Assembly: GCA_946554325.1 (NCBI GenBank)
Contig: CAMNSB010000004.1
Location: 1-44,155 of the forward strand
Length of the DNA stretch: 44,155 nucleotides
Origin: an uncultured Mycoplasmatota bacterium
GTDB taxonomy: Bacteria > Bacillota_I > Bacilli_A > RF39 > UBA660
Direction: 5' to 3'
A model generated the notes under the pieces. The model was not told where the DNA came from, searched no databases, and saw only the letters and a list, made by a program, of their open reading frames with translations. The position numbers and the translations under genes are program-made. Positions within the stretch are counted from its first letter, which is position 1. Each line of letters starts with the position of its first letter. This document shows positions 1 through 44,155 of the stretch, piece by piece.

Positions 1-149
1 ACATATACTGTAAACTCCTTTCTTTTTTATTCCACTTTCATTTTAGAATGGAAGCATTCGTGACAAACTTTATTTTTTTATTGATTTTTTTTATCACTAT
101 GTTAAAATAATAGTAGAGAAAGTTGTTTCGTTAAACTTTCTTGTATCCA

Positions 150-178
150 TTGACTTTTTTTCTAAAAAATGCTATAAT
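150..178 (+). promoter_or_regulatory. Sigma70-type promoter TTGACT-17-TATAAT driving a putative antitoxin RNA
   Basis: TTGACT 150-155, TATAAT 173-178, spacer 17. Confidence 0.6.
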
Positions 179-184
179 ATGAAG

Positions 185-331
185 CATTCTTTATGAAAAA
201 GAAGTATTTTTATTCGAGTTTTGAATAAAAATAAAAATGAGATACACTTTTCTGATGGTGTATCTTAGTCCAATAATTTTATTATTGTTTGGGAAAACAC
301 CGTTTCAAAGTTGATTCGGTGTTTTCTTTTT
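185..331 (+). ncRNA. Putative antisense antitoxin RNA of a type I toxin-antitoxin locus
   Basis: Starts downstream of the consensus promoter, contains hairpin GATACAC/GTGTATC (241-264), ends at strong terminator 293-331; converges on the 330-404 ORF. Confidence 0.45.
293..331 (+). terminator. Intrinsic terminator, possibly bidirectional
   Basis: GAAAACACCG...CGGTGTTTTC perfect 10-bp stem followed by TTTTT. Confidence 0.75.
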
Positions 332-404
332 ATCTGTCTTTTGGGGTTTTGTTTATTAGTACTAGCAATACCACAAGTATTACTAAATACTCCATATAAC
401 TCAC
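330..404 (-). CDS. Small hydrophobic peptide, holin-like/type I toxin-like
   Basis: GTG start (or ATG at 395) after AAGGAGGTGATG; peptide MSYMEYLVILVVLLVLINKTPKDR, single TM plus charged tail; own upstream TATAAT-containing promoter (492-497). Confidence 0.5.
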   Translation of the reverse strand: MSYMEYLVILVVLLVLINKTPKDR

Positions 405-513
405 TTTCCATTGGACATCACCTCCTTATCTATTAATATATTTCTATAAAAATGGACTAAGAGGAAAAACACCAAGTGTATCTCGTTATTAATTATAATA
501 TAATTTTATGATT

Positions 514-951
514 TCAACAATCTATTTTTTCCAAATATCTGTAATGCTCTTTCTTTATACTATCCTCTGTCGCTTTATTCCCTATTTTCCAAGCGACTTG
601 CTGCCAACTTAGATTATCGATATATTTAAACTCAAATATCATTCTTAATCGTGATGTTGGTAGTTTGCTTATTTCTTCTTCTACTTTCGTTTGTAGTTCT
701 AATAATTTAATATATCTTTCATCTAAAATACATTTTTGCTTTTCTATCTCTTTTGCTTTTTTAAAATCTATATGACTTATCTTTATTTCGTGTAAGCAAA
801 AAGGAGGTTCTAGCGATGAAGCTTGAACCATACTATATTCATTATTCTTTTTTTCTAAATCAGATATTCTTTTTTCTAGATTTCTTATTTCGACTTGCAT
901 ATCGCAATATTGTAATAAACATTCTTTTAAAGTCATAACTCCCCTTTCCAC
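514..951 (-). CDS. Phage DUF1492/ArpU-like transcriptional regulator
   Basis: Coiled-coil N-term and C-terminal sigma-like HTH (LRMIFEFKYIDNLSWQQVAWKIG). Confidence 0.6.
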   Translation of the reverse strand: MERGVMTLKECLLQYCDMQVEIRNLEKRISDLEKKNNEYSMVQASSLEPPFCLHEIKISHIDFKKAKEIEKQKCILDERYIKLLELQTKVEEEISKLPTSRLRMIFEFKYIDNLSWQQVAWKIGNKATEDSIKKEHYRYLEKIDC

Positions 952-1093
952 CGAACCCTATTGCTGTTTTTTAATAATATCCTTAAAATGATATTCCCAA
1001 TAACAATTTGATGAGCAATATTTATAATTTTTTGATCTCTTCTTTTTTTCTTACAACAAATGATTTCTTACAGTTTATACATTTTCTTAGCAT

Positions 1094-1459
1094 TTAATTA
1101 ACCCTATAACTCATTTTCTCAAATTGTTCTTTTGTTACTATTGTTTTGATTTCATCTTCATAAAAGCCATTAATAAAATAACCTTTCTCATCTTCTGAAT
1201 ATACTATACTTTTTTGTTTATTAACTGTCGTTACTTTATATCCATTAACATAATCTCCAACTTCTATTAAATCTATTGGTCTGTAACTAGGTTCTCCAAT
1301 TATATCTTCTTCACATAATGAACCTAAATCAATACTCCCATCTCCATCTTGCTTTTTCAACTTATATAAATATTTCCACTTGGTTTTATTTTCATCTATG
1401 TCATAAATTTTTTTTATTCCTATTTTAGTCCTAACATACATTCCCGCTTTTATTTTCAT
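1094..1459 (-). CDS. Phage hypothetical protein
   Basis: Intact ORF in early operon. Confidence 0.65.
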   Translation of the reverse strand: MKIKAGMYVRTKIGIKKIYDIDENKTKWKYLYKLKKQDGDGSIDLGSLCEEDIIGEPSYRPIDLIEVGDYVNGYKVTTVNKQKSIVYSEDEKGYFINGFYEDEIKTIVTKEQFEKMSYRVN

Positions 1460-1690
1460 TTAACCATCTACTTTCTCTACTGTTTCATATTTTTTAGTTA
1501 TTTTGTCGTCATACATTACTAATGCACTAAAACTATATACCCGTTCCTGATTTTCGTCTGGAAAATGACTTGTTGAATATTTTATATCAACTATTTCTTT
1601 ATCTTGTTTTGATATTTCTTCTATGAACAAGTTTATCTCGTCTTCTAATCCTCTTTCGTGCTCGCAATCAAATACTTTTATCTTCAACAT
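1460..1690 (-). CDS. Phage hypothetical protein
   Basis: Intact ORF abutting neighbours. Confidence 0.6.
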   Translation of the reverse strand: MLKIKVFDCEHERGLEDEINLFIEEISKQDKEIVDIKYSTSHFPDENQERVYSFSALVMYDDKITKKYETVEKVDG

Positions 1691-1701
1691 ACTATCAACT
1701 C

Positions 1702-1929
1702 CTATTCTTTTGGCATTTCATATGTACCACAATATGAGAATCCAGTTATATTAGTAGGTTTTATTCCACTATTCGTCGCTAAAAACATTCCTATATTTCC
1801 ACATATTTTATTTTGTATCTCATCTAATACCTCGACTGCTCTTTCTTCTGTATCATATTTTGCTATATGACCTACCATAACGTCGCCTATATAAGCACAT
1901 TCACTTCCTTCTGAATAAACAACATACAA
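1702..1929 (-). CDS. Phage hypothetical protein
   Basis: Intact ORF in operon orientation. Confidence 0.55.
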   Translation of the reverse strand: MYVVYSEGSECAYIGDVMVGHIAKYDTEERAVEVLDEIQNKICGNIGMFLATNSGIKPTNITGFSYCGTYEMPKE

Positions 1930-1984
1930 ATTAGGTTTAGGTATTAGTCTTTTTTCTATCTTGGCTTCTTATCCATAAATCCAT

Positions 1985-2176
1985 CTATTTCACTTCCTCA
2001 TCATTTAATATACAAGTAACTGTACATATATCATTTGAATTTCCATTGCAATATTTAACGATTGCTTTTCCACCATTATTTTTACATTTTTCGATATTTT
2101 GCTTTTGAGTTTCTTGCCAACCATTACAACCAGTTAAAGTAAAAATACATATCATTACTAATACAATCTTTTTCAT
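1985..2176 (-). CDS. Small phage-encoded lipoprotein
   Basis: MKKIVLVMICIFTLTGC lipobox signal peptide. Confidence 0.65.
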   Translation of the reverse strand: MKKIVLVMICIFTLTGCNGWQETQKQNIEKCKNNGGKAIVKYCNGNSNDICTVTCILNDEEVK

Positions 2177-2428
2177 TTATTTCACTTCCCCATCTCTAAT
2201 AAAATGATATCTTTTGTATCTTAAACCAACTAATACAGTAGGCTTATAACATAAGTCTTGTATTGATATAAGTATTTGGTCAGGGCACATATACTTATGT
2301 TTTCTTTTATATTTTAATAATTCCGCTTCATTATCAAATATCAACAATACATTATCACTTTCATAACTAGATACTACACCTAATTGTAACTTGTCTATTG
2401 CTATTTTTAATTCATCTTCTATTTTCAT
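2177..2428 (-). CDS. Phage hypothetical protein
   Basis: Intact, abutting ORF. Confidence 0.6.
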   Translation of the reverse strand: MKIEDELKIAIDKLQLGVVSSYESDNVLLIFDNEAELLKYKRKHKYMCPDQILISIQDLCYKPTVLVGLRYKRYHFIRDGEVK

Positions 2429-2645
2429 CGCTACCTCCTAAAACTTTATCATCTTTAAGTTCCCAAGTTGTATAAGTTATTTCAACATTTCGCATTACGC
2501 CATATTCTTTGCCACAACTAGGGCATTCTGTAGTAGTTTCTACATCTTCACCTATTCCTAATTCCCAACTGTCATAATCTTCAAATCCACAGTAAGGACA
2601 TTTTGCTTCATTATTATGACATAAATCTAATTTTTCGTCGTCCAT
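2412..2645 (-). CDS. Zinc-ribbon phage protein
   Basis: CPYCGF...CPSCGKEY. Confidence 0.65.
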   Translation of the reverse strand: MDDEKLDLCHNNEAKCPYCGFEDYDSWELGIGEDVETTTECPSCGKEYGVMRNVEITYTTWELKDDKVLGGSDENRR

Positions 2646-2914
2646 TATTTCTCATCTCCTAAACCTTTCTCTATTATTTCTAAAATATCTTCTATAAATT
2701 CATACTCTTCTTTTTTGTATATAAACAGTTTGTAAGTTAGATTTTCTATTGGATTAGAATCAGTATTTTTATTGATATATTCTCTTATCTCATTTAGTGC
2801 TTTTTTTAGTTGCTGATTTTCTTGTTGCAAACTTTCTAAGTATTTGTGAGTATACCTTGATCGATAATATTCATCATCTTCTTCGTTATAAAAATATATT
2901 ATTTCATTATTCAT
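2645..2914 (-). CDS. Phage hypothetical protein
   Basis: Intact, coupled ORF. Confidence 0.6.
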   Translation of the reverse strand: MNNEIIYFYNEEDDEYYRSRYTHKYLESLQQENQQLKKALNEIREYINKNTDSNPIENLTYKLFIYKKEEYEFIEDILEIIEKGLGDEK

Positions 2915-3062
2915 TTCTTTTGCTCTCCTTTATCGTTTTCAATTTTACTTTCGCAACTTCCAACTCTTCTGTATACATCTCTACTTGTTGTTCTAAAAAC
3001 TCTACTAACCATTCTGCCTTTTCTTCAGCTGTTAGAGGTCTTATATTGTTATTTTCGTTCAC
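2907..3062 (-). CDS. Phage small hypothetical protein (51 aa, GTG start; not in ORF track)
   Basis: GTGAACGAAAATAAC... overlaps upstream stop (GTGA) and downstream start; (M)NENNNIRPLTAEEKAEWLVEFLEQQVEMYTEELEVAKVKLKTIKESKRNE. Confidence 0.55.
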   Translation of the reverse strand: MNENNNIRPLTAEEKAEWLVEFLEQQVEMYTEELEVAKVKLKTIKESKRNE

Positions 3063-3249
3063 TCTCTATTACCTCTCTATATTTCTTACAGTTATCATCT
3101 TGAAAAAAATCATTGATTGGCATATTGCGACAATCTTCTATCTCTTTATGTTCTTTTAGCATTTCATATGTGGCATAAGCAAAGGCACCTACTATCATTA
3201 ACACTCCTACTGTTGTCAAAACAAATACTATCTTTAATTCTGTACTCAT
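3049..3249 (-). CDS. Phage small membrane protein
   Basis: N-terminal TM segment. Confidence 0.55.
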   Translation of the reverse strand: MSTELKIVFVLTTVGVLMIVGAFAYATYEMLKEHKEIEDCRNMPINDFFQDDNCKKYREVIESERK

Positions 3250-3512
3250 ACTTCTATTTCAACTCCAAATGTGAAATACTTGTCGCCTCTTTTTTTGATT
3301 AGTGATTTATTGTGTTCTAAAATCCTATTGTAGTTGTTATAACTTAGTTTTAATTTATCTGGCATTCTATTTTCTTGTCTTACGTATCCTTCGATATTTC
3401 TAACTATAATATCTAGTAACTTTTCTACTTCTACATCTTCATATTTTGTTACATAAATTATTGTTCCTTTGAATCTCTTTTTATTATTTTCTTTATTTCT
3501 TAAATTAAACAT
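3246..3512 (-). CDS. Phage hypothetical protein
   Basis: Intact, overlapping ORF. Confidence 0.55.
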   Translation of the reverse strand: MFNLRNKENNKKRFKGTIIYVTKYEDVEVEKLLDIIVRNIEGYVRQENRMPDKLKLSYNNYNRILEHNKSLIKKRGDKYFTFGVEIEV

Positions 3513-3520
3513 ATTTCCTC

Positions 3521-3826
3521 CTACAAATAATTTCTTCCATATCTCTCAATAAAATCATCTGTCGTCTTATCGTAATATTCTAACCAAACTCTTTCTCCTA
3601 TTTTTTTCAAATACAAATCAAACTTTCTATTAAAATGAACACCCTTTTTGCTCATATTGTGCATTTCTGGAATTAGAAATACTATTAAGCCATCATCAAT
3701 ACTTTTCTGCCTGTTTCTAATCCCAAAAAACACTTCGTGGCGATGTGAATATATGCTTGTCCTTTTTGTGCTGTAATATTTATCTTTAGGCATTATACAG
3801 AATTCTTCTTTATTTATGTTTAACAT
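3521..3826 (-). CDS. Phage hypothetical protein
   Basis: Intact ORF. Confidence 0.55.
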   Translation of the reverse strand: MLNINKEEFCIMPKDKYYSTKRTSIYSHRHEVFFGIRNRQKSIDDGLIVFLIPEMHNMSKKGVHFNRKFDLYLKKIGERVWLEYYDKTTDDFIERYGRNYL

Positions 3827-4323
3827 CTCTTGATTCTATCACGTTGCATACTTCTTAGCATTGATGATAAAATTACTTCTTTATCAGCTTTTAATTCCTG
3901 TCTCCTTGCTTGTCTAATACATAGTAACTGGTCATAAACATCATAAACATAATCTTTTTCACCAAATTTCGGAGTTTGAATAGGCACTAATACCCCAATA
4001 CCTAAAAAATTATCATTTAATTCATTTTTTACTTTTTCATACAACTCATAAGGCATTACAAAATAATTCTTATTGCCAAAAAACGAAAGTTTATTTTTAC
4101 TATGAAAGTCTTGTACTGATTGCTTTATCTCAAAACAATGTACTTCTCTTTGACAATTATACATAATACAATCTACTATCTCTTTTCCGTACCAACCATA
4201 GGTACACTCAAATACAAAGAAATCATTTCTATCGTTAAATCTATTAGCTAGTAATCTTTCTAATTCTTTAGTTCTTTGCGTTTTTATGACTATCACTCCC
4301 TTATTCCTCATTAATAAATCCAT
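3820..4323 (-). CDS. Nuclease-like/MmcB-like phage protein
   Basis: Ends-in architecture VD-IMYN...HCFEIKQS resembling a D-ExK nuclease core. Confidence 0.45.
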   Translation of the reverse strand: MDLLMRNKGVIVIKTQRTKELERLLANRFNDRNDFFVFECTYGWYGKEIVDCIMYNCQREVHCFEIKQSVQDFHSKNKLSFFGNKNYFVMPYELYEKVKNELNDNFLGIGVLVPIQTPKFGEKDYVYDVYDQLLCIRQARRQELKADKEVILSSMLRSMQRDRIKRC

Positions 4324-4609
4324 TCTTATACTCTTCTTTGCCTTGTCGCCAAGTTACCCTCGAAAATTCGTGCATAGTCATAAGTATTCTGTATTTGTGA
4401 TAAGCCCACTTTTCAAATAGTGTTCTACTTGTTTCTACTAAAGTACAATATTTAGCACTATCGAGCATGATTTCATTCCAACGATTAGCAAGTAGAAGAG
4501 ATTGTTTAGCTAAATCATAAGCTAAGTCAATGTCTTCTGTTTCTAACTGTTCGTATGTTTCTAATGTATCATTGAATTGTTTTATATCTTCTTTGAGTTC
4601 TTCTAACAT
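4301..4609 (-). CDS. Phage hypothetical protein
   Basis: Intact ORF, overlapping neighbours. Confidence 0.6.
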   Translation of the reverse strand: MLEELKEDIKQFNDTLETYEQLETEDIDLAYDLAKQSLLLANRWNEIMLDSAKYCTLVETSRTLFEKWAYHKYRILMTMHEFSRVTWRQGKEEYKNGFINEE

Positions 4610-5025
4610 AATATCTCCTCAACTAAATCAATTGGAACTAACCTGCTTTTACCCATAGCATAATAAACCTTGTAACATTCTATATAATTAATCTTTTCTA
4701 CTTTTACCTTATCTAAAAGTCGTTCATCTATATAACCGAACGTAACAGGATCATAAATACTTTCAGTTACTTGACTATAAAAATTTTCAGTAGAAACTGT
4801 TTTCTTCTCAACTGCAACCGCTCTAAACTCTTTATGTATAAGTTCCATTGTTTTCTGCTTATATTCACCATCATCAATATTTTCTAAATAAATTCTTGGT
4901 TCATCTAGCATATAATCATTTATTTTGTTTTCTCTATCAAAATGAATCTTATTAGCATATATATAATCTAATCCTTTTATTTTTTTTAAATAACCACTGC
5001 ATTTAACTTTTTGTCCTAATTTCAT
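4603..5025 (-). CDS. Phage hypothetical protein
   Basis: Intact ORF. Confidence 0.55.
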   Translation of the reverse strand: MKLGQKVKCSGYLKKIKGLDYIYANKIHFDRENKINDYMLDEPRIYLENIDDGEYKQKTMELIHKEFRAVAVEKKTVSTENFYSQVTESIYDPVTFGYIDERLLDKVKVEKINYIECYKVYYAMGKSRLVPIDLVEEILC

Positions 5026-5315
5026 TAAATAACCTCGATTTCTTTATCAATTCTTTTTAATTGTCTATCTATTTTCTCATTCATTATTTTTAAAATATCA
5101 TTTCCATCAATATGGTAATATTCTTTAAATTGTAATAACATAACAGCAACATCTGCTATCTCTTCTGCTATATGCTCTGTTGAAATGTCATTTGGATATG
5201 CTTCTTCATCATGTCTTACAATTGCTTCACTCAATTCGAATACTTCACTTTGAAAATACTTTAATTGTGGTATAACCCCATAATGGTTAATAATCTTTAA
5301 TAATTTTTCTTCCAT
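5025..5315 (-). CDS. MazG-like nucleotide pyrophosphohydrolase
   Basis: EEIADVAVMLLQF metal-binding helix motif. Confidence 0.75.
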   Translation of the reverse strand: MEEKLLKIINHYGVIPQLKYFQSEVFELSEAIVRHDEEAYPNDISTEHIAEEIADVAVMLLQFKEYYHIDGNDILKIMNEKIDRQLKRIDKEIEVI

Positions 5316-5576
5316 CTAATCCTCCAATATTCTCTTTATATCTTCTATTTCAACTGATTTTATATTTTTTATTATGTATTCAATCCTTTGTAACTTGTTT
5401 TCGCGTTCCATTAAAAACTCAAGTTGTTTTTGCTTATCATCATTTTCTGGGTTAGTAATAACTATCTTGTTGTTTATCAGTTCTATTTCAGCAAAATCAT
5501 TAATTCCAAAGTCTAATTCCTCTCTCATTTCTTTTGGTATTACTATTCTACCTGTTTCATCAAAATGTCTTTTCAT
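5316..5576 (-). CDS. AbrB/SpoVT-like DNA-binding protein
   Basis: DETGRIVIPKEMREELDFGINDFAEIELINNKIVI. Confidence 0.8.
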   Translation of the reverse strand: MKRHFDETGRIVIPKEMREELDFGINDFAEIELINNKIVITNPENDDKQKQLEFLMERENKLQRIEYIIKNIKSVEIEDIKRILED

Positions 5577-5775
5577 AAAGATTTATCCTATCTAGTTTTA
5601 TTCCTTTTTCTTCTGCTAATCTATAAAGAGATTCTACTCTTTGTTCTCTTGTATCTTTTCTTCTTAAATTAGGCTTATATCCCTTTGTTGCAGTTAGTTT
5701 CTTTGGATAGCCAGGTGTCATATTTTTGTATTGCTTCAACTTATTTTGAAACCATTCTTCACTAAATTTTTTCAT
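5560..5775 (-). CDS. Phage hypothetical protein
   Basis: Intact ORF. Confidence 0.5.
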   Translation of the reverse strand: MKKFSEEWFQNKLKQYKNMTPGYPKKLTATKGYKPNLRRKDTREQRVESLYRLAEEKGIKLDRINLYEKTF

Positions 5776-6173
5776 TATTCTTCCTCCTGCTCTTTTTGTT
5801 TTTCTTTTTCTAATCTATTTTCGTATTCTGGTTTCATCTTTTCAGAAAATAGATTGATAAATTCATTCTTCGAAACATCATTAAAACCATCTAAATTTAT
5901 TGATTTATCTGACCATTCTTCGAAACTATAAAACTTATCACTACCATAATTTTTCATTGCATAACAAGGTTTAAAACACTCTTTAAATAGAGTCTTTAAA
6001 CCCACATCATAAATTTTTCGTTCCATATTGTTCATGATGTAGATAGTACTATTTTTTTCATCATTTCGTGTTATATTGTCGTAATATTGCTTTTGACATT
6101 CCAATTCATTTCTTAAACTCATATTTTCATCAAATAAATCATTGATGTTTGTAATCATTTCATTTCTATTCAT
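5775..6173 (-). CDS. Phage hypothetical protein
   Basis: Intact ORF. Confidence 0.5.
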   Translation of the reverse strand: MNRNEMITNINDLFDENMSLRNELECQKQYYDNITRNDEKNSTIYIMNNMERKIYDVGLKTLFKECFKPCYAMKNYGSDKFYSFEEWSDKSINLDGFNDVSKNEFINLFSEKMKPEYENRLEKEKQKEQEEE

Positions 6174-6805
6174 TATTCTTCATCTTTCCTTTCTTTGTGT
6201 TCGTGCATAAATTTATAATCTGAGTCATCTTTCATATTTTCTAGAATCCATTGTGTTGCTTGTTCTTTGCTTAAATGTGTTGTCTTGACTCTGCTTTCAT
6301 AAAAATCATTGTAAGCGCGTTCGTGTAACTCTTCTTCATTTTTATAATTTCCTTCTATCAGGTAATAGTCGTAACCTATTGCCTTGATACCTTCTAATGT
6401 TCTTGTGTCGGTCGCATATATCAACTTTTCATCATTCATAAACAGTCTTAGTCCCATATTTGGCACATCGTGATAAAGTTTTACTGGACTAATCTCAAAT
6501 AATCTATAATCATAAGTTTTTCCTACTTCTATGACGTCAATATTCGACTTATTTACACCTTTTTCTATTAAATCGTTAACTAGGTAGCTACCTACTGCGA
6601 AACGCAGTGTAGGACGGTTCTTTGCTAGTAATTTGACTGTTCGTTTATTGAAATGGTCTGAATGGCAATGACTTATGAAAACTAATTTCAGTTTATCGAC
6701 ATAAGGACCTAATCTTTTATAACTAACTCCACAATCGATAAGAATCATTTCGTTCACAACTACTGCATTGCCATCAGAACCACTGTTTATTATTTTATAA
6801 TTCAT
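6173..6805 (-). CDS. MBL-fold metallo-hydrolase
   Basis: FISHCHSDHFNKR (HxHxDH) motif. Confidence 0.85.
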   Translation of the reverse strand: MNYKIINSGSDGNAVVVNEMILIDCGVSYKRLGPYVDKLKLVFISHCHSDHFNKRTVKLLAKNRPTLRFAVGSYLVNDLIEKGVNKSNIDVIEVGKTYDYRLFEISPVKLYHDVPNMGLRLFMNDEKLIYATDTRTLEGIKAIGYDYYLIEGNYKNEEELHERAYNDFYESRVKTTHLSKEQATQWILENMKDDSDYKFMHEHKERKDEE

Positions 6806-7511
6806 TTATATCAACAGACTTTATATCAGTTTTCTCTACAACTTCTGCTTCTGGAATATCATCTTGTTGGATAATTTTATCTTCCTCTCTTATTTCTGGT
6901 AATTCTACATTCATTTCTTCCGCTTCATACATTCCGCCTAAATCCTCAACAAAAGCACTTCTTAATGCCCTTACCTTAGCGACTTTTTCAATCATTGTTG
7001 CAGGTTGCTTTGCCCAATTCTTATTTGGTGTTCCATCTTTCTTTTTTTGAATTGATTCTTCCAATGTAACACTGCAATAAATAGGGTGTGTCCAGTCTTT
7101 TCGATATACTCTTGCCCAACCACCTACTAAAGTTTCACTTGGTAATTTAAAAGTTCCGTTCCTAATTATTTCTTCTGAATAATTTTCTCTAATAACAATT
7201 ATTCCACTTTCCATACCATCATAGTTTTTATTTTTAACAGCTCTTTTCTCAATTGCATCTTTTCCTACTACTAATTGTGCGGGTTCACTATTTGAATACT
7301 TTATACAATAAGCCTCTTTTAAAAATGGATTTAACTGTCTTACCTTGCACAATTCTGTAAAAAGTTTAAATTCTGGAATTGTTATTTCTGCATTTCCACT
7401 CACTATGTAATCCTGTACGATTTTAGGTGTCAATTTAATCTGTTGCCCGTCAACTTCATAAACTACTGCTAAATTACTTTTTTGTAATTCTTCTTTATTA
7501 TTCATAATCAT
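6795..7511 (-). CDS. recT: RecT-family single-strand annealing protein
   Basis: FTELCKVRQLNPFLKEAYCIKY, QPATMIEKVAKVRALRSAF typical RecT motifs. Confidence 0.9.
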   Translation of the reverse strand: MIMNNKEELQKSNLAVVYEVDGQQIKLTPKIVQDYIVSGNAEITIPEFKLFTELCKVRQLNPFLKEAYCIKYSNSEPAQLVVGKDAIEKRAVKNKNYDGMESGIIVIRENYSEEIIRNGTFKLPSETLVGGWARVYRKDWTHPIYCSVTLEESIQKKKDGTPNKNWAKQPATMIEKVAKVRALRSAFVEDLGGMYEAEEMNVELPEIREEDKIIQQDDIPEAEVVEKTDIKSVDINEL

Positions 7512-8382
7512 ATCCTCCGTTATCCAAAAATTCTTTTACTAATTTTAATTTGTCTCTTGTTCCTCTAACTTTAAAAGTGAGTTCTAGTATTTCTTGTTGT
7601 CCACTTTCTTGTCCACTGTTGTTGTCCATCACTTTTGGGGCTGATAAACTTTCAATCTTATTTAGCATTTCTTCATCTGTTAGTTTTTGCTCTTTTTTAA
7701 TTTCTTTTTCTTGATGTATATTTTTAAGTTCAATATGTCTGTTTTTAACCTCTGTAATAGCCCTTGATACATTTAAATCTTTCTTATACTCGATCATTAC
7801 TTCATCTACATTATCTTGCGTATTGATTAAATTAATATCGCCTACGACTTTATCAATGAATAGTGCTGCTTCCTCATTTGCTTTCTTATCTGATAAACTT
7901 AAGGTAATATTGATGTTTGCTTGCTCATAAGTTAAGAAATCAATATCCTTACTTTCTGCATACTCATAAAAGAACTTTTTGTTTTTTTCTCTTTTAATTT
8001 CTTTCTGCTCATTTTGATAGTGCGTAACTTGACTATTGATTGAGTTATAAGTATTTTCTAGAATCTTTTCTGTTTCTTTAGCCTCAGAATTGAACTTATC
8101 TAAAGGTTTATTGTATTCTTTGTTAATATCAATTCTAAATCTAGTGACTTTATCTTTAAATTTTTTAACTTCCGCTTTTTCGCTAGACGCTTCTTTCGTT
8201 GTGTCTTCTTCAAATACTATATTTTCGTAATAATTAGCCAGTTTTAAAGCATATTCTTTAACCTCTTGAATATTATCTTCAATTTGTCCTAACGTCTTAA
8301 TTTCGGCTTTTATTTCGCTTTTAAACTCTGGTTTTATTAATGTAGTTTCTTCTACTATTTTTGCTTCTTTAATTTTTTCCAT
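7498..8382 (-). CDS. DUF1351 phage protein
   Basis: Coiled-coil protein directly upstream of recT, typical gene order. Confidence 0.75.
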   Translation of the reverse strand: MEKIKEAKIVEETTLIKPEFKSEIKAEIKTLGQIEDNIQEVKEYALKLANYYENIVFEEDTTKEASSEKAEVKKFKDKVTRFRIDINKEYNKPLDKFNSEAKETEKILENTYNSINSQVTHYQNEQKEIKREKNKKFFYEYAESKDIDFLTYEQANINITLSLSDKKANEEAALFIDKVVGDINLINTQDNVDEVMIEYKKDLNVSRAITEVKNRHIELKNIHQEKEIKKEQKLTDEEMLNKIESLSAPKVMDNNSGQESGQQEILELTFKVRGTRDKLKLVKEFLDNGGYDYE

Positions 8383-8383
8383 A

Positions 8384-8599
8384 TCAATTCTCCTTTTTCA
8401 AAATATATTTTTTAAAGCTTATCGTTTTTCCATATCTATTCTTTCTGGTCAACCATTCTTCATCAAACTCATATCCTAACAATTTTAGATCTTTGATTCT
8501 TGCTGATAAACGAGTGATTCCATATTCTTCAAAACTTTCCCAAGTTGTAATCGAACCAAAATCTCTTAAATGTTTCTCAATTCTTTCTACTTGTGTCAT
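8384..8599 (-). CDS. Phage winged-helix-like protein
   Basis: RIEKHLRDFGSITTWESFEEYGITRLSARIKDLKLLGYEF. Confidence 0.7.
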   Translation of the reverse strand: MTQVERIEKHLRDFGSITTWESFEEYGITRLSARIKDLKLLGYEFDEEWLTRKNRYGKTISFKKYILKKEN

Positions 8600-8765
8600 T
8601 TTGTTTTTTTAAAAGTCTCCTTTCTATTCTCAAATGTTTAATTAATTTCTTACTTTTATTTTTATATCTTTCATAATCCTCTTTTAAGATTTCATAGTCA
8701 TTTAACAATCTGTTATACTTTCTTTTTAACTTGTAATAGTCACATATCCGCATAACGTTCCTCAA
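8577..8765 (-). CDS. Phage hypothetical coiled-coil protein
   Basis: Overlapping ORF. Confidence 0.45.
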   Translation of the reverse strand: MRNVMRICDYYKLKRKYNRLLNDYEILKEDYERYKNKSKKLIKHLRIERRLLKKQNDTSRKN

Positions 8766-8994
8766 AACAATCAGTGCAGTAATATCTTTTGTCTTTGTTC
8801 TCTGCTTCTTCTAATGTTAGAAAATTACCACAATCATCACACTCAAATACTTCTTCGTAACCACAGGAACATTTTGGGCATCCTTCGTAGCGATTTATAA
8901 AACTTCCACTTTCAAATACACCTCCAGGTGTGCAGTCTTCACTATACGTTGCTGGCTCTTCAAACACATAGCCACAATGTAAGCACTTATACAC
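8740..8994 (-). CDS. Zinc-finger phage protein
   Basis: Multiple CxxC pairs (CLHCGY, CPKCSC, CDDC, CTDC). Confidence 0.65.
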   Translation of the reverse strand: MYKCLHCGYVFEEPATYSEDCTPGGVFESGSFINRYEGCPKCSCGYEEVFECDDCGNFLTLEEAENKDKRYYCTDCFEERYADM

Positions 8995-9193
8995 TTCTCT
9001 TCATCTCCTTTGTTAACTTTTCTTTAAATTCTAATTGTTTATTTCGATATACATAGTAACCACACCAACCACAAATCTGTTTATCTACCCAAACAGGAAT
9101 CACAAGTTTATGACCACATTTACATCTTATTTTTACTTTGTCATACTCATTTGCTTGTCTTTGAAACTGTTCTTTTGTCATAATCCAACCCAT
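8987..9193 (-). CDS. Zinc-ribbon phage protein
   Basis: CKCG...CGWCGYYVYR. Confidence 0.6.
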   Translation of the reverse strand: MGWIMTKEQFQRQANEYDKVKIRCKCGHKLVIPVWVDKQICGWCGYYVYRNKQLEFKEKLTKEMKRSV

Positions 9194-9263
9194 TTAATTT
9201 TCTCCAAATAACATATTTTCTATATTTTTTTGTAATCCAAAGTCGTTTTGTGGCGTAATACCA

Positions 9264-9422
9264 TCAATTCTCTTTCAATGTTGAAATTTTATCAATGTAA
9301 TCTGAATACTCATATTCTGTTATTTTTTTGTTTTTAAATTTTGATTTATAATTTTCCATTGCACTTTCTAAAACTCTTACTAAATCATTACGTTCGTAAT
9401 TTGTTAATTTAACTGTAATCAT
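9264..9422 (-). CDS. Phage small hypothetical protein (52 aa; not in ORF track)
   Basis: MITVKLTNYERNDLVRVLESAMENYKSKFKNKKITEYEYSDYIDKISTLKEN. Confidence 0.55.
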   Translation of the reverse strand: MITVKLTNYERNDLVRVLESAMENYKSKFKNKKITEYEYSDYIDKISTLKEN

Positions 9423-9435
9423 ACTTTTCTCCTTT

Positions 9436-9975
9436 TCATTCTATTACTTCTTCTATCATTCTTCCTTGTAAAAACTGTCCCAATAGTCTTTTTGTTTCCG
9501 GGCACATCATATTTTTTTCTTTTGTTCTTTGTTTAATATTTTCTATTTGTTTCAAAAATTGTCCTTTTACAACCGAATTAATTGTTTCGCTTGGCATTTG
9601 TGCAAGCTCTTGTAATTGTCTTGGTTCTCTTACAAATTCTTTCACTTCATCGGGTAATTTCTCAAACTCTGTCAAATAACCATAAGTTCCATTACGAATT
9701 GCTTTTAGTAACTTGTTCCATAATTCTGTTGGGCTTTCATCTTCATTGCATAAGTCATACATTTTGTTTTTAATATCGGCAATAGTCGGTGGATACTGAA
9801 AAGTATTGATAAGTTCCACAACAGCTAAGTTAACCAGTTTATAATCACAACCCTCAAACATTGTCTGATATAGTTTTATAATATCTTCTGCTTCTTTTTT
9901 GGAAATATTTTTATACAAATTTTGATAATTGGCTTTCAGTATCGTTAGTATCTTTATTGCCTCTTCTCGATTCAA
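9436..9975 (-). CDS. Replicative helicase loader/inhibitor-like phage protein
   Basis: Similar to phage helicase loader (G39P-type) N-term: EAIKILTILKANYQNLYKNISKKEAEDIIKLYQTMFEGCDYKLVNLAVVELINTFQYPPTIADIK. Confidence 0.65.
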   Translation of the reverse strand: MNREEAIKILTILKANYQNLYKNISKKEAEDIIKLYQTMFEGCDYKLVNLAVVELINTFQYPPTIADIKNKMYDLCNEDESPTELWNKLLKAIRNGTYGYLTEFEKLPDEVKEFVREPRQLQELAQMPSETINSVVKGQFLKQIENIKQRTKEKNMMCPETKRLLGQFLQGRMIEEVIE

Positions 9976-10637
9976 ATTATTCCCTCCTCCTCAGCTATTT
10001 CTCTAAAAAGATTGCTGTTTTTCTTTGAACTAGTTTGGTTTTGTTTCAATTTATCGAATATAATTCCTTTGTAATTGCTAGCCATACATTCATCAATCAA
10101 ACAGATAACGGCTTGTTGCCCAAACTGTTTGGTATTATTTTCTACTTGTGTTAGCAAAGACTTAAAACCAGTTTCTAGGTATGGTTCTTTTCTCTCCCAT
10201 TTGTAATCAAGCCACTTCTTCATCTTCTCTCTTAATAATCTCTTATCTTGTAGATAGTAGAAATTAGATAGTAGAAAGTAGAAAGTAGAAATATTATTTG
10301 TTTGTTTTTTGGGTTCCCATTTGGCTTGTTTTGTGGCTTGTTTTGTGGGTTGTTTTTGGCTTGTTTTGTGGGTTGTTTTTTCTGCATTACTATTACCTAC
10401 TGGTGCACCACCTTTTAAACCATTCAAAGCATTTCTTTTACTTGTTTTTAACCCCATTTGTATGTTCGTCCATACTGCATATAATTGACTACTATCATCA
10501 AATTCTGGTTCTATATCTTCAAACATAAATTTTAGTATAGAAAGAACTATCTTTTCTTGGTCGTTTTTAGGTAGCAATTTAATTAGTAAATAGTAGTTAC
10601 TATAAAACATAAATGACTTTATTTTTTTCTCTTCCAT
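9972..10637 (-). CDS. DUF6291-like/DnaD-like phage replication protein
   Basis: MFYSNYYLLIKLLPKNDQEKIVLSILKFMFED...; Lys/Thr/Gln-rich repeated linker. Confidence 0.6.
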   Translation of the reverse strand: MEEKKIKSFMFYSNYYLLIKLLPKNDQEKIVLSILKFMFEDIEPEFDDSSQLYAVWTNIQMGLKTSKRNALNGLKGGAPVGNSNAEKTTHKTSQKQPTKQATKQAKWEPKKQTNNISTFYFLLSNFYYLQDKRLLREKMKKWLDYKWERKEPYLETGFKSLLTQVENNTKQFGQQAVICLIDECMASNYKGIIFDKLKQNQTSSKKNSNLFREIAEEEGII

Positions 10638-10859
10638 TTACCCTCCTATAATTCTAAACTTCACTACAGGCTTAGTTCCCGTTCTTTTTATCATTTCTTT
10701 TTCTAATGCCTTTTTAACCGTTTTTGTAAGTAACTTGATTCTTCTACAATCACGTTTTGCATTAATAATAATCATATATCCCTTTAGTTCCTCAAAATAG
10801 TCAAACATAGGCTTGCTATCCCATTTTGGAACAGGCACTACAGGTATTTCTATTATCAC
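10638..10859 (-). CDS. Phage hypothetical protein
   Basis: Abutting intact ORF, GTG start. Confidence 0.55.
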   Translation of the reverse strand: MIIEIPVVPVPKWDSKPMFDYFEELKGYMIIINAKRDCRRIKLLTKTVKKALEKEMIKRTGTKPVVKFRIIGG

Positions 10860-10981
10860 TAAGCAAACACCCCTAGAATGATAAAAAGCACCGTTATAAT
10901 GGCTAATTTTAATAAATAACCGTATGTCTCTATTAATTCTTTTTCTTCTTCTTCAAAAAAATAATTTATAAATTTATTCAT
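10859..10981 (-). CDS. Small phage membrane protein (40 aa)
   Basis: MNKFINYFFEEEEKELIETYGYLLKLAIITVLFIILGVFA; overlaps the next start. Confidence 0.45.
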   Translation of the reverse strand: MNKFINYFFEEEEKELIETYGYLLKLAIITVLFIILGVFA

Positions 10982-11054
10982 AATAAAAACCTCTTTCCCT
11001 GTTACCACTAGAAAAAAGGTTGAAAACTTCTTTTATTTTTTATATAATATAAAA

Positions 11055-11140
11055 GAATTCACTTTTCTAGTGGGTTCATAATCTAGACTGATTATGTGTT
11101 CTTGTCTGTCAAAACTTAAGCACATTTCAGTCTTTTTTTT
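11055..11140 (+). ncRNA. Candidate prophage small RNA with own promoter and terminator
   Basis: TTGAAA(11020-11025)-17-TATAAT(11043-11048); terminator AGACTGATTATGTG..CACATTTCAGTCT + T8 (11085-11140). Confidence 0.5.
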
Positions 11141-11443
11141 ATTTGTCTTTTTTTACTAAATGCAGAATATACTCTGATTTTGTCATATTCTTGTTTTTTG
11201 CTTTTTCTGAGATGTCTTGATATTCTTTTTCCGTTAATCTTATATCAAGATGTTTTGTTTTTCCATTTTCTTTTTTACTTCCTTTTATCATATCACCCTT
11301 TCTTCTTGTCTGTACATTTTTAATTATACATTATATACCGACAGAATGCAACCCCCTTTCTAATATTTTTTCTATTTCTTAAAATGTGTCTTAGTTTGAC
11401 GTAAAGGTTTTTATTATAAATTTTCAAAGAACTGGTTTATTTG

Positions 11444-11632
11444 TTAAAATCTCATATTTTCAACTGCAGAGATTAATATTAACAATGCCACAAAGAATGC
11501 AATAAAACTAATTGTAGTAAAAATAGCAACTATTGATTTTATTCTGCTATCATTTGTTTTTGTTTGTTTTTTTAACTCAAATTGTTTTCTGTAATTTTGA
11601 TGGATTATATTCATCATTTCTAAATCTTCCAT
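11444..11632 (-). CDS. Small phage membrane protein
   Basis: C-terminal TM segment. Confidence 0.45.
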   Translation of the reverse strand: MEDLEMMNIIHQNYRKQFELKKQTKTNDSRIKSIVAIFTTISFIAFFVALLILISAVENMRF

Positions 11633-11723
11633 TTTATCATTTCCTTTCCTGAAAACCTTGCATTTCCTAGAAATTCGTGATATAATAAAGCCGAAATTCT
11701 TAAATACAAGATTTTCATTTTAG

Positions 11724-12020
11724 TTAAAGAGAATGTTCAGAGTTGGTAGCTTCGATATTCTCTTTTTTTATGTCTTTTTCTGTGTACTCAAAGTAGTCAT
11801 CTGTTAATTTTATTCCTGTAAACTCTTGAAACAGTTTAGGACTAATGTAATAAGTATATGTTCCGCCTGGATTTAAAGTCGCACTTCCGATTGGTAAGGC
11901 TTTCTGTTGTAATCCTAATCGTACGAACTGTGGTGTTATCTTTTTTCCGTGTGGATTCATTTTACTCTTCGTACTCATCAGTCTTGCTGCCTCTTCTACA
12001 CCAAGATTCATTTTTATCAT
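11724..12020 (-). CDS. Phage DNA-binding-type protein in early operon
   Basis: MNLGVEEAARLMSTKSKMNPHGKKITPQFVRLGLQQKALPIGSA (helix-turn-helix-like). Confidence 0.55.
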   Translation of the reverse strand: MIKMNLGVEEAARLMSTKSKMNPHGKKITPQFVRLGLQQKALPIGSATLNPGGTYTYYISPKLFQEFTGIKLTDDYFEYTEKDIKKENIEATNSEHSL

Positions 12021-12237
12021 CTTCCTTTCCTAATAATTCATCTTTTGTTGCAAAAAGATATTCAATGCCTAAATTTGGAAAATATGTGGTCTTAATTTTT
12101 TTACATTCTCTTAATTTAAAGTCCGTTTTCCCATTCATTTTGTCACTTGTTGTTGACGTTCTAATATTCAGCACTTCCGATACATTAATCTGTGTAATAT
12201 TATTCCTAGCAAGTTCTGCTTCTAAATTTGGATACAT
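11962..12237 (-). CDS. Cro-like XRE regulator
   Basis: ELARNNITQINVSEVLNIRTSTTSDKMNGKTDFKLRECKKI HTH. Confidence 0.7.
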   Translation of the reverse strand: MYPNLEAELARNNITQINVSEVLNIRTSTTSDKMNGKTDFKLRECKKIKTTYFPNLGIEYLFATKDELLGKEDDKNESWCRRGSKTDEYEE

Positions 12238-12256
12238 AATTCACTTCCTTTCTTCT

Positions 12257-12343
12257 GATACGTAATTTCGTATCGACATTCCCAGTATAGAGCGAAGTAT
12301 CGTATTTGTCAATACAATTTTAAAAAAAAATACGGAAATTCGT
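12257..12343. promoter_or_regulatory. Lysogeny switch operator region with early promoter
   Basis: Palindrome GATACG-N6-CGTATC (12257-12274), related half-sites at 12298-12304 and ATACGGAAATTCGT (12330-12343); minus-strand promoter TTGACA(12307-12312)-17-TATACT(12284-12289). Confidence 0.7.
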
Positions 12344-12353
12344 TTTTTAATTA

Positions 12354-12382
12354 TTTACATAACGAAAAAGAAAATGTATAAT
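12354..12382 (+). promoter_or_regulatory. Repressor promoter TTTACA-17-TATAAT
   Basis: -35 at 12354-12359, -10 at 12377-12382, upstream of repressor ATG 12409. Confidence 0.65.
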
Positions 12383-12408
12383 ATAAATGAATTGAGGAGA
12401 TTAATACT

Positions 12409-12981
12409 ATGACTTTTAACGATAAAGTAGATAAATTTATGGAAGATAATAATATTCCAGATTTAAAAAAATTGGCAATAAACTCAGATATTCCGTATAC
12501 AACCCTAAGAGATTTTTACAATAAGAAAAGTGCTGATAATTCAAGATTATCCACTATAAGAAAATTAGCTAAGTATATGGATTGTACTATTGACTACCTT
12601 GCTTATGACGATATTTCTAAAAAAAATGAAATTAAGTTTGATGGATTTGATTTGCAGGATGACAACGATTATAAATATAGTGGAGAAATGATTACAACAT
12701 TCACAATTTGTTCTGACTCAGAAGAATCGTATTCTGATGTAATAAAAAAAATGGATGAACTAGGTATAGATTATAAAATTTTGAACAAAGACTCTAAAGA
12801 ATCGTGCATTGATAATTCACAAGAAAATCAAGAGCTATTGAAGAGTATCGCTAATGACTTACAAGACCCAACAATGAAAGCTTTATATAGTAAAGCAAGC
12901 GAATTAAAAAATGACCGTGACAAAAAAATGGTCTTAAATGTCATCAAAGGTTTTATGGATGATGTAGACAACAATCAATAA
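12409..12981 (+). CDS. Phage XRE-family repressor
   Basis: N-terminal HTH (LKKLAINSDIPYTTLRDFYNKKSADNSRLSTIRKLAKYMDCTIDYL). Confidence 0.85.
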   Translation: MTFNDKVDKFMEDNNIPDLKKLAINSDIPYTTLRDFYNKKSADNSRLSTIRKLAKYMDCTIDYLAYDDISKKNEIKFDGFDLQDDNDYKYSGEMITTFTICSDSEESYSDVIKKMDELGIDYKILNKDSKESCIDNSQENQELLKSIANDLQDPTMKALYSKASELKNDRDKKMVLNVIKGFMDDVDNNQ

Positions 12982-13039
12982 AGCACAAGCAGTATCAGTG
13001 CTTTGATAAATTAAAAGAATATTAAAGGAGGCTGATACT

Positions 13040-13336
13040 ATGTTTATATCTGTTTTGCAAGGAGAAATGACTCAAGATGAGTATTTATACTACCACAACA
13101 TCGAAATGAGGTTTGTAAGGCTTCCTAGGTATGTATATGGTTTTATTTACAAATACAAAGAGCAGATTCTAATCGCAATTAATCAAAGTCTTTCGGATGA
13201 AAAGAAAAAAAGAACTATTCTTCACGAAATAGCTCATTTCGAATTAAAGCATTTAGATGAAGAATTGTTAGAATTTAAAATTGATGGATTAGAAGATGAA
13301 GCAGACAGATATATTGATTTTATATTAAATAATTAA
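13040..13336 (+). CDS. ImmA/IrrE-family metallopeptidase
   Basis: HEIAHFELKH zinc motif next to repressor. Confidence 0.85.
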   Translation: MFISVLQGEMTQDEYLYYHNIEMRFVRLPRYVYGFIYKYKEQILIAINQSLSDEKKKRTILHEIAHFELKHLDEELLEFKIDGLEDEADRYIDFILNN

Positions 13337-13383
13337 TTTTGATAAAAGTATGCTAGTAAACAATAAATAGAAAGGAAGCAATT

Positions 13384-14043
13384 GTGATGTTTTTTAAAAC
13401 AATTGATATGCTTAGTTCAGTTAATAAAAATAGCCCAGTAATCAAAGAATGGGAAGAAGAAAAGAAAAAACAACAAGAAATAGCAAATACAATTTCTTCA
13501 ATAGAAAAGAAATATAAGCAATATTTAGATAAACACTTGCATTATGAGCAAACATTGCCATCACTATACCAAGTTGCTAATAATTTAAAAGAATTTGATA
13601 ATAGAAGCATTAAAAATTTTATAGAGAATTGCCTTGATGATATTTCTATAGCAGATAAAATTAGTGATTACAATAATGAAATTAGACAAGTAGATGATAA
13701 ATATCCTATAGTAATTAGTTATAAATCTTTTTATTATACTTGTCTATTATATGATAAGTTTAAAATGTATGATGATGCAATTAAAATATGTAAATATGCA
13801 GTTGACATGGGTTTTAATTGGGATGGTACTGTTGGAGGGATGATGGGAAGACTATCGAGATTAATAAAAAAACGTTTAACGTATACAAAAAAAATAGATA
13901 CATCAATTGTAGATAAAAATAATTTATATCTAAAGTTAACGAATTTAAAAAATAAATTTAATAAAAAAATTATATCACAAAAAGAATTTAACGAACAGAT
14001 CGATTATTTAATAAACAAATATGAACAAGATAGTAAAAATTAA
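13384..14043 (+). CDS. Lysogenic accessory protein with SHOCT-like C-terminus
   Basis: C-terminal LTNLKNKFNKKIISQKEFNEQIDYLINKY; located between ImmA and integrase. Confidence 0.55.
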   Translation: MMFFKTIDMLSSVNKNSPVIKEWEEEKKKQQEIANTISSIEKKYKQYLDKHLHYEQTLPSLYQVANNLKEFDNRSIKNFIENCLDDISIADKISDYNNEIRQVDDKYPIVISYKSFYYTCLLYDKFKMYDDAIKICKYAVDMGFNWDGTVGGMMGRLSRLIKKRLTYTKKIDTSIVDKNNLYLKLTNLKNKFNKKIISQKEFNEQIDYLINKYEQDSKN

Positions 14044-14078
14044 AGAGTAACCTACTCTTTTTTGTTAGGAGGAATACG

Positions 14079-15104
14079 ATGAGAGCGCAAAATTCATATG
14101 GAAGTGTTGAACTAGTATGTGCAAAAAAAGATAAAACTAAGAGAAGAAAACCATACAGAGTAAGATTTGTTGTCGGCTGGGTATTTGACTATGAAACGTT
14201 AACTGCGAAACCAACTAGAAAAACAATCGGATATGCTAGAACACAAGCTGAGGGACGTATGATACGTGATAAATATCATAATAACTTATTTGATACAGAT
14301 ATGAGAAATGTATGCTTTGAATACTTATTTGGAATGTTTTACGAATATAAAAGCAAAAAAATAAAAGCATATGAAAAATATATATCGTATAAAAAATTTT
14401 ATACGGAATTAGACAAAATACCATTTAACAATATAACAACAGAAGATTTACAAAGAATAATTGATGAAAAAATGAACCATCTGAGCCCAGAATATCAAAA
14501 AAAAGTTATTAGTTTATATCACGAAATGTGGGAATTTGCTAAAGCAAAGAATATTGAAGTTGGCGCTGATGTATCAAAATTAGTTATTAAAAAGAAAAAT
14601 ATTCAATCAACTAAGCACAAACCATTTACAGAAGAGGAAATTAAGTTTTTGTGGAATCATAGAGAACCTGTCGTCGATCTAGTTTTGTGTATGATTTACA
14701 CTGGTATTAGACCTGGTGAAGCCCTTGTAATTAGCGAAGTTCACGATGACTATTTTATAACAGGTTCAAAAACAGAGGCTGGTCTAAACCGTGTTATTCC
14801 TCTCCATAATGACATCAAAGAAGTATTTCATAATCTTTATGATAACAGAGTCTTAAATAGCTATGCTTCTTCTGACAATATTTATCAAGCAGTCAAAAAA
14901 CGATTTAAAAAACTTAATTTAGAACATACGCCATACGACTGTCGTCACACCTTTGCTACTCTTGCAAGTCGTTATAAATTAGATGAACATTGTATTAAAT
15001 TAATTATGGGACACAGCATAGAAGACTTAACTAAACGTGTCTATACTCATAAGCTTATTGATGAATTAATCGATGAGGTTAACAAGATTAAGATAGATAT
15101 TTAA
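14079..15104 (+). CDS. int: Phage tyrosine integrase
   Basis: R..H-R-H/..Y motifs: TGIRPGEAL, CRHTFATLA, GHSIEDLTKRVYTHK. Confidence 0.95.
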   Translation: MRAQNSYGSVELVCAKKDKTKRRKPYRVRFVVGWVFDYETLTAKPTRKTIGYARTQAEGRMIRDKYHNNLFDTDMRNVCFEYLFGMFYEYKSKKIKAYEKYISYKKFYTELDKIPFNNITTEDLQRIIDEKMNHLSPEYQKKVISLYHEMWEFAKAKNIEVGADVSKLVIKKKNIQSTKHKPFTEEEIKFLWNHREPVVDLVLCMIYTGIRPGEALVISEVHDDYFITGSKTEAGLNRVIPLHNDIKEVFHNLYDNRVLNSYASSDNIYQAVKKRFKKLNLEHTPYDCRHTFATLASRYKLDEHCIKLIMGHSIEDLTKRVYTHKLIDELIDEVNKIKIDI

Positions 15105-15229
15105 AATTCTATCTTTTTTATTTGTGGGGTACGCTGTGGGGAACAGAAATTTAGTTAAATTTCAAATTGTTTAAATTCATTGAATTTACAATAAAAAAAG
15201 AACCTATAAAAGGTTCTAAAATTCATAAT

Positions 15230-15306
15230 GGTAGCGACGGAGGGAATCGAACCCCCGACCTTTCGGGTATGAACCGAACGCTCTAGCCAGCTGAGCTACA
15301 TCGCCA
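15230..15306 (-). tRNA. tRNA-Met(CAT)
   Basis: Revcomp GGCGATGTAGCTCAGCTGGCTAGAGCGTTCGGTTCATACCCGAAAGGTCGGGGGTTCGATTCCCTCCGTCGCTACCA; anticodon CAT. Confidence 0.95.
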
Positions 15307-15384
15307 TTTATTTGTTAGATATAACAAACAACATGATTATAACAAATTAAATACCATTTGACAATATATTTTTGGAAATTTTTG

Positions 15385-16167
15385 TTACCTAAAAATTAGC
15401 AAATATAGTTTTGTTCCTACTATTTGCAAAATGGGAGCACGAATTTTAAATTTAGGATTTTCTTTTTCTACTTCTTTTACTATCTTTTTTACAATTGATG
15501 AAAATTTCTTTTTTTCAATTATAGCAAATAGATTTCTTTGCAGTCTTGTGATACTTTGTTCTTCTATCTCTTCTTCCTTCCAAAGTAGTTTTCCTTTTTT
15601 ATCAATCATTACTTGATTAAATCCCGTGTGATAGGCACCTGGTTCTATTAGTGAAACTGAAATATTGGGATTTAGTATCTTTAATTCTTTTCTAATTGTA
15701 AATGTTAGAAGTGAGATAGCTGCTTTTGATGAGGTGTAAAAACCTAGATAAGGAAACGGAAGCATGCTCGCTAGACTAGAAGTAATAAATAGCTTTCCCT
15801 TTTTGTTTTTTAGTGTCATATTATGATAAACTCTTTGTACTAGTTCAAAATTCCCAAAAATATTGGTCTCATATACCTTTCTTAAATCTTTGATATCTGT
15901 ATTTAAAATGCTTCCTCCTATTCCAATTCCAGCATGACTTATCAAACAGTCTATTTCTATATTTTCAACTTTTTCTAAATCTTTCTGATTTGTTACATCT
16001 ATTTTTAAACAAATAGCATCTAGATCTTCCTGGTTTAATTTTTCTTTTAAATAGTCTTTTTCTTTTTCTGTTCTACTTCCTAAATAAAGTGTGTGTCCTC
16101 TTTTTATTAACTGTTTTGCTACATTATAAGCAATTCCACTTGTGGCACCCGTTATTAATATTTTCAT
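15385..16167 (-). CDS. SDR-family oxidoreductase
   Basis: TGATSGIAYNVA, YTSSKAA motifs. Confidence 0.9.
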   Translation of the reverse strand: MKILITGATSGIAYNVAKQLIKRGHTLYLGSRTEKEKDYLKEKLNQEDLDAICLKIDVTNQKDLEKVENIEIDCLISHAGIGIGGSILNTDIKDLRKVYETNIFGNFELVQRVYHNMTLKNKKGKLFITSSLASMLPFPYLGFYTSSKAAISLLTFTIRKELKILNPNISVSLIEPGAYHTGFNQVMIDKKGKLLWKEEEIEEQSITRLQRNLFAIIEKKKFSSIVKKIVKEVEKENPKFKIRAPILQIVGTKLYLLIFR

Positions 16168-16204
16168 GCTATCACCATTTTTAGTATAACCAAAAAAAGG
16201 AATT

Positions 16205-17482
16205 CTATTTGGGAATTCCTTTTGTAATTATAAATGATACACCTTTTTTCTCATTTTTTATACTAATATCGTAACCTATCATATTTAAAGTTTTTTTGAC
16301 AATGGATAATCCTAAGCCAAACTCTCCCTTGATTCCTTTACGGAACGGAGTAAAAATTCCATTTAGTAAATCATTATTGATATTGGCTCCATCATTATAT
16401 AAGATAATTTTGTTAAATTTCGCAGTTATTTTTATTGTTGTATCTGCGTATCTCATAAAGTTTCCTAATAGATTGTCTAATATGGTCTCCCAATGTTCTT
16501 CGGTACCATAATATTTTGATCTTTTATCCATTTCTAGAATAAATTTAATATCTTTTCGTTGAAATTTAAATTTTGATACTTCTTCTTCTAGAGTCTTTTT
16601 CATATCTACTAGGACAATATTTAAATCTTTTGAATTTTTGAGATAGTCTAGTTTATTTAAGTAAAGAAGTGAGTGTACTTTTTGTTCTAATTTTCCTGTT
16701 TGCTCTCCAATTACTTTTAGAGCGATTTCTTTTTCTTCTACTCCATCTTGGACAGCTTCCACGTACGATTTTATAACGGTGAGAGGTGTTTTAAAATCAT
16801 GTGATATATTTTGATACATTTGATTGCGATACTCTTCCTGGTTCTTAAGAGTGATTCGCATATCTTCAATAGCAAGTGCTAAAGAACGCATTTCATCATC
16901 CACTTCAAAATCCACTTTATGGTTATAATCATCATTATCAATATTATCAATTTTATTTTTGAGCTTTTCTATTTTTCTTACAATAAATCCACTCCATATA
17001 ATTAATATTAAAGATATTATGAGAAAGGTTGCCAAAATAATTGGTAATATTGCCCCTAAAATTTTGGCTTTGATTCGGTTAATATAGATGTCATTACTAA
17101 TTGCAACTTTTACAACTGCATCTTTTCTAATTGTATAGTAATAATAGGTGTTATGTTGGTAGTCAAATTTTCCATAGTTATTGGTTAGTTTTTTTAAAAG
17201 CACTTTGGGATCTTTGACTTTAATAATATCGTATATGTTTTCACTGGCAATAATAGAGTCATTTACAATGTATAAGTAGCCAACTTCTGTATTCAGCAAG
17301 TCTGTTTTTGTACTGGATTCAATTAATGCTAATGGTTCTCTTAGATAATTATAAATATTTTCTTCTGCAACAGGCATTAAGACTTTGGGAATTATGACCC
17401 CTAGTGCAATAAAGATAATAGCAAATGTTGCGACTATTAAGCATAAGAGTTGTCTTGAAAGTTTTGATGTCATTGATTTCAT
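16205..17482 (-). CDS. Sensor histidine kinase
   Basis: NISHDFKTPLTVIKSY H-box, GLGLSIVKK. Confidence 0.93.
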   Translation of the reverse strand: MKSMTSKLSRQLLCLIVATFAIIFIALGVIIPKVLMPVAEENIYNYLREPLALIESSTKTDLLNTEVGYLYIVNDSIIASENIYDIIKVKDPKVLLKKLTNNYGKFDYQHNTYYYYTIRKDAVVKVAISNDIYINRIKAKILGAILPIILATFLIISLILIIWSGFIVRKIEKLKNKIDNIDNDDYNHKVDFEVDDEMRSLALAIEDMRITLKNQEEYRNQMYQNISHDFKTPLTVIKSYVEAVQDGVEEKEIALKVIGEQTGKLEQKVHSLLYLNKLDYLKNSKDLNIVLVDMKKTLEEEVSKFKFQRKDIKFILEMDKRSKYYGTEEHWETILDNLLGNFMRYADTTIKITAKFNKIILYNDGANINNDLLNGIFTPFRKGIKGEFGLGLSIVKKTLNMIGYDISIKNEKKGVSFIITKGIPK

Positions 17483-18132
17483 AGTCGGTACCCATATCCA
17501 TAAATTGCAGAGATTTTAAGTTTTGGCATTTTCTTTCGGAGTCTTCTAACCAAATCATCTACGACTCTATCTGAGCCAAAATAGTCATCTCCCCATACAG
17601 AGTTTAGAATCTCCTCTCTTGAAAAGCTCTTTCTTTCGTTTTTTACAAACAGTAATAGTAAATCAAACTCTAGTGTTGTTAAAATAATGTCTTTGTCTTC
17701 TTCTTTTACTATTCGTTCTACTTCATCAATTATATAGTCTTTATAAGTAATCAATGTATTTTTGTTTTTATAAACTCTCTTAATAATATTGTTGACTCTT
17801 AAGACAAGTTCTTTACTAGAATAAGGTTTTGTAATGTAATCATCGCTTCCTAGTTCTAATCCTAAGATTTTATCCAAGTCTTGATCTCTTGCTGATGTAA
17901 ATATGACTGGTACGTGAGAATCTTTTTCTCGGATAGCCTTGATTACATCGTATCCACTGATATCATCTCCTAACATAATATCTAAGATCCATAAGTTGCA
18001 GGGATTACCAATGTAGGCAATTGCCTCCCCTCCTTTTTCAAATATTACCACTTGGTAGCCTGCTTTTTCTAAATATGCTTTAATTAAATTCGATAAATCT
18101 TTTTCATCTTCTGCTAAACAAATTGTATACAT
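17479..18132 (-). CDS. OmpR-family response regulator
   Basis: Receiver plus winged helix (EFDLLLLFVKNERKSFSREEILNSVWG). Confidence 0.93.
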   Translation of the reverse strand: MYTICLAEDEKDLSNLIKAYLEKAGYQVVIFEKGGEAIAYIGNPCNLWILDIMLGDDISGYDVIKAIREKDSHVPVIFTSARDQDLDKILGLELGSDDYITKPYSSKELVLRVNNIIKRVYKNKNTLITYKDYIIDEVERIVKEEDKDIILTTLEFDLLLLFVKNERKSFSREEILNSVWGDDYFGSDRVVDDLVRRLRKKMPKLKISAIYGYGYRL

Positions 18133-18410
18133 AATACTTCACCTATTTATAGTATATCACTATTTTTTTTATTTTTCTATTTTCTTACCACCTTCTCTTC
18201 CTACATTTATATTAATAGTATTATTTGGTATTTCAACATATTTGGTTTGTTTTTGATTTTCTATTTTATTGGCATCATCTCCTTTTGATGTATCCATCTT
18301 ATCAAGCAATTATCAGAGAATTATCAAAGAATTATGGGAAATTATGGGAAATGATTTTTTCTGTACTTCAGAGTCCTTTATTTTATAATAGGGAGCGATG
18401 GAGCGATTCT

Positions 18411-19077
18411 ATGGAAAGAATAAAATTTAGTACACTTCATTTAGAGAATTTAAAACGTTATTCAAAACAAGGGACGAATGCCACTTTATATATAGATTCT
18501 GATGGAGTGCGGCTATGAAGGTTTTAGATCGTTATACTATGGAAGAAAAGAAAGAGCTTTTTTATGGATGGGAAATGAAGGATCTTTCTATTGATAGGTT
18601 TTTGTTCCCTCATACTTTATATGTAGAAGAGGATAAGGTAGAAGCTTATGCTATCCATCATTTGAAAAATTCAGAGATATTATATGATTATTATCAAGAC
18701 TACTCTTTTTTTAATTTTGATCAGATGCTTCATTCTTTTAAAGATGCAAGTCTTATTTTGAGGCGTGTTCATGAAAATAAGATTGTGGGAGGAGATATTA
18801 ATTTTGATAATATCTTGATTAATCAAAATGGTTTCTTACAATATATTGATGTTTTTGATAGTTGTCACTTTGATTCTTTTTGTTCTGCTAATTTTGTTTC
18901 TTTAGCATTATATAATTTTATGACTTTATATAGGGGGGGACTTCTTCTTTTGATATCAATGAAAATACAGATAAAATTTCTTTTTTACTTGCTATTCGTC
19001 GTTTGATTGCAAATAAGAGTAATACTATCCGTTATTTTATAGAACTAAAACAAAAAATAAGAAGATGTAAATTATAA
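18411..19077 (+). pseudogene. Protein-kinase-like gene split by two frame changes
   Basis: MERIKF...SKQGTNATLYIDSDGVRL (ends 18518), then MKVLDRY...GGDINFDNILI (18515-), then after a 7-G run (18933-18939) the reading continues in another frame TSSFDINENTDKISFLLAIRRLIANKSNTIRYFIELKQKIRRCKL* to 19077. Confidence 0.65.
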
Positions 19078-19093
19078 GCTCTTCTTATTTTTA

Positions 19094-19408
19094 TTATCCG
19101 TTTAAATCTGATAGTTCTACTCCTAGCATTTGTGCTTTCTCATCTATTTTCATACTCTCTGCTTTTTCTAGGGAATACCATCCTTTTTGAAACATCAATT
19201 CAAAAACTTCTCGTTGCATAGTGGCAATATTTAAAAACATATCATAGTAACTTTGATATAAATGCTCATTACTTGCCTCTGTCATTGTCACTACATAGTC
19301 TTTTTCTATACATTTTAGAGAGCTAAGCAAATCTCCTAGATGGTCTTTATCATTTAACTTCATTCCTTTAGGCACTTCTACTTTGGGATTGGATATTTTA
19401 TTATTCAT
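19094..19408 (-). CDS. CotF-like spore coat protein
   Basis: DLLSSLKCIEKDYVVTMTEASN...REVFELMFQKGWYSLEKA. Confidence 0.65.
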   Translation of the reverse strand: MNNKISNPKVEVPKGMKLNDKDHLGDLLSSLKCIEKDYVVTMTEASNEHLYQSYYDMFLNIATMQREVFELMFQKGWYSLEKAESMKIDEKAQMLGVELSDLNG

Positions 19409-19628
19409 TAGATCCTCCTTGATTTAAAATATTTAAGATTGTATTTGTATTTTCATGAAACATTTTGCTAGCACGTGTTATGATATCTTTCACATCATTT
19501 TCCTCTACTTGTTGAATACAATTACTTAGCTTTTTATAGATAGAACAATTCCAATTGAACATGTCTGATAGATAATCTAGATCCTTTCCTGTAATAATGT
19601 TAGGTACTACTTCGTAGTTTTCTTGCAT
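19401..19628 (-). CDS. Small spore-coat-associated protein (start MQENYEV)
   Basis: Coupled with CotF-like gene; ORF track start 19679 probably too far upstream. Confidence 0.5.
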   Translation of the reverse strand: MQENYEVVPNIITGKDLDYLSDMFNWNCSIYKKLSNCIQQVEENDVKDIITRASKMFHENTNTILNILNQGGSNE

Positions 19629-19747
19629 AAATTCATCTCCTTCCTTTTTAGTATGAACTGCTCTCTTTTTTTCATACAATGAAATAATTCTTGCCTTCTA
19701 TCTTTATTTTCTCTATAATAAGCAATGAAAGAAAAGAGGGACTTATT

Positions 19748-20500
19748 ATGCCAAAAAATTATCATAAAGAAATTACAGAAATTATAAAAAGTGGAATCTT
19801 GCAAGAAGATAAGCTTACCATTCAAAAGAAGATGATAGAACTTTCTAAAATTCATGATGTCAACGCTATGAAAACATTATACTTATTAATTCGGATGCAA
19901 CCAACGATTGCTTTCGAAAACACTAAGTATTTAATGGCAAACCTAGATTATCAAGACAAAATCGACCACAGTACCATTATGACAAATTTGGCAAATAACA
20001 CTGTAAAGGCATCTTATCGCTTGTTATATGCACTTATTACCTCATTTTATATCAATCCTAATCTAAAAGATGAGAATAAAAGTACTTTATATGGTTACTT
20101 AATGGCTCATCTTGCTGATATTTATAAAGCAGATAATAACTTTCATGCGAAAGTAGAATTAGAAAAATTAATGTTTGGACTAGTAGAAAAAACAATGCTC
20201 TTATACCCATTTGATCCTAAAAAGAAATGTTATCAAGATAAATTTGGAAGTCAAAAAAATTATTATGAACTACTAGAGAGATACCAAAATGAACATTCTT
20301 ATTATTTTAGTCATCCATCAAAGGAAACACCAAAAATGAAAAAATTATTAAAAAGAATGGAGCAAGAAGAACCTTACACTCCATCCAAAAGTTGCATGAG
20401 TAAAATCAGGGATATAGAAATATTTCAAACAGATGAGAGATTTACAAAAGTAAAGCGTTATAACTATAGTACTTTAGAGTTTACAAAAAAGCATTTTTAA
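19748..20500 (+). CDS. Conserved hypothetical protein
   Basis: Start MPKNYHKEITEI more plausible than track start 19691; terminator AAAGGACttgtGTCCTTT follows. Confidence 0.6.
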   Translation: MPKNYHKEITEIIKSGILQEDKLTIQKKMIELSKIHDVNAMKTLYLLIRMQPTIAFENTKYLMANLDYQDKIDHSTIMTNLANNTVKASYRLLYALITSFYINPNLKDENKSTLYGYLMAHLADIYKADNNFHAKVELEKLMFGLVEKTMLLYPFDPKKKCYQDKFGSQKNYYELLERYQNEHSYYFSHPSKETPKMKKLLKRMEQEEPYTPSKSCMSKIRDIEIFQTDERFTKVKRYNYSTLEFTKKHF

Positions 20501-20650
20501 AAGGACTTGTGTCCTTTCAGGCTGTTGACAAAGTAAATTTTGTTAATAGTCTTTTAATTTATTAACAAATCTGTTATTATAAAAATGCGAGTGATAATCT
20601 ATTCTCAATAAATACATTGTCATAACTCGCTTTTTTGATATAAAACTGAT

Positions 20651-20773
20651 ATGTCTTTATTAAAATGTTTATATTTATCTACTAAAAATATATCTAAAAA
20701 ATGGGATCAGGCTTATAGAAATTGGGGATCTATTTTATCAGAACTATCTATTATGTTTGATAATAGAATATAA
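20651..20773 (+). pseudogene. IS256-like transposase C-terminal remnant
   Basis: MSLLKCLYLSTKNISKKWDQAYRNWGSILSELSIMFDNRI* resembles the IS256-family C-terminus (K-W-x-x-x-x-R-N-W). Confidence 0.6.
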
Positions 20774-20888
20774 ATTCTTTGACAATTAAATAATATATGT
20801 TATTATTTAGATAACAAAAAAGGAACTATTAAAGTTCCAAAATATCGTGGTTAGATGTCATTTACACAGATTTTTTTACACACTCGCA

Positions 20889-20948
20889 GGTACTTATACT
20901 CATAAAAATTTAAACGACTTGATAGAGCCTATTAATCTATTTGATTAA
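20889..20948 (+). pseudogene. Tyrosine integrase C-terminal remnant
   Basis: GTYTHKNLNDLIEPINLFD* resembles the integrase end (cf. RVYTHKLIDELIDEVNKI in 14079-15104). Confidence 0.55.
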
Positions 20949-20994
20949 TAGTTTTTTGTTGTCTACATGTTGTCTACGCTAAATCATAAAAACA

Positions 20995-21034
20995 ATAAGA
21001 AAGCCACTTATAATTGAGTGACTTTCTTATTTAT
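20995..21034 (-). terminator. Probable native terminator of tRNA-Thr, displaced by Element A
   Basis: Inverted repeat AAGAAAGCCACT/AGTGACTTTCTT with one wobble; on minus strand followed by T-rich run. Confidence 0.55.
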
Positions 21035-21165
21035 CAACAAAATAATGGTGCGAGTAAGAAAGTTATTTCAAACTTTTTTCGCTAAAGTAAGATCAATACA
21101 ATATTTGTATCAATTTCTAATAATATTTTAACAAATAATGAAATAAGTAGCAATATTTTTGATTC

Positions 21166-22143
21166 TTATTTTTTATTTCTATCGAATAGTGTTTTCTTTA
21201 AAATAGGACCTTGAATTTCATCTAGATTTATATATTCATGTCGTTTGAAACTCAATACTATATCTTCAAGAGTTTCTGTTGTAAATAAACATTCTATTTC
21301 ATCAGATATAGATTTCAATTCAACAGATGGCATTTTTTGTTCATTATTATCTATTAAATATTCCCATTCGTTTATGTAATATAAAACATTACCATATTGA
21401 TTAATAACCATAATATTTTTATTATTTGATTTATTGTATAAAATTGGGCTGACATTTCCAATAATTCTTGAAACATCACACACATCTTGATTACCAACTA
21501 ATGCTATTAATTTCTCATATTGTTCTGGATATACAGAATACACAATAAAATTAGAAACAGAAGAAAACCTTAAATGTTCATATAAATTTCTAGATAGAAC
21601 TTTAATTTTACCTTTATTATTTATTATTAATTTATTTAATTCTTTTACATTAGATTGCTCTAAATCAGATGTATTAATTAAAATTTGTTGTTCCAACATT
21701 TTATAACTAGATAACCTATCGTTAAATTCTTGTTTTTTTTCTAAAATTCTTTCATCTAAATCTTCTGTGTATGGTAAATAAACCCAAGTCTTATCACACA
21801 ATTCTTTATTTTTTTGCGTTGCAAATTCTAGTGCTTCTTCATAATTATCAAATACTTTATCTACTAAATTCGAATTAGTACAGGCATAATTAATAAGATT
21901 AAATTCTGGTATAACTCTTTCCCAACTATAATACTGTCTCTTTTGATATGGAAATACAACCTCATATTCTTTTAAAGATTTGCCATTTTCTTTATATCTA
22001 ATTTTGTCACTTAATAGGTAACATTTAGATACTATATAACAAACTACATCATAGTTTCTTTCTAATTCATTTAACCCATGACACCAACCAATTTGTTCAA
22101 TAATTGGCATAGCAACATATTTAACTGGATAATTACATTTCAT
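21166..22143 (-). CDS. Element A cargo protein, unknown function
   Basis: 325-aa intact ORF with GGGAGG RBS; no recognised motif. Confidence 0.8.
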   Translation of the reverse strand: MKCNYPVKYVAMPIIEQIGWCHGLNELERNYDVVCYIVSKCYLLSDKIRYKENGKSLKEYEVVFPYQKRQYYSWERVIPEFNLINYACTNSNLVDKVFDNYEEALEFATQKNKELCDKTWVYLPYTEDLDERILEKKQEFNDRLSSYKMLEQQILINTSDLEQSNVKELNKLIINNKGKIKVLSRNLYEHLRFSSVSNFIVYSVYPEQYEKLIALVGNQDVCDVSRIIGNVSPILYNKSNNKNIMVINQYGNVLYYINEWEYLIDNNEQKMPSVELKSISDEIECLFTTETLEDIVLSFKRHEYINLDEIQGPILKKTLFDRNKK

Positions 22144-22247
22144 TGGTAAACCTCCCTTGATTACTTATTATTTTATCACACTTTTATACTATTTTAACAA
22201 TTATTATCATTTTTTCGTTAAATATATTCTTCGTTTCTAAATAGAAT

Positions 22248-22422
22248 CCTACTTTTATAGCAGGGTAATTTTGCACTTGACGAAATTTCTAACCCCCTAT
22301 ATATTTTGACATCTCACTATCGTTCATATCAAAATATGGGGGCTAAGGTTTAGGCAACCTTAGAATCCACCTGCCTTATTTCGTATTATTTCAAAACTTC
22401 GTAATGAAATAAAACTACATAA
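22248..22422. promoter_or_regulatory. Conserved structured noncoding region, oriT-like (Element A copy)
   Basis: Near-identical to 35722-35900; hairpins 22293-22342 and 22343-22363. Confidence 0.6.
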
Positions 22423-22479
22423 GACTTAAAAATTATTTGTACCTTTTACAAACAATGTTGAGTAAAAGGTCTCATAATT

Positions 22480-24432
<1,953 letters not shown>

Positions 24433-24473
24433 TTAACCCCACAAAAACATAAAACTTCCTTTATTGCTTTCCT

Positions 24474-24501
24474 ATTATAGATTCTTTTAATGTAAAGTCA
24501 A
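24474..24501 (-). promoter_or_regulatory. Recombinase promoter TTGACT-16-TATAAT
   Basis: Same element and spacing in Element B (38122-38149). Confidence 0.65.
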
Positions 24502-24567
24502 GACATAATTACCATTTTTTGCCTATTTTAAGACGATTTTAAAGGAAGTTGGTACAAATACTTATAT

Positions 24568-24843
24568 TTAGTTTAATTGCTTAATAAAGATTTCTAAATC
24601 TGACAATTTGATTTTATTAGATAAATTCTCAATAAAGATTTCATTAGAATAATTAAATACTAAAAATGTTACACCTTTAATAATAATTCTATGGGGTTCT
24701 ATGTAGTTTAAATTTGTCTTATTAATTTTTCTAATATTGCCATTGATAATAGTAGGTGTAGTATTACAAAAACTACATATAAATTCTATTTTATTCTTTA
24801 ATTCATTATCAATTTCTAATTCTTTCTTTGTAATAGTTACCAT
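24568..24843 (-). CDS. 91-aa element-conserved CxxC protein
   Basis: Homologue of 38216-38491; EFICSFCNTTPTIINGNI...IEPHRIIIKGVTFLVFNYS. Confidence 0.8.
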   Translation of the reverse strand: MVTITKKELEIDNELKNKIEFICSFCNTTPTIINGNIRKINKTNLNYIEPHRIIIKGVTFLVFNYSNEIFIENLSNKIKLSDLEIFIKQLN

Positions 24844-24952
24844 TTCATCTGTCCTCCTTTACTTAAACAATTAAAAAGTACCAACTTCTTATTTGAAATT
24901 GATACTTATATATTTAAGTCCTAAACTATAAAAGTTCGGACAGATTGCTTAC

Positions 24953-25027
24953 TGGTGCCGAATGACATAGTCGAAATGTCCTCTGACCCTTACCAAGGGC
25001 CTGTTTTACCGCTAAACTAAATCGGCA
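24953..25027 (-). tRNA. tRNA-Thr(GGT)
   Basis: Revcomp TGCCGATTTAGTTTAGCGGTAAAACAGGCCCTTGGTAAGGGTCAGAGGACATTTCGACTATGTCATTCGGCACCA; loop TTGGTAA. Confidence 0.85.
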
Positions 25028-25216
25028 GTTTTATCGCTAACCTTTATTTATGATTTCAATACTTTATAGTGATTGAATTTTTCATTTAGGTTCATTTCTT
25101 ACTAAACATTATACTATACTTTTGGTAATTTGAAACATTTTTTTATTATTCTCTGAATTTATTTCTAAATTGGCACAATTCAATATAAAAGAAAAATGCC
25201 TATTTTATCAAATATC

Positions 25217-25292
25217 TGGTGTCCAAAGCGGGAATCGAACCCACATCGCTTCCTTCGGAGGGAAGTATTCTATCCTTTTGAACTATTCGGAC
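25217..25292 (-). tRNA. tRNA-Arg(CCG)
   Basis: Revcomp GTCCGAATAGTTCAAAAGGATAGAATACTTCCCTCCGAAGGAAGCGATGTGGGTTCGATTCCCGCTTTGGACACCA; loop CTCCGAA. Confidence 0.9.
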
Positions 25293-25303
25293 GGCTGGAA
25301 AAA

Positions 25304-25789
25304 TTATTTTTTACATTTTCCTCCATATTTTTCATAAAATGCAATAAACTTTTCTAATGGTACTTTTCCCTCTTCATCCACAACATTATCTTCTTCTCCT
25401 TCTATTTTTAGAAGTTTATCTGTATCAATATGAGCATAATCAATGGTAGTTACACTCGTCATTGAATTTTTTGTTACTGTAATTTTATTACTATAGTGTT
25501 TTAGTCCATCATATGCCGAATATATTTTTTGATAGGCACTTTTATATTCTTCTATTACACTACTATCTGTGCTAGTAACTTTATCTGTTGCTACTAGTTT
25601 TTTTACATAATTATCTTTATAATATACTTTATTTGTGATTTCTATATCTGTATTTTCACTGTTTGTTATTGCATTCTTTGTACAAGTCATTACTTTATAG
25701 TCTTTTTCTTCTTTACTTGTACATGCAGTTAAAAAAACTAATACTACTAGAATGATTAAGCTTGTCACTTTATTTTGCTTTTTTCTCAT
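25304..25789 (-). CDS. Lipoprotein (DUF1307/YehR-like)
   Basis: LVFLTACTSKEE lipobox; paralogue of 38684-39175. Confidence 0.75.
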   Translation of the reverse strand: MRKKQNKVTSLIILVVLVFLTACTSKEEKDYKVMTCTKNAITNSENTDIEITNKVYYKDNYVKKLVATDKVTSTDSSVIEEYKSAYQKIYSAYDGLKHYSNKITVTKNSMTSVTTIDYAHIDTDKLLKIEGEEDNVVDEEGKVPLEKFIAFYEKYGGKCKK

Positions 25790-26324
25790 TTGTCATACTC
25801 CCTTGTTCGTCTTTTTCTTTTAATTCGTTTAATATCTTTTTTTGATTTTTTAAAATCTGTTCCATTTTATCATGTAATTCTTCTAAAATCAATTCACTTT
25901 TTAAGTCTATTCTATAATCATTTTGGTTTCTAAGACTATCTTTCTCAGCTTGCCTATTTTGGCTCATCATAATAATTGGAGCCTGTAATGCAGCAATACA
26001 GGAAAGTAATAAATTTAGTAGTATAAATGGATAAGGGTCAATTTTATTTCCATCACTTAATATTTTGACATTTAAAATTATCCAAAAGGCTAAAAAGGAA
26101 ATAAATAAAAAGATAAAAGTCCAACTACCTGTAATTTCTGATATTTTGTCTGCTAGACGATCTCCTAATGTCATTGTGTTTTCTTCTTGCTTATCTACAT
26201 CAATAGAAATTGGTTGATCCACTAGTAAATCTAATAACTCTTCCTCATCTTTTTCCCCTAAATCCGTATTTAAAAGCATTTTTACAATTTCTTTTTTTGT
26301 CTTTTTTGTTTCCATACACTTCAC
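25770..26324 (-). CDS. DUF1003 membrane protein
   Basis: GDRLADKISEITGSWTFIFLF...FILLNLLLSCIAALQAPIIMMSQNRQ. Confidence 0.85.
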   Translation of the reverse strand: MKCMETKKTKKEIVKMLLNTDLGEKDEEELLDLLVDQPISIDVDKQEENTMTLGDRLADKISEITGSWTFIFLFISFLAFWIILNVKILSDGNKIDPYPFILLNLLLSCIAALQAPIIMMSQNRQAEKDSLRNQNDYRIDLKSELILEELHDKMEQILKNQKKILNELKEKDEQGSMTNEKKAK

Positions 26325-26351
26325 CTACTCCATAGTATAACATAGTTTCTT

Positions 26352-27299
26352 TTATTTTTCTATTTCCCCTTCAAATAATTTGTCTACATTTTTATTTGGA
26401 ATCAACATGTTTACTTCTTTATTCACAGAAAATGTAAAGCGATTGGTATTATGTTTTAGTTCTTCACCATCTACACACCATGATTCTTTCGGGATTTTGC
26501 TAAACTCTAAAATTAAATTATCCGTTTTAAAATAAACTACATTTTTTAGTTTTTTATTATTAGTTGCCAAAATTGTTGTTACTAATCTTGCGATTTCTTT
26601 GATACTTTTTGCCTTACATAGCACTACTTCGAATAGTCCATCATCTAGTTTTACATCATCATAAATATTATTTACTCCTGCTACATGGTTCGTATTGGTA
26701 ATAAAAGCAAAGGAAAAATCATCTTCTTCTTCATGATTATCTACTATATATTTAATGTGATACTGTTTTACTTTTCTAATATGATTTTTAATAGCATAGA
26801 TAATATATCCTAATTTACCAAAGTGTTTTTTTAACTGTCTAGGGGTATCAAATGATATATTTACAAAATTACCAAAACAGGCAACATAAACAAATGGTTC
26901 TTTGTTGATAAGACAAGTATCAATATTTCTTTTTGTTCCAGATAGTATTAATTCTAGATCCTTCTCTATATTTTTTGTCATTCCATACATTCTACCCACA
27001 TCATTTACTGTGCCTTGTGGTAGATGATAAATTAATAATTTCTTTTTTCTTCTTAGATTTCCGACCATTGCTTCATGAAGCGTTCCATCTCCTCCTACAG
27101 AAATGGCTAAATCTATATTTTCTGGTAATTTTTCAAATACTTTTATTGCTCCTGTTTTTCTTTTTGTCTTTTCAAAGGAGAGCTGGTAATGATACTTGTT
27201 TGCAATTTGAATTAAATTCTGTTTATTGAGCTTTGTTTTTCTTTTACCACTTTCTGGATTATAAACTAAAACACATTTTTTCAATTTTAATCCCTCCAT
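26352..27299 (-). CDS. Diacylglycerol/lipid kinase (YegS/BmrU-like)
   Basis: SVGGDGTLHEAM, PQGTVNDVGR. Confidence 0.9.
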   Translation of the reverse strand: MEGLKLKKCVLVYNPESGKRKTKLNKQNLIQIANKYHYQLSFEKTKRKTGAIKVFEKLPENIDLAISVGGDGTLHEAMVGNLRRKKKLLIYHLPQGTVNDVGRMYGMTKNIEKDLELILSGTKRNIDTCLINKEPFVYVACFGNFVNISFDTPRQLKKHFGKLGYIIYAIKNHIRKVKQYHIKYIVDNHEEEDDFSFAFITNTNHVAGVNNIYDDVKLDDGLFEVVLCKAKSIKEIARLVTTILATNNKKLKNVVYFKTDNLILEFSKIPKESWCVDGEELKHNTNRFTFSVNKEVNMLIPNKNVDKLFEGEIEK

Positions 27300-27437
27300 G
27301 TTATTATTATATCATATCACTACTCTTTTCTTGCAAAATTTCACTTATTTTCCATAATATTTATTTTTTATCTAGGTATCTATTATACTTATATTTTTTT
27401 ATTTTTAATATAATATAGGGAAAGGAGAATTGATAAT

Positions 27438-27593
27438 ATGTACGGATACGGATATCCAATCTATTATAGCTGCCCTGGGAATAATAATGATAACTCAAAC
27501 TCTAGTTGGATATGGATTATTATTATAGTATTCATTTTATTCTTCTTATTTTGGGGAAATGATTCTAGGGGACATAATAATTGCTGTCGCTAA
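27438..27593 (+). CDS. YjcZ-type small sporulation-like protein (51 aa; not in ORF track)
   Basis: AAAGGAG RBS; MYGYGYPIYYSCPGNNNDNSNSSWIWIIIIVFILFFLFWGNDSRGHNNCCR. Confidence 0.7.
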   Translation: MYGYGYPIYYSCPGNNNDNSNSSWIWIIIIVFILFFLFWGNDSRGHNNCCR

Positions 27594-27615
27594 TTATTTC
27601 TTTTAAAGCACGTTT

Positions 27616-28134
27616 TCAGTAATGTGCTTTTTTTATTTTACTATAGTCTTTTTCTAAGGTATTTATAAATTCAGTGGGAATTTTTTCTTTTGCTGATAGA
27701 ATTGAGTTTTTATCAATTCCATATAATGATTCTGCCATAGAACCTACAATACAAGCATTTGTATTGGTATCGCCACCAAGGAATATCACTTTTAAATAAC
27801 CAATAGGAGAAATACACATCATCGCTCCATTTCCTTTACTTTTTCCTTCATTTGGTCCTTTATACCATTTTATTAAATTTGGAGAAAAAGAGGATTTAAA
27901 GTATGGTGTCCACTCTAGTTTATAGTTTTCATATTTTTGAATATATTTTTTTAGGCATTTTTCATAGTTTCCATTATTTAATATGACATCCAGTATGGCT
28001 ATGGTTAGAATTGTATTATCACTATAAAAACTTTTATCTTCTATTATTTTATTCATAGAAACAGGATGTACTTTTTTTATTTAATCAAATTCATAAATAG
28101 AACCTACTAAATCTCCTATGATGGCTCCATACAT
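27616..28134 (-). pseudogene. ADP-ribosylglycohydrolase-like gene interrupted by an in-frame TAA
   Basis: MYGAIIGDLVGSIYEFD(stop 28081-28083)IKKVHPVSMNKIIEDKSFYSDNTIL..., same frame on both sides. Confidence 0.7.
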
Positions 28135-28159
28135 ATTTTACTATCTTCTTTGTATTTTT

Positions 28160-28501
28160 TTATGATAGATGTTTTACTACCCATTCCAAATATTTTTTGC
28201 GTTTTAAAATAGATAATTTATACTTATCTCCATTTTTCATTTGAATCAAAATACCAAATGGAAAAAATGGTGGTGTTAGACATGTTTTTGCTGTTGCAAT
28301 GTCTTCTATCTTAATTTCCCAACTTACACTTTCTGTTCCAATAAGTCCTGATGCTAAAAAGGTAATTCTTTTATCTGTAAAGTAGTATTTCCCTGAAACT
28401 TGTCTATTGATACTTAAATTAGGCATTTTCCAACAATCCCCTGCTACCTTTTCTGCAAATAATTGTTCCTCTTCTTTTACTTCATATACTTTTTTTACCA
28501 T
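28160..28501 (-). CDS. GRAM/PH-like domain protein
   Basis: KYYFTDKRITFLASGLIGTESVSWEIKIEDIATAKTC. Confidence 0.55.
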   Translation of the reverse strand: MVKKVYEVKEEEQLFAEKVAGDCWKMPNLSINRQVSGKYYFTDKRITFLASGLIGTESVSWEIKIEDIATAKTCLTPPFFPFGILIQMKNGDKYKLSILKRKKYLEWVVKHLS

Positions 28502-28518
28502 ATTTTCTCCTTTTATTA

Positions 28519-30516
28519 CTAACTTATATGTCTATTTGTTAAAACCAATTCTTTGTAAGTTTCACCATTCATAGTAGAAATGGTTCCATTCTCATTTACT
28601 CTATAGGCAACTGATATCGAATAATCTGGATATTTACTCAAAATTTCTTGGACTTTTTCATCCTCTAGTTGTAATTCTTTTTTATGTGCTAAAATATATT
28701 CTACATCTTCTCTATCTTTTTCGAATCTGAATGAATACTTCTCGTCAACAGCACTTTGCTTACTAACTAATGTATACTCTAGTGGAAGTACTTTGAAAGT
28801 AGTATCATATACTTTAACATTTCTAGTAAAATCATCCATATTTGTATTATTTAATATTCTTACTCCAAGTAGACATTTATACATATCACTTATATTAAAA
28901 CTTTTAGCCATCATGTCATTTTTATATTGATACATTGGAAATACTGATATATTGATTCCAAATAACTTCGCTTTAAATCCAAAATCTTGTATTTTATTAT
29001 AATAAGATTTTGTTCTAGTGAAAATTTCTTCTAATGGATTATAAGTATTTCCATTTTGATCGACATCTATAATATCTTCACTTTGTTCTTCTGTTATGGC
29101 ATCTAACATTAAATTTAAAAATTCGTTTGTTTCTGATTGTTTATCCAGTAACTCTGTTGTTTTTTGAATTTTTGAAGTTAAATTGCAGAATTGTGCAAGT
29201 GGTTTAGAGTCACATAGCATTTCAAAACTGTCTTGTTTTATTAATTCTTCTCTTAATTTTTCCATTTGTGATACTGGTATAAAAATATCAATATCGCCAA
29301 AATTTCTACTTTCACCTTCATTATTTAAAATATAAGGGACAGTTCCTCCATAGAAACACATTTCTTTTACTATGTTAGGATTTAATGTTTTTAACTTTTG
29401 ATAAAATTCTTTTATTTGTAATAAGGTATAACTTTGTTTTTCTAGATTTTTACTTTCATTAGCATTATGAACAAAGTAGCCATTCATTCCTGGAAAATAC
29501 GACGGATTATTTTTATTAGATTCATATAATTTTTGTAATTTTCTATTTTCTTTTTCCATCTGTTTTTGAAATTTTTCAAGTTGTTCTTCTTGTTCCTTTT
29601 TATAATCATTAACTACCTTCTTATGGCACTCATATGCTTCATCTACTGATATTCTATCTGCAAATTTTAAAATAAATTGTTCTACCTCTCGATTAGAAGT
29701 ACTAATATCACTAGTATCTGTAAAAAACCATTTGATAAATCCTTTCTCATCACAAACAAAATTCACCCAATATGGTATTTGAGTCCCAACCTTCTTATTT
29801 AATTCATCCCTTGTTTTTACTTTTAAATCACTTTTTATTTTAAAATAATGATATTCATGTAAATCATGGTTCGGATTATCTTTAAAGGTTGAAGCAGTTA
29901 TAGGGTCTTGTGCATATATGGCATTACTAAAATCTTCAGTAAATAAATCTTGCTTTTCCTGATTCGTAATCACTTCAGTCCTTGCAAAAAGTTTTAACCA
30001 TTCCATATCATAAAATAAGGAAATAACGGCTGGATCACTAAAATCTAGGATTTCACCCTCTTCAAAAAATATATATGCATCAAGTTCTTTATAAGGATAC
30101 CCTTCTGTTAATTCAATCAAATTATTACTATTTGTTTTATCAGGTATCACTCTTTTTTGAGCATTTGTAATAGCAGAAATTCCATTATCATCGATATGTT
30201 TATATAGCCAGTCATTAAGATAGAAATAATCTCCAGGCCATAAATATAATTCAGTGCTTCTATCTTTAGAGACAGTGATAGACTTATAAATTTTATGATA
30301 TAAAATATCATTCTCATCACATTCATCATTTTTTTCAAATATCAATTCGTTATTATAATCAAAAACAGAACTAAATTGTCTACCTCTTATCTTTTGTATT
30401 AACCATTCTTTTTTATATCTTAAAATATCTCCTTTTTTAAATTCACTATCATCTTTATCTTTATAATCTTCAGTCATTCTTAAGTATATATAATCTTCTC
30501 TTTTAAAATTCTTCAT
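28519..30516 (-). CDS. Large protein with C-terminal nucleotidyltransferase-like domain
   Basis: CFYGGTVPYILNNEGESRNFGDIDIFIPV (GG...DxD NTase-like core), KDREDVEYIL. Confidence 0.6.
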   Translation of the reverse strand: MKNFKREDYIYLRMTEDYKDKDDSEFKKGDILRYKKEWLIQKIRGRQFSSVFDYNNELIFEKNDECDENDILYHKIYKSITVSKDRSTELYLWPGDYFYLNDWLYKHIDDNGISAITNAQKRVIPDKTNSNNLIELTEGYPYKELDAYIFFEEGEILDFSDPAVISLFYDMEWLKLFARTEVITNQEKQDLFTEDFSNAIYAQDPITASTFKDNPNHDLHEYHYFKIKSDLKVKTRDELNKKVGTQIPYWVNFVCDEKGFIKWFFTDTSDISTSNREVEQFILKFADRISVDEAYECHKKVVNDYKKEQEEQLEKFQKQMEKENRKLQKLYESNKNNPSYFPGMNGYFVHNANESKNLEKQSYTLLQIKEFYQKLKTLNPNIVKEMCFYGGTVPYILNNEGESRNFGDIDIFIPVSQMEKLREELIKQDSFEMLCDSKPLAQFCNLTSKIQKTTELLDKQSETNEFLNLMLDAITEEQSEDIIDVDQNGNTYNPLEEIFTRTKSYYNKIQDFGFKAKLFGINISVFPMYQYKNDMMAKSFNISDMYKCLLGVRILNNTNMDDFTRNVKVYDTTFKVLPLEYTLVSKQSAVDEKYSFRFEKDREDVEYILAHKKELQLEDEKVQEILSKYPDYSISVAYRVNENGTISTMNGETYKELVLTNRHIS

Positions 30517-30811
30517 ATGTTTTTCCTCTTTTATCTGTTACTTATTATATTACATTTGATTTAAAATTGGAATATAATTAAATCATTTATAAACTCTTCC
30601 AAACTAATAATATAATAATACTATCTTGTTCTAGCTTTGCTTTAATATTATTAAACTTAAGCAAGTTATTAATTTTCTTTTCCAATTTTTCATCAATTGC
30701 TAGTTTTTCTTTTACTATTTGCATCATTAATCAAACTCCTTTCAAAACAAACAAAAAAAGATTAACCGAAATGAACTGAAGCCCAAAAGTTGGACAATTT
30801 ATAAATAGTTT

Positions 30812-31621
30812 CTAATTAGAGGATTGTAACCTATAGTTTACAGGTGACAGTCCTTTTAATTTCACTTTAATTCTATCATAATTATAGTAGTTAATATAGT
30901 CATCTATTGCTAAGATTAATTCATTTATATTTTTATATTTATCTTCTTGGTCATAAAACATTTCTGTTTTCAAAAGTCCAAAAAAGTTTTCCATCATTCC
31001 ATTATCCATACTGTTTCCTTTTCTAGACATGCTTTGTTTAATTCCTTTATTCTTTAAGCGTTGTTGATAAGATTGATGTTGATATTGCCAGCCTTGATCT
31101 GAATGCAGGATTAATCCTTCTAGATTTTTACCTTGAAATGCTTTATTAAGCATATCATTTATTTGTTCTAAATTAGGTGATTTAGAAGTATTATAGGATA
31201 TTATTTCTCCATTATATCCATCTAATATTGGTGATAAGTAACATTTTTCTCCTCGAAGATTAAATTCTGTTACATCTGTATACCATTTTTTGTTAGGTTT
31301 ATCTGCATTAAAATCTCTTTCAATTAAATTATCAGCAATATTTCCAATTGTTCCTTTATAAGAAGAATACTTTCTTTTATTTCTTTTTAATGGTTTTAAA
31401 CCTAATTTAACCATTATCCTATAGACTTTCTTATGATTAATATTATAACCTTGATTTCTTAACTCTAATGTGATTCTACGATAACCATATCTTTCTTTAT
31501 TATTAATAAATATTTCTTTAATTTTATTAATAATCTCTTTATTTTTATCATCTTTATCTGTTTTGGATAAAGTATAATAATATACTGATTTAGCTAAACC
31601 AGATACTTTTAGAAGAATCAT
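30812..31621 (-). CDS. IS3-family transposase OrfB (DDE)
   Basis: KKWYTDVTEFNL, LILHSDQGWQYQH, GNSMDNGMMENFFGLLK; frame open upstream to about 31672. Confidence 0.93.
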   Translation of the reverse strand: MILLKVSGLAKSVYYYTLSKTDKDDKNKEIINKIKEIFINNKERYGYRRITLELRNQGYNINHKKVYRIMVKLGLKPLKRNKRKYSSYKGTIGNIADNLIERDFNADKPNKKWYTDVTEFNLRGEKCYLSPILDGYNGEIISYNTSKSPNLEQINDMLNKAFQGKNLEGLILHSDQGWQYQHQSYQQRLKNKGIKQSMSRKGNSMDNGMMENFFGLLKTEMFYDQEDKYKNINELILAIDDYINYYNYDRIKVKLKGLSPVNYRLQSSN

Positions 31622-31656
31622 TAATGGATATTTTAGCCGAAGTTCACTTACAACAT

Positions 31657-32169
31657 TTACTTTTTCTTCTGTTGTTGATTCTTCCTTGCTTGAACAACGG
31701 CTCTCAATTTTTTTGAGTATTCTAGCTCCGCAGATAAATACTGTACTTGTTCCTCAAGTCTTTTTATCTTTTCGTCTTTGGTTTCCTCTTTTTTTACTTC
31801 TTTTGGTTTTTTCATAATAGTTGGACTCCTTCCACGTTTTCGTTCAACTATATTATAACCATTTTCTTTATATTTTTTAATCCAATTATGTAACATTCCA
31901 TCACTTAATAGTCCAATGTCTATTGCAACTGTTTGAATTGGTTCATTATCTATTAAAACTCTATTTATTGCTTCTTCTTTAAATTGCTTTGGATATTCTT
32001 TATTTTTGGTTGTTCTAAGAATATCAAATCCATGCTTATCTATTAACCATACTAAATATTGAATATTGTGTTTAGTCATTCCATATTTTGATTGTAGAGT
32101 TTTTAGTGTTTCTCCTTCTTTTCTTTTGTTATATATTTCTATTTTTTCTTCATAACTCAATTTTGTCAT
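31657..32169 (-). CDS. IS3-family transposase OrfA
   Basis: HTH plus leucine-zipper C-term. Confidence 0.9.
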   Translation of the reverse strand: MTKLSYEEKIEIYNKRKEGETLKTLQSKYGMTKHNIQYLVWLIDKHGFDILRTTKNKEYPKQFKEEAINRVLIDNEPIQTVAIDIGLLSDGMLHNWIKKYKENGYNIVERKRGRSPTIMKKPKEVKKEETKDEKIKRLEEQVQYLSAELEYSKKLRAVVQARKNQQQKKK

Positions 32170-32237
32170 ATAAAAACCTCGTTTCTATTTTGTCCAAGAA
32201 ACGGGGTTCATATCAAAATTAACCTTTATATTTTGAA

Positions 32238-32261
32238 AGTCGAATTAGTTCGACTAATTTC
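32238..32261 (-). terminator. Probable native terminator of tRNA-Arg(CCT), displaced by Element B
   Basis: AGTCGAA-TTAG-TTCGACT perfect 7-bp stem beside a T-rich tract on minus strand. Confidence 0.5.
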
Positions 32262-32360
32262 CCTATGGTGCGATAGGGATTGTTATCTACAACTTTTTCG
32301 CTAAATTAGGAATTAATACATAATTTGTATCAATTTCTTAATTCAATTATAGCATAGATT

Positions 32361-34313
32361 TTAATTTTTTCTTCTTCCTTTTTTAGTTTTTCTTTTTAAA
32401 TTTAATGTTGTTGACTCTTGTTCTTCTTGTTCTAGTTGTTTTTTCCAAGCATCTTCATTTAATGGTCTTAAAGCAACATTGATTTTCTTTTCAATAGATA
32501 TAAGAGCACTTTCTTGTTTTTCATCTGGTCTATTTGGAATACTTTCAAGATTTTCATATTTACTCGTATATACACCAATTGTTTGTGGATTAGATAGTGT
32601 TCCTTTTTTAGATAATGTTTGAATTTCAAACACTCTCAAATTGTCATGCTTATATTCTTTAGGAAAGACAATAGCACACAAAGTTCTACCTTGATAAATA
32701 TTTTCAACTTTAATTCCATCTTTACCTTCAGTAATTTTTAATCCTTCTGGAATTTGATTTGTTAATCCCTTACTTCTATAATTCAAATAGCTTGTAATCG
32801 AATATCTTATATTATCAAATAATCTTATAGGAGCAAGTTCTGCTTCTCTCATTGCCTCTTTATTTTCATAAGCACTTATATAATCTTGATCCAATTCTTC
32901 TGCTGTCTTAAAATCTAAATCACTTATTGCAGGTTTACCATTTTGCAATAAAGCTTGATTATAAAAATTAACTGATGCCTCTATAATACCTCTCATTTGT
33001 GAATATTGACTTTGAGCATATTTTATTCGATATTCATCTTTTTCTTCAACCTCAATTGGTTGTCTTAAAATTCTAATTTCTTTACTGTGATATTCTAAAT
33101 CTGGGGCATAGTTTCCTCCAAACACATATCCTAATTTAATACCATCTGCTAAATCACTATCAATTCCCCAATGAAGGTCATCTTGAGCCACAAAAAGAGT
33201 TAGTTCTTTTCCTGTATCTTTACATTGTTCTGTGCTTTCGTGATTCATACTTAAAATATTACCTGAATATATACGAGTTACAATAATAATATCATATTTT
33301 CCAAGATTACTTTTAACATATCTACCTAAACTACAATTATTATCTTCTTTAAAATCAATATTTAAACCTAATTCACTGGCAATTCTATTAGCATATTCAC
33401 TAACACTTATAGAATCTAAATATAATATTTTTAAATCAGATTTTTTTGTTGGTAAAGGTAATCTATTTGGATTAATATAGTCTTGAATTGGCACAAATTT
33501 CTTATCTTTTAATCCTACTTTTTCTAAGGTTTGATTAATCAGCATATTTTCTACAATTCTATCAAAAATACCTTGATAAGTTAATTCATTTGTATCCCAA
33601 CTTCTACAATTATTCCTATCACTTAAATAGGTAACTAACTCTATATGATCAGGATCATCATATCTATATAGAGATGGTTCAAGAATGTGTTTTTTATCTC
33701 TTAATTTATCAATTGTTCTATCTAGTTCAACATTACCATCAAAACAACAATGCTGAACATTTTGATTCCCTTTTAAAATAATATGGTATTTTTCTAATTC
33801 TTCAGGATGTTGAGAAAAATATTGGTCTGCTCTTATGATAGATCTAAAATAATCTACATTTTTAAATCCATATTTTACAAGTTCATCATAATCATCTTGA
33901 ATATCAGAAATTAATAATACATTTGCTTCATTTAATACTTTATTTTTATTTTCTAATAGTGCATTTTCTTTTTTTTGCTTAAATATTTCAATTTCTAAAC
34001 TATTAAAATAATCATTAACTTTATTTCCTGCTACTTCTAATAATTTTTCTCGTAAAGTACAATTTTCTTCTTCAATAAAATGATCTAATGATATACCATC
34101 TCTTAATTTAATTGTTCCATTACTAAGTGTTTCAATATATTTTCCTAAATTATTGGGTGAATAACTCCAAGACCCTCTAACTTCTATATTCAATTTTTCT
34201 TCTAAATCAGTAATTAATAAACTAAAATCAATATTATCAAGTGTTTCAAATTTTAATAGTGCTCCTGCAATTATTGGCTCATAATTGATTCTCTCTTTTT
34301 TCATTTCTTCCAT
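32361..34313 (-). CDS. Element B cargo protein, unknown function
   Basis: 650-aa intact ORF; possible DUF2325/Rossmann-like segment KILYLDSISVSEYANRIASELGL...YDIIIVTRIYSGN. Confidence 0.8.
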   Translation of the reverse strand: MEEMKKERINYEPIIAGALLKFETLDNIDFSLLITDLEEKLNIEVRGSWSYSPNNLGKYIETLSNGTIKLRDGISLDHFIEEENCTLREKLLEVAGNKVNDYFNSLEIEIFKQKKENALLENKNKVLNEANVLLISDIQDDYDELVKYGFKNVDYFRSIIRADQYFSQHPEELEKYHIILKGNQNVQHCCFDGNVELDRTIDKLRDKKHILEPSLYRYDDPDHIELVTYLSDRNNCRSWDTNELTYQGIFDRIVENMLINQTLEKVGLKDKKFVPIQDYINPNRLPLPTKKSDLKILYLDSISVSEYANRIASELGLNIDFKEDNNCSLGRYVKSNLGKYDIIIVTRIYSGNILSMNHESTEQCKDTGKELTLFVAQDDLHWGIDSDLADGIKLGYVFGGNYAPDLEYHSKEIRILRQPIEVEEKDEYRIKYAQSQYSQMRGIIEASVNFYNQALLQNGKPAISDLDFKTAEELDQDYISAYENKEAMREAELAPIRLFDNIRYSITSYLNYRSKGLTNQIPEGLKITEGKDGIKVENIYQGRTLCAIVFPKEYKHDNLRVFEIQTLSKKGTLSNPQTIGVYTSKYENLESIPNRPDEKQESALISIEKKINVALRPLNEDAWKKQLEQEEQESTTLNLKRKTKKGRRKN

Positions 34314-34351
34314 AAAGTAAACCTCCCTAATTACTTGTTATTTTACCACAT

Positions 34352-35695
34352 TTATTTTTCAAAATCATCACTTTTATCGTTATTTTTATTATTTTGTATA
34401 ATATCAATATCATTTTCATCAAGTATATCTTCGTTATATAAGTCATTTATGATGTCATCATATCTATCATAAAAAAAGAATTTGTTTTGTAAAAACTCTA
34501 TAAACTTTTTCCACAACTCTTTAAAGTAATCAACTATTTTTTGTAATTCTGATACTTTATCTTCTAACTCATCAATAGTTTCATTTGCATCATTTAAGTC
34601 ATATTCTAATTCTTCAATTCTATTATCACGAGTTTGGATTTTCTTTTTCAGGTTTCTAACTTCGTTAGAGTGCTCTCTTAAATCATCTTCATATTTTTTC
34701 AAGATAACATTTATATCGTTTTCGTCTCTTAAATTAGATGTAGTATCATTAGTTTGTTCTATATATTTTTTGATTTTATCTATATTTTCATTAGAAATAG
34801 TAAAATTATTTTTATTAGTGATAGTAGGTTTTAAACTATCAATAATATCATTAATTTCATTAGATTTATTTTGTAATTCATCTGTTTTACTATTTAATTC
34901 TTTAAGTTGTTTTTTATATTTTTCATGTTCTCTTTTAAACTTTTTATACTCGTTCATGTTAGCAACATTAATATCAACATTTCTTCCTTCTTCTTTTGCT
35001 TTAAGAGTATAGTTTAAATGATAAATTCTATTGAATGAATTAATACAATATTCTCTCATTTTGTCTTGAATATTTATTAAACTTATCTTATTAAACACAT
35101 CAGATTTACCAACTTGTTTTTCCATTCCATTTTTCATTCCATCTTTAAAGGGAACACCAACAATATGCAAATGTGGACTAGATTCATCAAAATGTATGGT
35201 GGCATTTGCTATTTTAAAGTTAGGTACAACTTCTTCTAAATCTATGATTTGTTCTTTAAAAACTTCTACCATTTTATGCTTGAATTTATCATCTTTATCA
35301 GACCAAAAGTCCATACCTCCAAGTTCAATAATAATCTCACAAGCAAGATCTCGTTTGTTATCATTTGAGATATGATTAAAATAGTTTTCTATCTTTCTAT
35401 CATTTCTAGTTTGCTTTTCGTTGTATTTAATTCTAGCATCTTCAAACAATTCCAAATACAATTTTTTAGTATCTTCAACAATAGAAGAAGTTCCTTTAAT
35501 CGTACAAATTAATTCTTTGTCCTCATCATATTTTCTCAAATTATGTTTATCAACTTTTGATAATTGCTGATGGTTTTGGATAGCATTATTATTAAAAGAA
35601 GTAGTATTAGTATCATTCGTTTTTGCTGTTCTTCTCGCTCTTTTTGATTTATTTTTATCATTACCTAAGTGTAATGAATAAGATAATTCTTCCAT
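34352..35695 (-). CDS. mobV: MOBV-type (Pre/Mob) relaxase
   Basis: ATIHFDESSPHLHIVGVPFKDGMKNG motif (HxDExxPHxH) and coiled-coil C-term. Confidence 0.9.
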   Translation of the reverse strand: MEELSYSLHLGNDKNKSKRARRTAKTNDTNTTSFNNNAIQNHQQLSKVDKHNLRKYDEDKELICTIKGTSSIVEDTKKLYLELFEDARIKYNEKQTRNDRKIENYFNHISNDNKRDLACEIIIELGGMDFWSDKDDKFKHKMVEVFKEQIIDLEEVVPNFKIANATIHFDESSPHLHIVGVPFKDGMKNGMEKQVGKSDVFNKISLINIQDKMREYCINSFNRIYHLNYTLKAKEEGRNVDINVANMNEYKKFKREHEKYKKQLKELNSKTDELQNKSNEINDIIDSLKPTITNKNNFTISNENIDKIKKYIEQTNDTTSNLRDENDINVILKKYEDDLREHSNEVRNLKKKIQTRDNRIEELEYDLNDANETIDELEDKVSELQKIVDYFKELWKKFIEFLQNKFFFYDRYDDIINDLYNEDILDENDIDIIQNNKNNDKSDDFEK

Positions 35696-35721
35696 ATTTT
35701 ATAATCCCCTTTGAAATAGAG

Positions 35722-35900
35722 CCTACTTATACAATGTCTATTGTATAAGTAGGGTAATTTTGCTTTGTCAAAATCTCTAACCCCCTATAGATTTTGACAC
35801 AAGTATCAAAATCTGGGGGCTAAGGTTTAGGCAACCTTAGAATCCACCTGTCTTATTTCGTAATATTTCAAAACTTCGTAATGAAATAAAACTACATAAA
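35722..35900. promoter_or_regulatory. Conserved structured noncoding region, probable oriT (Element B copy)
   Basis: Perfect 14-bp IR CCTACTTATACAAT-gtct-ATTGTATAAGTAGG directly upstream of mob, plus hairpins 35781-35819 and 35820-35840. Confidence 0.65.
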
Positions 35901-35906
35901 AATTCT

Positions 35907-35939
35907 GATAAAATAATAAGCACTGCTTATTATTTTATC
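35907..35939. terminator. AT-rich hairpin between recombinase and oriT-like region
   Basis: GATAAAATAATAAG-cactg-CTTATTATTTTATC perfect 14-bp stem. Confidence 0.5.
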
Positions 35940-36029
35940 TAAACAATCTATCGCCAATTTCATCAGCATAGCTGACAAAACTTGCCACGATTGTTATAAC
36001 TTTTTTTAGAAAAAAGTTAACGAAAAATT

Positions 36030-37961
<1,932 letters not shown>

Positions 37962-37984
37962 TTAATCCTCTATCTTTGAAACCT

Positions 37985-38035
37985 AAAAAGAGGCGACAAA
38001 GACGCATTAAATATTTTTATGTCTTTGACACCTCT
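37985..38035 (-). terminator. Attenuator-like hairpin in recombinase leader
   Basis: Revcomp AGAGGTGTCAAAGAC...GTCTTTGTCGCCTCTTTTTA. Confidence 0.6.
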
Positions 38036-38121
38036 TAAAATCTAAATAAGTTGTATTAATATAATTCAAACTTCGTTTCATATTAACCCCCAAAAACATA
38101 AAACTTGTTTCTTGGTTTCCT

Positions 38122-38149
38122 ATTATAGATATTTAAATCTTAAAGTCAA
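38122..38149 (-). promoter_or_regulatory. Recombinase promoter TTGACT-16-TATAAT
   Basis: -35 38144-38149, -10 38122-38127. Confidence 0.65.
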
Positions 38150-38215
38150 GACATATTTACCAAATTTTGTCTATCTTAAGGCAATTGTGAAAGAAGTTGA
38201 TATATTTTAATACAT

Positions 38216-38491
38216 TTAATCTATTGATTTAATAAAGTCCTCTAAATCTTTGATTTCAATACTATTTCTTAAATTCCCAATATAAATAGTTTTAGAATAG
38301 TTAAATACTAGAAATGTAATACCTTTAATAATAACCCTATGAGGTTCGATATATGAGAGATTTGTTCTTTTTATATTTTTAATATAACCATTTATTATAG
38401 TAGGTTTCGTATTACAAAAATCACATATAAATTCCATTTTCTTTTTTAGTTCTTCATCAAAGTGTAATTCTTTACTAACTATACTTACCAT
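38216..38491 (-). CDS. 91-aa element-conserved CxxC protein
   Basis: Homologue of 24568-24843. Confidence 0.8.
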   Translation of the reverse strand: MVSIVSKELHFDEELKKKMEFICDFCNTKPTIINGYIKNIKRTNLSYIEPHRVIIKGITFLVFNYSKTIYIGNLRNSIEIKDLEDFIKSID

Positions 38492-38589
38492 TTTTATCTG
38501 TCCTTTCTCTAATCACAAAAAAATATCAACTTCTTTGAAATTGATACTTTTGTATATAAAGTTCTAAAAAGTTAGAACAGATTTCCCAA

Positions 38590-38666
38590 TGGTGTCCTTG
38601 GGCAGATTCGAACTGCCGACCTATCGCTTAGGAGGCGATTGCTCTATCCTACTGAGCTACAAAGAC
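38590..38666 (-). tRNA. tRNA-Arg(CCT)
   Basis: Revcomp GTCTTTGTAGCTCAGTAGGATAGAGCAATCGCCTCCTAAGCGATAGGTCGGCAGTTCGAATCTGCCCAAGGACACCA; loop CTCCTAA. Confidence 0.95.
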
Positions 38667-38683
38667 AAGAAATAGAAAAACAA

Positions 38684-39175
38684 TTATTTGCTTTTCTCTT
38701 CACATGTGGCATTTAATCCTTCATAGGCTTCTTTTAAGACAGAAACTTTTACTTTTCCATTTTCTATTGCCACTTTGTTATTTTCATCTATCTCTATTAA
38801 TTTATCTGTATCAATATGTTCATAATCTACCTTAGTAGTACTAATTAACTTATTTTTTTCCATTTTAATTTTATTTTCATAGTATTTAATATTATTATAA
38901 GCACTATATATTTTTTCTAAATTTTCTTTATAGGTATTTAATACACTTTCTTCTTCACTGGTAATTGTCTCTACTGTATCTAGTTTTGTTACATAACCAT
39001 TTTTATAATCTACTGTATATACTGATTCTAATTTCGTATTTGCATTAATATCTTGTTCTTTTTTACAAACTAGTTTTCCTTGTTTTTCACTACATCCTGT
39101 TAGTAATACTACTCCCATTATAAAAACCACTACTATTTTTTTCATATCCTTGCTCCTTTTCTTTTTACTATACAA
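38684..39175 (-). CDS. Lipoprotein (DUF1307/YehR-like)
   Basis: GVVLLTGCSEKQ lipobox; paralogue of 25304-25789. Confidence 0.75.
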   Translation of the reverse strand: MYSKKKRSKDMKKIVVVFIMGVVLLTGCSEKQGKLVCKKEQDINANTKLESVYTVDYKNGYVTKLDTVETITSEEESVLNTYKENLEKIYSAYNNIKYYENKIKMEKNKLISTTKVDYEHIDTDKLIEIDENNKVAIENGKVKVSVLKEAYEGLNATCEEKSK

Positions 39176-39221
39176 TACATATTTACTTTTTTCAATGCTA
39201 TTAACAAAAAAGATTTAAAAT

Positions 39222-39728
39222 CTATTTAAATCTCAAATAGTTTAAGAAAAATATCATTAAAAATGTTGTTGCGGCATTCAGTTCTTTTCTAATACTATAT
39301 GTCTTTTCATAAATACCTGCAATATCATCTACTAAGTCTACTACCCAACTTTCCAAATACTTTGGTGGGGTAAAAGTTACTGGAAACATATGTGTTTTTA
39401 TAATATCCTTTTCTAAATCTGTTAAGTCATAATATTTAGAAGCATTTTCTAGGGCATAGCCTGGATGCCTTCTTAAAGCATGTACTTTGTTATCGTCTTT
39501 GGTCTCTTCTAAAAAGAAGTCATGAAGAATAGATGCTCTAGTTGTTTCTTTATAATTTAGTCTTAAAAACTTTGTTATTTTATAGGAATAGAAAGATACT
39601 CTTAGTAAATGTTCATATCTAGTAATTCCATGGTGTGTGATTTGTTTTGTTTTTTGAAACTCTTCATTATTAATAATAGATTCTATTAATGAATAAAATT
39701 CTTTATATGACTCATTTTTATTAATCAT
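39222..39728 (-). CDS. HD-domain hydrolase
   Basis: RASILHDFFLEE HD motif; HALRRHPGYALENA. Confidence 0.8.
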   Translation of the reverse strand: MINKNESYKEFYSLIESIINNEEFQKTKQITHHGITRYEHLLRVSFYSYKITKFLRLNYKETTRASILHDFFLEETKDDNKVHALRRHPGYALENASKYYDLTDLEKDIIKTHMFPVTFTPPKYLESWVVDLVDDIAGIYEKTYSIRKELNAATTFLMIFFLNYLRFK

Positions 39729-39810
39729 TCATTTCTTCACCCTTTATTTTAATTTATGTATGTCCCTACTTTATAATGATAACACCTTACCTATTAAATT
39801 ACAATTTTTT

Positions 39811-40341
39811 TTAGATTTTTTTATTATTAGACACTATCACTTTGCCATAAAATGATTTTTTATCTAAATCTGTTTCCTTATCTATAAAGTAATTGAGTAA
39901 ATACTTTCTTTGTTCTTGTGGTTGTAAAGTGGTAACTAAGATATCCCCATTCATTGACAGTACTCTTGGTGTCAAATCCTGTTCATCTTTTTGCATTAAA
40001 TAATAATTAATTTGATTATTAGAAAGTATTTTATTCTTTTCTTCTGCTATTTTGTTATAGTCTAGAGTAATTTTTGCTAAGATTTCTTTTTTCTCATTTG
40101 TATTATTTTTCAGTGTAAATTGATACTTTCCACTTCTATTTTCATTGTTAATAGCAATTTTTTCTTGTTCTTCTACACTTACTCCAGTGATGGATATAGC
40201 ATTTTTTCTTAATTTTTCTGTTTGTTTTTGGAATGTTTGATATGGTCCATACCAGATCCAAGTGGATACTAGTAGAAAAAGCATAACTTCTATTATATTT
40301 TTCAGATGATATCTAATCTCCCCTTTTGTATTTTTATTCAT
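39811..40341 (-). CDS. Membrane-anchored hypothetical protein
   Basis: Single N-terminal TM, extracytoplasmic domain. Confidence 0.6.
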   Translation of the reverse strand: MNKNTKGEIRYHLKNIIEVMLFLLVSTWIWYGPYQTFQKQTEKLRKNAISITGVSVEEQEKIAINNENRSGKYQFTLKNNTNEKKEILAKITLDYNKIAEEKNKILSNNQINYYLMQKDEQDLTPRVLSMNGDILVTTLQPQEQRKYLLNYFIDKETDLDKKSFYGKVIVSNNKKI

Positions 40342-40386
40342 GTTATCCCCCCAGAATTGGCTCTTATTATATCAAAAAAACTTCAT

Positions 40387-41694
40387 TTAAGCAAGAGAAT
40401 CTAGTATTTTTTCTAATTCCATTGCATCTTCATCTGTTGTTTCTTCTTTTTCCAGTTCTTTGTTAAACCAAGCGGGCAAATGCTCTTCTTTTTTAGTTTT
40501 AGGGATTGTTTTTTTCTTGTTTTCCATCATTTTCTTCATCTTTTTATGTTCTTTTTCTGTAATCTTCATGGCTTCTTCTACTGTTTCGATATTTAATCTC
40601 TTCCACTGGCCAACAATTGTTTCAATATAGTTTTTATTTAGTTTTTGATTGTTAATTTTTAAAACATAGGATAATAATACATTTACTACTCCTGGTTTTA
40701 ATTTTTGATCAATGAGTAAGTTTTCTATTAATCTTAAATCTCTTGCTGTGGGTTCTGCTCCTTTATACTTACTTTTTAAGTAATCATAGGGAGAGATATT
40801 TTCAAATGTATATACCATCTTGGCCCATTTTGAAGTATCACCCACTTCTTTTTTCAAATATTCTGGCTGTTTGGCATAAACTAGAGTTGGTAATCTTCCT
40901 CCTTGTTCAAATTGATAATAATTCCTACATGATTTTCTAAGTTCTACTCGATCAATTAGTCCTTTCTCATTTAGAGCATTTCTTACTAATCCTTGCATTG
41001 CTAAATCATCGATTTGATAAATAAATGATAAGGAATTAATTAATTCTTTTACATCTGAAGTGAAACATCTTTCACTTATCATATTTTTAGGTATAGAGGC
41101 TATCAATAAATTGAAATCAATTTGTTCTCTTAGTGTTAGACTATTACTCGTTCTTGCTGTTATACCTTCTACTTTTTCCAAATCCGTTATGGAGCTGGTT
41201 TTAAATACGTTACTAAATTCTGCTGTAATATCGGTATACTCTTTTAGATTATAGTGGGGCATTTTATAATAACTTACTAGTTTTTCATATTCTTTTTTGC
41301 CTAAGTTATTATATAGTACGATGTTTAAGATAGGATGAGAAAAAAACTCTTGGGCAGAAAGTGGAGAATAGATTAAATAAACATACTCATTCACATGTCT
41401 TTCTTGTTTCATATATGTTTTTAAAAGACCACATGCTTCTAGTCTTTTTCTAGCATCTATGATATTATCTAGTTTTAACTGCATAGTGGTCATTAAATGG
41501 TGATGTGTTAGTTCAGTACTCATCAATTTACTTTCATTTAAGTCATCTAGTAGGGTAAAATAAAGACTTACTGCTGTATAACCTATAATCGGTTGATATA
41601 GTTTTGATATCAGTTTTCGATCGTTTTCGCTTAGAATGGTTTTATTTAATACGGTATAACTATCTGCTGGTAAAATTGTTACTACTTTTCTCAT
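40387..41694 (-). CDS. dnaB: DnaB-like replication initiation and membrane attachment protein
   Basis: C-terminal PGVVNVLLSYVLKINNQKLNKNYIETIVGQWKRLNIETVEEAM. Confidence 0.75.
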   Translation of the reverse strand: MRKVVTILPADSYTVLNKTILSENDRKLISKLYQPIIGYTAVSLYFTLLDDLNESKLMSTELTHHHLMTTMQLKLDNIIDARKRLEACGLLKTYMKQERHVNEYVYLIYSPLSAQEFFSHPILNIVLYNNLGKKEYEKLVSYYKMPHYNLKEYTDITAEFSNVFKTSSITDLEKVEGITARTSNSLTLREQIDFNLLIASIPKNMISERCFTSDVKELINSLSFIYQIDDLAMQGLVRNALNEKGLIDRVELRKSCRNYYQFEQGGRLPTLVYAKQPEYLKKEVGDTSKWAKMVYTFENISPYDYLKSKYKGAEPTARDLRLIENLLIDQKLKPGVVNVLLSYVLKINNQKLNKNYIETIVGQWKRLNIETVEEAMKITEKEHKKMKKMMENKKKTIPKTKKEEHLPAWFNKELEKEETTDEDAMELEKILDSLA

Positions 41695-41749
41695 CTATAT
41701 CACCCACTTTAATCATATAATATACAACTAAAAAAAGAAAGATAAAATA

Positions 41750-42514
41750 TTAAATTCCTAGAAATGTTAAAATTGTTTGTGGGGTTATCTTAGAAAAGTA
41801 TAAAAGCATAAAGGCAAGAAGTAAAAAGGGACCAAAAGGAATAATATTTTCTTTATAAGTCATATATAAAATAATAGAAATTGGTAGTGCTATTAGACTT
41901 CCTAGAAAAATAGAAATTGTTCCAAGTAGAGGGTCTAGAACAAGACCAAATAAGAATAATAACTTAATATCTCCTCCTCCTAATGATTCTTTTTTAAACA
42001 TTTTATTGCCTAGACACATGATTAAATACATTAAGACGAATAAAAATGATCCTGTTAGAAGATGAATGAAGGTTTGTTCTAGTCCAACTCTAAAATATTG
42101 AATGAATAAAAAACTAAGAGTAAAAAATAGAAGAATAGAATCTGGAATGATAAAATAGGTAAGATCACTTACTAGGACAATCATAAAAAGAGAGATGATG
42201 AAAAGGGCTAATAGAAAATCTAGGGAAAAGCCAAAACTAAAGAAGGATACTGCAAAAAGAAGTCCTGTCGATAGTTCTACTAGTGGTAGAATTAGGGGAA
42301 TTTTTTCTTTACAATAACGGCATTTTCCTTCTTGTACTATGTAAGATATGACAGGAATCATTTCATAGAACTTTAGTTTATGATTACAACTGTCACATTG
42401 TGAGTGTTCTAGTATAAAACCTCTTTTCTCTGGGATTCTCATTCCTAGTACACAATAAAATGATCCCATTACTAACCCTAAAATAAAAAAGCAAGTAATA
42501 TAGATATAAAGCAT
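41750..42514 (-). CDS. Prepilin peptidase (type IV)
   Basis: GSFYCVLGMRIP, CDSCNHKL, CRYCKEKI, GGGDIKLL. Confidence 0.92.
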   Translation of the reverse strand: MLYIYITCFFILGLVMGSFYCVLGMRIPEKRGFILEHSQCDSCNHKLKFYEMIPVISYIVQEGKCRYCKEKIPLILPLVELSTGLLFAVSFFSFGFSLDFLLALFIISLFMIVLVSDLTYFIIPDSILLFFTLSFLFIQYFRVGLEQTFIHLLTGSFLFVLMYLIMCLGNKMFKKESLGGGDIKLLFLFGLVLDPLLGTISIFLGSLIALPISIILYMTYKENIIPFGPFLLLAFMLLYFSKITPQTILTFLGI

Positions 42515-42525
42515 AATGACACCTC

Positions 42526-43998
42526 TTAATTTATTTTTCCATAAATATCAAACATTGGCACTACAATTGATAATAGAATGACTCCTACTATTAATGCCAG
42601 AATAGCAATCATAATAGGTTCTATTAAACTTTTTAACTGATCAATGATGGTTTTATGAAGTACTTGAAAGTGTTCTGCTACTTTTTCCATCATTAAGCCT
42701 AATTGACCTGTAGATTCCCCTGTTACAATCATTTCGTAAGCGACGATGGGAAAGGCCCATTCTCCTTTAAAGGCTGTAGAAATAGATTCTCCTTTACCAA
42801 GGTTTCTTATGGTTTTATTAATGATTCTTTTATAGACTTCATTTCCTGTAATTTTAGATAAAATTTCCATACTATCGGTAATAAATACACCATGATTTAA
42901 AAGGGAAGCAAATGTTTTTGTAAAATTTGTTACTTCATTATAGATAACTATTTTTCCAAATACTGGCATACGCATAATGATTGTTTGGATTGTTTTTCTA
43001 AATGCTTTTACATTTTTAAATAAATAGATAAATATTCCTATTATGATGACTAGAGCAATTAAAATCCATAGGATATTATTTTTTATAAAATCACTTGCTC
43101 CCATTACAAATAGAGTAATCCAAGGAAGTGTTGCATCTTGACTTTCAAACATGTTTACAAAACTTGGAACAATATAGATTAACATAAATACTAAAACACA
43201 TAAGGCTAGTACTAAAATAACACTTGGATAAGTTAGGGCACTAATCATTTGTTTTCTTGTTTTGTTCATAGAAGTATAATAGTCTGCCATATCATCTAGG
43301 ATACTAGCTAAGTCTCCTGTCATTTCTGCTGTTTTTACCATGTTGACTAGAAGCTTTGGAAACTTTTTATCTTGATGTTCCATAGCAGTGGATAAGCTTT
43401 CTCCTTTTAGTAGGTCATAGACTAATTTTTCGAAAGCTTTCTTTAGTTCTGGTTTACTAGACTGCTTTGCTAAAATTCTTACAGAATCAATTAAAGGAAT
43501 TCCTGCTTTTAAATAGGTAGAAAGTTGAGTTAGGGAAAAAGATAGATCTGCTACTTTTATTTTGCTATTTGCAAACAGGTCGATATCTAATTTCTGCCTT
43601 GGTTTAATACTGATTAGATTATAGCCTTCATTTGTTAAAAATTCTTTTGCATTTTCAAGTGTCTCTGCTTCAAATGTTCCCTGCTCTTTTTTTCCTTGAC
43701 TATTGATTGCTACATAGCGAAAAGAAAATAGTGGTTCTTGTTTTCTTTGAACTACCTCCTTTTTGATTCCTTTAAAATTATCATCAGCTTCTTCTTTCTC
43801 TACATTCTGTTCTAACTGTTCTTTTTTTAAGTCGTTTTGGTCTTGCAATCCTATAATTGCATCTTCTGTTTTTCCAAATATTTTTTTAGGAAGCATCCAT
43901 ATAGAGTGTACAAGATGATAAATTAAAATAAATGGTCGCATTAATTGATCCACTCTTATTCGCCTCCCTTTTCCTATTCTATTTTTATTATAGCACAA
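42526..43998 (-). CDS. Type II secretion/type IV pilus GspF/PilC-like inner-membrane protein
   Basis: Two GspF domains, e.g. LSFSLTQLSTYLKAGIPLIDSVRIL, FTKTFASLLNHGVFITDSMEIL. Confidence 0.9.
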   Translation of the reverse strand: MCYNKNRIGKGRRIRVDQLMRPFILIYHLVHSIWMLPKKIFGKTEDAIIGLQDQNDLKKEQLEQNVEKEEADDNFKGIKKEVVQRKQEPLFSFRYVAINSQGKKEQGTFEAETLENAKEFLTNEGYNLISIKPRQKLDIDLFANSKIKVADLSFSLTQLSTYLKAGIPLIDSVRILAKQSSKPELKKAFEKLVYDLLKGESLSTAMEHQDKKFPKLLVNMVKTAEMTGDLASILDDMADYYTSMNKTRKQMISALTYPSVILVLALCVLVFMLIYIVPSFVNMFESQDATLPWITLFVMGASDFIKNNILWILIALVIIIGIFIYLFKNVKAFRKTIQTIIMRMPVFGKIVIYNEVTNFTKTFASLLNHGVFITDSMEILSKITGNEVYKRIINKTIRNLGKGESISTAFKGEWAFPIVAYEMIVTGESTGQLGLMMEKVAEHFQVLHKTIIDQLKSLIEPIMIAILALIVGVILLSIVVPMFDIYGKIN

Positions 43999-44155
43999 GT
44001 GAATTTATTTCTAAATATGTTTTTGTAATTTTACACAAATTCATGTGTAGAGTTACAATAGATGTGAAACATTTCTATATAAAAAAAGTGAATCAAGTCA
44101 TATAATATGAGTTGTCAAAAAAACATATACACGAAAGGACTTGAATCACATGAAT

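What the first reader, a model, noticed from the sequence alone, without database searches (positions are those of the whole stretch)
150..517. Convergent type I toxin-antitoxin-like locus at the prophage
Plus strand: perfect-spaced promoter (150-178), RNA of about 145 nt, terminator at 293-331. Minus strand: TATAAT-containing promoter (-10 at 492-497), AAGGAGG RBS, 24-aa hydrophobic peptide (330-404) ending at that terminator. Related sequences occur near the 5' ends of both RNAs: GAGATACACTTTTCTGATGGTGTATCTTAGTCCA (plus, 239-272) and GAGATACACTTGGTGTTTTTCCTCTTAGTCCA (minus, about 484-453); the first is self-complementary so they can pair. Known: convergent RNAs sharing a terminator with repeated 5' regions characterise par/Fst-like systems; this peptide is not obviously Fst.
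Basis: partly seen in the sequence, partly recalled or inferred. Interest (0 to 1): 0.65.

Follow-up and report, generated by a model that had tools for sequence, protein, structure and literature searches.

The report
Prophage RNA-controlled hydrophobic peptide toxin locus
A stretch of about 300 bases in a bacterial prophage looks like a tiny 'poison and RNA antidote' switch, and it belongs to a large family, apparently not described before, that is present many times over in most genomes of one group of uncultured gut bacteria.

Summary
The locus is real. At window 150-520 two promoters face each other. The plus-strand RNA (about 185-331) is very strongly structured (z -7.1). The minus-strand RNA encodes a 21-aa hydrophobic peptide, MEYLVILVVLLVLINKTPKDR (395-330). 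The two RNAs overlap in one palindromic terminator. Homologous loci occur throughout the window's bacterial family (order RF39, inferred from named MAGs). A covariance model of the antitoxin 5' part hits 208 of 291 family genomes, usually several times each, and is almost absent elsewhere in the class. In 233 extracted copies, 189 have a small hydrophobic ORF in the convergent position. Peptide frames are under purifying selection. Antitoxin hairpins covary. The toxin mRNA 5' end pairs with its own locus's terminator far better than with other loci's (z about -11 and +14).

The peptide lacks the Fst signature, so this works like par but is not an Fst member. Rfam, Pfam, NCBIfam and PHROGs did not recognise it. 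Toxicity and expression are untested.

The parts
150..178 (+). antitoxin promoter: -35 TTGACT, 17-nt spacer, TG-extended -10 TATAAT
   Evidence: 11 of 12 matches. In relatives a TTGA -35 and TATAAT -10 are conserved at the same place relative to the RNA.
185..331 (+). antitoxin RNA (5' end approximate): 5' hairpins, X/X' hairpin, terminator
   Evidence: -46.4 kcal/mol, z -7.1. The transcript itself is not shown experimentally.
239..249 (+). X, 5' strand of antitoxin specificity hairpin (GAGATACACTT)
257..266 (+). X', 3' strand of antitoxin hairpin (GGTGTATCTT); complementary to toxin X
   Evidence: -12.9 kcal/mol with toxin 5' end. Covariation of this hairpin in 36 relatives.
291..301 (+). Z, upstream arm of terminator in antitoxin RNA (GGGAAAACACC); complementary to toxin Y
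   Evidence: -18.5 kcal/mol with toxin 5' end. Cognate specificity across loci.
294..325 (.). shared palindromic (bidirectional) terminator
   Evidence: Nearly identical terminators in other genomes' copies.
330..395 (-). peptide CDS, 21 aa MEYLVILVVLLVLINKTPKDR, presumed membrane toxin
   Evidence: Frame conservation pN/pS 0.41 in this frame versus 0.71 and 1.09 in the other two.
265..411 (-). overlapping leader ORF (MESELYGVFSN...), ATG 411-409, 9 nt downstream of the strong SD; out of frame with toxin
   Evidence: Such an overlapping ORF is present in 22 of 29 relatives with this peptide type.
421..427 (-). strong Shine-Dalgarno AAGGAGG (AAGGAGGTGAT), predicted to be sequestered by CCUCUUA upstream
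   Evidence: P(unpaired) 0.016 versus 0.37 with shuffled upstream sequence
453..484 (-). toxin mRNA 5' region: X copy GAGATACACTT (484-474), Y GGTGTTTTTCC (473-463), TCTTAGTCCA (462-453)
492..520 (-). toxin promoter: -10 TATAAT (497-492), weak -35 TTGTTG (520-515)
   Evidence: sequence. Not listed by the scan because the -35 is poor.

Best explanation
This is a type I toxin-antitoxin locus with par-like (convergent, shared-terminator) architecture. It is a divergent member of a large, apparently unreported family in RF39 bacteria. The minus-strand mRNA encodes a 21-aa single-helix membrane peptide, the presumed toxin. Its SD is closed by a hairpin, its 5' segment Y can pair with its own terminator arm, and in this peptide subclass translation is probably coupled to an overlapping leader ORF. 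The plus-strand RNA is the antitoxin. Contact probably starts between the complementary terminator hairpins and is extended or made specific by antitoxin X' pairing with toxin X and antitoxin Z pairing with toxin Y, which keeps the toxin mRNA untranslated or leads to its degradation. Because X, Y and Z change together from copy to copy, the many copies in one genome are probably insulated from each other. On a prophage the likely use is retention of the element (post-segregational killing) or defence. Shown here: anatomy, conservation, covariation, frame selection, cognate complementarity, distribution. Inferred: transcription, toxicity, order of RNA contacts, insulation, biological role.
For: Same layout in other genomes. 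189 of 233 antitoxin leaders have a hydrophobic SD-preceded small ORF in the convergent position. pN/pS is lowest in the proposed frames: 0.41 (class 1) and 0.33 (others) versus 0.71-1.74 in shifted frames. Antitoxin 5' and X hairpins: 96.4% of cells paired, 72 cells changed on both sides versus 21.6 in shuffles, and at most 43% of cells paired when the partner is slid by 1-3 columns. X is copied at the toxin 5' end (mean 2.8 mismatches of 13 versus 4.7 for shuffled X). Toxin 5' end binds cognate Z at -16.6 versus -13.0 kcal/mol non-cognate, z -11.3, while reversed sequence gives z +2.6; longest Y:Z helix z +14.1, score 7 or more in 123 of 153 loci, 77 distinct cores. SD masking: Wilcoxon p 4e-8 over 110 loci. 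Full complementarity of the shared terminator region gives -37 kcal/mol for the RNA pair in the window. Wide distribution: 208 of 291 family genomes.
Against: No transcript or toxicity data. The window's own antitoxin leader differs from the family consensus and model R1 does not find it, so this copy could be decaying. The toxin -35 is poor. In a simple two-strand MFE the antitoxin does not bind the toxin 5' UTR better than shuffled RNA (-4.6 versus -5.0 kcal/mol), because X/X' and the terminator fold on themselves; the X and Y contacts must be kinetic or follow terminator pairing. Reverse-complement controls of the Y:Z test also score (z -5.0 and -9.4) because the terminator is palindromic, so 5'-3' pairing within the toxin mRNA cannot be separated from toxin-antitoxin pairing.
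Confidence: 0.8

Rival explanations
1. The peptide is a regulatory or structural small membrane protein (for example a stress or envelope modulator) whose synthesis is tuned by the convergent RNA; it is not a toxin.
For: Only conservation of a tiny hydrophobic peptide is shown. Several conserved families sit in chromosomes in many copies, which fits a physiological role.
Against: Tandem arrays of 326-508 bp units, many peptide sequence types under one RNA scaffold, tight SD masking and private pairing codes are typical of toxin control rather than of one housekeeping protein.
Confidence: 0.13
2. The window copy is a decayed remnant or a cis-regulatory/terminator element; only chromosomal relatives are functional.
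For: Its antitoxin leader lacks the family 5' hairpin and R1 misses it; weak toxin -35; an orphan antitoxin-like copy with no clear peptide exists in the same genome (L002).
Against: Both -10s, SD, leader ORF, peptide frame, X/X', Y/Z and terminator are intact, and the plus RNA has its own two 5' hairpins in place of the family leader. A similar complete locus, MEYLVILLLILIVIADILKK, lies beside an integrase gene on a viral contig.
Confidence: 0.1
3. The plus-strand RNA is an mRNA for its own hydrophobic peptide (MRYTFLMVYLSPIILLLFGKTPFQS, 237-314).
For: An ATG ORF of 25 aa is there.
Against: No SD in front. Relatives have no ATG there (AAAAAAGAGATAC). Only 13 of 233 loci have any hydrophobic SD-preceded ORF on that strand, against 189 on the toxin strand.
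Confidence: 0.02

Closest known systems
par of pAD1 (Fst / RNA II), Fst/Ldr family; PMC7472228
   Same: Convergent promoters; shared bidirectional terminator giving complementary hairpins; second complementary region near the 5' ends; 5' stem-loop hiding the toxin SD; tiny membrane peptide.
   Different: Peptide lacks the Fst signature (conserved W before the charged tail, PXXXG). The 5' repeats are same-sense copies (inverted on the DNA), so pairing uses the antitoxin hairpin strand X' and the terminator arm Z. Antitoxin RNA is longer (about 145 nt; the review gives about 40 nt for RNA II) and in most relatives carries a conserved 5' hairpin. Overlapping leader ORF in this subclass.
hok/Sok and other mRNAs with overlapping leader ORF and 5'-3' pairing (from own knowledge); AapA/IsoA (PMC6733600)
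   Same: Toxin mRNA with predicted SD masking, 5'-3' complementarity with covariation, and (this subclass) a leader ORF overlapping the toxin start, like mok/hok.
   Different: Antitoxin is convergent and shares the terminator; peptides are unrelated by profile search.
Ibs/Sib
   Same: Very short (18-24 aa), almost wholly hydrophobic peptide; weak profile similarity (Pfam Ibs_toxin E 0.48, far below cutoff).
   Different: Sib RNAs are complementary to the whole ibs gene (own knowledge); here overlap is only at the 3' terminator.
TxpA/RatA, BsrG/SR4 of Bacillus
   Same: Convergent antisense RNA overlapping the 3' end of a small hydrophobic toxin mRNA on prophage-like elements (own knowledge).
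   Different: Toxin sequence and size, 5' X/Y elements, terminator-based code.

Membership tests
Type I toxin-antitoxin system (general) | Small hydrophobic peptide ORF under selection | tested here: met
Type I toxin-antitoxin system (general) | Antisense-type RNA from the other strand, complementary to the toxin mRNA | tested here: met
   Shared terminator region fully complementary; cognate 5' complementarity. Expression not shown.
Type I toxin-antitoxin system (general) | Peptide is toxic and RNA neutralises it | not testable with these tools
   needs an expression experiment
par/Fst family | Convergent promoters and shared bidirectional terminator | tested here: met
par/Fst family | DNA direct repeats (DRa, DRb) read in opposite directions | tested here: not met
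   The 5' repeats are inverted on the DNA and same-sense in both RNAs.
par/Fst family | Fst signature: conserved W between TM helix and charged tail, P/D/S/TXXXG motif | tested here: not met
   Absent from the window peptide; W in 8 and the motif in 3 of 169 distinct peptides. No Pfam or NCBIfam hit to an Fst model.
par/Fst family | 5' stem-loop sequestering the SD | tested here: met
hok/Sok family | Overlapping leader ORF coupled to toxin | tested here: inconclusive
   Overlapping ORF present in 22 of 29; coupling not tested.
Ibs toxin family | Pfam Ibs_toxin above cutoff | tested here: not met
   10.9 bits versus cutoff 27
Any described Rfam RNA family | Match at gathering score | tested here: not met

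The most novel reading that the evidence does not exclude
RF39 bacteria carry a previously undescribed superfamily of RNA-controlled membrane peptides in which one antitoxin RNA scaffold (conserved promoter, 5' GAAA-loop hairpin, X/X' hairpin, terminator) serves several unrelated toxin families, and a rapidly changing three-part pairing code (X, Y, Z) insulates more than ten copies per 1-1.5 Mb genome from each other; phages use the same kit.
Probability: 0.6. Interest if true: 0.75.

Novelty: new variant of a known kind. Interest (0 to 1): 0.64.

Why it matters
[quoted passage not shown] A family present in about 70% of sampled genomes of one genome-reduced, uncultured gut lineage, often five to sixteen times per genome, would be one of the larger RNA-controlled toxin families known. 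It would be a natural experiment in how RNA pairs keep their specificity, and the code can be tested by simple swaps. It also gives reduced-genome gut bacteria and their phages a candidate retention or defence system.

Tried and rejected
DNA searches with the window locus or L014 in phage and plasmid records found nothing. Rfam by gathering score and E-value found nothing relevant. Pfam, NCBIfam and PHROGs found no toxin family. Weak first-look hits L008, L009, L011, L012 and L015 are ordinary genes or tmRNA, not this locus; L006, L007 and L010 were not examined. The class-level hit G551 (L285) lies in an unrelated stretch that looks like a tmRNA, a false positive; G628 (L281) is a real locus outside the family. 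Two of three viral-contig pattern hits (L282, L283) are chance matches in what looks like coding DNA. The 25-aa plus-strand ORF was rejected as a gene. The leader ORF as the product was rejected: its frame relative to the toxin is not constant and the ME frame has the lowest pN/pS. Structure prediction was not run: the peptide is below the 30-aa minimum.

Full report
WHAT IS THERE. The plus-strand promoter 150-178 is the best in the first 3 kb. RNA 185-331 folds at -46.4 kcal/mol (z -7.1) as two 5' hairpins, the GAGATACAC/GGTGTATCTT hairpin and the terminator. The minus-strand RNA from about 485 folds at -51.4 kcal/mol (z -4.3), with the SD AAGGAGG closed by CCUCUUA; the SD is unpaired with probability 0.016 versus 0.37 when the upstream sequence is shuffled. 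The locus lies at the contig edge in a prophage, next to a RinA-type regulator; RecT, a CI-type repressor and an integrase beside a tRNA are in the same 15 kb.

RELATIVES. The same layout occurs in other genomes of the family. The antitoxin-strand leader is strikingly conserved: TATAATGTATRYAGATGNNRGRAAYYNCATANAATAAAAAA, which is a -10 box plus a 5'-terminal hairpin with a GAAA-type loop. Coprosoma, Faecisoma and Ventrenecus MAGs. Coprosoma and Faecisoma are assigned to order RF39 (PMC8035907), so the window's family is inferred to be RF39. At class level 34 of 346 genomes match, 30 of them in the family. Of the four others, one is a real locus (G628) and one a false positive (G551); two were not inspected. 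The window's own genome has 12 copies at E < 0.001. The window copy is not found by R1: its antitoxin 5' leader is different, although its core from GAGATAC to the terminator aligns with relatives, and its terminator is nearly identical to theirs.

PEPTIDES. Of 233 non-identical antitoxin leaders, 189 have an SD-preceded hydrophobic ORF of 14-45 aa in the convergent position. Sequence types: ME[YL]LV (the window's), MxKKDFLI, MTKRE, MxKxTF and others. Substitution patterns single out the proposed frames: class 1 pN/pS 0.41 versus 0.71 and 1.09; the rest 0.33 versus 0.73 and 1.74. In the window's class the strong GAGGTGAT SD is not at the toxin start but in front of an overlapping out-of-frame leader ORF (22 of 29), a mok/hok-like arrangement. 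The window toxin therefore starts at ATG 395 (21 aa).

RNA STRUCTURE AND PAIRING CODE. On 36 diverse antitoxins, the 5' hairpin and X/X' hairpin pair in 96.4% of cells, with 72 cells changed on both sides (21.6 in shuffles), and at most 43% of cells pair when partners are slid by 1-3 columns. The first 13 nt of X recur at the 5' end of the toxin mRNA with 2.8 mismatches on average, against 4.7 for shuffled X. The next toxin segment, Y, is complementary to the terminator arm Z: in 91 loci cognate duplexes average -16.6 kcal/mol against -13.0 for re-paired loci (z -11.3), while reversed toxin sequence shows no gain (z +2.6). In 153 loci the longest Y:Z helix gives z +14.1; 123 loci reach a score of 7 or more (41% of non-cognate pairings do), with 77 different cores such as GGTGTTTT/AAAACACC, AAGCGTT/AACGCTT, TTGGGTGGAG/TTCCACCTAA and TCAGATGCT/AGCATCTGA. 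In the window, Y GGTGTTTTTCC pairs with Z GGGAAAACACC (-18.5) and X pairs with X' (-12.9). SD masking is general: mean P(unpaired) 0.28 versus 0.42 for shuffled upstream sequence, p 4e-8, 110 loci.

LIMITS. Y can pair with the antitoxin's Z or with the toxin mRNA's own terminator arm; the tests cannot separate these. In a two-strand MFE with all self-structure allowed, the antitoxin gains nothing on the toxin 5' UTR over shuffled RNA, whereas the shared terminator gives -37 kcal/mol. Contact through the terminators first, as in par (PMC7472228), is therefore the more likely route. No expression or toxicity data were available. R1 E-values are rough.

COMPARISON. It works like par of pAD1: convergent, shared terminator, SD stem-loop, second complementary region (PMC7472228). 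It fails two membership features of that family: direct repeats read in opposite directions, and the Fst peptide signature. No Rfam, Pfam, NCBIfam or PHROG family covers it, and literature searches found no report of type I TA in RF39; T1TAdb itself could not be read. Verdict: a new variant of a known kind.

Noticed in passing
L154:1178-2700 (+), L068:6662-7500 (+), L113:980-2500 (+): TA units stand in tandem arrays at 326-508 bp spacing; the last unit often has the antitoxin part but no clear toxin ORF, possibly orphan antitoxins that could protect against neighbours.
   Followed up: partly
L186, L195, L200, L202 (own genome, contigs C72, C44, C14): Antitoxin-like leaders in the window's genome run into the same 30-nt sequence GAACCCCATTTCTTGGACATAGAAATGAGG near contig ends, suggesting a repeated mobile element inserted just downstream.
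   Followed up: partly
L002:1490-1592 (-), G000:C65: A second antitoxin-core copy (84% identical over 97 bp) in the same genome with a poor leader and no convincing toxin, apparently a remnant.
   Followed up: partly
L284:1-500 (IMGVR_UViG_3300028591_000555): A viral contig carries a complete class-1 locus (MEYLVILLLILIVIADILKK) close to its integrase gene; whether it is inside the phage or in the flanking host DNA is not settled.
   Followed up: partly
window 22480-24405 and 36030-37955 (-): Two related 641-aa proteins that look like large serine recombinases, about 13 kb apart, each near tRNA genes, with a possible IS3-type transposase pair (30812-32169) and a mobilisation-like protein (34352-35695) between them; looks like one or more integrative elements beside the prophage.
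   Followed up: no
L203 and L205 (own genome, C1:20563, C27:13275): Copies with a distinct, longer peptide type (MELFVLVLPKEINSLLQTILEIVREKKKRP-like), less hydrophobic than the others.
   Followed up: no
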